DNA of 64,000 nucleotides from Vreelandella songnenensis (GTDB lineage Bacteria > Pseudomonadota > Gammaproteobacteria > Pseudomonadales > Halomonadaceae): NCBI RefSeq assembly GCF_003002925.1, contig NZ_PVTK01000003.1:1-64000 (forward strand). The letters run 5' to 3'. The position numbers and the translations under genes are program-made. Positions 1-64,000 of the stretch are shown here, one piece after another (within the stretch, counting starts at the first letter, position 1; each line of letters starts with the position of its first letter). The notes beneath the pieces were generated by a model. That model was not told where the DNA came from, made no database searches, and was given only the letters and a program-made list of their open reading frames with translations.

Positions 1-101
1 TTGGCGTCCGTGTCGACCACGGTGATGTCGTTTTCCTCGCGGGCGAGGTGCTCCGCCAGGGTGCCGCCGACCTGGCCGGCGCCGAGAATGATGATTTTCA
101 T
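1..101 (-). CDS. trkA: Trk potassium uptake protein TrkA, N-terminal fragment
   Basis: This is the first 33 codons of TrkA, the peripheral NAD-binding subunit that gates the Trk potassium channel at the inner membrane. The gene starts at 101 and reads off the left edge of the window. The visible residues ([20 protein letters not shown]) form the first beta-alpha-beta unit of a Rossmann fold, with the GxGxxG loop GAGQVG at residues 7-12 and a VVD motif soon after that would bind the NAD ribose. TrkA downstream of rsmB is a conserved gammaproteobacterial arrangement, which supports the name. Here a dodecin gene lies between the two. The rest of the protein cannot be judged. Confidence 0.85.
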
Positions 102-170
102 TACTGAGCATCGGTTCCATGAAAAGCGCCAGCGCAGTGGGCAACGTAAGGACTACGTAGTGCGCTGCAA

Positions 171-204
171 TAAAGACGGCGGCCAGTGTAAACCAGCCGC
201 CGTC
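171..204 (-). terminator. Rho-independent terminator after the dodecin gene
   Basis: A 9-bp perfect stem (GACGGCGGC at 175-183 pairing with GCCGCCGTC at 196-204) with a 12-nt loop is followed, on the minus strand, by a short TTTATTG tract. It sits 18 bases past the dodecin stop and before trkA, so it probably ends most rsmB/dodecin transcripts and sets trkA apart. Confidence 0.6.
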
Positions 205-221
205 GAAAAGCAGGTGAGGAT

Positions 222-428
222 TTATTCCAGCGTGAAGCCGACCTTGACAGTGACCTGCCAGTGGGCGACACGGCCATCTTCGATATGCCCGCGGGTGTCG
301 GTCACTTCCAGCCAGCGCATGTGCTGGATGGTTTCTGATGCCTTGGCGAGTGCGTTCTGCACGGCTTCCTCGATACCTTTCTCGGAAGAGCCGGTGATTT
401 CTACGTGCTTGTAGGTGTGATGAGTCAT
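222..428 (-). CDS. Dodecin family flavin-binding protein
   Basis: Dodecins are very small cytoplasmic proteins that assemble into hollow dodecamers and store or buffer flavins. The product from the ATG at 428 is 68 residues, the usual dodecin length, and has the family pattern: [19 protein letters not shown] near the N-terminus, then a strand with the aromatic flavin-stacking residue (RWLEV) and the C-terminal strand [11 protein letters not shown] longer in-frame start at 470 would add 14 residues unlike the family. The ATG at 428 has a GGAG ribosome site 7 bases upstream, so it is preferred. It follows rsmB closely and sits between rsmB and trkA, where most relatives have no gene. Confidence 0.88.
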
Positions 429-466
429 GGTATCTCCATCCTTAGTCATGAATTCACTGCTTATGC

Positions 467-1816
467 TCAAGCAGTGCGCTTCTCTAGTCTGGCATAAAAA
501 AAGCCATCGTGACGCCCCGGTTCGGGAAACAGCTGTCGACCGTGGCCGCTCGGAGTTCCCCAGGCCACGTCATTGGGCGTGGTGACACGGGCATCCGGCG
601 TGCGTGCCAGAAATGCTTCGATTTGCTTGGCGTTCTCTTCAGGCAGCACCGAGCAGGTGGCATACAGCAGCGTGCCGCCTTCGCGCAGCATCGGCCAGAG
701 GTTATCCAGCAACTGCTGCTGAAGCTTGGCAAGCTTGCGGATATCGTCCTTGCGGCGCAGGGTCTTGATATCCGGGTGGCGCCGGATAACGCCGGTGCCG
801 GAACAGGGCGCATCCAGCAGAATAGCTTCAAACGGCGTGCCGTTCCACCAGTCGCGCTGGGTGGCATCGGCGTGCTGTAACTCCGCTGACAGGCCCAGGC
901 GCGTGAGCGTGTCCTCTACTCGCGAGAGGCGCTGGTTGTCGCTGTCCAGCGCGGTCAGCGCGATATCGAACTGCTCGAGCAGATGGGCGGTCTTGCCGCC
1001 GGGGGCGCTGCACGCATCCAGCACGTGGGCACCTACACGCGGCGCCAAGGCCGGGCCCAGAAGCGCCGCCGAGAGCTGCGCCGCTTCATCCTGAACGCTG
1101 ACGTGGCCTTCGGCAAAGCCAGGCAGGGTGGTGACATCGCAAGGCGTCTCGAGCGTGATGGCGTCCGGTGCGTGGGCGCACAGCTCGCCGCTCAGCCCCT
1201 GCTCGACCAGGCGCTCGAGATAGGCTTCGCGGTCGTTGTGGTGCTGGTTGACGCGCAGCGTCATGGGACCGGCCTGATTGTTGGCCTCGACAATGGTACG
1301 CCACTGCTCGGGCCAGGCGTTGCGCAGGGCATCCAGCAGCCAGCGAGGGTGGGCAAGCGCCACGCTTTCATCTTTATCGACGCTTGCCTGAAGCGCTTCG
1401 GATTCACGCTGAAGCCGGCGCAGGCAGCCGTTGAGCACGCGGGTCGCCCACTCCTTGCCCAGCAGGCGCGCAGCCCCTGCGGTTTCGCCTACCGCCGCGT
1501 GAGCCGGGATGCGCATGTAAAGCAGCTGATAGATGCCCACCAGCAGCAGGGCGTGAATATCGCTGTCGCGCTTCTTGAACGGCTGCTTGAGCAAGGTGTT
1601 GGCCAGCGCCTCCAGACGCGGCAGCTGGCGGCAGGTGCCGTAGCAGAGCTCTTTCAAGAGGCCGCGGTCACGGGCGACGACGCTGTGCTCGTCCAGGCTG
1701 GCCAGAGAGCCCTGCTGGGCGATTACCGGTGCCAGGGCACGGGCAGCGGCGGCGCGAACGTCCTGGCCGCTGTTGCCTGAAGTGCGGCCTTTCTGCGCGG
1801 GGCGTTGCTGGCTCAT
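467..1816 (-). CDS. rsmB: 16S rRNA (cytosine967-C5)-methyltransferase RsmB
   Basis: RsmB (Sun/Fmu) methylates C967 of 16S rRNA with S-adenosylmethionine. The 449-residue product has the expected layout: an N-terminal NusB-like RNA-binding domain (about residues 20-160) and a C-terminal Rossmann methyltransferase. The SAM motif [10 protein letters not shown] is at 267-276, the DAPCSGTG motif with Cys338 follows, and a second motif YATCSV carries Cys388. These are the two cysteines of the m5C mechanism. Its start overlaps the end of fmt by 4 bases (ATGA), so the two genes are probably translationally coupled. Confidence 0.96.
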
Positions 1817-2799
1817 AGGGAGTCTCCTTGCTGGGATTCAGACTGACCAAGGCGCGTGCCGGTGGTCAGCCGCGCGTGGCGGGCATTGAGCAGGTCACGT
1901 ACTGCCATGGCCTTGCCGCCCGGCAGCTGGGCACTGCTTACGCACAGCACCTCGCGGCCTTCAGCGCCGCAGGCAATACGCAGATGGTCGTCACCGTGGG
2001 CAAGCAGCATGCCAGGTGGTTCCGGCGCGTGCTCGCCGGGTTCCACGCTTGCCATCAGCAGACGCAGGCGGTCGTCGCCCAGCTGGCACCACGCCACGGG
2101 CCAGGGGTTGAAGGCGCGGATCTTGCGGGCAAGCGCTTCAGCGGGCTGGGTGAAATCGAGCTCGGCCTCGGCCTTGCTCAGCTTGGTGGCGTAAGTAACG
2201 CCTTCAAGAGGTTGGGGAGTGGCGCTTGCCTTGCCCTGGGCAAGCTCGTCCAGCACGCTGACCAGCGCATGGGCGCCCTGAATCGCCAGGCGGTCGTGAA
2301 GATCACCGCCGGTAGTGCGCGGCGTAATGGGCGTGCGCACCTCGTGCAGCATATCGCCGGTGTCGAGCCCGGCATCCATCTGCATGATGGTAACGCCCGA
2401 GGCGGAATCGCCGGCTTCGATGGCGCGCTGAATGGGCGCGGCGCCGCGCCAGCGCGGCAGCAGCGAGGCATGCACGTTGATGCAGCCAAGCCGGGGGATG
2501 TCCAGCACGGCCTGAGGAAGCAGCAGGCCGTAGGCGACCACGACCATGATGTCGGCGTTCAGGGCGGCGAGTTCGGCCTGGGCATCGGCATCTTTCAGCG
2601 TCTGCGGCTGATAGACCGGTAAATCATGTTCAAGAGCCAGCTTTTTCACGGGGCTGGGCGTGAGTTTGCGGCCGCGGCCGGCGGGGCGGTCGGGCTGGGT
2701 ATACACCGCCACCACCTGATGATGGCTCTCAAGCAGAGCGGCCAGGCTAGAGGCTGCGAAATCGGGGGTGCCCGCAAAAACAACGCGCAACTGTGACAT
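1813..2799 (-). CDS. fmt: Methionyl-tRNA formyltransferase
   Basis: Fmt formylates initiator Met-tRNA using 10-formyltetrahydrofolate, which is required for normal translation initiation. The 328-residue protein has a typical length. The N-terminus MSQLRVVFAGTPDFAASSL is the formyltransferase Rossmann start, and SLLPRWRGAAPIQRAI near residue 110 carries the family signature around the catalytic Asn/His region. The C-terminal OB-like domain follows from about residue 205. The gene lies downstream of def (181-base gap) and overlaps rsmB by 4 bases, the standard def-fmt-rsmB order. Confidence 0.97.
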   Translation of the reverse strand: MSQLRVVFAGTPDFAASSLAALLESHHQVVAVYTQPDRPAGRGRKLTPSPVKKLALEHDLPVYQPQTLKDADAQAELAALNADIMVVVAYGLLLPQAVLDIPRLGCINVHASLLPRWRGAAPIQRAIEAGDSASGVTIMQMDAGLDTGDMLHEVRTPITPRTTGGDLHDRLAIQGAHALVSVLDELAQGKASATPQPLEGVTYATKLSKAEAELDFTQPAEALARKIRAFNPWPVAWCQLGDDRLRLLMASVEPGEHAPEPPGMLLAHGDDHLRIACGAEGREVLCVSSAQLPGGKAMAVRDLLNARHARLTTGTRLGQSESQQGDSL

Positions 2800-2980
2800 G
2801 ACAATAAATACCTGCTGACTGAAAAAAGAGAAGGCTCAAACCCACAATAAAGGCCGAGAAGCAAAGGCATACAACGACTGTTGTGATCGCCGGGCTTCTC
2901 GACCTTGCGCGTTTTACGCCGCACTTTTTACCCGGGCGACTACCAAAGCCGAAGTAAACTGTGCTAAAACGCGTTGAGCG

Positions 2981-3496
2981 TTATGCGTCGTCCTGCATCT
3001 GCTTGTGGCGTTTCTGCATCTTTTTCATGACGCGATCGCGCTTCAGCGGCGAAAGGTAGTCAACAAACAGTACGCCCTCAAGGTGGTCGTACTCGTGCTG
3101 AATGCAGTGTGCCAGCAGGCCATCGGCCTCGAGCTCGTAAGCCTCGCCGTTGCGATCCTGGGCATTCAGCTTGACCTTGAGATAGCGGGGTACTTCGGCG
3201 TAGTACTCGGGAATCGACAGGCAACCCTCGGAAAGCGGCTCTTTCTCGTCGCCAATGGGCGTGTAACGGGGGTTGATCAGTACCAGCGGCTTAGAGTTGT
3301 CTTCGCTGACATCCATCACCACCACGCGGCGGTGGACGTCGATCTGGGTCGCCGCCAAGCCGATGCCGCGGGCGTCGTACATGGTCTCTAGCATATCGTC
3401 GACGAGCTTTTTGACCTCGTCGTCAACGGCTTCCACCGCGACTGCCTTGGTACGCAGGCGCTCGTCGGGGAATTCAAGAATAGGTAGTTTGGCCAT
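2981..3496 (-). CDS. def: Peptide deformylase
   Basis: Def removes the formyl group from nascent polypeptides, completing the cycle that Fmt starts. The 171-residue product has all three metal-site motifs in order: GIGLAATQ (motif I), EGCLS with the metal-binding Cys (motif II) and HEYDHLEG with two metal-binding His and the catalytic Glu (motif III). The basic tail after residue 150 is common in gammaproteobacterial enzymes. The gene is divergent from the envelope protein at 3670; the 173-base gap must hold promoters for both directions. Confidence 0.97.
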
Positions 3497-3669
3497 GGGA
3501 TTACAATCACCGTTCAGCTGAATCTGGAGTAAAGGCCGGGTAACCGCGGCCGGGTACTTTTCTGCCGGATACTATAGCACGCAGGCTACCCTTCTGGGCA
3601 TTGCTCTGGGGATTGCTGCGCGGTCTGGAAAACGCTAAACCGCGCGACTCATCAGCACTGGAAAACCGC

Positions 3670-4515
3670 ATGACGATACGCACGCCCATACCTGCCAGGA
3701 CAACCGCCGGCGCTTGGAGTGCCTGGTTGAAAAGCACTCTTGTCGTGGGCCTGCTGCTGGGCATGGTTCAATCGGGTGGGGTGCAACTGGTCAGCGCGCA
3801 AGACGTATCTCCCTCGGTGATCGAGGCGTTCTTGCGTGGCCACCGTATCGTAGAGCCCAGTGACACCTTGCCAGCGCAGGCTTACGTGCTGGCCGGGGAG
3901 GGTGAACGGCTGATGAGTGGCGCAGGCGACACGCTATATGCGCGCGGACATGTACCGCCAGAGGCGCGGCTTGGAATTTACCGCCCAGGGGCCCGCTACC
4001 TCGATGAGCAGGGCGCACTGCTGGGGCATGAACTTCTTTATATAGGCGAGGCGCGGTGGCTGCACGGCGAGGGCGATATCAGCCAGCTGGCGGTACTGAG
4101 CGCACAGCGAGAGGTGCTGAGCAATGACCTTGTGCTGCCGCTCGAGCACCCCTTGAGCCCTCAGGCGCTGGCACCGCACCCGCCTGCATCAGCGGTTGCC
4201 GGGCGCATTCTGGCCGTGCCGGGTGGCCTGCGTTTCATTGGCCGCCTGCAGGTCATTACGCTGGATGTGGGCACGCGGGATGGCCTGCAGCCGGGGCATG
4301 TGCTTCAGGTAAATCAGGCCGGTGCACTGATTGACGACCCGCGCACCGGCGCCAAGGCCCGGCTGCCGGATTCGCCCGCGGGCCAGGTGCTGGTGATCAA
4401 GCCTTACCAGCGGGTCAGCTATGCCCTGGTGACGCAGGCGTCTCACGTGCTGGAAGTGGGTGACCGCGTGGTTAGCCCGACTCATGACATCAACGCGCCT
4501 GGCATCAGGCGCTGA
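3670..4515 (+). CDS. Exported protein resembling the C-terminal part of LysM proteins next to dprA
   Basis: In Pseudomonas and relatives the gene before dprA encodes a secreted protein with an N-terminal LysM peptidoglycan-binding domain and a beta-rich C-terminal part. This 281-residue product matches only the second part. Recognisable pieces are IEAFLRGHRIVEPSDTLP, VLAGEGERLMSGAGDTLYAR and VITLDVGTRDGLQPGHVL. The LysM module (YTVVKGDTLW-type) expected after the signal sequence is missing. The N-terminus carries a hydrophobic segment (about residues 23-42) ending near VSAQD, which looks like a signal peptide or anchor. The start at 3670 avoids an implausible 23-residue extension; no strong ribosome site is seen. 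It ends 9 bases before dprA, so the two are probably co-transcribed. Confidence 0.7.
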   Translation: MTIRTPIPARTTAGAWSAWLKSTLVVGLLLGMVQSGGVQLVSAQDVSPSVIEAFLRGHRIVEPSDTLPAQAYVLAGEGERLMSGAGDTLYARGHVPPEARLGIYRPGARYLDEQGALLGHELLYIGEARWLHGEGDISQLAVLSAQREVLSNDLVLPLEHPLSPQALAPHPPASAVAGRILAVPGGLRFIGRLQVITLDVGTRDGLQPGHVLQVNQAGALIDDPRTGAKARLPDSPAGQVLVIKPYQRVSYALVTQASHVLEVGDRVVSPTHDINAPGIRR

Positions 4516-4524
4516 GGAGAGCGG

Positions 4525-5652
4525 ATGGAGGCCAAGGAGTGGTTAGCGGTCAACGCCCTGCCGGGAATGGGGGCGCTGCGTATTCATCAACTGGTACGGC
4601 GCAAACCGCGCTGGCCGGAAGGTTGGCTTGCCGCGCTGCCCAGCAATGCGGCAAGTGCATTGCGGCTCTGGCTCGAACACCCTGAACGCAGCCCGCTTCA
4701 GGAAGCGGTCAAGGTGTCCCTTGACTGGGAGCAGGGTGCTTCCAACCGGCATATCCTGCATCGCCACCACCCGGCCTGGCCCGCGCTTCTCGATGAAATA
4801 GACGACCCGCCGGCGGTGCTCTGGGCCCAGGGCGACCTGCACGCGCTCAATGGCCCAAAGCTTGCCATGGTGGGTACGCGCAAACCCACCGCCGAGGGCA
4901 GTGCCAACGCCCAGGGGTTTGCCCGTGAGCTTGCCCGCCGCGGCTGGTGCGTGGTCAGCGGTATGGCGCTGGGTGTGGATGGCATTGCCCAGCGCGCGGC
5001 GCTGGCCGCTGGCGGTACCAGCATTGCCGTGCTGGGCTGCGGTGTGGATGTCATCTACCCCGCCCGGCACCGCGACCTGCACGAGCAGCTTAGCCAGGCG
5101 CCGGGCGGGCTGCTGCTGTCCGAGCATCCGCCGGGAACCACTGCCCGACCAGCGTTCTTTCCCCGGCGTAACCGTATCGTGACCGGCCTGGCGCTCGGCA
5201 CACTGGTGGTCGAGGCCACGGAGAAAAGCGGCTCGCTGGTGAGTGCGCGGCTGGCCCTCGAGCAGAGCAAGGAGCTGTTTGCCCTGCCAGGGTCGATACA
5301 TAACGTGCAGGCCCAGGGTTGCCTGCACCTGCTACGTCATGGCGCCACGCTGGTGCGTCACGTTGACGACATGCTCGAAGAGCTGCAGCAGTGGGCAAGC
5401 ACCTTTCTACCGGAACCTGGTCTCGCAGAACTGGGCACGGAACCGCCGACCCCAATAGCCGTGGAGGCACCAAGCGAAGCGGTGCCGGATACGCTGCTCA
5501 ACGCGCTTTCAGCAACGCCTACTCCCATCGATGTACTGGTGCAGACCAGTGGTGAAAGCGTGAGTGGCTGCCAGCAGCGGCTGCTGATGCTGGAGCTTGA
5601 TGGCTGGGTAGCCCAGCGGGCGGGTGGTTGGGTACGCGTGCCCAGGCCGTGA
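4525..5652 (+). CDS. dprA: DNA-processing protein DprA (Smf)
   Basis: DprA binds incoming single-stranded DNA and loads RecA during natural transformation; many non-competent bacteria also keep it. The 375-residue product has an N-terminal helical region, then the Rossmann-like core with MVGTRKPTAEG, VVSGMALGVDGIA, AVLGCGVDVIYP and FPRRNRIVTGLA, and a C-terminal winged helix (about residues 310-372, PTPIDVLVQTSGES). A TGAGGAGAG ribosome site precedes the ATG. It follows the LysM-less protein by 9 bases and precedes tsaC by 55 bases, the usual dprA-tsaC order. Confidence 0.95.
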   Translation: MEAKEWLAVNALPGMGALRIHQLVRRKPRWPEGWLAALPSNAASALRLWLEHPERSPLQEAVKVSLDWEQGASNRHILHRHHPAWPALLDEIDDPPAVLWAQGDLHALNGPKLAMVGTRKPTAEGSANAQGFARELARRGWCVVSGMALGVDGIAQRAALAAGGTSIAVLGCGVDVIYPARHRDLHEQLSQAPGGLLLSEHPPGTTARPAFFPRRNRIVTGLALGTLVVEATEKSGSLVSARLALEQSKELFALPGSIHNVQAQGCLHLLRHGATLVRHVDDMLEELQQWASTFLPEPGLAELGTEPPTPIAVEAPSEAVPDTLLNALSATPTPIDVLVQTSGESVSGCQQRLLMLELDGWVAQRAGGWVRVPRP

Positions 5653-5707
5653 TAAAATAGGCGCATACTCATCATCGTCCGTCGCCTTTAATAGAGCAGG
5701 AGTTGCC

Positions 5708-6265
5708 ATGAAATCGGCCATCGACCTCGAAGCTGCCGTTAATGCGCTACAGGCAGGGGGCGTCATTGCCTGCCCTACCGAAGCCGTGTGGGGGCTAAGC
5801 TGCGACCCGGATAACGACGAAGCGCTCACTCGCCTGATGCGCATGAAGGACCGCGACCCGGCCAAGGGCGTGATTCTGGTGGCGGCGAACATTCAGCAGT
5901 TCCAGCCCTGGCTGAACAAGCTTCCAATGGAGCTGCATGCTCCGCTGGCGGCCAGCTGGCCCGGTCCCAATACATGGCTGGTGCCGGATAACGGCCGCAG
6001 CCACGCACTGGTGCGCGGTGCACACCAGTGCGTGGCCCTGCGCGTGACCGACCACCCGCTGATGAAAGCCCTGTGCGAGGCGTTCGGCGGGCCGCTGGTG
6101 TCTACCTCGGCCAACCGTGCCGGGGATCCACCGGCCATGAGTGCTACACACGTGCATGAGATATTCGGTGAGGAGCTGGGCGCCATTCTGACGGGTGAGC
6201 TTGGCGGGCAGGAGCGCCCCAGCACCATCCGCGACCTGGTGACGGGCAAAGTGATGCGCGCCTAG
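5708..6265 (+). CDS. tsaC: L-threonylcarbamoyladenylate synthase TsaC (YrdC/Sua5 family)
   Basis: TsaC makes threonylcarbamoyl-AMP from threonine, bicarbonate and ATP for the t6A modification at position 37 of ANN-decoding tRNAs. The 185-residue product is the short YrdC-only type. The N-terminal signature GGVIACPTEAVWGLSCDP and the later VSTSANRAGDPPA motif line the nucleotide cavity. The ATG at 5708 has an AGGAG ribosome site 6 bases upstream; an upstream in-frame start at 5624 would run into dprA and is rejected. The downstream oxygenase-like gene begins 2 bases after the stop. Confidence 0.95.
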   Translation: MKSAIDLEAAVNALQAGGVIACPTEAVWGLSCDPDNDEALTRLMRMKDRDPAKGVILVAANIQQFQPWLNKLPMELHAPLAASWPGPNTWLVPDNGRSHALVRGAHQCVALRVTDHPLMKALCEAFGGPLVSTSANRAGDPPAMSATHVHEIFGEELGAILTGELGGQERPSTIRDLVTGKVMRA

Positions 6266-6267
6266 TC

Positions 6268-8126
<1,859 letters not shown>

Positions 8127-8196
8127 TGCCTCATGGATTACCTGCTCGACGGCAAAGCCCCGCTGGGCAATGTACACACCGCACAGGAGCGCGCTA

Positions 8197-9018
8197 ATGA
8201 GTGACCTTTACTGCGTATTCGGTAACCCGATCGAGCACTCGAAGTCGCCACTGATCCACGCCGAATTCGCTCAGCAGACACAGCAGGCGCTGGAATACAC
8301 GGCAAAAAAGGCGCCCCGCGATGACTTTGCCAACGCCTGGCGCGACTTTGTCCTGCACGGCGGCCGGGGGGCCAATGTAACCGTACCGTTCAAGAACGAC
8401 GCCTACGCGCTGTGCGATACCCTGAGCAAGCGCGCCCAGCGTGCCAAGGCGGTCAATACATTGACGGTGGGAGGCAATGGCCTGACCTACGGTGATAACA
8501 CCGACGGCGTTGGCCTGATCCGCGACCTGAAATACCACCGTGTAACGCTTGCTGAAAAGCGCGTTCTGGTAGTGGGCGCAGGCGGCGCAGTGCAGGGGAT
8601 TCTTGAGCCGCTTCTGGCAGAGCACCCTAGCGAAGTCATGGTGGTCAACCGCACCGCCGAAAAGGCCGAGCAGCTGGCCGAGGACTTTTCCGACCTGGGC
8701 GAGCTGCACAGCGGCGGATTCAAGGCGGCCAAGGGGCCGTTCGATGTGGTCATCAATGGCAGCAGCGCCAGCCTTTCCGGTGACCTGCCGCCGCTGCCCG
8801 GCAACCTGTTTGCCGACGGCGCCTGGGCCTACGACATGATGTACGGCGCGGATCAGACGGTGTTTCTGAAATGGGCCGGCACCCACGGTGCCAAGCGCCT
8901 GGATGGGCTGGGCATGCTGGTGGAGCAGGCAGCGGAAGCGTTCTATCTATGGCGCAACGTACGCCCGGATACTACTCAGGTGCGACAGACACTGCGCCGT
9001 ATGCTGAACAGTCACTAG
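8197..9018 (+). CDS. aroE: Shikimate dehydrogenase (NADP+)
   Basis: AroE reduces 3-dehydroshikimate to shikimate in the aromatic amino acid pathway. The 273-residue product has the substrate-binding motif FGNPIEHSKSPLIH near the N-terminus, NVTVPFK with the catalytic Lys, GDNTDGVGL with the catalytic Asp, and the NADP loop GAGGAVQGI. The ATG at 8197 has an AGGAG site upstream and the family start MSDLYCVFGNP; the longer in-frame start at 8170 is not supported. The last six codons and the stop form the first unit of a 22-bp tandem repeat that continues past the gene. Confidence 0.96.
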   Translation: MSDLYCVFGNPIEHSKSPLIHAEFAQQTQQALEYTAKKAPRDDFANAWRDFVLHGGRGANVTVPFKNDAYALCDTLSKRAQRAKAVNTLTVGGNGLTYGDNTDGVGLIRDLKYHRVTLAEKRVLVVGAGGAVQGILEPLLAEHPSEVMVVNRTAEKAEQLAEDFSDLGELHSGGFKAAKGPFDVVINGSSASLSGDLPPLPGNLFADGAWAYDMMYGADQTVFLKWAGTHGAKRLDGLGMLVEQAAEAFYLWRNVRPDTTQVRQTLRRMLNSH

Positions 9019-9073
9019 TACTATGCTAAACAGTCACCAGTACTATGCTGAACAGTCACCAGTACTATGCTGA
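9001..9073. repeat. 22-bp tandem repeat overlapping the aroE 3' end
   Basis: Three full copies and a partial fourth of a 22-bp unit lie head to tail: 9001-9022, 9023-9044, 9045-9066 and 9067-9073. The unit reads ATGCTGAACAGTCACYAGTA plus CT, with one or two differences between copies. The first copy encodes the aroE C-terminus MLNSH and its stop. Each later copy carries the same ATG-CTG-AAC-AGT-CAC run without a reading frame of use. The array probably arose by slippage and leaves aroE intact. Confidence 0.85.
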
Positions 9074-9080
9074 AAATAGG

Positions 9081-9106
9081 AAAGGGCCGAGTGAACTCGG
9101 CCCTTT
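9081..9106. terminator. Bidirectional terminator between aroE and the M48 protease gene
   Basis: An 11-bp perfect stem (AAAGGGCCGAG at 9081-9091, CTCGGCCCTTT at 9096-9106) closes on a TGAA tetraloop. It lies between the convergent aroE and M48 genes and has T/A ends on both strands, so it can stop transcription from either side. Confidence 0.8.
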
Positions 9107-9142
9107 CTGGTTGGCGGCTGTGCTGCGCGGTAACGCCTGCGC

Positions 9143-9946
9143 TCAGGGGCGCTGGCAGTTAGGCGCCCGCCCGCTGCTGCGTGCCTGCTCATAAGTGGCC
9201 AGGGCGCCATCCATGTTGGCCTGAAGGCCTTGAATACGCTGACCCTGGTTGGGGTGTGTCGACATCCACGCCGGGGGCGCGCTGCCGCCGGAGGCTGCCT
9301 GCATGTTCTCCCAAAGCGTGACGCTCTCACGCGGATCAAATCCTGCCTGAGCCATCAAATCCAGGCCGATGATATCGGCTTCGCTTTCATGACGGCGTGA
9401 GAAGGGCAGGGCAATGCCGTACTGCGCACCCATGCCCAGCACGCCCATCAACTGCTGACCGCCCGGGGTCTGCATGCCGGAGGCGCTGGAGATCACCGAA
9501 AGGCCAAGCGAGGTGGCGTTCTGCGTAGAGGCACGCTCGTTGGCGTGACGGGCCAGCACGTGACCGATCTCATGGCCGACGACCGCCGCCAGCTGGTCCT
9601 GATTGGTCGCCACATTGAGCATGCCGGTGTTCACGCCCATGTAGCCGCCGGGCAGCGCGAAAGCGTTGGGCTGCTCGGATTCGAACACGCGGATCTGCCA
9701 GTCAAGATTGCGCTGCTCGGTAGGCAGGACATCGACAATCGCGTTGGTGATGCACTGCACGTAGCGGTGGCTGGCCTGCCCGGCGGTAGGAATATCCTGC
9801 TGGTACTGGGCAAACGCCTGCTGGCCCATTTCATTGAGCTGATCATCGGAGAGCAGCAGAAGCTGTGAACGCCCGGTGGGCGAAGTAGAGCAAGCGGCCA
9901 AGGAGGCGCACAACGCGGTAACCGCAAATGGACGAAGCCAACGCAT
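9143..9946 (-). CDS. M48 family metalloprotease, lipoprotein
   Basis: This is a zinc metallopeptidase anchored by lipid, probably at the outer membrane facing the periplasm, where relatives such as LoiP (YggG) act in envelope quality control. The 267-residue product starts with a lipoprotein signal ending in the lipobox LAAC. The zinc site HEIGHVLARH (HExxH) is near residue 135 and a downstream ESEADIIGLDLMAQAGFDP motif carries the third ligand Glu. There is no C-terminal TPR domain, so it is not a full BepA. The ATG at 9946 follows an AAGGAAA ribosome site; an upstream start at 9985 would put 13 residues before the signal peptide. Confidence 0.88.
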   Translation of the reverse strand: MRWLRPFAVTALCASLAACSTSPTGRSQLLLLSDDQLNEMGQQAFAQYQQDIPTAGQASHRYVQCITNAIVDVLPTEQRNLDWQIRVFESEQPNAFALPGGYMGVNTGMLNVATNQDQLAAVVGHEIGHVLARHANERASTQNATSLGLSVISSASGMQTPGGQQLMGVLGMGAQYGIALPFSRRHESEADIIGLDLMAQAGFDPRESVTLWENMQAASGGSAPPAWMSTHPNQGQRIQGLQANMDGALATYEQARSSGRAPNCQRP

Positions 9947-10106
9947 GAGATGGTTTCCTTCTAGACGAATGAGTTCCCTGCACACAAGATAACCACTAAG
10001 AGTGGTAAATCAATTCCCCTATTGTAACCCTGCTTGCCAGAGGAAAGGTATGCACGCTGAGCCGAGCCAACGTTTGCGTCCTGGGTGGGCGCAAACGTCT
10101 AAAAGC

Positions 10107-10721
10107 CTAGCGCTGCGGAATCAGCTGACCATCCGGTCCTACGTTAAGGCGGATGGTAGGCGTCAGTAACCCAGCGGGCAGCGTCATGCCCAGCCCGCGC
10201 AGGTCTCCGGGGGTAATCGCCAGCTCACTGCCCGCCGGCAGCTCGCCCTGTGCGGCAAGCTGCTTGGCCAGATTGACCATGGGCGCCATCTTCTGCGTGT
10301 CGGTGCCCAACACATCAAAGGCCAGCGGCAGGCGCAGGTTGGCATCATCGCCAGGCGTCAGCGCCACATCCTGAGAGTACTGGCCCTTGACCGGGTCTAC
10401 GCCCGGCATGTTCAGCGTCCAGTTGAACCCTGACATGGCCACCGCCGGCATGCCCGGCGGCAGGCCCAGGCCCATGGCGAGGGTCGCCTGAACCGGCAGG
10501 CTGCCCGCCCCCAGGCTCGAGGCCAGCAGGCTGCTCAGGTCGCTGGTATCCAGACCCGCATTGAGGCTGTAAGGGCCAATACGCACGTCCTCAACGCCCA
10601 GCGAGGTCACCGCCAAGCGAAACGCAAACAGCCCGGTTTGGGGCAGGGCCAGGCAGCCAGTAAGCAGGCTGGCCAGTCCCAGAGTTACCAGCCAGCGCCA
10701 GTAACGAACGGCATAACGCAT
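10107..10721 (-). CDS. Putative lipoprotein, possibly LEA type 2-like
   Basis: The 204-residue product starts with a lipoprotein signal peptide (lipobox LLTGC) and should be attached to an envelope membrane. The rest is a Gly/Pro/Leu-rich beta-type sequence. Parts such as VTSLGVEDVRIGPYSLN, VQATLAMGLGLPPGMPAV and DANLRLPLAFDVLG resemble the LEA-2/WHy fold, a single beta-sandwich found in some bacterial lipoproteins. That assignment is weak and rests on pattern only. It is a single gene downstream of der, from which it is separated by a terminator at 10819-10849. No function can be named. Confidence 0.55.
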   Translation of the reverse strand: MRYAVRYWRWLVTLGLASLLTGCLALPQTGLFAFRLAVTSLGVEDVRIGPYSLNAGLDTSDLSSLLASSLGAGSLPVQATLAMGLGLPPGMPAVAMSGFNWTLNMPGVDPVKGQYSQDVALTPGDDANLRLPLAFDVLGTDTQKMAPMVNLAKQLAAQGELPAGSELAITPGDLRGLGMTLPAGLLTPTIRLNVGPDGQLIPQR

Positions 10722-10818
10722 AGATTCCCTCCCGGGAAGGGCAAGTGCTGGTACACGCCAGCAGTGGTGGGCTAAAAAGCGCGGCTATTTGAGGGCCCGC
10801 GCGGGTTTCTGTCAAGTA

Positions 10819-10849
10819 TAAAAAACGCCTGCCGGTGACGGCAGGCGTT
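10819..10849 (-). terminator. Rho-independent terminator of the der gene
   Basis: An 11-bp stem (AACGCCTGCCG at 10824-10834 with CGGCAGGCGTT at 10839-10849) and GTGA loop is followed on the minus strand by a run of six T. It lies 30 bases past the der stop and would end the hisS-yfgM-bamB-der transcript. Confidence 0.85.
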
Positions 10850-10879
10850 GCGATAAAGCGGGCGAGATAGTGCGTAACC

Positions 10880-12283
10880 TCAGCGGCGCTTCTGGCGCGC
10901 CTCTTTGGTCCGGTTGAGCTCGCGCTTCTTGGCTTTCTCTTTATCGCTGGCGCCGGCCATGTGGTCAAACGGGTTGTCGCCGGAGCGGAACTCGAAGCGC
11001 ATGGGTGTGCCGCGTACTTTCAACACCTTGCGGAAGGTGTTGATCAGATAGCGACGATAGGCTTCGGGCACCGATGAGGTCTGGTTGCCGTGTACCACGA
11101 TAATCGGCGGGTTGCTGCCGCCCTGGTGGGCCATGCGCAGCTTGATACGCCGCCCATTGACCATGGGGGGCGGATGCTGGCTGACCGCATCCTGAAGCAG
11201 CGTGGTCAGGCGGTTGGTAGACCAGTGCGCGTTGGCCGCGTTGAACGCTCGGTCAATCGAGGGGTACAGGTCGCCTACCGCGGTGCCGTGCAGCGCCGAG
11301 ATAAAGTGCATTTCGGCGTAGTCGGCAAATCCCAGGCGGCGCTTGATATCCGAGCGCATCTTCTCCTTGGCGTCGCTTTCCAGGCCATCCCACTTGTTGA
11401 TGGCCAGTACCAGCGCGCGTCCGGTGGTCAGCACGTAATCCAGCAGGTGCATATCCTGCTCGACCAGGCCATTGCGCGCATCCAGCACCATCACTGCCAC
11501 GTGACACTCTTTGATCGCATCCAGCGTCTTGATGATCGAGAACTTCTCGGCGATTTCACTGACGTTCTTGCGCCGCCTCACACCTGCCGTGTCGATCAAT
11601 ACGTAGGGTTTGCCACGCCGCTCGAAGGGAATCTCGATGGCATCGCGCGTGGTGCCCGCTTCATCGAACACGACCACGCGGTCTTCGCCGAGCAGGCGAT
11701 TGACCAGCGTGGATTTGCCCACGTTCGGGCGGCCGATGACACCAATACGAATACCCTTGCTGCCGGTATCTGCCGGAATGCTGGCGTCGCGCTCGGGGAA
11801 CGGCTCCAGCACGGTATCCATAAGGGTGGAGACATTGCGCCCATGGGCGGCGGCAATCGGGCACGGGTCGCCAAGGCCCAGTTTCCAGAAGTCGGCCATG
11901 GCCGAGTGCTCTTCCAGGCCGTCGGTCTTGTTGACCACCAGCCAGGTTTTCTTCTGATTGACCCGCAGGTGGTTGGCGATGGCCTCGTCGGCCACGTTCA
12001 GGCCGGCGCGGGCATCCACCAGGAACAAGACGATATCGGCTTCATCGATCGCGGCAAGCGACTGCTCGGCCATTGCCGCATCGATGCCTTCTTCATCACC
12101 GCTGATGCCGCCGGTATCGATGACGGTGTAGCTCTTGTTGCCCAGCATGCCGTTACCGTACTTGCGGTCACGGGTCAGGCCGGGAAAATCAGCGACCAAC
12201 GCATCACGCGAGCGCGTCAGTCGGTTAAACAGCGTCGATTTGCCCACATTGGGGCGACCGACTAAAGCAATGACGGGTGTCAT
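10880..12283 (-). CDS. der: Ribosome biogenesis GTPase Der (EngA)
   Basis: Der is an essential GTPase with two G domains in tandem that helps assemble the 50S subunit. The 467-residue product shows both: GRPNVGKST at residues 9-17 with DTGG and NKTD, and a second GRPNVGKST near residue 183 with DTAGV and NKWD. A C-terminal KH-like domain (about 360-440) ends in a basic tail rich in Lys and Arg. It is the last gene of the yfgM-bamB-der run and overlaps the bamB stop by 4 bases. Length and motif order are entirely typical. Confidence 0.97.
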
Positions 12284-13449
12284 GGAGTGACTTCCAGGGT
12301 TTCCAGGCGACCATTGTTGGCCTGGACATGAATGGTGTTGCCTTCGGTAACCGGGGCCACGCTGATACCGGATTTGTGGACCCGTGTGCGGCCGGTAAGG
12401 TCGCCGCTACGCGCGTCGATCAGGTGGACATAGCCCTCGAAATCGCCAAATACCAGGTTACCATCGGCAAAGGCCGGGGCGGTCAGCCAGCGGTCTTCAA
12501 GATCGTCGTTGCGCCAGATTTCCTGGCCGGTACCGGCATCCAGGGCAACTACCTGGCTATCGTCGGTGACCACGAACAGGTAATCGCCCACCATCAGCGG
12601 CGTCTTGCGGCTGGAGAGGCTGCTTTCCCAGATAACGCTTCCCTGAGTGGCTTCCAGCGCCACGACGCGGCTGTTGTAGCTGGTGACGAACAGGCGGCCA
12701 TCCGGAGTGATCAGCGGCTGGCCGGAAAGATCCACCAGGCGCTCGACTTCGCTGCGACCGGAAGGCGTGGCAATCTGCAAGTCCCAAAGGGGCTGGCCGC
12801 TGCGGTTATCCAGCGTCACCAGGCGACCGTTGGCCAGGCCAGCGAAGGTGACCGGATCAATGACCGTGGGCGTGCCGGTGCCGCGCAGGGTAAGCGCTGG
12901 TTGGGAGCTGGTATAGACCCAGCGCTCCTGGCCGGAGGCGCGATCCAGGGCGGTCACCTGGCCGTCCACGCTTTGAACGATCAGCAACTGCTGGTTGGCC
13001 TGGGGGGCGGCGAGTACTTCACTGGAGACCCGTGCACGCCAGCTGACGCTGCCGTCGCGCTGGTCAAGGGCGATGACTTCGCCGTTGCGCGTGCCCAGGT
13101 ACACCTCGCCGGCAATGGCGGTCAGAGCGCTTGAAACCGGCGTATCGAGCTCTACCTGCCACTTGCGGTCGCCGTTATCCGCGTTGAGCGCCATGACCAG
13201 GCCTTCGGCATCCGCGGCAAAAACGGTATTGCCTGCACGGGCCGGGGCGATGGGGTAGCGTGCGCGACCAAGGCCATTGCCTACGTTCTGGCGCCACTGG
13301 GTATCGAGCGTGGCGGTTTCATTAAAGCTTTGCAGCTCTTTTGGCGTGTAAGCGGGCTCACCCTTGCTGGCACAGCCGGCCAGCAGGGCAATGGCGGCGG
13401 CGCCGAAGGTCACGCGCATGATCTGTTTGGAAAGTCGCAGAGTCATCAT
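12280..13449 (-). CDS. bamB: Outer membrane protein assembly factor BamB
   Basis: BamB is a periplasmic lipoprotein of the BAM complex, an eight-bladed beta-propeller that binds BamA and speeds insertion of outer membrane beta-barrels. The 389-residue product has a lipoprotein signal (lipobox LLAGC) and repeated PQQ-like blades such as [39 protein letters not shown] and [20 protein letters not shown]. It overlaps yfgM upstream (ATGA) and der downstream by 4 bases each, so all three are translationally coupled. Confidence 0.95.
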
Positions 13450-14102
13450 TGTGTCGCCTCCTCGGCGCCGAGATCGTCAAGCTTGAATTGCACGCCGTAA
13501 AGCGTTTGGTCCTGCTCTTGGGCAAGTGCCATGGCGTCCTGCCAGGCGCTTCTGGCCTGGTCGGTCTGGCCGAGGGCGGCGTAGGCATCACCGCGAACAT
13601 CGGCCTGCTGAGCAGCCAGGGAATCGCTGATCGGCTCATCCAGCAGCTCGAGGGCAGCGTCAGGGTTGTCGCTCTCCACTTCGATACGCGCCAGGCGTAG
13701 CCAGGCAAGGCTTTGAACGTAGCGGTGCGAGGAGTCGTCGGCCACCTGTTCAAGTGCTTCCCGAGCGGCGTCGAGATCATCTTGCTGCACGGAGATGCGG
13801 GCATCCAGCAGACGTGCCAGATCGGCGTACAGCGTCTTGCCGTAATCGTCGGTCAGCTCGGCAATCAGTTCGCGGGCGCCGGCGGTCTGCTGCTCGTCCA
13901 GCTCATTGGCCGTCGCGATGCTGACCAGCTGCTGATAGCGGACCGAGGCGGCTTCCGACTGGCCTTGCTGATAGTTCTGCCAGGCGTTCCAGCCAAACAC
14001 ACCGGCGGCGGCCAGCACGGCACCGGCAATCAGCGAGGTGCCGTTCTCTTTCCACCAGCGCTTGGCTACATCCAGCTGCTCTTCTTCGCTTCGATCCGCC
14101 AC
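13446..14102 (-). CDS. yfgM: Periplasmic TPR-like protein YfgM
   Basis: YfgM is anchored in the inner membrane with its TPR-like domain in the periplasm, where relatives bind PpiD and the SecYEG translocon. The 218-residue product has a short cytoplasmic N-terminus rich in acidic residues, one transmembrane segment (SLIAGAVLAAAGVFGWNAW, about residues 24-42) and helical repeats to the C-terminus. It sits between hisS and bamB as in other gammaproteobacteria and overlaps bamB by 4 bases. The hisS-yfgM gap is 80 bases. Confidence 0.9.
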   Translation of the reverse strand: MADRSEEEQLDVAKRWWKENGTSLIAGAVLAAAGVFGWNAWQNYQQGQSEAASVRYQQLVSIATANELDEQQTAGARELIAELTDDYGKTLYADLARLLDARISVQQDDLDAAREALEQVADDSSHRYVQSLAWLRLARIEVESDNPDAALELLDEPISDSLAAQQADVRGDAYAALGQTDQARSAWQDAMALAQEQDQTLYGVQFKLDDLGAEEATQ

Positions 14103-14182
14103 GGGCGGTCTCCTATTGCATGATATCGCCGCTCCATAGCGACGATAAGTGATTGGTAGGCGCGCAGCGCCGGTTCAACGGC

Positions 14183-15478
14183 TCAGCGAGCCAGCAGTTC
14201 GCCAAGCGTGGAGGCGAGTTCGGCCTGGCGTGCATGCTGCTGTTCGCGGTCATCGCGCAGGAACTTGAGCGTTACCTGCTGCTTGGCCAGTTCATCTTCG
14301 CCCAGCAAGATGGCAATGGCCGCCGCGCTCTTGTCCGCCTTCTTCATGCGGCTCTTGAAGCTGCCGCCGCCGCAGTGCAGTTGAAGGCGCAGATCGGGGA
14401 GCTCACTACGAAGCTGCTCGGCGAGCGTCAGTGCGGCAACCGTGGCGCTATCGTCCATGGGCACAACATAGACATCGCAGCCGCCAAGCGCTTCGTCAGG
14501 CACGAGATCCAGCGTTTCCAGCAGCAGAATGAGGCGCTCGATGCCCATAGCGAACCCGACGGCGGGTGTGGGCTTGCCGCCCAGCTGCTCGACCAGGCCG
14601 TCGTAGCGGCCGCCAGCGCATACCGTGCCCTGGCTGCCCAGCGCCGTGGTGGTCCATTCGAACACCGTGCGGCAGTAGTAGTCGAGCCCGCGCACCAGGC
14701 GTGGGTTGACCACGAAAGGCACGCCTGCGGCGTCGAGCATGGCCTTGAGCTGCTCGAAGTGCTCGCGGGATTCGTCATCCAGGTGATCCATCAACTGCGG
14801 CGCGCCGTCGAGCATCTCGGCCATGGCCGGGTTCTTGGAGTCCAGAATGCGCAGCGGGTTGCTGGTCAGGCGGCGCAGGGAGTCTTCATCCAGCACCTCG
14901 TGGTGCTGTTCAAAATAGGCCACCAACAGGTCGCGGTAGGCCGCACGCGCCTCAGATGAGCCCAGCGAATTGAGTTCAAGCGTGACATGTTCCAGCAGAC
15001 CAAGCTCTTTCCACAGCCGGGCCGAGAGCAGGATCACTTCGGCATCGATATCCGGGCCGTCGAAGCCGTAGGTTTCAACCCCTACCTGGTGGAACTGGCG
15101 GTAGCGGCCCTTCTGCGGACGTTCGTGACGAAACATCGGGCCCTGGTACCAGAGACGCTGGGTCTGGTTGTACAAAAGGCCGTGCTCCATGGCCGCCCGC
15201 ACGCAGCTGGCGGTGCCTTCCGGACGCAGGGTCAGGCTGTCGCCGTTGCGGTCCTCAAACGTGTACATCTCCTTTTCGACGATATCCGTCACTTCGCCGA
15301 TGGAGCGGGCGAACAGCGCAGTCTGCTCGACGATGGGCGTGCGAATCTCGTCAAAGCCGTAGCGCAGCATCAACTGGCGCACCTTGGCCTCAAAAAATTG
15401 CCAGCGAGGGCTATCGCTGGGCAACAGGTCGTTCATTCCACGGATGGCTTGAATCTTTTTAGCGGCGGACTTGCTCAA
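14183..15478 (-). CDS. hisS: Histidine-tRNA ligase
   Basis: HisRS charges tRNA-His. The 431-residue product is a class II synthetase with motif 1 around [10 protein letters not shown], motif 2 ([20 protein letters not shown]), the histidine motif [15 protein letters not shown] and motif 3 ([11 protein letters not shown]), then the anticodon-binding domain from about residue 330. I chose the TTG at 15478 because an AGGAG site lies 6 bases upstream and the protein then begins [16 protein letters not shown], as relatives do. An ATG at 15499 or the start at 15541 would add unsupported residues. ispG is 46 bases upstream. Confidence 0.95.
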
Positions 15479-15524
15479 TGAAAACTCCTTGTTCTGCATC
15501 CTGGCTGATGCACGGTCCCGGCGG

Positions 15525-16652
15525 TTAGACGCTGCGGGCAATCATGTCATCTTCTTGCTGCTGTTTTTGGCGCACTTTTTCGCGGATCAGCCGCTCCAGG
15601 TCATCCACCAAGTGGTCGTTACGCAGCTTGCTGGCGGGCTTGCCGTCGATATACACAAGGTTCGCGGGGCTGCCGCCGGTCAGGCCGATATCGGTCTCCT
15701 TGGCCTCGCCCGGGCCATTGACCACGCAGCCGATCACGGAAACATCCAGCGGTGTCATCACGTCTTCCAGGCGCTCCTCGAGCTGGTTCATGGTGCTGAT
15801 GACGTCGAAGTTCTGGCGCGAGCAGCTGGGGCAGGCGATGAAATTGATACCCTTGGCGCGCAGCCGCAGGCTCTTGAGCATGTCAAAACCGACCTTGATC
15901 TCTTCCACCGGGTCGGCGGCAAGCGAGACGCGGATGGTATCGCCAATGCCATCCATCAACAGCATGCCAAGGCCAATGGAGGATTTCACCGTGCCCGAGC
16001 GCAGGCCGCCGGCTTCGGTAATCCCCAGGTGAAGCGGCTGTTCGATGCGCGTGGCAAGCTCGCGGTAGGCGGCCACGGCCATGAACACGTCGGAGGCCTT
16101 GACGCTGACCTTGAACTCTTGAAAGTCGAGCCGGTCCAGGTGGTCGATATGGCGCATGGCCGACTCTACCAGAGCGGCAGGCGTGGGTTCGCCGTACTTC
16201 TTCTGCAGGTCCTTCTCCAGCGAGCCTGCGTTGACGCCGATACGGATCGGGATGCCGTGGTCGCGGGCAGCGCTGACCACCGCGCGCACGCGGTCTTCGC
16301 GGCCAATGTTGCCGGGGTTGATGCGCAGGCAGTCAACGCCAAGCTCCGCCACGCGCAGGGCGATCTTGTAGTCGAAGTGAATATCCGCGACCAGCGGTAC
16401 ATCGACAAGCTTCTTGATCTTGCCAAAGGCTTCGGCGGCGTCCATGTCCGGTACGGAAACACGGACGATGTCAGCACCGGCTTTTTCCAGCTGCTGGATC
16501 TGCCCAACGGTTGCCGCCACGTCCAGCGTGTTGGTGTTGGTCATGCTCTGTACGGAAATGGGCGCATTTCCGCCTACCGCCACATTACCTACGTGAATCT
16601 GGCGAGACTGGCGGCGTTTTATCGGAGAAGGGGCGTGCATAGGACGGGTCAC
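15525..16652 (-). CDS. ispG: (E)-4-hydroxy-3-methylbut-2-enyl-diphosphate synthase IspG (GcpE)
   Basis: IspG is the [4Fe-4S] enzyme that makes HMBPP from MEcPP in the MEP isoprenoid pathway. The 375-residue product has the TIM-barrel start ([18 protein letters not shown]) and the C-terminal cluster ligands [12 protein letters not shown] and [16 protein letters not shown]. It lies downstream of rodZ, overlapping it by 4 bases, and upstream of hisS, as in Pseudomonas and E. coli. Confidence 0.97.
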
Positions 16653-17617
16653 TCTCCCAGGGTAAATCGGGCGACATTGTTGGCGCCGGCGCGTTGCGCA
16701 AGGTTGACCTGCTCACCTTGGTAGCGCAGCTCGACGCCAGTGGCGTTTCCTACGGTCAAACGAAACGGCGGCTCACCTTCCACTGTGGCGGTGGTGCCCG
16801 GCGTTTGCAGGCCAACGAACACGCGCTGGTTGTTGGCGTCGAAAATTTCGGTCCAGGACTGCTCGTTGAAGGTAAGTTCCAGGCGGTTGGCGCTGCCGGT
16901 AGGCGCGTCAGCCTCCTGAGTCTCTTCTTCCTCGGAGCTTGCGTTTTCAGCGTTGGCGGCGACAACCAGAGCGGCCACGTCGTTTACCGTAGCGGCAGGC
17001 GCATCGCTTGCATCGCTTTCGGCCGGGGCGTCTTCACCGGTATCGGCATCGCCTTGTGGCGCAGTACGTGCGGAAGGCTGCTCTGAAGAGAGCGCGGGCG
17101 AAGTGGGCGGCGCGGGCTCGGCGCCTTCCTCGGCGGCGGGCGGCAGCTCGCCCTCTTCTTCCATGGAGCTTCCATCGAAGCTTGGCGGCTCGCTGCCGCC
17201 ACGGCTTTGCCACCACATCACGGTCACGCCAATCAGCGCGGCAATGATCAGTACCGTTACCAGCCTGAACAGCCAGGCGCCCAGCTTCGAAGGCGGGCGA
17301 TTGACGGACACCGGGGCCACCTTGCGTTCGGCGTCTGCCGCACCAAAGCGCTCCTGGTAGGCGTCCAGCACCAGCCGGTCATCCAGGCCCAGGTACTTGG
17401 CGTAGGCGCGCAGGTAGCCGCGGCGGTAGGCGGTCACCGGAATCTCGTCGTAGCGGTCCTGTTCGAGCCCTTCGACCACGGCAGGGCGCAGGTTGAGCGC
17501 ACGGGCAGCGTCACTTAGCGGCACGCCGAGCTGTTCACGCTGACGCGAGAGCAGTTCGCCGGGGGAGGCGTGGGTACGAGAAGCAGTGGCACTATCTTGT
17601 AACGGTGTCTCGCTCAT
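16649..17617 (-). CDS. rodZ: Cell shape protein RodZ
   Basis: RodZ links the MreB cytoskeleton to the inner membrane and keeps rod shape. The 322-residue product has a cytoplasmic helix-turn-helix domain of the Xre type (about residues 20-90, with [20 protein letters not shown]), a linker, one transmembrane helix ([18 protein letters not shown], about 115-133), a long acidic Pro/Ser/Glu-rich periplasmic spacer, and a C-terminal DUF4115 beta domain starting near [19 protein letters not shown]. An AAGGA ribosome site precedes the ATG. Confidence 0.93.
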
Positions 17618-17658
17618 GGCTGAGCATCCTTAAATAAATTAGGTGATCAGGGCATCAA

Positions 17659-18393
17659 TCAATACGTGCCAAGCTGGCGCTGGTAGTCGGCTGCCAAGGC
17701 GTCATCGCCTGTGACGCGGGCGATATTCATCGCCATTTCCAGCGTTGCCTGGTCCGGGCCGGCCAGCTGCAGGTAGGTCTGCAGCGGCGTCCGGGCGCTT
17801 TCGTAATTGCCCTGTGAAAATTCCAGTTCGGCTAGGGTTAAATACCCGCGTGGGTCTCGCGGGTCGATTTGCTGCGCGCGGGTTAAATGGCCGCGCGCCT
17901 TATCAAATTCGTCCAGTGCCAGATAACATTGGCCCAGGTTGGTAAATAGCTGGGCACGATTGGCGTACTGGGTATCTTCAGACGCGTGTTCCAGCTGTTC
18001 GCAGGCGGCCGAAATCTGCCCCTGCTGATACAAAAACGCCGCATAGTTATTGCGGGCTTGGGTGAAATCGGGCTCGGCGTCTATCGCCTTTAGAAAATAG
18101 GTCTGAGCCAGCTCGACATCGCCCTGCTGCTGGTAGACCAGCGCCAGGGCCTGCAGCGCCTTGGCGTGCTGCGGGTCGAGCTCCAGCGCGCGGGTCAGGG
18201 CGGTATGCGCCCGCGGCAGGTTGGCCTGCTCAAGGTAGGCCACGCCCAGTTGGGTGTAGGCGTACTTGGCATCGTCGCTTGCCTTTGGAGGCGATGGGGA
18301 AGATGTGGCACAGCCGGCTAGCCATACGCTGCTCAACAGCACAGCGAGTATGGGCACCCTAAACGGGTCGAAGCGCCTGCAGTGACAGATCAT
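17659..18393 (-). CDS. pilW: Type IV pilus assembly lipoprotein PilW (PilF)
   Basis: PilW/PilF is an outer membrane lipoprotein made of TPR repeats that helps the PilQ secretin insert and multimerise. The 244-residue product has a signal ending in the lipobox WLAGC and then about six TPRs (for example YTQLGVAYLEQANLPRAHTA and ALQALALVYQQQGDVELAQT). The ATG at 18393 has a GAGGG site 5 bases upstream; the annotated open frame begins four codons earlier. The rlmN-pilW-rodZ order is conserved. Other pilus genes are not in this window. Confidence 0.9.
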   Translation of the reverse strand: MICHCRRFDPFRVPILAVLLSSVWLAGCATSSPSPPKASDDAKYAYTQLGVAYLEQANLPRAHTALTRALELDPQHAKALQALALVYQQQGDVELAQTYFLKAIDAEPDFTQARNNYAAFLYQQGQISAACEQLEHASEDTQYANRAQLFTNLGQCYLALDEFDKARGHLTRAQQIDPRDPRGYLTLAELEFSQGNYESARTPLQTYLQLAGPDQATLEMAMNIARVTGDDALAADYQRQLGTY

Positions 18394-18495
18394 GGTTGCC
18401 CTCATGGTGAAAATTGCCAGCTAACCGTCAACACGACGAATAAAAAACGTGTCCATCAAAGCGCCGTGCTGGCCGGAAGTCAAGATAAGCACCGT

Positions 18496-19677
18496 TTAGT
18501 CAGCATCCAACTGCACGGATTGAATATAGCGTGCGCTGCGTTTCGTGCGGTCTTTCACGCGGCCCACCAGCTGGCCGCAGGCGGCGTCAATGTCATCACC
18601 GCGGGTGATGCGCACCGTCGCGTTGTAGCCCAGGTCGTAAAGCCACTGCTGAAAACGCATTACCTGATTGCGCGAGGGCTTTTCATAACCCGAGTTGGGG
18701 AACGGGTTGAACGGTATCAAATTGATCTTGCAGGGCAACTCTTTCAGCAGGGCGGCCAGCTGCTCGGCATGCTCCTGCTGATCGTTCACATCGCGGATCA
18801 GCGTGTACTCGATGGTGACCTGGCGATTGTCCGGGCACTTGGAGAGATAGCGATGACACGCATCCAGCAGTGCCTGAATGTTGTACTTGCGGTTGATGGG
18901 CACCAGCTCGTTACGCAGCTCGTCGGTCGAGGCGTGCAGCGAAATGGCCAGGCTCACATCGATTTCATCGCCCAGCTTGTCGATCATGGGCACGACACCG
19001 GAGGTGGACAGGGTCACGCGGCGCTTGGAGAGCCCGTAGCCGTTGTCGTCCAGCATCAGCTTCATGGCGGGCACTACGTTATCAAAGTTGAGCAGGGGTT
19101 CGCCCATGCCCATCATGACCACGTTGGTGACCGGGCGGTTGGCGGTGTCGCGGCGCGGGCCTACGCTTCTTTGGGCGACCCATACCTGGCCGATGATCTC
19201 GGCGGCGGTCAGGTTGCGCTGAAAGCCCTGCTTGCCGGTGGAGCAGAAACTGCAATCCAGCGAGCAGCCCACCTGGGAAGAGACGCACAGCGTGCGGCGC
19301 TTGCCGTTCTCGGCCGGGATCAGCACTGTCTCGACGTAGCTGCCGTCTTCCACTTCCAGCACCCACTTACGCGTGCCGTCGCTTGAGGTCCCTTCATACA
19401 CCACGCCCGGGCCGCGGATTTCAGCCACCTGGGCGAGCTTGTCGCGCAGCGGCTTGGACAGGTTGGTCATGACGGAAAAGTCGTCGATGCCTTCCTGGTG
19501 AATCCACTTCATCAGCTGGGCGGCGCGAAACTTCTTTTCGCCGATCGACAAGAAGAACGCTTCCATCTGCTCGCGCGACATGCCGAGCAGGTTCTGACGC
19601 GCAGGGGCGTTGGCCGCTGGTGTCGTGTCATCAGGGGACGATTGGGGAGCAGGCGTATGTTGTACGGTGGTGGTCAT
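18496..19677 (-). CDS. rlmN: Dual-specificity 23S rRNA/tRNA methyltransferase RlmN
   Basis: RlmN is a radical SAM enzyme that methylates C2 of A2503 in 23S rRNA and A37 in some tRNAs. The motif [15 protein letters not shown] holds the CxxxCxxC cluster ligands, and [16 protein letters not shown] is the GEP motif. The resolving Cys lies near the C-terminus ([11 protein letters not shown]). The chosen ATG at 19677 gives 393 residues with a short low-complexity leader before [13 protein letters not shown]; a TTG at 19734 would lengthen it by 19 residues. Neither start has a convincing ribosome site. Confidence 0.95.
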
Positions 19678-19761
19678 GGCGGTCAGCGTTCTGGAAAGGG
19701 GCGGGGGCAGAACCCCCGCGAAAATGGCCGGCAACGAACGTTGAAACGGCGGCGCTAGGGT

Positions 19762-20187
19762 TTAGCGCGGGCAGATTTCGTCGTTACCGAAGAAGTAGCT
19801 AATTTCACGCTCAGCACTTTCTGCAGAATCGGAACCATGGACAGCGTTGGCGTCGATTGTTTCCGCAAAGTCAGCACGGATGGTGCCCGGTGCTGCTTCT
19901 TTCGGGTTGGTAGCGCCCATCAGGTCGCGGTTCTTGGCAATCGCGCCTTCGCCTTCCAGCACCTGTACGACAACCGGGCCGGACGTCATGAAACCTACCA
20001 GGTCCTTGAAGAAAGGACGCTCTTTGTGCTCGGCGTAGAAACCGCCCGCTTTCTCTTCAGAAAGGTGAGTCATTTTAGCAGCAACGACTTGCAGGCCGGC
20101 TTTTTCGAAACGCGCGATGATGTCGCCGATAGCATTCTTGGCAACGGCATCGGGCTTGATGATGGAAAGAGTGCGTTCAGTAGCCAT
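19762..20187 (-). CDS. ndk: Nucleoside diphosphate kinase
   Basis: Ndk balances nucleoside triphosphate pools through a phosphohistidine intermediate. The 141-residue product has the typical start [15 protein letters not shown], the ATP-binding region and the active-site motif NAVHGSDS with the phosphorylated His. The C-terminal [16 protein letters not shown] is also conserved. The gene lies between iscA and rlmN, in the place where other genomes have hscA-fdx-iscX before ndk. Confidence 0.98.
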
Positions 20188-20370
20188 GTCAAAATCTCCT
20201 CAAAAAGGGATAAAGCAGAAATTGCCGCCCTGGCAAGCCGGGGCGGCGAAGGAAAAGCGTTTCGGCAAGAGGGCGGTGACGCCCAAAGCGCTCACCGGTT
20301 GCCGAGTGGGCGCGATTATAGCGCTTCACGCCGGGGTTGAATACCGATGATACGCGCCAAGCCAAGCGGA

Positions 20371-20697
20371 TCAGACCGTGAAGCTCTCACCGCAGCCGCA
20401 CTCGTCCTTGACGTTGGGGTTGTTGAACTTGAAAAAGCGGTTCAAACCCTCGCTGACATAATCCACTTCGCTGCCGTCGAGCATCTCGAGCGCATCCGGT
20501 GCCACATAAACGCTGGCCCCATGCGCTTCAAAATGAATTTCGTCATCACCGACTTCATCGGCAAAATCCAGCACGTAGCTGTAACCCGAGCAGCCGCTGG
20601 GCTTGACCGATACCCGCAGGCCCAGGCCCTGGCCGCGCTCATCGAGCACGTGACGGATCTGTTGTGCGGCAGACGGGGTAATGTTGAGTGTTGCCAT
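20371..20697 (-). CDS. iscA: A-type iron-sulfur carrier protein IscA
   Basis: IscA-type proteins carry or deliver Fe-S clusters to apo-enzymes. The 108-residue product has the three conserved cysteines: one in PSGCSGYSY and two in ECGCGESF at the C-terminus. It lies only 33 bases after iscS, where iscU would normally come first. ErpA is very similar, so the isc name rests mainly on position. The next gene downstream is ndk; hscB, hscA, fdx and iscX are absent. Confidence 0.9.
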   Translation of the reverse strand: MATLNITPSAAQQIRHVLDERGQGLGLRVSVKPSGCSGYSYVLDFADEVGDDEIHFEAHGASVYVAPDALEMLDGSEVDYVSEGLNRFFKFNNPNVKDECGCGESFTV

Positions 20698-20730
20698 GAG
20701 GCGTCCTCCTGATAAAAAAGCGCCGGCCGC

Positions 20731-21903
20731 TTAGCCTGGCGGTGTACGCAGACCGAGCACCGCATGGCGGATAAGGGTCAGCGCGTGATCAATATCGTCT
20801 TCGCTGGTAAAGCGCCCAAAACTGAAGCGTAGCGAGGATAGCGCCAGCGCGCGCGGTACGCCGACCCCCAGCAGTACATAAGAGGGGTCGACGCTTGCCG
20901 AGTTGCACGCCGAACCGGTAGACACGGCCACGTCGCGCAGCGCCATCAGCAGCGACTCGCCGTCGGTGCCTTCAAACGCCAGATTCAGAATATTGGGAAC
21001 CGACTGTTCCAGCGGGGTGTTGGCCACCACGCCGTCAAGCGTTTCAAGCCCTTCCAAAAAGCGCTGCCGAAGGCGGGCGATATGCGCCTGATCTTCGGCA
21101 TGCTGCTGGTGCATCAGCGCAAACGCCTCGCCCATGCCGGCAATCTGGTGAGTCGGCAGGGTGCCGGAGCGCATGCCGCGCTCGTGCCCGCCGCCGTGAA
21201 TCAGCGCTTCCAGGCGGATATCCGGGTGACGCTTGACGTAGAGCGCACCTACCCCTTTCGGCCCGTAGGTCTTGTGCGCGGACAGCGACATCAAGTCGAT
21301 CTGCTGCGCCACGACGTCTAGGGGAATACGTCCCACCGCCTGGGCGGCGTCGGTGTGAAAGACCGCGCCGAATTCGTGCGCCACCGCCGCCAGGGCAGCA
21401 ATATCGTTGATGCTGCCAAGTTCGTTGTTCACGGCCATCAGCGACACCAGCGCGGTATCGTCGCGCATGGCATCACGCAGCTGCTCGGGCGTGGTGCAGC
21501 CATCTTCTCCCGGGGCCAGCCAGGTGACTTCGAAGCCTTCGCGCTCCAGCGCTTTGGCTGTATCCACCACCGCCTTGTGCTCGATGGTCGAGGTCACCAG
21601 GTGCAGGCCACGCTCGCGGTTGGCACGCATATAGCCAATCAGTGCCAGGTTGTCGGCCTCTGTCGCGCCGCTGGTCCAGACAATTTCACGCGGGTCGGCG
21701 CCGATGGCATCCGCCACCTGGCGGCGCGCCTGCTCGACCACCTGTTCGGCCTGCCAGCCCAGCATATGGCTGCGCGAGGCGGGATTGGCAAACAGCTGAT
21801 CCACGGTCAGGTAGCGCTGCATGACCTCGGCCACGCGGGTGTCCACCGGTGCGGTGGCGGCGTAGTCCAGGTAAATGGGAAGCGAAGGAGTGGTTGTCGT
21901 CAT
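20731..21903 (-). CDS. iscS: Cysteine desulfurase IscS
   Basis: IscS takes sulfur from cysteine for Fe-S clusters and tRNA thiolation. The 390-residue product has the PLP-binding Lys in SLSAHKTYGPKGVGAL and the persulfide loop STGSACNSASVDPSYVL, characteristic of group I desulfurases. The N-terminus IYLDYAATAPVD is typical. It is downstream of iscR by 53 bases and upstream of iscA by 33 bases. Several residues around the cofactor are normal, so it should be active even though the scaffold gene iscU is missing here. Confidence 0.92.
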   Translation of the reverse strand: MTTTTPSLPIYLDYAATAPVDTRVAEVMQRYLTVDQLFANPASRSHMLGWQAEQVVEQARRQVADAIGADPREIVWTSGATEADNLALIGYMRANRERGLHLVTSTIEHKAVVDTAKALEREGFEVTWLAPGEDGCTTPEQLRDAMRDDTALVSLMAVNNELGSINDIAALAAVAHEFGAVFHTDAAQAVGRIPLDVVAQQIDLMSLSAHKTYGPKGVGALYVKRHPDIRLEALIHGGGHERGMRSGTLPTHQIAGMGEAFALMHQQHAEDQAHIARLRQRFLEGLETLDGVVANTPLEQSVPNILNLAFEGTDGESLLMALRDVAVSTGSACNSASVDPSYVLLGVGVPRALALSSLRFSFGRFTSEDDIDHALTLIRHAVLGLRTPPG

Positions 21904-21956
21904 GGGGACCCGCTTAATTCAAATGCGCCAGGAGGTGGTGTTCACACGCCGGGCCA

Positions 21957-22424
21957 TTACGGTGATGAGGCGAGAATACCCGCTTCAACGCGATTTCGTT
22001 GCCGTGAGGCGATACGTAGTACATCGGGGCGCTGCATCAATTGAGCAAGGGTGACGTCGTCAAGAAAGTGGCGGATCTGGCCGGAGAGCTCGCACCATAA
22101 ATGGTGGGTCAGGCAGGTGCTGCCCTGCTGACAATCGGACAGGCCCTGGCAGCGCGTGGCATCGACGGTTTCATCCACCGCATCGATCACCTGAGAAACG
22201 CTGATGTCATCCGCCGAACGAGCCAGCAGATAGCCACCGCCCGGGCCGCGCACGCTCTGGACAAGCCCCGAGCGGCGCAGCCGGGAAAACAGCTGCTCAA
22301 GGTAGGAGAGCGAAATCTCCTGACGCTTGGAAATATCCGCAAGGCAGGTCGGCCCGTACTGGCCGTTCAAGGCCAGGTCGAGCATGGCGGTTACAGCGTA
22401 ACGCCCTTTGGTAGTCAAACGCAT
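21957..22424 (-). CDS. iscR: Fe-S cluster assembly transcriptional regulator IscR
   Basis: IscR is an Rrf2-family repressor that senses [2Fe-2S] status. The 155-residue product from the ATG at 22424 begins [19 protein letters not shown], the family start, contains the winged helix with the wing [11 protein letters not shown], and has three cysteine ligands in [24 protein letters not shown] site lies 8 bases upstream. It heads the reduced iscR-iscS-iscA cluster and probably represses its own promoter (see 22477-22506). Confidence 0.94.
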
Positions 22425-22476
22425 GACAGGCACCTCGACGCTGAACGATCAGCGTGCTCCCGGCAAATGTGCTGCC

Positions 22477-22506
22477 ATTATGGGAAAACCTGAGTAGTTT
22501 GGTCAA
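22477..22506 (-). promoter_or_regulatory. Predicted iscR promoter with overlapping IscR-like operator
   Basis: On the minus strand TTGACC (22501-22506) and CATAAT (22477-22482) are spaced by 18 bases, a good sigma-70 pair 53 bases before the iscR ATG. The stretch over the -35 reads TTGACCAAACTACTCAGGTT, close to the type I IscR site pattern (YYGACTRWWWYAGTCRR). The -35 overlaps the cysE stop codon. A 6-bp hairpin (22439-22454) lies in the leader. The match is by eye. Confidence 0.55.
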
Positions 22507-23378
22507 CCTTTACCCGGTGGGCGGGTGTCATCTTCCGGCGTGCGCTCCGGCGTAGCGGCGTTTGCTTGTGGCTTGCCAAGCCCTGCGCAGCCGGTGTCGC
22601 TTTCCTCCAGAATGCCGGCGAAGTCCTCATCGCGCAGCTCTGGAAGGCGGCCTTCACGGTAGCTTTCATCCAGCTTGCGAAGTGTCGAGCACATGCGCTC
22701 GATACGCTCGTCCACAGCGTGCATGTGATCGAGCATCGCCTGCATGGAGCGGGCGACCGGGTCGGGCATGTCCTGGCTGACGCCGTAGGCATCGAAGCCA
22801 AACTTCTGGCAGATGGCCTCGCGGCGCGCCGGGTCCACTTCCAGCGCCTCTTCTACATCCGGCTCGGCACGCTTGACCACCTTGCCCGGAATGCCGACCA
22901 CGGTAGCACCTGGCGGCACCTCCTTGGTGACCACGGCGTTGGAGCCGATCTTGGCGCCGGCGCCCACGCTGAACGGCCCGAGAATCTTGGCGCCCGCGCC
23001 GACGATCACGCCGTCTTCAAGGGTCGGGTGGCGCTTGCCCTTGTTCCAGCTGGTGCCGCCCAGCGTCACGCCCTGATACAGCGTGACGTTATCGCCCACC
23101 AAGGCCGTTTCGCCAATCACCACACCCATGCCGTGGTCGATGAAGAAACGCCGGCCGATGGTGGCGCCCGGGTGAATCTCGATACCGGTCAGCCAGCGCG
23201 AAAAGGTCGACAGCGTGCGCGCCAGCCACTTGAGATTCTTCTTCCACAGCCAGTGGCTACAGCGATGAATCAACAGCGCGTGCAGGCCAGGGTAGTTGGT
23301 CAGCACTTCCAGAAAGTTACGCGCGGCCGGGTCGCGGTCGAATACGCTATTAATGTCTTCACGCAGGCGTTGGAACAT
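22503..23378 (-). CDS. cysE: Serine O-acetyltransferase
   Basis: CysE acetylates serine to O-acetylserine, the acceptor for sulfide in cysteine synthesis, and supplies the substrate used by IscS. The 291-residue product has the N-terminal helical part and the left-handed beta-helix of hexapeptide repeats ([40 protein letters not shown]). It has a C-terminal extension of about 110 residues after [11 protein letters not shown], rich in charged residues, which is longer than in E. coli. It lies between trmJ and iscR. Confidence 0.94.
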
Positions 23379-23447
23379 GGGAAGTCCTTGTAAGGGCAGA
23401 CAGTGGGGCCAAGTGCTTCAAGCCTAGACCCCGTCCAGCTATTTATA

Positions 23448-24200
23448 TCAGGAAGCGCTATCGGTCTTCTTGCCTGCCGACTTCTCGGTGGCCGATAGAA
23501 TACCGCGCAGAATGTTCATCTCCATCTTTTCCGGGCGGGCGCGCAGATAGAGCCGGCGCAGCCTGGCCATCAGTTGACGAGGCTGAGCCGGGTCGTGGAA
23601 TTCGATGGCGATAAGGGCGCGCTCCAGATGCTCGAAATAGCGCTCGAGTTCTTCATGGGTGGCCTGCTCGTCGTCGTCCACTGGGGTTGGCGCGGCATCC
23701 GCCTGGCTGAGCCAGGCCATGCGGCACTCGTAGGCCAGCACCTGTACGGCGGCCGCCAGGTTGAGCGAGCTGAAATCAGCGTTGGTAGGAATATGCACGT
23801 GGGCGTGGCAGCGCTGAAGCTCGGCGTTGGTCAGGCCGCTATCTTCCCGGCCAAACACCAGCGCTACCCTTGACGCCGCCTGCTGGCACTCGCCCGGCAA
23901 GCGGTCAGCCAGTTCGCGCGGGGTGATCATCGGCCAGGGCAGGGTGCGCGAGCGGGCACTGGCGCCCACGGCGAGCGTGCAGTCGGCCACCGCCTCTTCA
24001 AGCGTTGCGTGAACGCTTGCCTGGTGCAGCAGGTGGTCGGCACCGGAGGCCCGCGAGATGCTGTCCTGGGTGATCACCTCGCAGCGCGGCGCTACAAGGG
24101 CGAGATCCGCCAGGCCCATGTTATGCATGGCACGGGCGACGCCGCCGATGTTGCCGGGGTGACTGGTGCCGATCAAGACGATACGAATGCGCTCAAGCAT
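23448..24200 (-). CDS. trmJ: tRNA (cytidine/uridine-2'-O-)-methyltransferase TrmJ
   Basis: TrmJ is a SPOUT-fold methyltransferase that modifies position 32 of several tRNAs. The 250-residue product starts MLERIRIVLIGTSHPGNIGG, the family N-terminus with the conserved Asn/Gly loop, and contains ALVFGREDSGLTN and HIPTNADFSSLNLAAAVQVL, which form the SAM knot. The ATG at 24200 is chosen over an upstream frame opening at 24293 because the protein then matches the family. It is divergent from suhB and upstream of cysE. Confidence 0.94.
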   Translation of the reverse strand: MLERIRIVLIGTSHPGNIGGVARAMHNMGLADLALVAPRCEVITQDSISRASGADHLLHQASVHATLEEAVADCTLAVGASARSRTLPWPMITPRELADRLPGECQQAASRVALVFGREDSGLTNAELQRCHAHVHIPTNADFSSLNLAAAVQVLAYECRMAWLSQADAAPTPVDDDEQATHEELERYFEHLERALIAIEFHDPAQPRQLMARLRRLYLRARPEKMEMNILRGILSATEKSAGKKTDSAS

Positions 24201-24390
24201 GATGGTAGAACTCGGTAAACGGGGCTCGGTCAGCCGTGTCTGATCAACAGAGCGTACTGAGTGAGCAAAAACGGGAAACGCGCAGTTTAGCACGAGTCGA
24301 TAGCGTGCCCGACAGGGGTCTGCTAGAATTGCGCGCCATAGGCAATCCAGCGCCTAACGTTCTTTAACATCACTGTGACAAGGCCCGATC

Positions 24391-25185
24391 ATGAATCCGA
24401 TGGTCCAATTTACGCTGCGCGCGGCGCGCAGCGCAGTTGAACAATTTCAACGTGTTCGTGAGCGTATCGAAAACGCCCATGAAGAATCCAACCTCGACCG
24501 CCTGCTTGAAGACACGGCGCGCAAGGCCGAAGCGACCATTGTGCACCAGTTGGAGCGCGGCTACCCCCAGCACGGTGTTACCGGCCGCTACACGCCCCAT
24601 AAAGCGGGCGAAGGCGAGGGAGAAGAGATCGTCTGGAAGATTGAACCCATGCATGGCTACTCCAATCTGGCGGTAGCGGGTAAAGGCTTTGCTCTCTCAG
24701 TGGTGTGTCTCGTCAAGGGCCGCCCGGAACACGCGGTGATCATCGCGCCGTTCGGCGACGATGAATACATTGCCAGCCGCGGCCGCGGTGCCCAGCACAA
24801 CGGCAAGCGTATGCGGGTCAGCAAACCCACCGCGATTACCGGCACGCGTTTGGCCATGAGCCTTCCTGAAGCGTGGCTGCGCCCCAGTCATCTGCCTGCC
24901 TATCTCACCGTCACCCAGCAGCTTGCTCCTCAGGTAGAAACCCTGGTGGCGACTGGCTGTGGCCTGCTGGACATGTGTGAACTGGCCGCCGGCCGGGTCG
25001 ACAGCGCCTTCGTGATGGGCATGGAAGAGCAGGACATGCAGGTAGGTACGCTGTTTCTGAAAGAAGCCGGCGCGCTGATGGGCACCCCGGACGGTCAGCC
25101 CAGCGTCAAGGTGGAAGGCCAACTGATGGCCGCTGGCCCGCGCCTTTACAAGGCGATGATCAAGCAGCTGGCGCCGCATTTTTGA
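24391..25185 (+). CDS. suhB: SuhB-like inositol monophosphatase family protein with a degenerate metal site
   Basis: SuhB proteins have the IMPase fold; in E. coli SuhB also joins the NusA/NusG antitermination complex on rRNA operons. Position (divergent from trmJ) and the flanks MVQFTLRAARSAVEQF, ASRGRGAQHNGKRMRVS and ELAAGRVDSAF support the 264-residue product as the SuhB orthologue. The catalytic motifs are altered: the usual DPLDGTTN is EPMHGYSN (residues 85-92), so both metal-binding Asp are replaced by Glu and His. The GEE motif before it is not recognisable, being replaced by GRYTPHKAGEGEGEE. The third-metal region keeps an Asp (QDMQVG). Phosphatase activity is therefore doubtful, while a structural role in antitermination could remain. 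Confidence 0.85.
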   Translation: MNPMVQFTLRAARSAVEQFQRVRERIENAHEESNLDRLLEDTARKAEATIVHQLERGYPQHGVTGRYTPHKAGEGEGEEIVWKIEPMHGYSNLAVAGKGFALSVVCLVKGRPEHAVIIAPFGDDEYIASRGRGAQHNGKRMRVSKPTAITGTRLAMSLPEAWLRPSHLPAYLTVTQQLAPQVETLVATGCGLLDMCELAAGRVDSAFVMGMEEQDMQVGTLFLKEAGALMGTPDGQPSVKVEGQLMAAGPRLYKAMIKQLAPHF

Positions 25186-25271
25186 TCGGTGAGTAAAGCG
25201 CAAGGCGTGAATGGCAAGTCGTGAATGGTGAGGGGTAGGCCGTCGCGTTTGTCGCTTGCCATTGGCGCATT

Positions 25272-25308
25272 AAAAAGGCCCTGCCGGGAAACCGGCAGGG
25301 CCTTTTTT
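25272..25308. terminator. Bidirectional terminator between suhB and secF
   Basis: A long GC-rich stem (GGCCCTGCCGG with CCGGCAGGGCC, GAAA tetraloop) is flanked by five A on the left and six T on the right. It separates the convergent suhB and secF genes and should work in both directions. Confidence 0.9.
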
Positions 25309-25330
25309 GTGGCTGTTTATCAGTGCTTCA

Positions 25331-26263
25331 TCAAGGCAGCTCTTCTTCCTCTTCATCCACGGCTTTCTTGGTGGGGATCAAGTCCTCACGGGAAAGCTTG
25401 AGCGGCAGCAGCAGCGCGCCCGAGATGTAGATGGAGGAGAACGTGCCCACGCCAATGCCGATCAGCAGAGCGATGGCGAAGTTCTCGATCATGTCACCGC
25501 CGAGCAGCAGCAGGGCGACCAGTACCAGCATGGTCGTGCCGGAGGTGGCCAGCGTACGCGACAGGGTGGCGTTGATCGCTTCGTTGAAGATCTGCGGCAT
25601 ATCGTCGATACGCGAGGTGCGGATCGTTTCACGAATGCGGTCGTACACCACGATGGTGTCGTTCAGCGAGTAGCCGATAACCGCCAGAATGGCCGCCAGT
25701 ACCGTCAGGTCGAATTCAAGCTGGAACAGCGCAAAGACGCCCACCACGATGATCACATCGTGAAGCAGGGCCAGAAGTGCCCCGATGGCAAACTTGTACT
25801 GAAAACGCAAGGCGACATACAGCATCACCACGCCGAGTGCGACCAGCAGGCCCAGACCGCTCTGGTCGCGCAACTGATCGCCTACCTGTGAGCCAACGAA
25901 CTCGGCGCGTACCAGGTTGACGCTTTCACCGCTGGTGCGCAGCAGGTTGACGACATCGCTGCCTACATCCGGGTCGAAAGCCTGCTGCAGGCGGATAAGT
26001 ACTTCCGTCGAGGCGCCGAAGGTCTGTACCGAGACATCCCGGAAGCCGCTATCCACCATCAGCTGGCGAATGGCATCCAGCGAGGGCGCCGTGGCGTAAC
26101 GCACTTCGATCAGCGTGCCGCCGGTGAAGTCGAGCCCCAGGTTGAGCTGTTGGAACACGAGGGCGCCAATCGACACAATCAGCATTAAAGCAGAGACGAT
26201 GAACGCAAGCTTGCGCCGTCCCATGAAGTCGATTTGCAGTTGCGATAGGGGTTTCATTGCCAC
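25331..26263 (-). CDS. secF: Protein translocase subunit SecF
   Basis: SecF pairs with SecD to use the ion gradient for pulling exported proteins across the inner membrane. The 310-residue product has the first transmembrane helix (KLAFIVSALMLIVSIGALVF), the periplasmic P4 domain starting LGLDFTGGTLIEVRY, and five further helices with the conserved VIGYSLNDTIVVYDRIRE. It ends in a short acidic tail. It lies 72 bases downstream of secD in the yajC-secD-secF run. Confidence 0.97.
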   Translation of the reverse strand: MAMKPLSQLQIDFMGRRKLAFIVSALMLIVSIGALVFQQLNLGLDFTGGTLIEVRYATAPSLDAIRQLMVDSGFRDVSVQTFGASTEVLIRLQQAFDPDVGSDVVNLLRTSGESVNLVRAEFVGSQVGDQLRDQSGLGLLVALGVVMLYVALRFQYKFAIGALLALLHDVIIVVGVFALFQLEFDLTVLAAILAVIGYSLNDTIVVYDRIRETIRTSRIDDMPQIFNEAINATLSRTLATSGTTMLVLVALLLLGGDMIENFAIALLIGIGVGTFSSIYISGALLLPLKLSREDLIPTKKAVDEEEEELP

Positions 26264-26335
26264 CTCTTCAATTCGGGGCTGAGCGCACGGCTCAAACGCA
26301 TGTTCTCTAAGTCCATGTTCTTGAGATCCATGTCC

Positions 26336-28189
26336 TTAAATCCACAGCTTTTTGACGGGCTTGCTGCCATAGGTCAGGTTGACCATGGCGCGCGTCACCA
26401 TCAGTGCGGTGAACATGGACGTCAAGATGCCGATAGAGAGCGTGACCGCAAAGCCTTTCACCGGGCCGGTACCAATCGAGAACAGAATCACCGCCACCAG
26501 AAGCGTGGTGATGTTGGCATCCACGATCGAAGTAAAGGCGCGCTCGTAGCCTGCGTGGATGGCCTGCTGAATCGACAGTCCGTTTCTAAGCTCTTCACGT
26601 ATGCGCTCGAAGATCAGTACGTTGGCATCTACCGCCATCCCCAGCGTTAGTACGATACCGGCAATGCCCGGCAGCGTCAGCGTGGCGCCCAGCATCGACA
26701 TTACCGCGACCAGAAGCGTCAAGTTGAGGGCGAGCGCCACATTGGCAAAGATGCCGAACACCTTGTAGCGAACGAGCATGAACAGTACGACCAGCAGCAG
26801 GCCGATCTGTACCGACAGCAGGCCGCGTTCGATGTTTTCCGCGCCCAGGCTTGGGCCAATGGTGCGTTCCTGCACGAAGTAGATAGGGGCGGCAAGCGAG
26901 CCCGAACGCAGCAGAAGCGCAAGCTCAGCGGCTTCGGTCGGGGAGTCCAGGCCGGTAATCCGGAAGCTGTTACCCAGCGCGCTCTGGATGGTCGCTAGGC
27001 TGATCAAACCACGCTCAACATACGGCTCGCGCTCGATGGTCTCTTCGCCGGTTTCCGGGTCGGTGACCACCGTGTCTTCGCTCTTGTGCTCGATGAACAG
27101 CACCGCCATGTTACGGCCGATATTGGTGCGCGTGGCGCGGTTCATCAGTGTGCCGCCGGTGCCGTCCAGGTTGATGTTGACCTGAGGACGACCGTTTTCA
27201 TCAAAGCTGTTGCTGGCACTGGAAACGCTGTCACCGGTAATGATGACATCGCGCATCAACTCCGCCGAGCGTGCCGAATCATTGCGGAACACGTGGGTTT
27301 CCGTTTCAGCCGTTGGCGTGTCGTTACGGGCTTCCAGACGGAATTCAAGATTCGCCGTCGCGCCCACGATCCGCTTGGCAGCCACGGTATCCTGTATGCC
27401 GGGTAGCTCGACCACGATCTGGTTCGGCCCCTGGCGTTGAACCATGGGCTCGGCAACCCCCAGCTCATTCACCCGGTTACGCAGGGTGGTCAAGTTCTGG
27501 TTGATGGCGTAGTCCTGAATTTCGTTGACGGTCTGATCGCTCAGCGTCATCACAAGCCTTGAGGAGCGGTCGCTGCCTTCGCTGGTGAAATCGAAATTGG
27601 GGAAGTCGCGGCTGATCAAGCGACGGGCGCTGTCGCGGTCTTCAGAGCTTGCGAAATCGATCGACAGCGTACGGCCCTCGACGTCCGTGTTGCGGTAGCG
27701 GATACGCTCGCTACGTAAAAGCTCGCGCATGGCGCTGGCGTTGACTTCCAGGCGCTGGGTCAGCGCTGCATCCATATCCACTTCCAGCAGGAAGTGAACG
27801 CCGCCGCGCAGATCAAGGCCCAGGGTCATGGGCGATGCCGAAAACGCTTGCAGCCAGCCGGGGGTGGCTTCGGCAAGGTTGAGTGCTACGGTGGCTTCAC
27901 CGTCCAACTGCTCAGCGGCAATATCGCGAGCGTTGAGCTGGTCTTCGTCGTTGCGCAGGCGAATCAGCCATTGGCCGTTCTCCTGCTCGGAGGCCTTGAC
28001 GGCGATGCCGTTCTCTTCAAGGGCGCTTTCAACGCGCTGGATTTGACGCAACTCCAGCGTCTCGCCCTGGGCGCTGCTGAGCTGAATAGCGGGATCTGCG
28101 GGGAATAAGTTGGGAAGCGAATAGATAAGGCCAACCACCAGGACGACCAGTATCAGCAGATACTTCCACAGGGGGTAACGGTTGAGCAT
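26336..28189 (-). CDS. secD: Protein translocase subunit SecD
   Basis: SecD is the larger partner of SecF. The 617-residue product begins MLNRYPLWKYLLILVVLVVG, the typical gammaproteobacterial first helix. A large periplasmic P1 domain contains LGLDLRGGVHFLLEVDMDAA, and the C-terminal transmembrane block contains AVDANVLIFERIREELRNG. An in-frame start at 28270 would add 27 residues before the first helix and is not used. yajC ends 132 bases upstream. Confidence 0.97.
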   Translation of the reverse strand: MLNRYPLWKYLLILVVLVVGLIYSLPNLFPADPAIQLSSAQGETLELRQIQRVESALEENGIAVKASEQENGQWLIRLRNDEDQLNARDIAAEQLDGEATVALNLAEATPGWLQAFSASPMTLGLDLRGGVHFLLEVDMDAALTQRLEVNASAMRELLRSERIRYRNTDVEGRTLSIDFASSEDRDSARRLISRDFPNFDFTSEGSDRSSRLVMTLSDQTVNEIQDYAINQNLTTLRNRVNELGVAEPMVQRQGPNQIVVELPGIQDTVAAKRIVGATANLEFRLEARNDTPTAETETHVFRNDSARSAELMRDVIITGDSVSSASNSFDENGRPQVNINLDGTGGTLMNRATRTNIGRNMAVLFIEHKSEDTVVTDPETGEETIEREPYVERGLISLATIQSALGNSFRITGLDSPTEAAELALLLRSGSLAAPIYFVQERTIGPSLGAENIERGLLSVQIGLLLVVLFMLVRYKVFGIFANVALALNLTLLVAVMSMLGATLTLPGIAGIVLTLGMAVDANVLIFERIREELRNGLSIQQAIHAGYERAFTSIVDANITTLLVAVILFSIGTGPVKGFAVTLSIGILTSMFTALMVTRAMVNLTYGSKPVKKLWI

Positions 28190-28321
28190 GCAAGCCCTGC
28201 CTTCAATTACAAACGGAATTGCTGTGCGCGGAGGCCCACGCACAGCAAAATTTACCATCGTATCTACCATGGCACCCCTGCCGGGGTGGCTGGCACTGAA
28301 TCGGCAGGGATGTTTTAAGCG

Positions 28322-28648
28322 TTAGATGGACTTGATTGTGCCCTTCGGCAGTACGGCAGCAACGGCATTCTTCTGCACGTTGACTTCGGTACCTTCAGAT
28401 ACTTCCAGGGTCAGGAACTCATCGCTGACTTTGGTGACGCGGCCAACCAGGCCACCGCCGATCACGACTTCATCGCCTTTATCCAGGCTGGTCACCAGCT
28501 GCTTGTGCTGCTTGGCACGCTTGGCCTGCGGGCGCCACAGCAGGAAGTAGAAAATCAGCACGAAGCCGACCAGCATGACGATTTGCGCGATGCCACCGCC
28601 AGCCGCCGCTTCTTGGGCGTGGGCTGGTGAGATGAAGAAATCCAGCAT
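28322..28648 (-). CDS. yajC: Sec translocon accessory protein YajC
   Basis: YajC is a small inner membrane protein that co-purifies with SecDF. The 108-residue product has one transmembrane helix (IVMLVGFVLIFYFLLWRP, about residues 23-40) and the conserved cytoplasmic region SLDKGDEVVIGGGLVGRVTK. It follows tgt by 111 bases. That gap contains an 8-bp inverted repeat (28695-28702 with 28725-28732) and a short palindrome near 28739-28754, without a clear T-run. Confidence 0.95.
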   Translation of the reverse strand: MLDFFISPAHAQEAAAGGGIAQIVMLVGFVLIFYFLLWRPQAKRAKQHKQLVTSLDKGDEVVIGGGLVGRVTKVSDEFLTLEVSEGTEVNVQKNAVAAVLPKGTIKSI

Positions 28649-28759
28649 TGCAGAGAACTCCTAGGTTAAGACCCAAATGGGTGAAAGAGTTAGTAGAGGC
28701 GCCGATCAACGATTAGGTTCATGAGCGCCTCTTGGCTCATCCGCCAACGCGGATGATGA

Positions 28760-30981
<2,222 letters not shown>

Positions 30982-31054
30982 GGGTTGGCTCTTAACGGTG
31001 GTCAAACAGGCGGCATAGGATAGCGCTTTGTAGCCACAAAGTCAGTCAATGTGA

Positions 31055-31082
31055 TTGACCCACCGATGATTCCCCGTATAAT
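31055..31082 (+). promoter_or_regulatory. Strong promoter of the tRNA-Leu gene
   Basis: TTGACC at 31055-31060 and a consensus TATAAT at 31077-31082 are separated by 16 bases, and the tRNA begins 12 bases after the -10. The following GCGC resembles a GC-rich discriminator, as expected for a growth-rate controlled stable RNA promoter. Confidence 0.8.
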
Positions 31083-31093
31083 GCGCATCCATT

Positions 31094-31180
31094 GCCGGTG
31101 TGGCGGAATTGGTAGACGCAGCGGATTCAAAATCCGCCGCCTTTACGGGTGTGCCAGTTCGAGTCTGGCCACCGGCACCA
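31094..31180 (+). tRNA. tRNA-Leu (anticodon CAA)
   Basis: The 87-nt sequence folds as a class II tRNA: acceptor GCCGGTG pairs with CACCGGC, the anticodon stem GCGGA/TCCGC encloses TTCAAAA with anticodon CAA at 31128-31130, a long variable arm follows, and the T arm contains GTTCGAG. The CCA end is encoded (31178-31180). It reads UUG leucine codons. Confidence 0.96.
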
Positions 31181-31187
31181 AATTTCA

Positions 31188-31218
31188 GGGCTTAGCGTTT
31201 ATCGCTAGGCCCTTTTTT
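31188..31218 (+). terminator. Terminator of the tRNA-Leu transcript
   Basis: A stem of GGGCTTAGCG (31188-31197) with CGCTAGGCCC (31203-31212), one mismatch, TTTAT loop and six T. It ends the single-gene tRNA transcript. Confidence 0.85.
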
Positions 31219-31394
31219 GTGGCCGCTATCTGGTTTTTCAGGAGTGATATTGGTTTAGACATGAGGTAAGCGCCGTGTCTTGTGCTTTGAATGATTTCTC
31301 TGCATGATCTTGAAACCAATAATTGACTGCTGAGCGCTTTAATAGTCAAAACAACCTTTTATCTCAGCAGAGCCACTTCTTAAAGGAGAGCGGC

Positions 31395-31751
31395 ATGAGC
31401 GTTACCTATCAAGAAAGCAATGCACGCATGAGCCAGGTGGCCATCCACAACGGCACCGTTTACCTGGCAGGTCAGGTGCCCGGTGACGCCACGGCGGACA
31501 TGAAAGGCCAGACCGAACAGGTCCTGACGCGTATCGATCAGCTTCTGGAACAGGCAGGCTCCTCGAAAGCGCATCTCATCAGTGCTCAGGTGTGGGTCAC
31601 CGACATGGCCGAGTTCGATCAGATGAACGTGGCCTGGGAAGCCTGGATCGGTGCCAACAAGCCGCCGGTACGCGCCGCGCTGGAAGCCAAACTGGCCAAG
31701 CCGGAGTGGAAGGTCGAGATCATGGTGATCGCGGCGTTGCCGGATGCGTAA
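31395..31751 (+). CDS. RidA family protein (enamine/imine deaminase)
   Basis: RidA-family proteins hydrolyse reactive enamines and imines formed by PLP enzymes. The 118-residue product has the typical fold pattern (VAIHNGTVYLAGQVPGDATA) and the active-site Arg in PPVRAALEAKLAKPEWKVEI. The C-terminal substrate motif is less canonical than in E. coli RidA, so it may belong to a different Rid subfamily. AAAGGAG precedes the ATG at 31395. A PLP-dependent aminotransferase lies convergently next to it, which fits a protective role. Confidence 0.88.
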   Translation: MSVTYQESNARMSQVAIHNGTVYLAGQVPGDATADMKGQTEQVLTRIDQLLEQAGSSKAHLISAQVWVTDMAEFDQMNVAWEAWIGANKPPVRAALEAKLAKPEWKVEIMVIAALPDA

Positions 31752-31788
31752 TGCGTTGTTAACGAAGAAATAGCGTTAGTGGATTGAA

Positions 31789-31810
31789 AACCCCGGCTCG
31801 AGCCGGGGTT
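31789..31810. terminator. Palindromic terminator between ridA-like gene and HisC-like gene
   Basis: AACCCCGGCTC/GAGCCGGGGTT is a perfect 22-bp palindrome lying between two convergent genes. Runs of T are short, so termination strength is uncertain. Confidence 0.6.
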
Positions 31811-31824
31811 CTGCATTTATAGAG

Positions 31825-32943
31825 CTAAGGTTTACCCACCTGTTCCTTGATGGCCTGCTCGAGTGGTGCCAGCCGCCCGGGTACTAAAGCGTCCGCCACG
31901 GCGGTAATGCGAATCACGTTGGCAAGCTCCGGGTGCGCCAGCCGCGCCACCAGCACGCCTTCGGCCAGCAGTGCCTGATGAACCGACGCCGCCAGCTCAG
32001 TGCTTGGCAGGCGGATGCCGATGAAGTTGGTCGCGCTCGGCAGCACATCGGCGCCCAGCGCGCGAAAGTGCTCGGCCAACTGCTCGCGGCGCGCTTTCAC
32101 ATCCGCCACGTGCTGACGCACCTCTTCCAGGTTATCCAGCACCACTTCAGCGGCGGCCAGAGCGATTGCCGATACCGCATAGTGGATACGCACCTTCATC
32201 ATCATCGCAAGCACGGAAGGCTCGGCAATTGCGTAGCCGATGCGCAGCCCGGCCAAACCGTGGGCCTTGGAGAGCGTGCGTAGGCGAATCACCCCCGGCA
32301 GCGCTTTCGCGGCAAACTCGCTGCCAGCATCATCGCGAAAATCGCCGTAGGCCTCATCCAGCAATAGCCAGCAGGACTCCGGCAGCGCCTCGCGCAGCTT
32401 GAGAATCGCGCTGTCATCATGCAGGTGGCCGCTGGGGTTATCCGGGTTGGCCAGGTACACCAGGCAAGCGTTTTCAGTGTGCGCCGCGGCCGCCAGCGCT
32501 TCCAGGTCCGGCGCCAGCACGCCGGGCGCTTCATGGTAGCCAGGCTCGATCAACCGGCAGCCCTGGCCCTTGGCGAAGTAGCCAAAGGTGGGGTAGGTGC
32601 CCGCAGTCGCCACCACCGTAGCGCCCGGCTCGCAGGTAGTACGCAGCGCCAGTGCAATCAGGCTGTCTGCCCCGGCATCTACCAGCAGGTGATCCAGCGG
32701 CGTGCCCAGCAGGGCGCTCAGCCGGGTACGCACGCCCACAGCCTCGGCATCGCCGTAGGCGTAAGCGTGCTCGGCCAGCGCATCGCCAAACTGCGCACGC
32801 AGCGCCCGGTGGGGCATATCCAGGCCTTCGTTGGAACCCAGCCGGTGGGGGATTTCCCGGCCAATACGCCGTTCAAGTGCCTTGATGCCGGGGAATGGAT
32901 TAACCGGGCCTTCACCGCTCAGGTGATCGGGGTAGCGGGGCAT
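31825..32943 (-). CDS. Class I/II pyridoxal phosphate aminotransferase, HisC-like
   Basis: The 372-residue product is a fold type I aminotransferase. NPDNPSGHLHD is the PLP/substrate motif, LLDEAYGDF holds the Asp that contacts the pyridine nitrogen, and TLSKAHGLAGLRIGY carries the Schiff-base Lys. The overall pattern resembles histidinol-phosphate aminotransferases, but the gene is not in a his operon, so the substrate is open; relatives also act on aromatic or phosphonate amino acids. It lies 28 bases downstream of the FAD dehydrogenase on the same strand and is probably co-transcribed with it. Confidence 0.85.
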   Translation of the reverse strand: MPRYPDHLSGEGPVNPFPGIKALERRIGREIPHRLGSNEGLDMPHRALRAQFGDALAEHAYAYGDAEAVGVRTRLSALLGTPLDHLLVDAGADSLIALALRTTCEPGATVVATAGTYPTFGYFAKGQGCRLIEPGYHEAPGVLAPDLEALAAAAHTENACLVYLANPDNPSGHLHDDSAILKLREALPESCWLLLDEAYGDFRDDAGSEFAAKALPGVIRLRTLSKAHGLAGLRIGYAIAEPSVLAMMMKVRIHYAVSAIALAAAEVVLDNLEEVRQHVADVKARREQLAEHFRALGADVLPSATNFIGIRLPSTELAASVHQALLAEGVLVARLAHPELANVIRITAVADALVPGRLAPLEQAIKEQVGKP

Positions 32944-32971
32944 GTTGATATCCTAAAAACGAAACTGATGA

Positions 32972-34354
32972 TTAAGCCAAGACTTTACCGCGATTCAGCA
33001 GGCCGTGGGGATCGAGTGCCTGTTTGAGCGTCTGCATCAGCTCGATTTCAGCGCTGGTGCGGCAGGCGCCTAGCCAGGCGCGCTTTTCAAGCCCGATACC
33101 GTGTTCTGCTGATACGGACCCGCCCAAGGCTTGAAGCGGTTCATACACCAGCGCTTCGACGGCCCGGCGAACCTCAGGGTCATGACTGCCAACACTGATG
33201 GAGACGTGCAGATTACCATCGCCCAGATGGCCAAAGATGACTAACCGTCCGTCCGGCCAACGCTGTAGCAGCTGCGTTTCCAGGGTCTCTGTGTAGCGCT
33301 GCATATCGACGATCGGCAGGCTGATATCAAAGGTCAGCTTCGGCGCCAGCCCTTTGATGAGCCCTTCGATATCTTCACGGATAGCCCAAAGGCCAGCACG
33401 CTGAGTGGCCGATTGGGCAATCACGGCATCGACGATCAGTTCGCGCTCCAGCGCCTGCTCCAGCGCCTCACTAAACTGTGCCTCCAGGCGGGCTTCATCA
33501 CTGCCTAATCCTTCGATGATCACGTAAAACGGGTATTCGGTCGAAATCGGCGGCGTGTGGCGGCCCAGCGTTTCGGTAAGCAGCCGGTAATGGCTCTGCC
33601 ACATGACCTCAAAGGCACCGAGGCTGCCGCCCAGCATTTTACCCATATGACCGAGCAGCTCGGTCAGCGCCTCAAACGACGGGCAGGCGACCAATGCGGT
33701 TTGTTCGATGGGCATGGGAGGCTGCAACCGCAGCACGGCGCGGGTGACAATACCCAAGGTACCTTCGCTGCCGATAAACAGCTGTTTCAAGTCGAACCCG
33801 GCGTTGTTCTTGAGCATGCGGTTCATCGAGCTTACCACGCGGCCATCGGCCATCACGGCTTCTAGCCCCAACACCTGCTGGCGCATCATGCCGTAGCGAA
33901 TCACCCGCACGCCGCCTGCATTGGTGGCGATATTTCCACCGATCGTGCAGCTACCGCGTGCGCCAAGGTCCAACGGAAACTGCAGACCGGCCTCACTGGC
34001 CGCTTCCTGTACCCGTTGCAGCGGTGCGCCCGCCTGTACCGTCAGCGTGCCGCCGACGCGGTCTATCTCTTCAATGGCGGTCATGCGCTCAAGGGAGATC
34101 ACCAGTTCATCGGGCGTGGTTTCAGCGCCGTGCACCAGGCCAGTTAGCCCTCCGTGAGTAACGACAGGCTGCTTGACCTCAAAGCAGGCACGCATAACGG
34201 CTGAAAGCTGGTCGGTATCGGCGGGGCGAACAATGGCACCGGCGTGGCAAGGCGCGCCGGTTACCCAGTCTTCCTGGCGGCTGATCACATCATCGCCGGT
34301 GAGCACATGGGCAGCGCCCACAATATTGCGCAGTGTATCTAGACTTATTTGCAC
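32972..34354 (-). CDS. FAD-binding 2-hydroxyacid dehydrogenase (GlcD/D2HGDH-like)
   Basis: This is a VAO/PCMH-fold flavoprotein of 460 residues. The FAD half has THGGLTGLVHGAE and LGARGSCTIGGNIATNAGG, and the catalytic half has the metal motif GHLGDGNLHVS and SAEHGIGLEKR. These are the marks of the D-2-hydroxyglutarate/D-lactate dehydrogenase group; D-2-hydroxyglutarate is a plausible substrate but cannot be fixed from sequence. It runs in the same direction as the HisC-like gene, 28 bases upstream of it. An L-2-hydroxyglutarate oxidase is present at 60263 in the same window. The cassette array begins about 600 bases upstream of its start. Confidence 0.85.
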   Translation of the reverse strand: MQISLDTLRNIVGAAHVLTGDDVISRQEDWVTGAPCHAGAIVRPADTDQLSAVMRACFEVKQPVVTHGGLTGLVHGAETTPDELVISLERMTAIEEIDRVGGTLTVQAGAPLQRVQEAASEAGLQFPLDLGARGSCTIGGNIATNAGGVRVIRYGMMRQQVLGLEAVMADGRVVSSMNRMLKNNAGFDLKQLFIGSEGTLGIVTRAVLRLQPPMPIEQTALVACPSFEALTELLGHMGKMLGGSLGAFEVMWQSHYRLLTETLGRHTPPISTEYPFYVIIEGLGSDEARLEAQFSEALEQALERELIVDAVIAQSATQRAGLWAIREDIEGLIKGLAPKLTFDISLPIVDMQRYTETLETQLLQRWPDGRLVIFGHLGDGNLHVSISVGSHDPEVRRAVEALVYEPLQALGGSVSAEHGIGLEKRAWLGACRTSAEIELMQTLKQALDPHGLLNRGKVLA

Positions 34355-34502
34355 TGATTATCCTTAGTATTAATGGGCAAGCTGTTACGTGGCGGCGGCC
34401 ATCAGCGCGTCCCTGCGCCATACGTCTTCCATGCGGAATCCCTACTATAAGATCATAAGTTGGCGCTGTTCGTGTAATAGGTTGGGCTGACACTGGCACC
34501 GC

Positions 34503-34667
34503 ATGAATCTGCCATGGCTCACCCAAGATGCCACGCCGCTGCACGTGCCTGCCGAGCCGTTTCCCTACCAACGCAGGCTTCGCAAACGTCTTGCCGGGCT
34601 GCCATCTGCACATCCATTGCGTGACTACCTAACGCTTTTGTTGGAAAAACAGTGGGGGAGGGGGTAA
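34503..34667 (+). CDS. Possible small or remnant ORF of 54 codons
   Basis: An ATG at 34503 opens 54 codons ending at TAA 34665-34667. The peptide begins MNLPWLTQDATPLHVPAEPF and is Arg/Leu/Pro-rich. Its base composition is like the core genome, not like the AT-rich cassette that follows. I do not recognise it. There is no clear ribosome site. It may be a real small protein, or the end of a core gene cut by whatever brought the cassette array. Confidence 0.25.
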   Translation: MNLPWLTQDATPLHVPAEPFPYQRRLRKRLAGLPSAHPLRDYLTLLLEKQWGRG

Positions 34668-34900
34668 AACAGCAGTAGTTTGGTGGGGCGATGGTGTGTG
34701 AGGCTAGTGTAATTGCCTGTCTATGTGCCGCGAGGCCCACACTATTTTGCCCTTCAACCGCCTGCGCATTGCCGGACGATGTGGATGCGCCAGTATGATT
34801 GAAACCGGAAAAACGCGCAGGTACGCGAATTTTAGATATGTAGCCAAATCTTGCTTTGCTCACAATAGAAGCAATGGGGTAGAGTCCAATGAGCTGGCTA

Positions 34901-34942
34901 CATAACCTCAATGAATGAGCGGGCACGTTTATTGAGGTTATG
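34901..34942. repeat. 12-bp perfect inverted repeat at the left edge of the cassette array
   Basis: CATAACCTCAAT (34901-34912) and ATTGAGGTTATG (34931-34942) are exact reverse complements separated by 18 bases. The ends TAAC and GTTATGC look like the R'' and R' boxes of an integron attC or attI site, but the element is shorter than known attC sites and each box departs from consensus. The right arm overlaps the -35 of the predicted promoter of the first cassette gene, so an operator is the other reading. Confidence 0.6.
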
Positions 34943-34958
34943 CAGCCTTCCGTATAAT
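34932..34958 (+). promoter_or_regulatory. Candidate promoter of the first cassette gene
   Basis: A consensus TATAAT is at 34953-34958, 28 bases before the GTG start, with TTGAGG at 34932-34937 as a -35 (15-base spacer, shorter than ideal). The -35 lies in the right arm of the inverted repeat. This could drive the whole array, acting like the cassette promoter of an integron. Confidence 0.45.
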
Positions 34959-34986
34959 CACTGTTATATTTCTTAAGGAAGCACCG

Positions 34987-36123
34987 GTGGCAAATTACAT
35001 TAAGCAAAACAAAAATGATGTCAATGGTTGGTTTGATGCTGTAGTCAATAACGGTATTCTTTTTCTGAACTCTTCAGTTAGTAATCTATCTACATCTCCC
35101 AAGAGTTCTCTTATTGACCTTTACACTGCAATAGAGCTTTTTTTTAAAGCAAGATTAATGAAAGAGCACTGGTCACTTATCATTTCAAAACCAGAGTCAG
35201 CAGTTAAGCAAAAATTCGAAAATGGTGACTTCCACTCAGTTTACCTAGAGCAAGCTCACACTCGTTTGAAAAACATCTGTGGTGACAAAATTAAAAAAGA
35301 AGCTATGGATAATTTTAAAGCTTTGGGTGAGCATCGGAATCAAATCGTTCACTTTGCTCATACTGGGTTTGCAGGTAAAGAAACAGAGGTGGTGATTGAA
35401 CATTGGGTATCATGGTTTCATTTACACGAACTGCTAACTAATAACTGGTCAGAAATATTTGAAAGTTATCAAGAGTCGATAGAAAAAATAAATGTAAAGG
35501 TTAAATTAAACCATGACTTTCTCAAAGCCAAGTTTGATTTGATTCAAGGAAAAATTGAGATAGAAAATAAAGCAGGGAATCATATCGTCGATTGTACATC
35601 ATGCGGATTAGCGTCAGCTAAAGTGCTTAAATCACATAGCTGGGGTGGAGAAGATATCGAGTGCCTAGTCTGTGATGTGAAAGATTTAAAGTTGAAGGCA
35701 ATCGAAACTTCAATACCATGCTCAAACTGCAATAAAGAAGTTAAGTACTTTATGGTTAAGGATCATAAATGTACCGAGTGCCAGACAGAGTTAACGTCTG
35801 AATATGCGCTGGATAAATATACTGAAATATATCAAGAGCAAGATCCTGAAGCTCGCTATGATGATGGATCTGAACCATTAGCTTATTGCCACAACTGTCA
35901 GCTTGAAGAGCCAACAGTATTAAATCTAGAAGGAATGTGGGTTTGTGTCGAATGTGAGGATCGTGGCTGGTCTACACTAGACTGTGAAAATTGTGGTAGC
36001 TTCGTCACAGGAGATGTTCAGGCTATTCAATACTTTGCTTGTCATCGCTGCGAGGATGATGTCAGGAAACTGCATGAAGAAGAAATGAAAAAATATAGAG
36101 CTGAAGTAGAAGACGAAATATAA
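34987..36123 (+). CDS. Cassette 1: HEPN-motif protein with four zinc ribbons
   Basis: The 378-residue product is not a family I can name. An all-helical N-terminal half (about residues 1-190) contains RNQIVH at 117-122, which fits the Rx4-6H catalytic motif of HEPN domains, ribonucleases common in toxin-antitoxin, abortive infection and CRISPR-linked proteins. The C-terminal half has four evenly spaced zinc ribbons, each two CxxC pairs: C203/C206 with C226/C229, C245/C248 with C262/C265, C301/C304 with C320/C323, and C333/C336 with C352/C355. A charged helix ends the protein. The start is a GTG with AAGGA 8 bases upstream. The gene is AT-rich compared with its surroundings. The stop codon TAA forms part of the R'' box of the following attC. 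HEPN and zinc ribbon calls rest on motif reading. Confidence 0.75.
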   Translation: MANYIKQNKNDVNGWFDAVVNNGILFLNSSVSNLSTSPKSSLIDLYTAIELFFKARLMKEHWSLIISKPESAVKQKFENGDFHSVYLEQAHTRLKNICGDKIKKEAMDNFKALGEHRNQIVHFAHTGFAGKETEVVIEHWVSWFHLHELLTNNWSEIFESYQESIEKINVKVKLNHDFLKAKFDLIQGKIEIENKAGNHIVDCTSCGLASAKVLKSHSWGGEDIECLVCDVKDLKLKAIETSIPCSNCNKEVKYFMVKDHKCTECQTELTSEYALDKYTEIYQEQDPEARYDDGSEPLAYCHNCQLEEPTVLNLEGMWVCVECEDRGWSTLDCENCGSFVTGDVQAIQYFACHRCEDDVRKLHEEEMKKYRAEVEDEI

Positions 36124-36218
36124 CAAGCACTTTAAGTCGGATCAAAAACAGTTGGTTTTGTTTCGCTTCGCTATACAGCAAAACCAACAATTTTTGTCCG
36201 CTTAAGTGGACGTTAGGC
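36118..36218 (+). repeat. attC site 1
   Basis: R'' is ATATAAC (36118-36124) and R' is GTTAGGC (36212-36218). The outer arms TAACAAGCACTTTAAG and CTTAAGTGGACGTTA pair with the unpaired bases typical of attC. The inner arms GTTGGTTTTG (36151-36160) and CAAAACCAAC (36179-36188) are perfect complements. Length is 101 bases. Confidence 0.92.
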
Positions 36219-36224
36219 ACTGCA

Positions 36225-36923
36225 ATGAGCGATGACATGGAACATGAGTCTGTAGATTTCTTTGGAAACGGGTTATGTACTCATTGCCATCTCGCGCGGC
36301 GGGAATTAGAAGAGTTTAGGTTCTTTAACGAAGCCAGCGAATCGGCATGGGGAGATAGAGATAAGCAGCTCCAGGAGCACTTGAATTCAATTCTTACCAA
36401 GTATCCAAAATCAAGCCACGATGAGATTGTCGAGAGTTACGGCTGGGACCTTCACGTGAACCAAGTAAAGTATCCGAGCATCCATCGTCAGTCGATCATT
36501 TTGACAATATTCAGCTTCCTTGAGCATGAGTTAAATAGCCTGTGCAATATCCTGTCTGAGTCCGTGAAAAACTCGGTATTGCTCAGGGATTTAAACGGTC
36601 AAGGCGTGGAAAGAGCCCTGCTTTTTCTTAGAAAGATCGCCGCTTTCGAGCTTTCTGCAATGAGTAGTGAGGTTGCCTACATTCGAGGCGTAAACTCGGT
36701 TAGAAATCAAATAGTCCATAACGGAAGTACCCTTCCGCAGAATGGGGAACACAAAGTCAACTTATTTGTAGGATCGCAGTTGCATTTAGCTGGTGAGCCA
36801 GGAAGATCTCTCCTTGTGCGAGAGGAGTTCGTGCCGGAAATGATCGTAACTCTGATGGGCTTCTTTGAAAAGCTAGATGAGCAAGTGCAAACTCATATTC
36901 AGGCGTACAGCAGCGATGCCTAA
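36225..36923 (+). CDS. Cassette 2: HEPN-motif protein of unknown function
   Basis: The 232-residue product is unnamed. Residues 160-165 read RNQIVH, the same hexapeptide as in cassette 1 and again a fit to the HEPN Rx4-6H motif, set in a helical context (IILTIFSFLEHELNSLCNIL before it). An N-terminal CTHCH motif (18-22) might bind metal. The protein is otherwise unlike cassette 1 and has no zinc ribbons. The ATG at 36225 lies 6 bases after the attC boundary, with a second ATG at 36237; no clear ribosome site is seen, as is common in cassettes. The stop overlaps the R'' box of the next attC. Confidence 0.7.
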   Translation: MSDDMEHESVDFFGNGLCTHCHLARRELEEFRFFNEASESAWGDRDKQLQEHLNSILTKYPKSSHDEIVESYGWDLHVNQVKYPSIHRQSIILTIFSFLEHELNSLCNILSESVKNSVLLRDLNGQGVERALLFLRKIAAFELSAMSSEVAYIRGVNSVRNQIVHNGSTLPQNGEHKVNLFVGSQLHLAGEPGRSLLVREEFVPEMIVTLMGFFEKLDEQVQTHIQAYSSDA

Positions 36924-36995
36924 CCAAGCAATCAAGTTCGCTCTTTGCGGTCGCCGGACGCTCGTTCCTCGCGCCACTTATTGCGGGCGTTAAGT
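36918..36995 (+). repeat. attC site 2
   Basis: R'' is GCCTAAC (36918-36924) and R' is GTTAAGT (36989-36995), both full matches to RYYYAAC and GTTRRRY. The 78-base site has an imperfect inverted arrangement with GGTCGCCGG near its centre. It contains the stop codon of cassette 2. Confidence 0.85.
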
Positions 36996-37011
36996 GCCTA
37001 GGGAGGCATTG

Positions 37012-38487
37012 TTGAAATTTTCAGATTGGCGTGCATATCAAAACGAAGTGGCCGCTTTCTTTAGAAGGCAAGGCTGCAACGCCGAAGTGGAAAAAATAGT
37101 ACAAGGTGTACGAGCAAAGCATGAAGTTGATGTGCATGTGAAATTTCGTCGTTCGGGTATTGAATGCACCTGGGTCGTTGAATGCAAGCTTTGGAAAACT
37201 AAAGTGCCTAAAGAAAAGGTTATGGCGCTAAAATCAATCGTGGATGATGTGGGTGCGGACCGAGGAATTATTGTTAGTGAAAAAGGATTTCAATCTGGAG
37301 CGCTAGATGCCGTCCGAGATACAAATATCACTCTCGTCACATCAATAGAAGAATTTGAGAGAACTGCATCAACCAATTCCAGCGAAGAGCAGCTTATCTA
37401 TTCTGATAGCGGAAATGGTATGGCGATCTATAAGTTCCCAGATGACTCAAAGCCCCAACACTTATTGAAATATGGAGATTTTATAGTTTCAGCTAATTGG
37501 GGAAGCGTAACAATATCAATCGTAGACCCAAAAAAACGAACGATAGTTAGAACTGTCGAACTGGATAGATATGAATCAAAATCTCCAATAACCGGTGAGC
37601 GTGTGATTCGAAAACATCCACCTGGAGCTATGGCCATAGCTGAAGGAAGGCTTTTTGTTGGACAAGTATTCTCGGACTTTCTGCTTGTTATTGACATTGA
37701 AACTCATTCTATTGTAAAGCGCATTTATCTCCCCGGAGGCGGAGAGGGACAAATAGCTGTATCTCCTGATGAAAAGACTATCTATTTTGCAAGCAATAAA
37801 GAAAACCAGTTTTATATAATAGATAGTGCTACGTATAAATTTGAGTCTATTAATTATCCATCAGGAGGGCGTGGCTGCATGTCCTTATGTGCAGATCCTG
37901 GCGGAAGGATTATATATATTGGGATACAGCGTGGAGGGAAGCTAAATGGAGTGTCCTATTTTGGCGGGAATTGCTTTGTGGCTGTCTATGATCTTTCTCG
38001 GAAAGAATATTTGAAAACTTTATACCTTGCAGAGATCAATAATGGGCGCTCAGATGATGCAACTCCTGCTTGTATAGAGATCGATTCAAAAGATCAAAAA
38101 ATATACATAGGTATGTTTCAGTCAATGCGAGGGGTTTGCGTTGTCGACTCCAATTCTTATGAGATTTTCGCCGACATTAGATTTCAAAAAGGCGACCATA
38201 ATAAACACTTCAATTGGGTAGATCCATTGTCTGTAAAAATTTATGAAAACTACCTCCTGTCATTGAATAGAAACAATTGCGAACTAGCAGTGCTAGACAA
38301 AACGTCTCTCGAAGTTATTGAGACATTTTATCTAGGAGAGGCGCCAAATGGCCCACGAGACCTCGAAATTATTAGCGATGAGGTGATTATCAGCTACCCC
38401 GAACGAAATGGCCTAATCATATTGGATATCGAAGCAACGTCACTTAACAAATCAATGCAACCGACCGCTAACGCGGCGGCTGATTGA
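37012..38487 (+). CDS. Cassette 3: Mrr-type nuclease fused to a YVTN-like beta-propeller
   Basis: The 491-residue product begins with a domain like the Mrr restriction endonuclease catalytic fold: EVAAFFRRQGCNAEVEK, then HEVDVHVKF and WVVECKLWK. Asp40 and Glu57-x-Lys59 give a PD-(D/E)XK active site, and DRGIIVSEKGFQSGALDAV is the usual following segment. From about residue 145 to 480 come repeated beta blades such as LFVGQVFSDFLLVIDIETHS, IAVSPDEKTIYFASNKENQF and DLEIISDEVIISYPERNGLI, a YVTN/WD-type propeller. I start at the TTG at 37012 because GGGAGG lies 5 bases upstream; a GTG at 36994 inside the attC is the alternative. The last 14 codons and the stop are encoded inside the next attC. 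The gene is AT-rich. I know of no named system with this fusion. Confidence 0.78.
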   Translation: MKFSDWRAYQNEVAAFFRRQGCNAEVEKIVQGVRAKHEVDVHVKFRRSGIECTWVVECKLWKTKVPKEKVMALKSIVDDVGADRGIIVSEKGFQSGALDAVRDTNITLVTSIEEFERTASTNSSEEQLIYSDSGNGMAIYKFPDDSKPQHLLKYGDFIVSANWGSVTISIVDPKKRTIVRTVELDRYESKSPITGERVIRKHPPGAMAIAEGRLFVGQVFSDFLLVIDIETHSIVKRIYLPGGGEGQIAVSPDEKTIYFASNKENQFYIIDSATYKFESINYPSGGRGCMSLCADPGGRIIYIGIQRGGKLNGVSYFGGNCFVAVYDLSRKEYLKTLYLAEINNGRSDDATPACIEIDSKDQKIYIGMFQSMRGVCVVDSNSYEIFADIRFQKGDHNKHFNWVDPLSVKIYENYLLSLNRNNCELAVLDKTSLEVIETFYLGEAPNGPRDLEIISDEVIISYPERNGLIILDIEATSLNKSMQPTANAAAD

Positions 38488-38497
38488 AGCGTTAGAC
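38442..38497 (+). repeat. attC site 3
   Basis: R'' is ACTTAAC (38442-38448) and R' is GTTAGAC (38491-38497), both full consensus. The 56-base site has a short central loop, pairing CCGACCGC with GCGGCGG and TCAAT with ATTGA, like the compact attC sites of Xanthomonas and Pseudomonas integrons. It encodes the C-terminal tail (SMQPTANAAAD) of cassette 3. Confidence 0.92.
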
Positions 38498-38518
38498 ATA
38501 CGTAAGGAAGAAAGAGGA

Positions 38519-38914
38519 ATGGGGAAATACGGAAAGGCCGCTGTTCGGGCTCAGGAGCTTTTGACAGCGGATATAACTGCGGAACCTGCCTCAGCCTGGA
38601 AGAGGGCTGTAAAAGAAGTCTTTCCGAATAGCCCCTCATCCCGGGAGAAAAGCTGTCCTCGCGGTGCATTCTTGGACCTTTGCTCTGACGGTTTAGTTTT
38701 AGGGGTATCATCAGGGAAGTACACACGATCGAAAGATAATCGTCGCTATGCTCGCGAAGCTGTAAAGCTTCTCCTGAAGGTACCTACGTTGGCCGACAAA
38801 CCAGATGAGCTCTGGAGAGAAATCATGCCAGGGGAGGCGAAGACGGAGAATTCGCAGATGGATGTTACTATTTCGCTATGGCAAGCCGGTGTCATTAGCA
38901 AGAGCGATGTCTAA
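38519..38914 (+). CDS. Cassette 4: small conserved-type protein of unknown function
   Basis: The 131-residue product, starting MGKYGKAAVRAQELL, looks like a single helical domain with a central CPRGAFLDLCSDGLVLGV segment whose Cys, Gly and hydrophobic spacing suggest a conserved core. I recall similar cassette-borne proteins (possibly the group labelled DUF6979) but cannot confirm it. There is no signal peptide or membrane segment, so it should be cytoplasmic. An AGGA ribosome site lies about 10 bases before the ATG. The stop overlaps the R'' box of the next attC. Confidence 0.65.
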   Translation: MGKYGKAAVRAQELLTADITAEPASAWKRAVKEVFPNSPSSREKSCPRGAFLDLCSDGLVLGVSSGKYTRSKDNRRYAREAVKLLLKVPTLADKPDELWREIMPGEAKTENSQMDVTISLWQAGVISKSDV

Positions 38915-38992
38915 CAAGTCGCTCAAGTTCGTTTCAGCCTTCGACCTCCGCCTGACGCGGTAGAGGCTCGCCGCTTAGCTCAGACGTTATAG
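38909..38992 (+). repeat. attC site 4
   Basis: R'' is GTCTAAC (38909-38915, full match) and R' is GTTATAG (38986-38992, two departures from GTTRRRY). The 84-base site has the pairing halves GCTCAAG/CTTAGC typical of attC. Placement between two compact genes supports it. Confidence 0.75.
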
Positions 38993-39002
38993 CGAATCCC
39001 AC

Positions 39003-39434
39003 ATGAAACTCCTCATACTAACGATGACTCTATTGCTATCAGGCTGCGTTGTTTATCCCATCAACAAAACGCTTCAGCCGGAGGCCGAAATCCTCGTCAC
39101 CGACGCGGAAGGAAAGCCCCTTCAGGGTGCTTGGGTGACTTTGATATCTAGCTCCTACCCGTATGGCTTTGAACAGATGAGAACGGGTGATCAAACCAAT
39201 GATAGAGGCGAGGCGAGCTTTCAAAGCATTAAGGAGTGGCGCACTGAATCGTTAATGCTTCACGGCTCAAACGTATTTTTCTGGAATTGGTGCGTAGTAA
39301 AACCAGCTTTTGAAACACACACGACCATGTGGAGTAGTGATCAAGATTTTCAGCCCCAATACAACGTCATTCTTACGCCAGGGGAAAGCACGCCATGCCC
39401 AGAAGAGATGAATAAAATCGACCGCAGGCTATAA
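39003..39434 (+). CDS. Cassette 5: putative lipoprotein with Ig-like/carboxypeptidase regulatory-like domain
   Basis: The 143-residue product has a lipoprotein signal peptide (MKLLILTMTLLLSGC, lipobox LLSGC) and a beta-type domain beginning AEILVTDAEGKPLQGAWVTL, the pattern of CarboxypepD_reg-like folds, with TNDRGEASF in the second part. It should sit in the envelope, facing the periplasm or surface. Function is unknown. Lipoproteins and exported proteins are common cargo of cassettes. The ATG lies 10 bases after the attC 4 boundary, and its stop overlaps attC 5. Confidence 0.7.
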   Translation: MKLLILTMTLLLSGCVVYPINKTLQPEAEILVTDAEGKPLQGAWVTLISSSYPYGFEQMRTGDQTNDRGEASFQSIKEWRTESLMLHGSNVFFWNWCVVKPAFETHTTMWSSDQDFQPQYNVILTPGESTPCPEEMNKIDRRL

Positions 39435-39527
39435 CAAGCACATGTTGCCGGGCTGATTTTAGCTGAGTTCCGGGCTGGCCATCTATGCGGGTCATAAATG
39501 CGCGGGCAGGGCATTCAACGGTTAGAT
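39429..39527 (+). repeat. attC site 5
   Basis: R'' is CTATAAC (39429-39435) and R' is GTTAGAT (39521-39527, full match). The arms ATGTTGCC and GGGCATTCAACG pair only partly, so this is the least regular of the five. Its length (99 bases) and its position directly after cassette 5 fit an attC site. Confidence 0.65.
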
Positions 39528-39602
39528 GATCTTCCTGACGTCGAGTGTGAGAACATGGCAGCTGTGCCTGCTTGGCCCGCACCGAATGCGTTTGGAGAAA
39601 AC

Positions 39603-40019
39603 ATGAAAAAGTGGTTATTCATAGTGCTTGCTACGCTGTCGCTGTCCGCCGTGGCTGACGACGAAGCGCTTGATTGCAATAACGTAAGGAACACGCTCGA
39701 TACCAATCGGTGCGCGGCTATCGAGCTGGAGGCCGCCGAGGAGGTACTCGCCCACTATCTGGAAACGAGCGTTGAACATAACGCGGCTGACCCTGAATTA
39801 GTCGATGCTATTCAGGTGGCTCAAACGCAGTGGGAGGCGTATGCCGCTGCCCATTGCGGCGCTGTCTATACGCAGTGGCGCGACGGGACCATTCGAGGCG
39901 TCATGGGCATTACGTGCAGTACACGGTTAACGAAACAGCGAACGCACGACGTCTGGCAAGATTTCCTGACCTATATGGACAGTACGCCGCCGGTGTTACC
40001 GGAACCCGCCATCGAGTAA
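39603..40019 (+). CDS. LprI-like (DUF1311) exported protein
   Basis: The 138-residue product has a signal peptide (MKKWLFIVLATLSLSAVADD) and then the LprI/DUF1311 pattern of paired cysteines: DCNNVRNTLDTNRCA, with further Cys in AAHCGAVY and ITCSTRL. LprI of mycobacteria inhibits lysozyme, and relatives are periplasmic; that role is not shown here. The ATG at 39603 follows GGAGAA; the open frame reaches back into attC 5. GC content is closer to the core genome than in cassettes 1 and 3. It may be the last cassette, although no convincing attC follows (only GTAACG/CGTTAT around 40017-40035), or the first resident gene after the array. Confidence 0.72.
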   Translation: MKKWLFIVLATLSLSAVADDEALDCNNVRNTLDTNRCAAIELEAAEEVLAHYLETSVEHNAADPELVDAIQVAQTQWEAYAAAHCGAVYTQWRDGTIRGVMGITCSTRLTKQRTHDVWQDFLTYMDSTPPVLPEPAIE

Positions 40020-40110
40020 CGCTTTGATTCGTTATATGACGGTACTGTCGTTACTTTCTATAGGCACGTACCATGCTTTCTTCCGCTTGATCGAATGAGA
40101 GGGTTCCCCA

Positions 40111-40764
40111 ATGCAGACGTTGAGAATTGACCTGGTGTCCGATGTTGCCTGCCCGTGGTGCGCGATCGGCTACCGGCGTTTGGAACAAGCGCTGGAAACC
40201 CTGAAAGGCGAAATCGATGTGGAACTCCACTGGCAGCCTTTTGAACTCAACCGCGACATGCCGCCCGAGGGCGAGCCGATCCTTGAGCACCTGTGCCAAA
40301 AATACGGCAAGGATGCGGCCACCATGGAACAGTCCCAGCGCGAGATCATGAAGGTTGCCGAAGAGCTTGGTCTGAATTTCCGTGGTGCCGTTGAACGTCG
40401 AGCGAACAACACCTTCGCGGCCCACCGGGTGCTTGCCTGGGCTGCCACGCAGAACCGAGAGACGGCTCTACAACTGGCCCTGTTCGATGCCTACTTCGGT
40501 GAGGCGAAAAACCCGTCAGATCCACAGGTGCTACGCGAGAAGGCGATTGAGGCGGGGCTTGACGGCGATACCGCCGAGGCCATCGCCCGCTCTGATCAGT
40601 ACGCGGACGAGGTTCGCGCGGCTGAGCAGAAATTCATGGAGGCGGGGGTGAGCGCCGTGCCGGGGTTCATCCTCGACGGCCGCTACCTGATTTCCGGCGC
40701 CCAGCCCGCCGAGGTGCTGGTCGATGCGCTTCGTCAGGTGGCGGAAGAAAACGCTAATCGCTAA
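40111..40764 (+). CDS. DsbA family oxidoreductase, FrnE-like
   Basis: The 217-residue product has the 2-hydroxychromene isomerase/FrnE pattern: VSDVACPWCAIGYRRLEQAL with the CPWC redox motif near the N-terminus, an inserted helical domain, and the cis-Pro loop GVSAVPGFILDGRYLISGAQ. There is no signal peptide, so it acts in the cytoplasm, as FrnE does. FrnE-type proteins help against oxidative stress in some bacteria; here the role is an inference. It converges with the glycerol dehydrogenase gene. Confidence 0.92.
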   Translation: MQTLRIDLVSDVACPWCAIGYRRLEQALETLKGEIDVELHWQPFELNRDMPPEGEPILEHLCQKYGKDAATMEQSQREIMKVAEELGLNFRGAVERRANNTFAAHRVLAWAATQNRETALQLALFDAYFGEAKNPSDPQVLREKAIEAGLDGDTAEAIARSDQYADEVRAAEQKFMEAGVSAVPGFILDGRYLISGAQPAEVLVDALRQVAEENANR

Positions 40765-40803
40765 GGGGCTAGAGGCTCTAGCCTGAATCAAGGGCTGGTC
40801 GAT

Positions 40804-40835
40804 GCACATGACGCCACACACGTGGCGCCATGTGC
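40804..40835. terminator. Hairpin between the convergent FrnE-like gene and gldA
   Basis: GCACATG-A-CGCCAC and GTGGCG-C-CATGTGC pair over 13 bp around an ACAC loop with one internal mismatch. It lacks a strong T-run, so it may be a weak terminator or an mRNA 3' stabilising hairpin. Confidence 0.45.
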
Positions 40836-40845
40836 CTTGCGGGCC

Positions 40846-41973
40846 TTACTCGCTCACCCCCACCTTCTCCATAAACGCCCGCGCATGCACATCCACTGCC
40901 TTGATGGCGTGAACGATCTGCTTGGGCGTCAGCTCATACGCCAGGTTATGGCTCGATTCGCCTTCCTTCAGTGCCGCTTCCGCTACGCGATAAAGGTCTT
41001 CCTCGCTGGCCTGGTCGAGCTTGAGCGCTTTTAGCGTCATCGGCAGGCCCAGCGCTATATACAGGTCCAGATACTCTTCCAGCTCCGCCTGCGGCGTCTG
41101 GTCAAGGATCAGCTGTGCAACCGTGCCGTAGGCGACTTTTTCGCCGTGAGTCAGGTCGTGGATCTCGCCGTGCAGAGCGGTGAAACCGTTGTGGATGGCG
41201 TGCGCTGCGGCCAGGCCGCCACTTTCGAAGCCCAGCCCGCTCAGCAGGGTGTTGGCTTCCACTACGGCTTCAAACGAGGGCGTGACGATCTGCGCCTGGT
41301 TCGCCTGATAGGCCAGCATGGCGTGCTCGAACAGAATCTCTTCGCACTTCTCGCCAATGGTCGCGCCCAGAAGCGTTGCCTTGCCGCCGGCCATGTTGTT
41401 GGCATTGGCGCGAATCGCCGCGCGTGCCTCGACCCAGGTGGCCAGCGCATCGGCAATGCCCGAGGCCAGAAAACGCGGCGGCGCCTTGCAGATGATGCCG
41501 GTATCGACCAGCACCAGATCGGGATTCTTGCTGTAGAAGCGGTAGGAGTCGAACTCGCCATCGTCACTGTAGATGACCGACAGGGCGCTGGTAGGTGCAT
41601 CGGTAGAAGCGGTGGTGGGCAGTACCGCACAGGCCGCGTCGAGCTTCTCGGCCACGCCCTTGGCGGTATCAATCGCCTTGCCGCCACCGAAACCGATGAC
41701 TACCTCGGCCTGCTGCTTGCGGCCCAGCTCGACGAGGCGGTCGATCTCGCGGTTGGAGGCCTCGCCCTCGAACACCGCGCGCTCAAAACTGACGCCTTCG
41801 CCCTCCAGGCTGGCGCTGAGCTCCTTGCCCGCGATCTCCCAGACTACATCGTCGGCGATCAGCAGTGCCGTTTTCCCTAGTGCCGAGACATAGTGACCGG
41901 CCCGTGCGATAACACCTTCACCCTGAACGTAACGGGCAGGGCTGATGAAGACTTTCTCGTTCGTGGCTTCCAT
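40846..41973 (-). CDS. gldA: Glycerol dehydrogenase
   Basis: GldA oxidises glycerol to dihydroxyacetone with NAD+. The 375-residue product belongs to the iron/zinc alcohol dehydrogenase fold: NAD loop GFGGGKAIDTAKG, the TTASTDAPTSALSVIY stretch, and metal ligands in GIADALATW (Asp), AAHAIHNG (His) and LTHGEKVAYG (His). The presence of ASTDAP points to GldA rather than butanol dehydrogenases. No glp or dha genes are nearby. Confidence 0.92.
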   Translation of the reverse strand: MEATNEKVFISPARYVQGEGVIARAGHYVSALGKTALLIADDVVWEIAGKELSASLEGEGVSFERAVFEGEASNREIDRLVELGRKQQAEVVIGFGGGKAIDTAKGVAEKLDAACAVLPTTASTDAPTSALSVIYSDDGEFDSYRFYSKNPDLVLVDTGIICKAPPRFLASGIADALATWVEARAAIRANANNMAGGKATLLGATIGEKCEEILFEHAMLAYQANQAQIVTPSFEAVVEANTLLSGLGFESGGLAAAHAIHNGFTALHGEIHDLTHGEKVAYGTVAQLILDQTPQAELEEYLDLYIALGLPMTLKALKLDQASEEDLYRVAEAALKEGESSHNLAYELTPKQIVHAIKAVDVHARAFMEKVGVSE

Positions 41974-42133
41974 GGCGGATACTTCCTATACATAGAATGA
42001 GTTGCCTGATCAGTGTAGTCACTTATGCTATTTGTGCGCCTGTGATGATTTGCCGCCTCTACATATCAGGCTGGCTAACAGGCCGTTCTGTACCTTGGAC
42101 CCAAGTGAGCACACCAGAGATGACGAACAACCT

Positions 42134-43096
42134 ATGAACCTGCTCTTCCTCGGCACCTCCGCCGGTGTACCCACCAAAACCCGCAACGTCACCGGCATTG
42201 CCCTGCGCGAGAGCAAGGGTAAAGGCTGGTACCTGATCGATTGTGGTGAGGGGACGCAGCATCAGGTGCTGCACACCAAGCTGTCGTTCCATTCATTGAA
42301 AGCCATCTTTATTACCCACGTACACGGCGACCACTGCTATGGGCTGCCGGGCATATTGGCGAGCGCGGCGATGGGCGGCCGGGAAGAAGCGCTGACGATT
42401 GTGGCGCCCGCGGGTATCAAGGCGTGGCTGGAGGCGACCCTTGAAGCTACGCAGCTATGTTTGCCCTTCGAGCTGGCATTTATCTGCGCCGATGAGCTGC
42501 CAAGCGTCGCGTTTGCGAACATGACTGTGGCTACTTTCACTCTTTCCCATGGCGTCGCTTCCTATGCCTATGCATTTACCGAGCGAAAGGTAAATGCCGA
42601 GCTGGACGTCGAGAAGTTGGCCCAGAAGGGCGTGCCGAGAGGGCCGCTATGGGGGCAGCTAAAGCAGGGGTTCGATATCGAGCTGGCGGGTGAAACCTTG
42701 AAAAGCCACGACTACCTGATCTTCAAGAACCGCCCCAGAAAGATGGTAATCGCTGGAGACAATGCGCGACCTGAGTTATTGCGTGATGCCTGCACGGATG
42801 CCCAGGTGCTGGTGCATGAAGCCACCTACACCCAGGAGATGGCCGAGAAAGCCAGCGCGGTGGGGCATAGTTACGCCCGGCGGGTGGCTGAGTTTGCCGA
42901 ATCGGTCGCGCTGCCTAACCTGGTGCTGACGCACTTCAGCCCGCGCTATCCGCTCAAGGCCGGCGCTTTGCCGTCGATTGAAGATTTTCGCACGGAGGCC
43001 AAGAACGTCTACTCCGGTGGGCTTTACCTGGCGCGGGATTTTCTCGAATTCACCCTGGATAAATCGGGCCACTTTCGTGAAGTGGCGGATGAGTAA
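42134..43096 (+). CDS. rnz: Ribonuclease Z family metallo-beta-lactamase-fold nuclease
   Basis: RNase Z/BN processes tRNA 3' ends. The 320-residue product starts MNLLFLGTSAGVPTKTRN, has the zinc motif THVHGDHCYGLPG (HxHxDH), a flexible-arm insertion, GDNARP with the metal-bridging Asp and LTHFSPRY with the last His. The ATG at 42134 is preferred to the longer open frame from 42002 because relatives start here. It is divergent from gldA. The exoribonuclease and endonuclease roles of the two subtypes cannot be separated by eye. Confidence 0.9.
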   Translation: MNLLFLGTSAGVPTKTRNVTGIALRESKGKGWYLIDCGEGTQHQVLHTKLSFHSLKAIFITHVHGDHCYGLPGILASAAMGGREEALTIVAPAGIKAWLEATLEATQLCLPFELAFICADELPSVAFANMTVATFTLSHGVASYAYAFTERKVNAELDVEKLAQKGVPRGPLWGQLKQGFDIELAGETLKSHDYLIFKNRPRKMVIAGDNARPELLRDACTDAQVLVHEATYTQEMAEKASAVGHSYARRVAEFAESVALPNLVLTHFSPRYPLKAGALPSIEDFRTEAKNVYSGGLYLARDFLEFTLDKSGHFREVADE

Positions 43097-43115
43097 CCCC
43101 CCTTCATCGCGCTGT

Positions 43116-43535
43116 TCAATCGCGGCAGTAGCCTTCGCCGGGGTGTACTACCAGGCAATCTTCCTTGTCCGCCAGCCATTTCAAGCCGGTAGCTTCGCCG
43201 TCAGCCTCGCGCAGCAGCTGTTCACCGTCTTCACGGGTAAAGCGGATGCCCTCGTCCGTTGCCTGCCCTTCGAAGGTGCCGCGCTGATCGGCGTCCAGGC
43301 CGTACTGCATTTCAAGCAGGTAATTGCCCGGGCCGGCGGAATCCTTATGGCGGATCTCCAGAACTAATCCTTCCACGCCGACCCACCGGCCAATCCAGTG
43401 GTCGGTCATCTGATGGGGCGCACTTTGCTCTGCAGAGGTATCCGATGCGGGCTCATTGGAGGTAGCCGTGCTGCTTTCCTGGCTGCACCCGCTGATCAGT
43501 ATCGTGGCGCTTAACGCCAAGACTATTTTTAACAT
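43116..43535 (-). CDS. Hypothetical lipoprotein
   Basis: The 139-residue product has a lipoprotein signal (MLKIVLALSATILISGC). The mature part has a Ser/Thr-rich linker and then a compact domain with WIGRWVGVEGLVLEIRH and KEDCLVVHPGEGYCRD, including two cysteines near the C-terminus. I do not recognise the family. The ATG at 43535 puts the signal at the N-terminus. It converges with rnz (19-base gap) and lies downstream of the FAD hydroxylase on the same strand. Confidence 0.65.
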   Translation of the reverse strand: MLKIVLALSATILISGCSQESSTATSNEPASDTSAEQSAPHQMTDHWIGRWVGVEGLVLEIRHKDSAGPGNYLLEMQYGLDADQRGTFEGQATDEGIRFTREDGEQLLREADGEATGLKWLADKEDCLVVHPGEGYCRD

Positions 43536-43598
43536 GACGAGTACCACCGGCTATCAAGGGAAGAGGAAGTGGCCAACGGATACCCGTTGGCACGCGGT

Positions 43599-44771
43599 TT
43601 ACCACATCTTGAACGGATTCAGCCCATTGGCCTGCTGCATCATCATGCGCTTGGCGAACGGGAAGCGTTCGGCCAGGTGCAGGCTCAAGTCGCCCAGCTG
43701 GCGCAGCGGCCTGGCGCCGGTGAACAGGTGGTGGAAGCTGTCGGTCGCGGCGATCATGGCCTGGTTGGCCGCCCGGCGCTGGCACTCGAAGCGCAGCAGG
43801 TTGAGATAATCGCCCGGGTCGCGGCCCTTGATGATGATCTCCGCCAGGGTGTCCGCGTCGTGCAGGCCGATATTCAGGCCCTGGCCTGCCAGCGGGTGCA
43901 CCACGTGGGCGGCGTCGCCCATCAGCGCCAGACGCTTGCCGATGTAGCGCTTGGCGTGCTGGCGCTTGATGGGAAAGCTTGCGTGGGCCACGACTCGAAT
44001 AAGGTTGCCCAGGCGTTTCGGGAAGGCCGCCTCAATCGCCGCCTTGAGCGCCTCATCGTCGAGCTGTTCGCGCGCCAGGGTATTCTGGGCCGTGTCGTAC
44101 CACACCAGCGAGGCGCGATGGCCGGGCAGCGGCAGCATGGCAATCGGGCCGGTGGGCGTGAACACCTGCCAACTGACATCCTGCTGGGGCAGCTCGGTTT
44201 CCACGTTGATGATCATGGCGCGCTGGTGATAGTCGTAGCTCGTGGTCTCGATCCCGGCCAGCTGGCGCAGGGTGGAGCGGGCGCCATCGGCTCCCACTAC
44301 CAGCCGGGCGCTGAGCGTTCTGCCGTCGTCAAGCTCTACTCGGCGCGTGGCGTCGGTGGCGCGGGTGCTCGTCGGCGCGCTCTGGGTGTAGCAGGTCACG
44401 CTGGGAAGCTCCTTCAAGCGCTCCCATAGCGCGTGCTGCAGCGCACGGTTTTCGATGAACAGGCCGAAGTCGTCCATGTCGCTGTCCGCCGCCGAGAACA
44501 CGCTGTGCCCGGTGCCGTCCTGGTTGGAGACGTCGATATGCCGGAACGGACAGCAGCGCTCTTCGGGAAGCGTGGTGCCGCTCAGCTTGACGAAGGCCAG
44601 CGAGCGGGCGTTCAGCGATGAAATACGCAGATCGTAATCGCCGCTGGCGGGTTCCGGCGCGTCGCCGCGTTCGACCAGGCCGATGGAGAAGCCCGCATTG
44701 CCCAGACGGGCAGCCAGCGCGGCACCCACCATGCCCCCGCCAACAATGATGATATCGTGATCCTGCTGCAT
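43599..44771 (-). CDS. FAD-dependent hydroxylase, UbiH/UbiF/Coq6 family
   Basis: Members hydroxylate the aromatic ring in ubiquinone synthesis. The 390-residue product has the three FAD/NADPH motifs in order: GGGMVGAALAARLGNAGFSI (GxGxxG), VVGADGARSTLR (DG motif) and LMGDAAHVVHPLAGQGLNIG. Which ring position it acts on cannot be decided here. The ATG at 44771 has GGAG 5 bases upstream; the much longer open frame to 45449 overlaps the sirtuin gene and is spurious. No other ubi gene is in the window. Confidence 0.88.
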   Translation of the reverse strand: MQQDHDIIIVGGGMVGAALAARLGNAGFSIGLVERGDAPEPASGDYDLRISSLNARSLAFVKLSGTTLPEERCCPFRHIDVSNQDGTGHSVFSAADSDMDDFGLFIENRALQHALWERLKELPSVTCYTQSAPTSTRATDATRRVELDDGRTLSARLVVGADGARSTLRQLAGIETTSYDYHQRAMIINVETELPQQDVSWQVFTPTGPIAMLPLPGHRASLVWYDTAQNTLAREQLDDEALKAAIEAAFPKRLGNLIRVVAHASFPIKRQHAKRYIGKRLALMGDAAHVVHPLAGQGLNIGLHDADTLAEIIIKGRDPGDYLNLLRFECQRRAANQAMIAATDSFHHLFTGARPLRQLGDLSLHLAERFPFAKRMMMQQANGLNPFKMW

Positions 44772-44876
44772 GAGGTGCTCCTTCAATGCGTCGTCGGCAC
44801 CTATCAAGTACGTTGCATGTGCCCGGAATGTCCTACAGTATCGTCGAGATAGGGGAAACTTGCCTAGGGTGAACAA

Positions 44877-45809
44877 TTGACGCAGGCCGTGGAAATGCAA
44901 AAAAGGGTGGCCCAGGCGGGCTCGGAACTGGCCCGCTTTATCGAGCAGCACCCCAGGCTGTGGGTAATTACCGGCGCGGGCGTGAGTACCGACAGCGGCA
45001 TTCCTGACTACCGTGATGAAGCGGGGCAGTGGAAGCGCCCGCCGCCGGTGCAGCACGGCGATTTCATGGCCTCGCCCAGCGTGCGTCAGCGCTACTGGGC
45101 GCGGGCGCTGGTCGGGTTCCAGGCGCTGCGTGAAGCCAAGCCCGGCGGCGCGCACAAGGCGCTGGCCGCGCTGGAAGCCATGGGGTATATCGAGCGGCTG
45201 GTGACCCAGAACGTGGACCGTCTGCATCAGCGCGCCGGCTCGCGCCGGGTGATCGACCTGCACGGCCGCGCGGATCTGGTGAAGTGCATGCGCTGCGGCT
45301 ATCAAATGATGCGCCATGCCATGCACAGCGAAATGGCGCGCATGAACCCGGCTTTCGCCGCCCTTGACGCTACCCACGCCCCGGACGGGGATGCCGACCT
45401 GGAAACCGATTTCAGCACCTTTCGCGTCTTCGACTGCCCGCGCTGCCACGGCATTCTCAAGCCCGACGTGGTCTATTACGGCGATGTGGTGCCGGTCGAG
45501 CGGCGTCTGGCGGCGGAAGCGGGGCTCAAGAGTGCTCAGGCGGTGCTGGCGGTGGGGACCTCATTGATGGTGTTCTCGGGCTATCGCTTCTGCCGGGAAG
45601 CCCACGCCATGGGCCTGCCCATTGCTTCGCTGTCCCTGGGCGTTACTCGGGCGGATGCGCTGCTGACGCATCAGTGGCAAGCGCCGCTGACGCCCGTTCT
45701 GACGTACGCGGTGGAGCAGTTGGCCTCCCATCAGCGCGCCTTGGATACCCAGGGGTTGTCCGCCAGCCAGAACCGCCAGGGGGCATCGCGGTCTTCGGGT
45801 TCGGCGTAG
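44877..45809 (+). CDS. NAD-dependent protein deacylase, sirtuin family (class II type)
   Basis: Sirtuins remove acyl groups from lysine using NAD+. The product (310 residues from the TTG at 44877; 304 from the ATG at 44895) has GAGVSTDSGIPDYRDEAGQW, TQNVDRLHQRAG with the Asn/Asp pair, the catalytic His in DLHGRADLVKC, and a zinc site with CMRC and CPRC. Long spacing between the Cys pairs and the SIRT4-like pattern fit class II. The last 26 codons are read from DNA that on the other strand encodes the C-terminus of the alkyladenine glycosylase, so the tail is low in conservation. Confidence 0.9.
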   Translation: MTQAVEMQKRVAQAGSELARFIEQHPRLWVITGAGVSTDSGIPDYRDEAGQWKRPPPVQHGDFMASPSVRQRYWARALVGFQALREAKPGGAHKALAALEAMGYIERLVTQNVDRLHQRAGSRRVIDLHGRADLVKCMRCGYQMMRHAMHSEMARMNPAFAALDATHAPDGDADLETDFSTFRVFDCPRCHGILKPDVVYYGDVVPVERRLAAEAGLKSAQAVLAVGTSLMVFSGYRFCREAHAMGLPIASLSLGVTRADALLTHQWQAPLTPVLTYAVEQLASHQRALDTQGLSASQNRQGASRSSGSA

Positions 45810-46372
45810 TCGATGCCTACTCGGGGGCCGCTGGCAATCGGCAGGTGATGGCGCTCCTCGCTTACCCATAGTTTCTCGGCGCGGGTCATGTCGTGGCCAT
45901 AAAGCGCCTTATCCACCCCAAGCGCCCGGGTGAGCTTGCCCGGCCCGTTGCTCAGCGCCCTTCCCGCCATGCTGCGCCGCTCGCGCATTGCCTCTTCGTT
46001 GAGTACGGGCTCCACGGCGCGAATCAGCACCGCACAGGGCGAGCCTTCCGGTTCGGTCACGATATTGAGCAGCCAGTGCATGCCATACACCAGATACACG
46101 TAAGCGTGGCCGGGCTCGCCGAACATGGCCGCCGTGCGCGGCGTCAGCCCGCTATGGGCGTGGCAGGCGGAGTCGTGGGCGCCGCAGTAGGCCTCGGTTT
46201 CCACGATGCGCGCGCCCATCAGCGTGCCGTCCAGTTCGCGTACCAGCCAGCAGCCCAGCAGGTCGTTGGCAACGGCCAGCGTGTCGCGCCGGTAGAAGTC
46301 GCGGGCAAGGGGAGGCAATGATCGTTCGTTCAAGGATCGTTCTTTCACGGATAGGTCAGGCAGTGATGACAT
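45731..46372 (-). CDS. DNA-3-methyladenine glycosylase (AAG/Mpg family)
   Basis: This enzyme excises alkylated purines from DNA. The 213-residue product has the AAG signatures GCWLVRELDGTLMGARIVET, EAYCGAHDSACHAHSGLTPR (catalytic Glu), AYVYLVYGMHWLLNIVTEPE and LSNGPGKLTRALGV. It is divergent from selO and converges with the sirtuin gene, overlapping its 3' end by 79 bases on opposite strands. DinB, another DNA damage gene, lies 1.6 kb away. Confidence 0.93.
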   Translation of the reverse strand: MSSLPDLSVKERSLNERSLPPLARDFYRRDTLAVANDLLGCWLVRELDGTLMGARIVETEAYCGAHDSACHAHSGLTPRTAAMFGEPGHAYVYLVYGMHWLLNIVTEPEGSPCAVLIRAVEPVLNEEAMRERRSMAGRALSNGPGKLTRALGVDKALYGHDMTRAEKLWVSEERHHLPIASGPRVGIDYAEPEDRDAPWRFWLADNPWVSKAR

Positions 46373-46443
46373 TATCTCGCCGCATACTTGAGTGAGCTGC
46401 TAGGGTATTGGTAGACGCCATTGAATGAAAGAGGGAGATCGCC

Positions 46444-47907
46444 ATGCTGACCTTCGAACACGATTACAAGACACTGCCCGCGCCGCTGTGGGCCGCCTGC
46501 CAGCCAACCCCGGTTGATACCCCTGCCTTGATTGCCTTCAACCGAGCGCTGGCCGGTACGCTGGGCGCGACGGATATACCCGATGACGCGACGCTGGCGC
46601 AGTGGTTCAGCGGCAATACGCTGCCCCCGGGTGCCGATCCGGTAGCGCTGGGTTACGCGGGCCACCAGTTTGGCAATTTCGTGCCGCAGCTGGGCGATGG
46701 CCGGGCGCTGCTGCTGGGCGAGGTAATGGATGCCCACGGTCAGCGCCGGGATATTCAGCTCAAGGGCAGCGGGCGCACGCCGTTTTCACGCGGCGGCGAT
46801 GGCCGTTCGCCGCTGGGGCCGGTGCTGCGTGAATACCTGGTCAGCGAGTTCATGGCCGCCATCGGCGTACCTACCACGCGGGCGCTGGCGGCGGTGGCCA
46901 GCGGCGAGCAGATCCGCCGCCAGCTGCCGGAACCTGGCGCGGTCTTTACTCGTGTGGCCAGCAGTCACGTGCGCGTGGGTACTTTTCAGTTCGCGGCGGC
47001 GGGCGGCAACGAAGAAACCCTCAAGGCCCTGGCAGACTATGTGATCCAGCGCCACTACCCGGAAGCGGCCCAGGCAGAAGATCCTTATCTGGCCCTGCTC
47101 GACGCCGTGGTGGCGCGTCAGGCGGCGCTGATTGCGCGCTGGATGAGCCTGGGCTTTATTCATGGCGTGATGAATACCGACAACACCAGCGTGGCCGGGG
47201 AAACCATCGACTACGGCCCCTGCGCGTTCATGGAGCAGTTCGACCCGCGCAAGGTGTTCAGCTCCATCGATCAAGGCGGGCGCTACGCGTTCGAGAACCA
47301 GCCGGCCACTGCCCAGTGGAACCTGGCCCGGTTTGCCGAAACCTTGCTGCCGCTGATGAATGCCGAAGGCGATGAGCTTATCGCCCAGGCAACCGACGCC
47401 ATCCGGCGCTTTAGCGACGTGTTCGCTATTGAGCAGTGCCGCCTGCACGCCGATAAGCTGGGCCTTGCAGCGCAAAGCGAACAGGCCCACGACCTGATGC
47501 AGGGGCTGGAAATCCAGATGCATCAGGGCGGGATGGACATGACCGCAACCTTCGATGCGCTGACCCAATACGCCGCCTCGCCAACCAACGAGCGCTATGC
47601 GGCACTGCTGGCGCTGACTGCTCACCCTGAAGAGCTGGCAACGTGGCTGAAGGCCTGGCACGTCGTGGCGGTGGCAGGCAGGGAGAACGAGCGGCTTGAC
47701 GCCATGCGCCGGGCAAACCCGATCATCATCCCGCGCAATCACCGCGTACAGGAAGCCATCACGGCCGCTTATGATGGCGACTTCGCGCCGTTCAATACCC
47801 TGCTTGAGGTCGTGACACACCCTTATGACGACTCGACCCAGGCGCGCCGTCTGGCGGCGCCGGCGACCAGCAGCGAGCAGGTGTTGAGGACGTTCTGCGG
47901 CACCTGA
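46444..47907 (+). CDS. selO: Protein adenylyltransferase SelO (YdiU)
   Basis: SelO is a pseudokinase that AMPylates proteins with ATP bound in reverse. The 487-residue product has QLKGSGRTPFSRGGDGRSPL, VLREYLVSEFMAAIGVPTTR, and the metal-binding loop GFIHGVMNTDNTSVAGETID followed by YGPCAFME. The family average is similar in length. This copy ends LRTFCGT; the usual C-terminal redox Cys (Sec in eukaryotes) may be the Cys in that tail. An AGGGAGA site precedes the ATG. Confidence 0.94.
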   Translation: MLTFEHDYKTLPAPLWAACQPTPVDTPALIAFNRALAGTLGATDIPDDATLAQWFSGNTLPPGADPVALGYAGHQFGNFVPQLGDGRALLLGEVMDAHGQRRDIQLKGSGRTPFSRGGDGRSPLGPVLREYLVSEFMAAIGVPTTRALAAVASGEQIRRQLPEPGAVFTRVASSHVRVGTFQFAAAGGNEETLKALADYVIQRHYPEAAQAEDPYLALLDAVVARQAALIARWMSLGFIHGVMNTDNTSVAGETIDYGPCAFMEQFDPRKVFSSIDQGGRYAFENQPATAQWNLARFAETLLPLMNAEGDELIAQATDAIRRFSDVFAIEQCRLHADKLGLAAQSEQAHDLMQGLEIQMHQGGMDMTATFDALTQYAASPTNERYAALLALTAHPEELATWLKAWHVVAVAGRENERLDAMRRANPIIIPRNHRVQEAITAAYDGDFAPFNTLLEVVTHPYDDSTQARRLAAPATSSEQVLRTFCGT

Positions 47908-47928
47908 ACGTAAAGTGTCTGTGATAAA

Positions 47929-47944
47929 CTGTGGTTTTTTACAG
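47929..47944 (+). promoter_or_regulatory. LexA (SOS) box upstream of dinB
   Basis: CTGTGGTTTTTTACAG is an exact match to the LexA pattern CTGT-N8-ACAG and lies 16 bases before the dinB GTG start, so it probably overlaps the promoter and places dinB under SOS control. Confidence 0.82.
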
Positions 47945-47959
47945 GTAGGCAGGTAGCCG

Positions 47960-49006
47960 GTGCGCAAAATCATCCACTGCGACTGTGACTGCTTTTATGC
48001 GGCGGTAGAGATGCGCGATAACCCCGCGCTCAAGGATATTCCCATCGCCATTGGCGGGAGTGTCGAGCAGCGCGGGGTAGTCGCGACCTGCAACTACCCG
48101 GCGCGCACGTTCGGCATTCACTCCGCCATGCCCATGGCCCAGGCGCTCAAGCGCTGCCCGCATCTGACGCTGATCCGCGGCGATATGCCTAAGTACAAGG
48201 CCGTGGCCCGTCAGGTATTTGCCATCTACCGCGAGGTGACCGAGCTCATCGAGCCGCTGTCGCTGGATGAAGCGTTTCTGGATGTTTCCGATGTCTCGCT
48301 GCTTCAGGGCAGCGCCACGCGGATGGCCCAGATGATTCGCGAGCGCGTCAGCCGCGAAGTGGGCATTACCGTGTCTGCCGGGGTCGCGCCCAACAAGTTT
48401 CTTGCCAAGATCGCCAGCGACTGGAACAAGCCCGACGGCCTGTGCGTGATTACCCCGGATGAGGTCGAGCACTTTGTACAGGCGCTGCCGGTGAAGAAGA
48501 TTCACGGCGTGGGGCCGCGCACTGCCGAAAAGATGGCGGGGCTGGATATTCATACCTGCGCCGATCTACGCACCCGTTCATTGACCGAGCTGGTGGAGCA
48601 CTTTGGCCGATTTGGTAAACGCCTGCACGAGCTGAGCTTCGGCCACGACGACCGCCCGGTGAAAACCCATCGCGAGCGTAAATCGGTAAGCACCGAGCAG
48701 ACCTACGCCAAGGACTTGCCCTCTTTAGAGGCGTGCCGCAAGGAGCTGCCCATACTTCTCGAGGACCTGGAGCGCCGCTACGCACGCCTCGACCCGCCCC
48801 CGGCAGTCAGGGGGCTGATGGTCAAGGTGAAGTTCAACGATTTCACCCAGACCACCGTGGAGCACGCCGACCCGGCCCCCAACCTCGATCAGTTCGAAAC
48901 CCTGCTGAACGTGGGCTGGGCACGCGGCGAGCGTCCGGTGCGTCTGCTGGGGGTGGGGTATCGCCTGGCAGAAGCCGCCCCGGTCGAACAGCTGTCGCTG
49001 TTTTAG
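47960..49006 (+). CDS. dinB: DNA polymerase IV
   Basis: DinB is a Y-family translesion polymerase. The 348-residue product has the catalytic palm motifs HCDCDCFYAAVEMRDNP and PLSLDEAFLDVS with the acidic metal ligands, the fingers motif VATCNYPARTFGIHSAMP, and the little finger domain. It ends in QLSLF, the canonical sliding clamp-binding peptide. The start is a GTG at 47960; the LexA box just upstream supports it. selO ends 52 bases upstream but is probably transcribed separately. Confidence 0.96.
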   Translation: MRKIIHCDCDCFYAAVEMRDNPALKDIPIAIGGSVEQRGVVATCNYPARTFGIHSAMPMAQALKRCPHLTLIRGDMPKYKAVARQVFAIYREVTELIEPLSLDEAFLDVSDVSLLQGSATRMAQMIRERVSREVGITVSAGVAPNKFLAKIASDWNKPDGLCVITPDEVEHFVQALPVKKIHGVGPRTAEKMAGLDIHTCADLRTRSLTELVEHFGRFGKRLHELSFGHDDRPVKTHRERKSVSTEQTYAKDLPSLEACRKELPILLEDLERRYARLDPPPAVRGLMVKVKFNDFTQTTVEHADPAPNLDQFETLLNVGWARGERPVRLLGVGYRLAEAAPVEQLSLF

Positions 49007-49145
49007 AGGGTTTCGTTAGCCTGTTAATACCGATGTCGATTGACGCACTCCCAGGGGAGCGTTAAAACAGACGTATGATAGATCGGTTACCGCTGGCTCG
49101 GCACCTGCAACGGCGGGTTAACGCCAGGCTAAAAAAGCCAAGGTT

Positions 49146-49197
49146 CAAGAGCTGCGCCCATGACAAGAGCTGCGCCATGACAAGAGCTGCGCTATGA
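49146..49197 (+). repeat. Tandem 17/18-bp repeat forming coupled micro-ORFs
   Basis: Three copies of CAAGAGCTGCGC-(C)YATGA lie head to tail (49146-49163, 49164-49180, 49181-49197). Each copy holds an AAGAG ribosome-site-like sequence and an ATG about 8 bases later. The ATGs at 49160 and 49177 each open a 6-codon peptide (MTRAAP, MTRAAL) whose TGA overlaps the next ATG. The third ATG, 49194, is the start of the hydrolase gene. Confidence 0.85.
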
Positions 49198-50045
49198 CAT
49201 CAGCAACGACACCCACAATGACAACAACCCCTGCACGCCCTCGGCTGGTATTTGCTCACGCCAACGGATTCCCCGGCCTGAGCTACAGGAGCCTGCTGGC
49301 GCCGCTGGCCGATACCTTTGAGGTGACTCCCCTGGATCGCCTGGGCCACCACCCGGACTACCCGGTCAACCACAACTGGGCCAACTTGGTCGATGAGCTT
49401 CTGAGCTATCTGCCGGACACCGGAGCGCCGCTGCTGGGCGTTGGCCACTCGCTGGGCGGCACGTTGATGGCCATGGCCGCCGACAAGCAGCCCGACCGCT
49501 TCTGCGGGGTAATCATGCTCGACCCGCCGCTGATGCTTGGGCCAGATGCCTGGGCCATGAAGGCTGCCAAGCGGTTTGGGTTTATCGACCGCATCACCCC
49601 GGCAGGCAAGACCCAGGGGCGGCGCAGCGTATGGCCAAGCCGCGAGGTCATGGCCAGCTATCTAAGCCGCCGCGGGCTGTTCCGCCGCTTTACCCCGGAC
49701 GCGCTGAACGACTACATTGAAGCAGGCACCCGGCTTTTAGAGGATGGCAGCGCCGAGCTGACCTTTGATCCGCGTATCGAGGTGGAGATTTTCCGCCACC
49801 TGCCGGACCACCTCTCGCGCCTGCCCAGCCGGGTAGGCGTGCCGCTCGAGCTGGTGGCGGGGCAGGAGTCGCACCTGCTGACCGCCTCGCGCATCAAGCG
49901 GCTACGGCGTAACGGCCTGAAGGTTGCACAGGTGCCCGGTACGCACATGTTCCCCATGGAGCATCCGGATGAAACCCGCGCCGCCATCCTGGCCGCCTGG
50001 CAGCGCTTGTCGCGCACATCCGCCAGTCCATCACACACCGCATAA
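49194..50045 (+). CDS. Alpha/beta hydrolase
   Basis: The 283-residue product is an alpha/beta hydrolase with the early HANGFPGLSYRSLLAPL region (oxyanion hole HxNGFPG), the nucleophile elbow GVGHSLGGTLMAM with its Ser, and a late PGTHMFPMEHPDE segment holding the catalytic His. The substrate is unknown. The ATG at 49194 comes at the end of the tandem micro-ORF repeat; an in-frame ATG at 49218 would remove eight Thr/Ser-rich residues and has no ribosome site. A thiamine-binding type small gene follows 9 bases downstream. Confidence 0.88.
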   Translation: MTSATTPTMTTTPARPRLVFAHANGFPGLSYRSLLAPLADTFEVTPLDRLGHHPDYPVNHNWANLVDELLSYLPDTGAPLLGVGHSLGGTLMAMAADKQPDRFCGVIMLDPPLMLGPDAWAMKAAKRFGFIDRITPAGKTQGRRSVWPSREVMASYLSRRGLFRRFTPDALNDYIEAGTRLLEDGSAELTFDPRIEVEIFRHLPDHLSRLPSRVGVPLELVAGQESHLLTASRIKRLRRNGLKVAQVPGTHMFPMEHPDETRAAILAAWQRLSRTSASPSHTA

Positions 50046-50054
50046 GGAGGCGTC

Positions 50055-50303
50055 ATGTATCTTTCCGTACAGCTTAGCTACTACCCGCTCGCCGATGATT
50101 TCAAACCGGTAGTAAAAGAGGTGGTCAAACGCCTGGAAGCCTCGGGCCTCGAGGTCTATCCCAACCGCATGAGCACCCAGGTATTCGGCGAGTTCGGTGC
50201 GGTCATGGGGGCGCTTGGCGAGGTCATGAAATGGTCCTTCGAAACCCATGGCAAGGCGGCGTTCGTGGCCAATTTCCTCGAAGGCGACCGCCGTCCGCGT
50301 TAG
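50055..50303 (+). CDS. YkoF-like thiamine/hydroxymethylpyrimidine-binding protein
   Basis: The 82-residue product (MYLSVQLSYYPLADDF at the start) matches the single-domain YkoF/MTH1187-type fold: an alternating beta-alpha pattern with VYPNRMSTQVFGEF in the middle. Relatives bind thiamine or its pyrimidine part. An AAGGAGG site precedes the ATG, 9 bases after the hydrolase stop, so the two form a small operon. The link between the two functions is unclear. Confidence 0.78.
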   Translation: MYLSVQLSYYPLADDFKPVVKEVVKRLEASGLEVYPNRMSTQVFGEFGAVMGALGEVMKWSFETHGKAAFVANFLEGDRRPR

Positions 50304-50331
50304 CCGAGCCCGTGAGATGATGGTTGGATCT

Positions 50332-50361
50332 AAAGCGCCGCTTTAATAGCGGCGCTTTTTT
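50332..50361 (+). terminator. Rho-independent terminator after the hydrolase-ykoF operon
   Basis: AAAGCGCCGCT (50332-50342) pairs with AGCGGCGCTTT (50348-50358) around TTAAT, followed by T-rich sequence. It ends the operon 28 bases after the stop codon. Confidence 0.9.
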
Positions 50362-50454
50362 ATGCCACACGGTTATGGGGATGTGGGACAGCTTGCGTTG
50401 CTGTTCGCCATGCCGACGATTGACGATTTTGTCGCTTTCACTACAGGGTTTAAT

Positions 50455-50480
50455 TAACGTAAAAAGTAAATAATACGTTA
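50455..50480. promoter_or_regulatory. Possible operator upstream of the dctPQM operon
   Basis: TAACGTA (50455-50461) and TACGTTA (50474-50480) are exact inverted repeats spaced by 12 bases in an AT-rich part of the 298-base gap before dctP. This layout suits a dimeric regulator, but none is encoded beside the operon. Confidence 0.35.
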
Positions 50481-50601
50481 GTTTCTGGTCATGTGGATGT
50501 CGCGTTCAGAAGCGTTCGCGTCGTTTGTAAAAACTAATGCCTTGCCGATAAAGGTACATTGAAAACGACATTCAATAACAATCGGCAGGGAACCTGACTT
50601 C

Positions 50602-51618
50602 ATGACAATGCTAAGAAATCAAAACCATCGGTTCAATGCCGGTAAGAGTCTTCTTGCTGCGCTGGGGCTTGTGATCATTGGTGGTCAAGTGCACGCCCAG
50701 TCCTTCAGCCTGGATTTTTCAAACGAATACAACGCAAGCTCGATCCACGCCCAGGGTGACGCCTACTTTATCGACAAGGTAGAAGAGCTGACAGATGGCG
50801 ATATCAGCATCACGCTGCATACCGGCGGTGCGCTTGGTTTCAATTCCGGTGATCACTTTTACGCTGTGGCAGACGGCGCCGTGGATATCGCGGATACGCT
50901 TTCGGGTACCATGAGCGGCGTAGATTCGATCTTTTTACTCTCCTCCTTGCCGTTTCTGGTCAACGATATCGAGGATGCCCGCAAGCTTTATGATATTGCC
51001 AAACCCTACTACGAAACCGTATTCGAAGATAATGACCAGGTGCTGCTTTATGCTTCACCCTGGCCACCCAGCGGTATCTGGTCGAAAGACGCTGTCGACA
51101 ACGCCGGTGATCTGAAGAACCTCAAGATTCGTACCTTTGACCGCAGCGGCACTGAAACCTTTAGAAACGTCGGCGCCTCGCCGGTAAGCCTCTCCTGGGG
51201 CGATGTGGTGCCGCAATTGGCTACCGGCGGTATCAGCGCCGTGCTGACTTCCGCCGAGGCCGGCGCCAACGCCAGTTTCTGGGAGCATCAAAACCACTTC
51301 TCTGCGGTTCAGTACGCCATCCCTCTCAACATGGTGCACATGAACAGAGCTGTTTTCGATTCGTTCAGCGAGGAGCAACAGCAGGCGGTACTGGAAGCCG
51401 CTCGTCTGACCGATCAGCATAACTGGGCAGCCGTTGAAACGCGTACCGAAGAGAACTACCAGGTATTGGCAGAGAACAACGTCGAAGTGAGTGACCCGGT
51501 AGCGCCAGACCTGACCGACGCGCTCTCCAAAGCCTCTAGCAGCGTGATCGAGAACTGGCTGGAGAGCACCGGCGATACCGGCGAGACGATCATGGATGAA
51601 TTTCGGGGTCAGCAATGA
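50602..51618 (+). CDS. dctP: TRAP transporter substrate-binding protein, DctP family
   Basis: DctP proteins are periplasmic receptors that pass organic acids to a TRAP permease. The 338-residue product has a signal peptide (LLAALGLVIIGGQVHAQ) and the family pattern, including IDKVEELTDGDISITLHTGG, LKIRTFDRSGTETFRNVGAS with the Arg that usually binds the ligand carboxylate, and AVLTSAEAGANASFWEH. The ligand is not predictable. The stop overlaps the start of dctQ by 4 bases. Confidence 0.93.
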   Translation: MTMLRNQNHRFNAGKSLLAALGLVIIGGQVHAQSFSLDFSNEYNASSIHAQGDAYFIDKVEELTDGDISITLHTGGALGFNSGDHFYAVADGAVDIADTLSGTMSGVDSIFLLSSLPFLVNDIEDARKLYDIAKPYYETVFEDNDQVLLYASPWPPSGIWSKDAVDNAGDLKNLKIRTFDRSGTETFRNVGASPVSLSWGDVVPQLATGGISAVLTSAEAGANASFWEHQNHFSAVQYAIPLNMVHMNRAVFDSFSEEQQQAVLEAARLTDQHNWAAVETRTEENYQVLAENNVEVSDPVAPDLTDALSKASSSVIENWLESTGDTGETIMDEFRGQQ

Positions 51619-52127
51619 GGTTTTTCGAGCCCTTGGAAAAAGCATCCATATTGCTCAACCGGGTGGGCGCCTTGATTGCTGTGGCGCTCATCATCTACAT
51701 GTTTGGCCATATCATCCTCGAAATCGTGATGCGGTTGTTTGGCCGCTCGACCTTCATTCTGGATGAATACATTGGCTACGCCGTGGCCACCATGGCCTTT
51801 ATGGGGCTTCCTTACGTGCTCGAAAAGGGCGGTTTGATTCGGGTGTCACTGCTCATGGAGCGCATTCCTGAGCCCAGGCGGTGGCCGCTGGAGCTTTTCA
51901 GCAGCCTGGTCACGGCGGGCTGCTTCTTGTGGCTCTCCACGTTCTGGCTGCAAAACGTTCAACGCAGCTACCAACGCGGCGTGGTGAGCGAAACCCTGGC
52001 CGAAACGCCTATCTGGCTTCCCGAAGGCGCCATCCTCATCGGTATGTGGCTGATCTCCTTCACGCTGGTGGTAAGGTCTTTGAAGATAATCTTGCTGCGC
52101 TCGCGGTATTCATCCCACACGGCCTAG
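51615..52127 (+). CDS. dctQ: TRAP transporter small permease, DctQ family
   Basis: DctQ is the four-helix membrane subunit of TRAP transporters. The 170-residue product has four hydrophobic segments, starting with IAVALIIYMFGHIILEIVM, and the conserved LEKGGLIRVSLLMERIP in the second loop. It overlaps dctP by 4 bases and is followed by dctM after 23 bases, the standard PQM order. Confidence 0.92.
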   Translation: MRFFEPLEKASILLNRVGALIAVALIIYMFGHIILEIVMRLFGRSTFILDEYIGYAVATMAFMGLPYVLEKGGLIRVSLLMERIPEPRRWPLELFSSLVTAGCFLWLSTFWLQNVQRSYQRGVVSETLAETPIWLPEGAILIGMWLISFTLVVRSLKIILLRSRYSSHTA

Positions 52128-52150
52128 GGCCTGGCTAACAGGAATAGATT

Positions 52151-53455
52151 ATGGATATTTTCTGGACGGCCGTTGGCGTGGCGCTGCTGCTGGTGTTCTT
52201 CCTGTCCATGGGAACCTGGATATTTGCCTCGATGTTGGCAATCTCCATCGGCTCACTTTGGGTTTTTGGAGACTTCAGCGCTGATCGTATCGGTTTGATC
52301 TTCTCGCGTATCTTGTATCGCGCCAGTAATAGCTGGGAGCTTTCGGCAATCCCGCTGTTCATCTTGATGGGCGAGCTGATCTTCCGCTCCAATCTTTCGG
52401 AGCGGTTGTTCAAGGGCCTGGTACCTATCACCAGCCGCCTGCCTGGCGGCATTCTGCACACCAATGTGCTGGGCTGCACGCTGTTTGCCGCGGTGAGTGG
52501 CTCGAGTGCGGCCACCACCGCCACCATCGGCAAGATAACCACACAAGAGCTCAAGCAGCGCGGTTACGATCGGCACCTGTCGATTGGGTCGCTTGCCGGC
52601 GCTGGTAGTCTGGGCCTGCTGATTCCGCCGTCTATCGTCATGATCGTATACGGGGTTCAGGCGGAGGTCTCGATCAGTCAGCTGTTCATGGCAGGCGTGG
52701 TACCGGGGCTTGTGATTGCCTTGCTGTACAGCGGCTATATCAGTCTACGCGCCACGCTTTCACCAGCGCTTGCGCCCAAACAGATAGCGCACGGCCAATC
52801 CATCGGCCAGTCGATTCTGCTGCTGTTGCCGATCCTCATACTTATCGCCATCGTGATCGGTTCGATCTACACCGGTATCGCTACACCGTCCGAGGCGGCG
52901 GCGGTGGGCGTGGCGGCCACTCTGGTGCTGCTGGGCATCGAGCGGCAGATCAACCTGGCGATGCTGATCGAGGCGTTTCGGGGAACGCTGATCACCTCGA
53001 TCATGGTGTGTAGTCTTTTGATCACGGCAAGCCTGCTGTCGACGGCGATGGGGTATCTGCACCTGCCGCGTGAACTTGCCAGCTGGATTGCCACACAGAA
53101 CTTCAGCCCGACCATGCTGTTGCTGGCGCTGGCGGTGTTCTACATCGTGCTGGGGCTCTTTCTGGACGGCATATCGATCACCGTCATGAGTCTGCCTATC
53201 ACGCTGCCGATCGTGCTGTTGGCAGGCTTTGATCCGATCTGGTTCGGCATTTTCCTGATCATAATGATCGAGCTTGGCCAGATCACCCCGCCGGTGGGCT
53301 TCAATCTCTTCGTGCTGCAGAGCCTGACCGGGGAGAGCATTGGTCGCGTGGCTTGGGCGGCGCTACCGTTCTTTTTGCTCATGTGCCTGGCAGCCATCAT
53401 CATCAGCGTCTGGCCTGGCCTCGTACTTTGGTTGCCGCATTTCATGAACGGCTGA
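52151..53455 (+). CDS. dctM: TRAP transporter large permease, DctM family
   Basis: DctM is the large permease that carries out ion-coupled transport. The 434-residue product has about twelve transmembrane segments and the family motifs AAVSGSSAATTATIGKITTQ, IPPSIVMIVYGVQAEVSISQ, TPSEAAAVGVAATLVLLG and PPVGFNLFVLQSLTGES. It is the last gene of the operon and ends just before a strong hairpin. Confidence 0.94.
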   Translation: MDIFWTAVGVALLLVFFLSMGTWIFASMLAISIGSLWVFGDFSADRIGLIFSRILYRASNSWELSAIPLFILMGELIFRSNLSERLFKGLVPITSRLPGGILHTNVLGCTLFAAVSGSSAATTATIGKITTQELKQRGYDRHLSIGSLAGAGSLGLLIPPSIVMIVYGVQAEVSISQLFMAGVVPGLVIALLYSGYISLRATLSPALAPKQIAHGQSIGQSILLLLPILILIAIVIGSIYTGIATPSEAAAVGVAATLVLLGIERQINLAMLIEAFRGTLITSIMVCSLLITASLLSTAMGYLHLPRELASWIATQNFSPTMLLLALAVFYIVLGLFLDGISITVMSLPITLPIVLLAGFDPIWFGIFLIIMIELGQITPPVGFNLFVLQSLTGESIGRVAWAALPFFLLMCLAAIIISVWPGLVLWLPHFMNG

Positions 53456-53481
53456 GCTGGCAGGCAGGTGCCAGTCAGGTA

Positions 53482-53513
53482 CAACAACGCCGCCCATTGG
53501 GCGGCGTTGTTGT
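53482..53513. terminator. Terminator between dctM and the aminotransferase gene
   Basis: CAACAACGCCGCCC pairs with GGGCGGCGTTGTTG around a very short loop. It lies between the convergent dctM and aminotransferase genes and has T-rich ends on the plus strand; it probably acts on both. Confidence 0.85.
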
Positions 53514-53526
53514 GTTCAAGGCGATG

Positions 53527-54801
53527 TTACACCAACGATTCCAGACAGGATTCGATGATATCGAGCCCTTCGTTGAGCACGCTGTCGTCGATGGTGATGG
53601 GCATCAGAAACCGGATGGTGTTGCCGTACATGCCGCAGGAGAGCAGGATCAAACCCTCTTCGCGGGCCTTCTTGCACAGCGCCCCGGCAAGCTCGGCGTT
53701 GGGCGTCTTGGCATGTTTATCCGATACCAGTTCGAAGGCGGCCATGGCGCCCAGGTGGCGAACGTTGTCCACGCACTCGTAGCGCGCCTGCCACTGGTTG
53801 AAGCGCTTGGCGAGCTTCTCGCCCAGCGCCAGGCTCTTTTCCAGAATGTTCTCTTCTTCGAACACTTCCATGACGGCAAGGGCGGCGGCGCAGGCAGTGG
53901 GGCTGCCGGTGTAGGTGCCGCCCAGCGAGTTGGGGCCGGAGGCGTCCATCACCTTGTCGGTACCCACCACGGCGGAGATCGGCATGCCGTCGGCCATGCT
54001 CTTGGCCATGGTCATGATGTCGGGCTCGACGCCGCTGTGCTCGATGGCGAACATCTTGCCGGTGCGCCCGAAGCCCGACTGCACTTCGTCGATGATCATT
54101 AAAATGCCGAGCTCATCGCAGATGGCGCGGATCCTTTCCAGAAAGGAGGTCGGCGCGGGGTAGAAGCCGCCTTCGCCAAGTACGGGTTCGAGAATGATGG
54201 CGGCGGTATTGGTGGGGCCGGCGTCGGTTTTCAGCGCCATCATCAGCCCGCGAATGGCTTCGTCTTCGCTTACCCCGTGGTAATCTACCGGGTAGGGGGC
54301 GCGGAATACGGTGCCGGGCATGGGGCCGAAATCGGTCTGGTAGGGGGCTACCTTGCCGTTCATCGCCATGGTGAAGAAGGTACGGCCATGATAGCCGCCA
54401 TCAAAACAGATGACGTTGGGGCGGCCGGTGGCGGCGCGGGCGATCTTGACCGCGTTTTCCAGCGCCTCGGCACCGGAGTTGGCCAGCATTACCTTGGCAT
54501 GCCCACGTACCGGCACCAGATGGCTGAGCTTTTCAGCTACCCGCACGTAGCCTTCGTAGGGCATCACCGTCTGGCAGGTGTGCATCACCTTGTCGAGCTG
54601 CGCCTTGACGGCGGCGACCACCTTGGGATGACGATGGCCAATGTTGAGAACGCCGATGCCGCCGGCGAAATCGATGAAGCGGTTGCCGTCGGCGTCCCAC
54701 ACTTCAGCGTTTTCGGCATGGTCGGCAAAGGCGGTGGCGGGGCTTGCCGCGCCGTTGGCAACGTATTTGCGCTTTAGTTCGTTCAGCTCAGCATTGCTCA
54801 T
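53527..54801 (-). CDS. gabT: 4-aminobutyrate (or 5-aminovalerate) aminotransferase
   Basis: GabT moves the amino group of GABA to 2-oxoglutarate, giving succinate semialdehyde; close relatives (DavT) use 5-aminovalerate and give glutarate semialdehyde. The 424-residue product is a class III aminotransferase with DFAGGIGVLNIGHRHPKVV, the PLP residues NSGAEALENAVKIAR and DEVQSGFGRTG, and the Schiff-base Lys in MAKSMADGMPISAVVG. The choice between GABA and 5-aminovalerate is open; the glutaryl-CoA genes 2 kb away favour the second. No gabD/davD is present in the window. Confidence 0.9.
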   Translation of the reverse strand: MSNAELNELKRKYVANGAASPATAFADHAENAEVWDADGNRFIDFAGGIGVLNIGHRHPKVVAAVKAQLDKVMHTCQTVMPYEGYVRVAEKLSHLVPVRGHAKVMLANSGAEALENAVKIARAATGRPNVICFDGGYHGRTFFTMAMNGKVAPYQTDFGPMPGTVFRAPYPVDYHGVSEDEAIRGLMMALKTDAGPTNTAAIILEPVLGEGGFYPAPTSFLERIRAICDELGILMIIDEVQSGFGRTGKMFAIEHSGVEPDIMTMAKSMADGMPISAVVGTDKVMDASGPNSLGGTYTGSPTACAAALAVMEVFEEENILEKSLALGEKLAKRFNQWQARYECVDNVRHLGAMAAFELVSDKHAKTPNAELAGALCKKAREEGLILLSCGMYGNTIRFLMPITIDDSVLNEGLDIIESCLESLV

Positions 54802-54858
54802 GACTCAACTCCTCTTGGTTAAGAGTAGTGATAACTTCGTGGCCGCCTGTGCACCGCA

Positions 54859-55785
54859 CTAGGCGATAACAACCCCGTTGCCGCCAGCCTCCTTGGCTTT
54901 GTACATGGCATCGTCGGCCCGGTCCAGGATGCAGCGGTGGGTGGTTTCAGCGTAGCAGGCAACGCCCGTTGATACAGTGACGCGTATCTGCTGGCTGGTA
55001 AAACGTGCGCTCGCGATCGCCTCGCATACGCGCTGCATGGCCCGCTTCGCAGCCTGGGTCTCCACTTCCGGCATGATGATCAAAAACTCCTCGCCGCCCA
55101 GGCGCACCTGAATATCCGTGCTGCGCAGGGTCTGGCCGACCAACTCCGTGACTTCTCTGAGTGCGTCGTCGCCAATGCCGTGGCCGTAGGTGTCGTTGAT
55201 GGCCTTGAAGCTATCCAGGTCAAAGATGGCGATGCTGAGCGCGTTGCCGTAGCGCTTTGAGCGCTGCTGCTCCTCTTCCAGGCGCTGAAGGCCGGCCCGG
55301 CGGTTGAACAACCCCGTCAGCTCGTCATGATGGGCCAGGTGATCCAGGCGCTCGTTGGCCTTTTTCAACCGCTCTTCCAACTGCTTGCGTTCGGTAATAT
55401 CGACAATGAACGTTACCTTGCGCGGCCTGCCGTCGTCGCCTTCAATACGCGCCGCCTCGGCAATGATCGTGTATACGTCCCCTTGCCTGCCGTGAACTTC
55501 CCACTCCTGGCGAAGCTCCTGATTGCTGTCGCCCTTGATGAACTCGTCATGCAGCGTCGTCAGTTGATCACGGTTGGCTGGTGACACCATCAGGGTAAAG
55601 TGCTTGCCCAGCAACTCCTCTTCGGTATAGCCGTAAAAGTTGCAGTAAGCGGCATTGACCATCTCGAAATGGCCATCGGGGTCGGTAACACAGATACCTA
55701 AGGGGGCTGTCTTGATAATATTCTCAGTATTGCGCTTTGAGCGGGTGAACAATTGATAGATCTGCTCCAGGCCCTTATCGATCAT
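54859..55785 (-). CDS. PAS-GGDEF diguanylate cyclase
   Basis: This enzyme would make cyclic di-GMP. The 308-residue product has a PAS sensor domain (about residues 22-135: APLGICVTDPDGHFEMVNAA ... FIVDITERKQ), a coiled linker and a GGDEF domain with DELTGLFNRRAG, FDLDSFKAINDTYGHGIGD and LGGEEF. RxxD (RSTD) lies five residues before GGEEF, so the product-inhibition site is intact. It overlaps the EAL gene upstream by 11 bases. There is no membrane segment, so it is cytoplasmic. Confidence 0.93.
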   Translation of the reverse strand: MIDKGLEQIYQLFTRSKRNTENIIKTAPLGICVTDPDGHFEMVNAAYCNFYGYTEEELLGKHFTLMVSPANRDQLTTLHDEFIKGDSNQELRQEWEVHGRQGDVYTIIAEAARIEGDDGRPRKVTFIVDITERKQLEERLKKANERLDHLAHHDELTGLFNRRAGLQRLEEEQQRSKRYGNALSIAIFDLDSFKAINDTYGHGIGDDALREVTELVGQTLRSTDIQVRLGGEEFLIIMPEVETQAAKRAMQRVCEAIASARFTSQQIRVTVSTGVACYAETTHRCILDRADDAMYKAKEAGGNGVVIA

Positions 55786-56587
55786 GAAGGCTACCCGCGA
55801 TTGTTGTTAGCTGGGCTTCGTCGCGTAAAGCAGCGAGCCGGAGTGTCAGATCTTCACCTAATGAATTGACGGCAGGTCTGGCAAAATAAAACCCTTGCTG
55901 GAGGACAATGCCCGCCTTGGCAAGCCAGAGCGCTTCTGCATGGGTTTCGACACCTTCGGCGATCAGTTCGATCTCCAGTTTCCCGGCCAGCGATACCAGG
56001 GCGCTCAAGAGTGCCTGACGGCGCGGATGATGGTCACAGTTCATGACCAGCTCGCGGTCAATCTTGAGCCTGTCCGGGGTAAGGTCGGTCAGTAGATCCA
56101 GGTTGGCATAGCCGTTGCCGAAATCGTCCAGCGCGGTCTTGAAGCCCATGGAGCGGTAGGCGCCGATGATATCGCGCAGATGTTCGCGATCCTTGACGCG
56201 CTCGGTTTCGGTGACTTCGAAAATAAGCCGTTCGGCGGGCCAGCCGACGCGGCGCGAGGTTTCAAGCGTGGCCTGAATGCAGGCCTCGGGCTCATAAACC
56301 GCGTTGGGTAGAAAGTTGATCGACAGGCTGGTCTGCATGCCAAGCGCGCTGGCCATTTCGATGGCCTTGACGCGGCAGGCCTGATCAAATCGATAAAGAA
56401 GATCGTCGGTTACCTGAGAGAGAATACTCCAGGCAGATTCGCCCTCTAACCCGCGAACCAGGGCTTCGTAAGCCTCTGTTCGCGCATGGGCAAGATTGAC
56501 GATAGGCTGGAATGCCATGGTGAAATCGAACGGCAGTTCGCCTTCACAGCGTTTACAGCGCCCGTTGACGCGTGCGCAATGACTCAT
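55775..56587 (-). CDS. EAL-domain cyclic di-GMP phosphodiesterase with N-terminal cysteine cluster
   Basis: EAL proteins degrade cyclic di-GMP. The 270-residue product has the catalytic motifs EALVRG, FEVTETERV, DDFGNGYANLDLL, LKIDRELV and IAEGVET, so all metal ligands appear present. The first 20 residues (HCARVNGRCKRCEG) contain Cys4, Cys11 and Cys14, which might form a metal or redox sensor. It starts the two-gene operon with the GGDEF gene, overlapping by 11 bases: making and breaking enzymes made from one message. Confidence 0.92.
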   Translation of the reverse strand: MSHCARVNGRCKRCEGELPFDFTMAFQPIVNLAHARTEAYEALVRGLEGESAWSILSQVTDDLLYRFDQACRVKAIEMASALGMQTSLSINFLPNAVYEPEACIQATLETSRRVGWPAERLIFEVTETERVKDREHLRDIIGAYRSMGFKTALDDFGNGYANLDLLTDLTPDRLKIDRELVMNCDHHPRRQALLSALVSLAGKLEIELIAEGVETHAEALWLAKAGIVLQQGFYFARPAVNSLGEDLTLRLAALRDEAQLTTIAGSLHDR

Positions 56588-56753
56588 AAAGCCTCCTTAC
56601 TTGCCGTGCCCGCACAATCCCTTGTTGCAAACACTTGTTGTTTACAAACGGACACATCGATATAGAACATAGCTAAGTGTAGCGGCTATCGGGCGCTTGG
56701 ATAATATGCCAGGTTATTAATTGGTCGAGTCGCCGTATTTATAGTAAGTGCAT

Positions 56754-56775
56754 AAAAAAGCGCCCGATAGGGCGC
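56754..56775 (-). terminator. Terminator of the CoA-transferase operon
   Basis: On the minus strand GCGCCC-TATC-GGGCGC is followed by six T. It lies 41 bases beyond the CoA-transferase stop and would end the gcdH-CoA-transferase transcript. Confidence 0.85.
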
Positions 56776-56815
56776 CTGTAAGGGAGTATATACTGCTGGT
56801 CTGGCGCGCAGTGGA

Positions 56816-58030
56816 TTAAATGATGCCGGCTTCCTGCAGCGCCTGGCGCTGTGCGGGGCTAATGCCGATTTCCTCGAGGATAGCATCGGTGTGCTCACCC
56901 AGGCTGGGTGGGGCGGTGGACGCGCTGATGGACTCGCCGTTCATGCGAATGGGGTTGGCCACCAGGTTGACCACGCCGGCCTGGGAGTGGGGTAGCGTCT
57001 GTTTCAGGCCGCGCGCCTTGACGTGGGGGTCATCAAATACGCGGTCCAGGGTGTTGATCGGCCCGCAGGGCACGCCGACGGTTTCAAGCGCTGCCAGCCA
57101 CTCATCGGTGGTGCGCTGGGCAAGGGCCGCCTGGAGAATGGGCACCAGGGTTTCACGCTGATGGACCCGAGCGCCGTTGGTTGCAAACCGTGCATCGGTT
57201 GGCAGCTCGCTCAGCGAAAGCACCTCGCAAAAACGCCGAAACTGCTCATCGTTACCCACCGCGATGATCATGTGGCCATCAAAGGTGGCAAACGCCTGGT
57301 AGGGCACGATATTGGGATGTGCGTTGCCCAGACGCTGCGGCACCTTGCCCGATGTCAGGTAGTTGAGCGCCTGATTGGCCAGCACGCCCACCTGAACGTC
57401 CATCAGCGCCATGTCGATATGGCAACCCGCATCCGTATCCCGGCGCTGGTAGAGCGCAGCGAGCACCGCATTGGCGGCGTAAAGCCCAGTGAAGATGTCG
57501 GTAAACGCCACGCCGCTTTTCACCGGCCCACCGCCGGGCTCAAGGTCGGGCTTGCCGGTCAGGCTCATGATGCCGCCCATGGCTTGAATCATGAAGTCAT
57601 AGCCCGCGCGGTGGGCGTAGGGGCTTTCCTGGCCAAAGCCGGTAATCGAGCAGTAGACAAGCCGCGGGTTGAGCGTCTTGAGGCTTGCGTAATCCAGCCC
57701 GTAGCGCTTGAGCCCGCCCACCTTGAAGTTCTCCAGCAGCACATCGGATTGAGCTACCAGCTGGCGGATAAGCGCCTGGCCTTCCGGCTTGGCCATGTCG
57801 ATGGTGACCGAGCGCTTGCCGCGGTTAGCGCACAGGTAGTAGGCCGATTCCGCCGTGCCTTCAAGCCAGGGCGGGCCCCAGTGGCGGGTATCGTCGCCCG
57901 CGACCGGGCGCTCCACCTTGATCACGTCCGCGCCCATGTCAGCAAGCATCTGCCCGCACCACGGCCCTGCCAGCACCCGGGAAATGTCGAGTACCTTGAT
58001 GCCGGCCAGCGGTTTGGAAGGTGTGCTCAT
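56816..58030 (-). CDS. CaiB/BaiF family (class III) CoA-transferase, probable succinyl-CoA:glutarate CoA-transferase
   Basis: Class III CoA-transferases pass CoA between carboxylic acids. The 404-residue product has the N-terminal LAGIKVLDISRVLAGPWCGQ, the ANRGKRSVTIDM segment and the catalytic Asp in GVAFTDIFTGLYAANAVLAA. Next to glutaryl-CoA dehydrogenase, it is best read as the enzyme that activates glutarate (SUGCT/GcoT-like); sequence alone does not fix the acid. It lies 61 bases downstream of gcdH in the same direction. Confidence 0.88.
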   Translation of the reverse strand: MSTPSKPLAGIKVLDISRVLAGPWCGQMLADMGADVIKVERPVAGDDTRHWGPPWLEGTAESAYYLCANRGKRSVTIDMAKPEGQALIRQLVAQSDVLLENFKVGGLKRYGLDYASLKTLNPRLVYCSITGFGQESPYAHRAGYDFMIQAMGGIMSLTGKPDLEPGGGPVKSGVAFTDIFTGLYAANAVLAALYQRRDTDAGCHIDMALMDVQVGVLANQALNYLTSGKVPQRLGNAHPNIVPYQAFATFDGHMIIAVGNDEQFRRFCEVLSLSELPTDARFATNGARVHQRETLVPILQAALAQRTTDEWLAALETVGVPCGPINTLDRVFDDPHVKARGLKQTLPHSQAGVVNLVANPIRMNGESISASTAPPSLGEHTDAILEEIGISPAQRQALQEAGII

Positions 58031-58091
58031 GGTGACTCCTTTGGCCTGCCGATTAAGCGGCTCAATCAGTTGAACCGCCTGGATGAACGCT

Positions 58092-59270
58092 TTAGAAGAA
58101 CGACTGAAGGCCGGTCTGGGCGCGGCCCAGAATCAAGGCGTGCACGTCGTGGGTACCTTCGTAGGTGTTGACCGATTCCAGGTTCACCATGTGACGGATC
58201 ACGCCGTACTCGTCGGATACACCGTTGCCGCCGTGCATGTCCCGGGAAACCCGCGCAATATCCAGCGCCTTGCCGCAGTTGTTGCGCTTGATCAGCGAGA
58301 CCATTTCCGGCGTCCAGTTGCCGCTGTCCATCAGCCGGCCCACTTGAAGCGCGGCCTGCAGGCCCAGGGTGATTTCCGTCTGCATGTCGGCGAGTTTTTT
58401 CTGGATCAGCTGGTTGGCGGCCAGCGGGCGGCCGAACTGCTTGCGGTCCAGGGTGTACTGGCGCGCTGCGTGCCAGCAGAATTCCGCCGTGCCCATCACG
58501 CCCCAGGCAATGCCGTAGCGCGCCTTGTTCAGGCAGCCAAACGGGCCTTTAAGGCCGCTGACGTTGGGCAGCAGGTTCTCTTCGGGCACGAAAGCGTTAT
58601 CCAGCACGATCTCGCCGGTCACCGAGGCACGCAGCGACACCTTGCCTTCGATCTTGGGGGTGGAGAAGCCTTCGGTGCCGCGCTCCACGATGAAGCCCTT
58701 GATCTGATTATCGTGGGCGGCGGATTTGGCCCACACCACCGCGATATCGGCAATCGGGCTGTTGGTGATCCACATCTTGGCGCCGGTAAGCCGGTAACCG
58801 CCGTCCACTTTCTCGGCGCGGGTAATCATCGAGCCCGGGTCCGAGCCGTGGTCCGGTTCGGTCAGGCCAAAGCAGCCGACCATTTCGCCGCTGGCGAGCT
58901 TGGGCAGATACTTCTGCTTCTGCTCTTCAGAGCCGTAGGTCTCGATGGGATACATCACCAGCGACGACTGCACGCTCATGGCCGAGCGATAGCCGGAGTC
59001 GACGCGCTCCACCTCGCGGGCAATCAGGCCGTAGGCCACGTGATTGACGCCCGCACCGCCGTACTCCTCGGCGACGGTAGCGCCCAAGAGGCCAAGCTCG
59101 CCCATCTCGGACATGATCTCGCGGTCAAAACGCTCTTCACGGAAGGCGCTGAGTACCCGGGGCTGAAGGTTTTCCTGGCAGTAGTCGTGGGCCGCGTCGC
59201 GAATCTGGCGCTCTTCGTCGGTGAGCTGTTGTTCCAGCAGTAGCGGGTCATCCCAGTTGAAATGTGTCAT
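58092..59270 (-). CDS. gcdH: Glutaryl-CoA dehydrogenase
   Basis: GcdH oxidises and decarboxylates glutaryl-CoA to crotonyl-CoA using FAD. The 392-residue product has [40 protein letters not shown], the flavin region [16 protein letters not shown], and the catalytic Glu in [17 protein letters not shown]. These match GCDH better than other acyl-CoA dehydrogenases. The ATG at 59270 gives the normal family start; the open frame to 59330 is longer. It heads the operon with the CoA-transferase, and the regulator gene lies upstream. Confidence 0.93.
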
Positions 59271-59381
59271 TACGAAGCTCCTGGCGGTTCTTGAATATTG
59301 TGTTTGAAAAAGCGTTTCGCGTAGACACACAGGCGCCCACGACGAGCCATCGATCTACTCTTCAAGTAAAGTCAATGTATC

Positions 59382-59390
59382 GCCGTTATT
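59382..59390 (-). promoter_or_regulatory. AATAACGGC motif in the gcdH promoter region (candidate GntR site)
   Basis: AATAACGGC on the minus strand lies 112 bases before the gcdH start in an AT-rich stretch rich in T and A runs. The same 9-mer occurs upstream of lhgO at 60210-60218. It could be part of an operator for the GntR protein encoded between them. Confidence 0.3.
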
Positions 59391-59423
59391 TTAAAATATC
59401 TACATTTTTTTAAAATGCAGAAT

Positions 59424-60113
59424 TTACCGAATGCCCCGGGCCTCAAGCACTCGGGTAATGATGGGTACCGGCGTCATCAGGTGATCGCGCATCTGCACGG
59501 CGGCCCGCTCGGCATCGCGGGCCAGAATGACCTCCACCAGGGCTGCGTGCTCCTGGCGCTTGAGTTCGAGCGCGTCCGAAGACATCACGGTTTCCTGCAG
59601 CCAAAGATGGCGGTAACGCTCTACCTGATCGAACAGGGTATGGCGCATTTGCAGCAGGTGGGGGGAGTTGCAGCCGCTGGCGATGGCGGTATGAAACGCC
59701 TTGTGGCGAAAATCCCAGCCGTCGAGCAGCTCATCCGGTGAGCTTATCTCGGTTACCTTGGCAAGCCGGTGGGCGGTAGCCACCACCGAGGCTTCCCAGT
59801 CGTCGTCGCCCCGCTCGATGGCCAGGCGCAGAATCAGCCCCTCAAGCTGAGCACGGGCATCGTAGATATCGTTAAGCTCGGCAAGCGACATGGGGGCCAC
59901 GCGATAGCCCCGCTGGCTGATGGCTACCACCAGGCGGTCAGCCACCAGTTGGGAAAGCGCTTCGCGCAGCGGGCCGGTGCTGACGCCGTAGCGCTCCTTC
60001 AAGCGGCTCATCAAAAGCTTCTCTTCCGGCGCGTAGCGGCCGCGAATAATATCGTGCTTGAGCGTGCGGTAAGCGTTGATGGCGAGGTTCTGGCGCGGCG
60101 CTTCTGTTTCCAT
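59424..60113 (-). CDS. GntR family transcriptional regulator (FadR/FCD type)
   Basis: The 229-residue product has a winged helix (YRTLKHDIIRGRYAPEEKLL ... RYGVSTGPLREALSQLVADR) and a helical FCD domain with the metal-binding pattern of Asp and His residues (ELLDGWDFRHKAFHTAIASG, QHLMTP-like end). It resembles regulators of organic-acid catabolism such as GcdR or CsiR. The ATG at 60113 follows GGGAG; a second ATG at 60137 has its own GGGGGA because of a direct repeat. It lies between gcdH and the divergent lhgO, where it can control both. Confidence 0.9.
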   Translation of the reverse strand: METEAPRQNLAINAYRTLKHDIIRGRYAPEEKLLMSRLKERYGVSTGPLREALSQLVADRLVVAISQRGYRVAPMSLAELNDIYDARAQLEGLILRLAIERGDDDWEASVVATAHRLAKVTEISSPDELLDGWDFRHKAFHTAIASGCNSPHLLQMRHTLFDQVERYRHLWLQETVMSSDALELKRQEHAALVEVILARDAERAAVQMRDHLMTPVPIITRVLEARGIR

Positions 60114-60150
60114 GGCAATCTCCCTACTGGTTTCCATGACAATCCCCCTA
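60107..60150. repeat. 24-bp spaced direct repeat carrying two start sites of the GntR gene
   Basis: TTTCCATGGCAATCTCCCTA (60107-60126) and TTTCCATGACAATCCCCCTA (60131-60150) differ at two positions. Read on the minus strand each holds a purine-rich ribosome site and an ATG, 24 bases apart and in frame, so the regulator may be made in two lengths differing by 8 residues. Confidence 0.7.
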
Positions 60151-60209
60151 ACGCGCGGCTCCCTGGTGAGATGGCGGCAAACAGGCGAAGATAGAACTGG
60201 CGAAAATAG

Positions 60210-60218
60210 AATAACGGC
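60210..60218 (+). promoter_or_regulatory. AATAACGGC motif in the lhgO promoter region (candidate GntR site)
   Basis: This 9-mer lies 44 bases before the lhgO ATG and is shared with the gcdH upstream region. It sits in a small palindrome, AATAG (60205-60209) with CTATT (60218-60222), in the 149-base divergent gap between the GntR gene and lhgO. Confidence 0.35.
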
Positions 60219-60262
60219 TATTATCAATAAATTTTAACAATTTGGCACAAGAGGGGCGATTC

Positions 60263-61459
60263 ATGTGGGATTTCATCATTATTGGCGGCGGCATTCTGGG
60301 CATGTCCACTGCCATGCAGTTGCAAAAGGCCTATCCTGAAAAACGCCTGCTTGTGCTCGAGAAGGAGAGCGGCCCCGCCCAGCACCAGACCGGCCACAAC
60401 AGCGGTGTCATCCATGCCGGGGTGTATTACACGCCGGGCAGTCTGAAAGCCAGATTCTGCCTTGAAGGCAACCGGGCAACCCGGGAATTCTGTGACCAGC
60501 ACGGCGTGGCCTACACCACCTGCGGCAAGCTGCTGGTGGCCACCAACGCGCTTGAAACCGAGCGGATGCGGGCGCTATGGGAGCGCACTGCGGCCAACGG
60601 GCTTGAACGGGAGTGGCTGAGTGGCGAAGCACTCAAAGAGCGCGAACCCTATATTCGCGGTGAAGCGGGCATCTTCGTACCTTCAAGCGGCATCGTCGAC
60701 TACGCCGAGGTCACGCGCGCCATGGCTGCCGAATTCGAGCGCCTGGGCGGCAGCATCCGCTATGGCGTCAAGGTCACGGGGCTTGAAGAGCGCCGGGCGG
60801 AAGTCGTGGTCAGCACCGCTCAGGACACGTTCAGCAGCCGCTACCTGGTGACCTGCGCAGGGCTCATGGCGGATCGCGTGATTCGTATGCTGGGTCAGGA
60901 CCCGGGCTTCACGATCTGCCCGTTCAGAGGCGAGTACTACCGCCTGCCGGCGCGGCATAACCAGATCGTCAATCATCTGATCTATCCGATTCCCGACCCC
61001 GCCATGCCGTTTCTGGGCGTTCATCTGACGCGCATGATCGATGGCGGCGTCACGGTCGGGCCCAATGCGGTGCTGGCGCTAAAGCGTGAAGGGTATCGCA
61101 AGCAGGACATGTCACTGCGCGATATGGGCCAGATGTTTACCCACCCAGGCATATTGAAGGTATTGGGCAGGCATCTGAAACCCGGCCTTGGCGAGATGAA
61201 GAACTCGCTTTACAAGCGCGGCTATCTGGAGCTGGTGCGCAAATACTGCCCCAGCCTGACGCTTGATGACCTGCTGCCTTACCCGGCGGGCGTGCGCGCT
61301 CAGGCGGTTTCGCGGCAGGGCAAGCTGATGGATGATTTCGTGTTCGTGAACACCCGGCGGACCGTGAACGTGGGCAACGCGCCGTCGCCGGCGGCCACCT
61401 CGGCGCTGCCTATCGGGGCACATATTACCCGGCAGGTCATGGCACTATTGTCCCAATAG
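60263..61459 (+). CDS. lhgO: L-2-hydroxyglutarate oxidase/dehydrogenase
   Basis: LhgO is an FAD enzyme that converts L-2-hydroxyglutarate to 2-oxoglutarate, passing electrons to oxygen or the quinone pool. The 398-residue product has the DAO-fold dinucleotide loop IIIGGGILGMSTAMQLQ, the signature HQTGHNSGVIHAGVYYTPGS, and the C-terminal FVNTRRTVNVGNAPSPAATS region. The ATG at 60263 has GGGG upstream; a TTG at 60242 would add seven residues. In Pseudomonas it follows csiD (glutarate hydroxylase), but csiD is not seen here. It is divergent from the GntR regulator. Confidence 0.92.
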   Translation: MWDFIIIGGGILGMSTAMQLQKAYPEKRLLVLEKESGPAQHQTGHNSGVIHAGVYYTPGSLKARFCLEGNRATREFCDQHGVAYTTCGKLLVATNALETERMRALWERTAANGLEREWLSGEALKEREPYIRGEAGIFVPSSGIVDYAEVTRAMAAEFERLGGSIRYGVKVTGLEERRAEVVVSTAQDTFSSRYLVTCAGLMADRVIRMLGQDPGFTICPFRGEYYRLPARHNQIVNHLIYPIPDPAMPFLGVHLTRMIDGGVTVGPNAVLALKREGYRKQDMSLRDMGQMFTHPGILKVLGRHLKPGLGEMKNSLYKRGYLELVRKYCPSLTLDDLLPYPAGVRAQAVSRQGKLMDDFVFVNTRRTVNVGNAPSPAATSALPIGAHITRQVMALLSQ

Positions 61460-61577
61460 CCTCCACGCATGAGCCGTGCTAACGTCTGGCTACCGCTTCT
61501 GCACGAACAGGAGTCGGAAATTTGCACCTCCTTTGTCAACCCTACCTATAAGTCCAAACAGGACGGAGGCATTACGC

Positions 61578-62540
61578 ATGCGCACACTCAAATACGCAGC
61601 CGCAGCATCCATGCTGGCCGTAGCACTGCCTGCCAGTGCCCAGCAGCTCTCTATCGCCACCGGCGGCACCGGGGGCGTTTACTACCCCATCGGCGGCGGC
61701 CTGGCGGAAATGATCAACAAGCATATCGAAGGCGCTCAGGCGACGGCAGAAGTGACCGGCGCCTCGGTCGAGAACATGGGGCTGATCATGCGTGGCGATG
61801 CCGACCTTGCCACGGCACTTGCCGACACGGTGTATCAGGCATATACCGGCACCGGCGATTTTGAAGGCCGTCAGATAGAAAATACTCGCGCACTCGCCTC
61901 CATCTACCCCAATGCGGTGCAACTGGTCACGCTTGCGGAATCCGACATTCAAAGCATCAGTGACCTGGCCGGCAAGCGGGTTTCCGTCGGTGCGCCGGGG
62001 AGCGGTACCGAGCTTAACGCCCGCGCCGTGCTGGAAGCCAACGGCATCAGCTACAAGGACTTCACGCCTCAGCGGCTCAACTTCAACGAAACCGCCGACG
62101 CTATCCGCGATGGCGATATCGATGCCGGTTTCTGGAGCGTAGGTCCGCCCACCAGCTCGATCCTCAACCTGGCGGCCACGCGTGATATTCGCCTGATCGG
62201 CTTGTCGGATGAAGAGATTGCCAACGCTCAGGAAGAAGAGGCGGTCTTCGCCCCTTACGAGCTGGCCGCCGGCATGTACGACGGCATGGACGAAGCCGTC
62301 CAGACCATCGGCATTCCCAACGTCCTGGTGGTCAATGCCGATATGGATGAAGACCTCGCCTACCAGCTGACCCAACTGCTGTTTGAACACATTGACGAGC
62401 TGATCGCCGTACACCCGGCAGCCAACGACACCACAATCGAGTTCACCATGAACTCTACGCCGGTACCGCTGCACCCGGGCGCGATCCGTTACTTCGAGGA
62501 AGTGGGTGCCGAGATTCCGGACCGCCTGCGCCCGGAATGA
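61578..62540 (+). CDS. TAXI family TRAP transporter substrate-binding protein
   Basis: TAXI proteins are periplasmic receptors of TRAP transporters with a fused permease. The 320-residue product has a signal peptide (YAAAASMLAVALPASAQ) and the family start SIATGGTGGVYYPIGGGLAE, then ADTVYQAYTGTGDFEG and DGDIDAGFWSVGPPTSSILN. GGAGG precedes the ATG at 61578. Position after lhgO suggests an organic acid such as glutarate or 2-hydroxyglutarate, but the ligand is not known. It forms an operon with the DUF1850 gene and the fused permease. Confidence 0.92.
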   Translation: MRTLKYAAAASMLAVALPASAQQLSIATGGTGGVYYPIGGGLAEMINKHIEGAQATAEVTGASVENMGLIMRGDADLATALADTVYQAYTGTGDFEGRQIENTRALASIYPNAVQLVTLAESDIQSISDLAGKRVSVGAPGSGTELNARAVLEANGISYKDFTPQRLNFNETADAIRDGDIDAGFWSVGPPTSSILNLAATRDIRLIGLSDEEIANAQEEEAVFAPYELAAGMYDGMDEAVQTIGIPNVLVVNADMDEDLAYQLTQLLFEHIDELIAVHPAANDTTIEFTMNSTPVPLHPGAIRYFEEVGAEIPDRLRPE

Positions 62541-62561
62541 CGTTCTGACGGAGTATCTGTC

Positions 62562-63074
62562 ATGCAGTGGCAACAACGAACGCTGATGATGCTCCTGCTG
62601 GTCGGTTTACCGCTCGCCGAGGCCGGGGCTTCCCCCGCCTCGGCGTCGGCGCATCTGGTGGTAACTACCCAGCAGGGTGAAACGCTGCTGGATATGCCAG
62701 CGGCCAGCGGAGCGAGCTGGTGCATTCAATGGAAGCATTCGGTTGAACACTTCACGGTGCTGGACTGCTACCGCAACGCGAATGGCGTCATGCAGCTTGA
62801 GCGCAGCCACCAGCCCGACTTTGCCGCCGGGCTTGGGCATATCATGGGCCGGGGTGAGCAGGTATCCGATGGAAAGGGCGGCTACTGGATCAACGCCATC
62901 AACGAGCCGGTGGCCGACAACCGCTATGTGCTTCGGGTCGGCGCGCCAGCGGTCAACCACCAGGTGGTATGGCCGGGGGGTGAGCATCCGGCGGTAAGTC
63001 TGAGCGAGCAGGCGGCCGGGCAACGGGTGACGATCCAGCTGGTAGAGCCATCGACGCACACCATAAGTCAATAA
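62562..63074 (+). CDS. DUF1850 protein associated with TAXI-TRAP transporters
   Basis: The 170-residue product has a signal peptide-like N-terminus (LMMLLLVGLPLAEAGAS) and the DUF1850 pattern SWCIQWKHSVEHFTVLDCYR. Proteins of this family are found beside TAXI receptors and fused TRAP permeases; their role is not established. It lies 21 bases after the TAXI gene and 104 bases before the permease. Confidence 0.85.
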   Translation: MQWQQRTLMMLLLVGLPLAEAGASPASASAHLVVTTQQGETLLDMPAASGASWCIQWKHSVEHFTVLDCYRNANGVMQLERSHQPDFAAGLGHIMGRGEQVSDGKGGYWINAINEPVADNRYVLRVGAPAVNHQVVWPGGEHPAVSLSEQAAGQRVTIQLVEPSTHTISQ

Positions 63075-63178
63075 ACAGTGTGAAGTAAGCAGCCTGAAGT
63101 AGACAAACAACCTGAGCCGCGAGAGCCAGGGTAGTACATGTCATTAAAAACAAGCTAGACAACATTTCCGAGGACTTC

Positions 63179-64000
63179 ATGAACGAATCCAATCCACCGC
63201 CGGTCCTCATGCCGGGCGGTAATGCGATTCAGCCGCGTCTGGTGCTGTGGTGCATTACCATCGTGGCGGTAGCACTTTCCCTGTTTCAACTCTACTCCGC
63301 CGGCATTCAGCCGCTGGGGCTTTTTTACCAGCGCGGTATTCATCTGGCGCTGATCATGCTGCTGGCGTTTCTGATGTTTCCCGCCTTCGGGCCAAACCGC
63401 AAGCGCGGGGTACTGGGCTGGGGGGTTGATCTTGTGTTCTTCGCCGGGGCCTTGATCACCGGCGGCTATCTGGTGCTCTTCCTGGATGACATCTTCAGCC
63501 GGGCCGGGTTCTGGAGCGACACCGACATTCTGGTGGCCTGCATTGCCACGGTCACCGTGCTTGAAGCCAGCCGCCGTGCCGTAGGCCTTGGCATGACGAT
63601 TATTGGTTTGCTGGCCATCGTATATGCCTTTGCCGGGCCGCGGGGCGAGCTGCCCTGGCTCGGCGAATGGTTGCCCGGCATTCTGAACCACCGCGGCTAT
63701 TCGCTTGACCGGGTCGCCGGGCAGCTGTACCTGGGCCAGGAGGGCATCTTCGGCCTGCCGCTGGGCGTGGCAGCCACCTATATCTTCATCTTCGTGCTGT
63801 TCGGCGCGTTTCTGGAAAGCACCGGCGCGGGCAAGTTCTTTATCGATATGGCCTACGCGGCCACCGGGCGCCAGCGCGGCGGCCCGGCCAAGGCCGCTGT
63901 GCTTGCCTCGGCCGGCATGGGGTCCATTTCGGGTAGCGCCATTGCCAACGTGGTGACCACCGGCGCCTTTACCATTCCGCTGATGAAAAAGCTGGGCTAT
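63179..64000 (+). CDS. TRAP transporter fused permease (4TM/12TM), N-terminal part
   Basis: This large permease carries the DctQ-like and DctM-like parts in one chain, as is usual with TAXI receptors. The window shows the first 274 residues, in frame to the last base; the gene continues past the right edge. Hydrophobic segments include LVLWCITIVAVALSLFQLY, LALIMLLAFLMFPAFG and VDLVFFAGALITGGYLVLF. The DctM-like start shows GQLYLGQEGIFGLPLGVAAT and ASAGMGSISGSAIANVVTTG. GAGGA precedes the ATG at 63179. Confidence 0.9.
   Translation, partial: MNESNPPPVLMPGGNAIQPRLVLWCITIVAVALSLFQLYSAGIQPLGLFYQRGIHLALIMLLAFLMFPAFGPNRKRGVLGWGVDLVFFAGALITGGYLVLFLDDIFSRAGFWSDTDILVACIATVTVLEASRRAVGLGMTIIGLLAIVYAFAGPRGELPWLGEWLPGILNHRGYSLDRVAGQLYLGQEGIFGLPLGVAATYIFIFVLFGAFLESTGAGKFFIDMAYAATGRQRGGPAKAAVLASAGMGSISGSAIANVVTTGAFTIPLMKKLGY

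Follow-up and report, generated by a model that had tools for sequence, protein, structure and literature searches.

An integrase-less cassette array in Vreelandella songnenensis begins at its own attI site and is probably one station of a distributed integron

The locus lies in a window of 64,000 nucleotides (contig NZ_PVTK01000003.1, positions 1 to 64,000), and consists of five plus-strand genes preceded by an attI site and followed by conserved flank genes. The initial annotation had placed an integron cassette array in a Halomonas-like chromosome here, and the relatives are indeed Halomonas and Vreelandella. It had overlooked the attI at 34854-34966 and, at ~34506-34699, what is left of a DUF7281 gene. 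The features are as follows.

32972..34354, minus strand: FAD-linked oxidase gene, left flank (PF02913/PF01565)
~34506-34699, plus strand: remains of the DUF7281 gene, 3' end (tblastn 78% over residues 223-273 and 77% over 273-285)
34854-34966, plus strand: attI, crossover 34963/34964 (junction signature, DNA match in relatives, and 134 bits with model R3, a score that is not independent as the window copy and L008 are among the 28 rows of the model)
34896-34915 and 34928-34947: arms of the attI palindrome, 20 bases with 2 mismatches (fold z -4.6)
34953..34958, plus strand: TATAAT, candidate -10 box of a cassette promoter, from its conservation across attI copies
34964..36212, plus strand: cassette 1, HEC-08-like / DUF3644 gene at 34987-36123 (PADLOC HEC-08, E 8e-69) and attC 1
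36118-36219, plus strand: attC 1 (R1 E 2.2e-6)
36213..36989, plus strand: cassette 2, HEPN-like gene at 36225-36923 (weak RTasHEPN match, E 0.0015) and attC 2; junction 7/7
36918-36996, plus strand: attC 2 (R1 E 0.0092)
36990..38491, plus strand: cassette 3, Mrr-type nuclease and beta-propeller gene (PF04471 51 bits, propeller matches; ORF 36994-38487, true start probably slightly further in) and attC 3; junction 7/7
38442-38498, plus strand: attC 3 (R1 E 2.5e-7)
38492..38986, plus strand: cassette 4, DUF6979 gene at 38519-38914 (PF22399 151 bits) and attC 4; junction 7/7
38909-38993, plus strand: attC 4 (R1 E 0.057)
38987..39490 (right end approximate), plus strand: cassette 5, locked, lipoprotein-like gene at 39003-39434 and decayed attC from ~39429
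39604..40019, plus strand: LprI-like gene, conserved right flank (PF07007; beside DsbA again in relatives)
40111..40764, plus strand: DsbA/FrnE-like gene, conserved right flank (PF01323; positions in relatives)

The attC sites were searched with two covariance models, R1 built from 19 sites, all of other genomes, and R2 from 52 sites to which this genome contributed none. The seed sites of R1 were chosen for matched arms; its covariation is partly by construction and carries no weight. On both strands of the window and up to E = 10, R1 gave four matches only (E 2.5e-7 to 0.057), each of them within the array and on the strand of its genes, and R2 found the identical four sites and nothing else. 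The bottom-strand DNA of attC 1 and attC 3 folds far better than shuffles (z -6.2 and -3.9), that of attC 2 and attC 4 no better (z 0.2 and 0.8). An attC-like site behind each of the five genes had been proposed; the genes lie as described, and sites 1-4 were borne out by R1 and R2. The fifth site is a decayed attC, which neither model matched and which does not fold (z +1.4 against shuffles). Its left half is attC-like and its right half degraded in a form common to relatives, so that the R' box first assigned there is probably due to chance. A manual scan for R'' and R' boxes picked up no more than one true window site, together with a false one, and was replaced by the covariance model; an early alignment of 23 attC candidates was discarded because of misplaced right arms. 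An Rfam scan of the window gave tRNA only. Clusters of attC sites without an integron integrase are called CALINs, and the array, which has two or more attC sites and no intI close by, belongs in this class.

All five genes are cassettes, for which the junction signature is evidence independent of the attC models. In five of five window cassettes the cassette begins with seven bases that are exactly complementary to its own R'' box (7/7), the start GTTATAT of cassette 1 pairing with ATATAAC, and the R'' of the decayed cassette 5 still pairing with its cassette start. Together with the significant attC matches, this supports the reading as an integron cassette array. The signature was also compared across 57 loci, of which the shuffle test left out 17 where the junction was not GTTA or R'' not TAAC. 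In the 40 scoreable loci 110 of 120 variable positions match and 34 loci are complete, as compared to a mean of 45 and a maximum of 62 matching positions in 2000 shuffles. On minus-strand loci the attC start was set at the first TAAC. For the 25 loci on the plus strand the attC starts are exact, and here 70/75 positions match against a shuffled maximum of 45. The first cassettes at attI copies are joined at the attI crossover and read away from the attI. The cassette ORF scan comprised 149 ORFs, i.e. the 157 listed minus nine, plus window gene 3, and with window gene 1 extended.

The array begins at its own attI, homologous to the module that is linked to intI elsewhere, with the crossover at the junction, between CACTG and TTA. 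Its conserved DNA extends leftward to ~34800. In L084 and L146 an intact intI is followed by the same module and then by cassette 1, and in L178, which belongs to another genus, the module stands beside a full intI. TATAAT is exact in 34 of 67 attI copies and has at most one mismatch in 54, and a -35/-10 consensus scan at the window attI found no promoter and no -35 box. The palindrome at 34.9 kb was also considered as an attC, and rejected because it is an attI feature common to the copies, and as a terminator, likewise rejected, the sole scan match in 34700-35100 lying elsewhere and on the minus strand. Plasmids, phages and viral contigs searched with the attI gave no match.

In the relatives whose surroundings were compared, the flanks were in common and genes 1-4 were not, and the array genes were not seen in a conserved order. 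The lipoprotein-like gene of cassette 5 is seen again at this address in relatives. The DUF7281 gene is in relatives the final gene of a condensin-like operon, and in several of them the FAD-linked oxidase gene is 14-15 kb away from the attI.

Sequence similar to the window attI was found by DNA match in 69/82 genomes of the genus. Searches with RNA models in 19 genomes gave at least 67 attI copies in 18 of them, at least four in this genome; these counts are minima, as at most 150 candidates were scored per genome (18 in one search) and, for instance, the 40-bit window site at 36118 is missing from one genome-search list. The 67 copies remained of 102 rows once one duplicated place and the matches to the other strand of an already counted palindrome had been removed. 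Many are common to a few chromosomal addresses, including thiC/tenA, the condensin-like operon and cobalamin genes, and several addresses with different cassettes occur per genome. The nearest attI is one at the same address in 33/43 cases against a shuffled maximum of 21, with address 1 taken as 14 copies, among them L146 (which has intI and lacks a thiC/tenA neighbour) but not L105. In 12/13 pairs of copies at shared addresses, the left flank is conserved and the cassettes differ.

Same-strand attC sites lie downstream of 57/67 attI copies, and the attI loci contain 132 attC matches, every one of them on the attI strand and downstream of the attI, an arrangement that holds 33% of the strand-bases there (a share computed without the window). 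In ten complete genomes a search blind to attI listed at least 108 attC sites, 54 of them downstream of an attI, on its strand and no more than 10 kb away, and none in the other three strand and side arrangements at that distance. The other 54 are away from any attI match; with half of the listed sites so placed, entry by other routes also happens. Furthermore, 61/63 attI copies of complete genomes are co-directional with replication. Orientation and strand counts are not independent, since copies at one address are inherited together. Some copies may be dead or false, as 10/67 have no attC match downstream and 14/67 lack the CTGTTA-like end.

No intI is visible near the array, as had been noted, and no IntI over the cut-off was found in the whole genome, nor in 54 of the 69 attI-positive genomes, many of them drafts. 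An intI or its remains stands directly upstream of 11/67 attI copies. IntI scraps occur in this genome only beside a sister attI at C3:336 kb. The intI at thiC/tenA in this genome is reduced to N-terminal scraps, and since no IntI over the cut-off is present the window array is probably frozen now.

It appears from these sequence comparisons, with a probability of about 0.8, that the window array is one station of a distributed integron, where an integrase produced elsewhere would act in trans on many attI sites. The initial annotation had left it between mobilisation by an integrase elsewhere and loss of its own. Its statement that no integrase is adjacent holds. An ordinary CALIN formed by local loss, where a complete integron of intI, attI and cassettes once stood at this address, would agree with the common decay of intI at the thiC/tenA address and with intI loss as a CALIN origin named in the available text of PMC8618304. 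However, a DUF7281 gene or its remains, not intI, is directly upstream of the attI in 12/12 loci examined at this address, and the 2.6 kb upstream in these 12 loci yielded no intI. Trans service therefore fits better, and we regard local loss as unlikely, although an intI may have gone before the genus radiated.

Insertion off target, at a chance secondary site of the attG type where the array then grew, is very improbable. Such entry may occur in the genus, given the attC sites away from attI, but what precedes cassette 1 is a 113-base module common to intI-linked attI sites and not a short chance site. The notion least to be credited is that the palindromic module is a dispersed repeat or a promoter unrelated to integrons. 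It is multicopy and palindromic, as such a repeat would be, but this is contradicted by its agreement in strand and side with attC, by the junction signature and by its place between intI and cassette 1.

For Vreelandella/Halomonas as a whole, a distributed integron seems likely, in which an integrase locus feeds several attI sites at fixed addresses, several cassettes could be first and be expressed simultaneously, and the sites outlive the integrase gene. That each attI has a promoter-like box, often with a covarying hairpin, is part of this proposal. The integrase, ancestrally encoded by the intI-attI locus next to thiC/tenA, would be produced elsewhere in the cell and would recombine attC with attI at any attI address, so inserting circular cassettes, and the candidate promoter in each attI may express the newest cassette. 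In the window the attI stands before four cassettes whose attC is recognisable and a fifth that is old and locked; with intI reduced to scraps in this genome, the array is probably frozen.

The usual picture of an integron is a single platform with a single attI, and arrays without an integrase are seen as relics or strays. Here, integrase-less arrays have their own conserved attI sites, spread over the chromosome and repeatedly used. If true, distributed attI sites would explain why some integrase-less arrays occupy conserved loci, and one cell would gain several first positions for cassettes. The attI copies are also a natural set of variants for asking what the integrase requires in attI.

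Of the parts of a complete integron, the window has the attI at the head and the attC cassettes, and lacks intI beside the array. It resembles a sedentary chromosomal integron (intI, attI, Pc and array) in attI, attC, cassette order and orientation along replication, the last being the rule according to the available text of PMC11023631, and differs in having several attI addresses per genome, most without an adjacent intI. As in a CALIN, an attC array stands without a nearby intI, but a conserved attI precedes it, at an address that recurs across the genus. Similar in arrangement are the Xanthomonas CALINs, which PMC12444791, as far as its accessible text goes, places at seven conserved loci, with the intI of that genus at one fixed locus; integrase-less arrays at conserved positions are found in both, and by that description they are set apart by the attI, shown here and not reported there. 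The attG sites (Loot et al. 2024, cited in PMC11023631) are described in accessible parts of PMC12444791 as widely scattered sites that are neither attC nor attI. Insertion at attG also brings cassettes in away from the intI locus, whereas the site used here is a long conserved attI.

The junctions give the strongest evidence that the five genes on the plus strand at 34987-39434 of the window form a cassette array. Insertion of a circular cassette leaves at its start the portion of R' that is complementary to the R'' box of the same cassette, and each cassette here begins with the exact reverse complement of its R'' box (7 bases):

Cassette starts and R'' boxes in the window
Cassette 1: start GTTATAT, R'' box ATATAAC
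Cassette 2: start GTTAGGC, R'' box GCCTAAC
Cassette 3: start GTTAAGT, R'' box ACTTAAC
Cassette 4: start GTTAGAC, R'' box GTCTAAC
Cassette 5: start GTTATAG, R'' box CTATAAC, exact although attC 5 is otherwise decayed

The pairing places the first crossover at 34963/34964. Across 40 attI loci, 110 of 120 variable positions match the same signature, the shuffled maximum being 62. The initial annotation had an attC-like palindrome after every one of the five genes, and this held for the first four: a covariance model trained on 19 sites, all from other genomes, found attC sites at the ends of genes 1-4 and no further match on either strand of the window up to E = 10, and a second model (52 sites, none from the V. 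songnenensis genome) agrees. The fifth site, however, is attC-like only in its left half, the right half being degraded, a form common to relatives. Folded as bottom-strand DNA, sites 1 and 3 are strong, and sites 2 and 4 are no better than shuffles.

The DNA to the left of the crossover is conserved, with matches to 34800-34990 in 69 of 82 same-genus genomes, and in the 30 copies retrieved first and at locus L008 the similarity stops at or next to CACTGTTA, with unrelated DNA beyond. A sister copy in the same genome, at 336 kb of contig C3, heads four attC matches of its own and adjoins what is left of an integron integrase, two scraps that cover residues 1-34 and 31-64. At L084 and L146 the module sits between an intact intI and cassettes, and at L178, in another genus, a full intI adjoins a module of the same layout. 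Because of this conservation up to the crossover and the position beside intI, we conclude from sequence comparison that the module heading cassette 1 (34854-34966) is an attI site. It consists of a palindrome followed by TATAAT and CACTGTTA. The arms of the palindrome vary among many copies yet remain complementary (examples are ATAACCTCAATGAAC, ATAACCTGAATGAAC and ATAACACCAATAAAC, all paired with their complements, as are CTCGATAACAATGATGAACGTG and CGCTCGTTTATTGACTTGAACG in other genera). The median hairpin score was 10 for attI copies and 5 for control windows; 30 of 73 copies exceeded the control maximum, but 28 stayed at or below the controls' 95th percentile; not every copy, then, has the palindrome. 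TATAAT is at a constant place in 34 of 67 copies, and in 54 when one mismatch is accepted; a search of the window yielded no -35/-10 pair.

In a sample of V. songnenensis and 18 single-contig genomes, the attI model had matches in at least 18 of the 19, and after retrieval there were at least 67 sense-strand copies, four of them in V. songnenensis. A CTGTTA-like core ends 53 of the 67. Directly upstream, 11 have intI or parts of it; a DUF7281 gene or its remains lies within 300 bp of 12, and 1.2 kb from one more; 43 have neither. By their upstream genes, the copies fall at recurring chromosomal addresses:

attI addresses, from upstream genes
thiC/tenA (address 1): 14 genomes, including L105, whose copy is weak and lacks the core
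Condensin-like operon (apparently address 2): 12 genomes, 13 counting the distant copy
Cobalamin genes: 9 genomes
DUF1451 gene and an unnamed 437-aa gene: 5 genomes
GNAT gene: 3 genomes

For 33 of 43 copies the closest attI shares the address, and for one of 43 it is in the same genome: most addresses are passed on by descent, although addresses 1 and 2 have seen some exchange. In six of 14 address-1 copies a LexA-type CTG-N10-CAG is found 188-189 bp to the left of the crossover; among the remaining copies, two of 12 and five of 41 have looser matches, at different distances. Weak attI matches beside thiC/tenA in three genomes (L105:2501, L126:2501, L137:2501) have a common end, CTCATTTAAACCTATA or close to it, without CACTGTTA. 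At least 55 of 201 genomes from the family have an attI match, 45 in this genus and 10 in other genera; among the matches listed, nine of these 10 have one and the tenth two. In the named genome collection, 18 stretches match the end of the attI exactly, every one of them under the title Halomonas or Vreelandella, and there were no attI matches among plasmids, phages and viral contigs.

The attI sites have evidently been used, as judged from the DNA around them. Among the matches listed in attI loci, 132 of 132 attC sites lie downstream on the attI strand, an arrangement that covers 33% of the strand-bases. Such an attC follows 57 of 67 attI copies, at no more than 2.5 kb in 52 of them; in some cases the same attC counts for more than one copy. 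A search blind to attI listed at least 108 attC sites in 10 complete genomes; 54 of these 108 follow an attI on the same strand at a distance of at most 10 kb, and none is within 10 kb upstream or on the opposite strand. The other 54 have no attI in that range; some of them are next to a diverged second intI, and it is possible that they mark other entry sites. This second intI, carried by some genomes (L151-L155), is a second integron lineage; its full integrases share 49-75% identity with the L084 integrase, attC sites lie nearby, and any attI match there is weak. Loci where attC sites lack a convincing upstream attI match include L184-L199 and one place in V. songnenensis (L101, 98 kb of contig C2). 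In 13 same-address pairs, 12-100% of the left 1500 bp aligns at 75-96% identity, whereas over the 3.5 kb on the right 12 pairs have no match and the remaining pair matches across 18%. With dnaA as origin and the terminus assumed opposite, 61 of 63 attI copies from 17 complete genomes point the way replication runs, the two others being neighbours in one genome, G028. At L078, in G067, a tyrosine-recombinase gene and then an IS91-family transposase gene lie on the reverse strand directly past the crossover; related DNA occurs at four other loci (L195, L066, L045, L178).

The array had been described as lacking intI, and no IntI over the cut-off was found anywhere in the V. songnenensis genome. 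Among same-genus genomes 19 of 82 have one. Of the 69 attI-positive genomes, 15 have one and 54, some of them drafts, do not; action of an integrase in trans on the attI sites is thus an inference, and one about the past. The window array is probably frozen as long as no integrase comes in.

The window attI belongs to the condensin address. An FAD-oxidase gene on the left and a DsbA gene on the right flank an attI in G001, G028, G033, G055 and G059, among others. Relatives have a condensin-like operon (DUF3584 SMC, MksE, a 410-aa protein, DUF7281), with weak similarity to JetD, directly against attI, and in the window only the end of its last gene (DUF7281) is left. The operon (SMC, MksE, DUF7281) was observed just before attI at L072, L077, L083, L085, L090, L107, L110, L115, L125, L136 and L140, with a full reading in some. 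Its link to attI may be functional or a chance of position. Relatives also have the lipoprotein, LprI and DsbA genes here. A synteny comparison agreed with the initial reading of an acquired array: the flanks are common in relatives, and genes 1-4 had no match outside the V. songnenensis genome in 1.4 Mb of compared sequence. Genes 1-4 therefore look like later arrivals and the recurring lipoprotein cassette is locked.

Gene 1 is HEC-08-like, and the product of gene 3 (36994-38487), which combines an Mrr-type nuclease with a YncE-like beta-propeller, may be a defence effector. Among 149 cassette ORFs compared with PADLOC and Pfam (raw counts), GajA-, AriA-, TIR-, SIR2-, AbiLi- and antitoxin-type families have 2-3 members each, GNAT was found in four and DUF2971 in five.

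The excerpts from a limited literature search held no report of one integrase serving several attI sites, which is thin ground for calling such an arrangement new. Excerpts of PMC8618304 give three origins for CALINs, namely off-target insertion, loss of intI and rearrangement, and one CALIN is listed for Halomonas sulfidaeris in excerpts of PMC10295459. In Xanthomonas, according to excerpts of PMC12444791, CALINs occupy seven conserved loci, contrasted with scattered attG insertions. The co-directional orientation of the attI sites agrees with the orientation rule as excerpted from PMC11023631.
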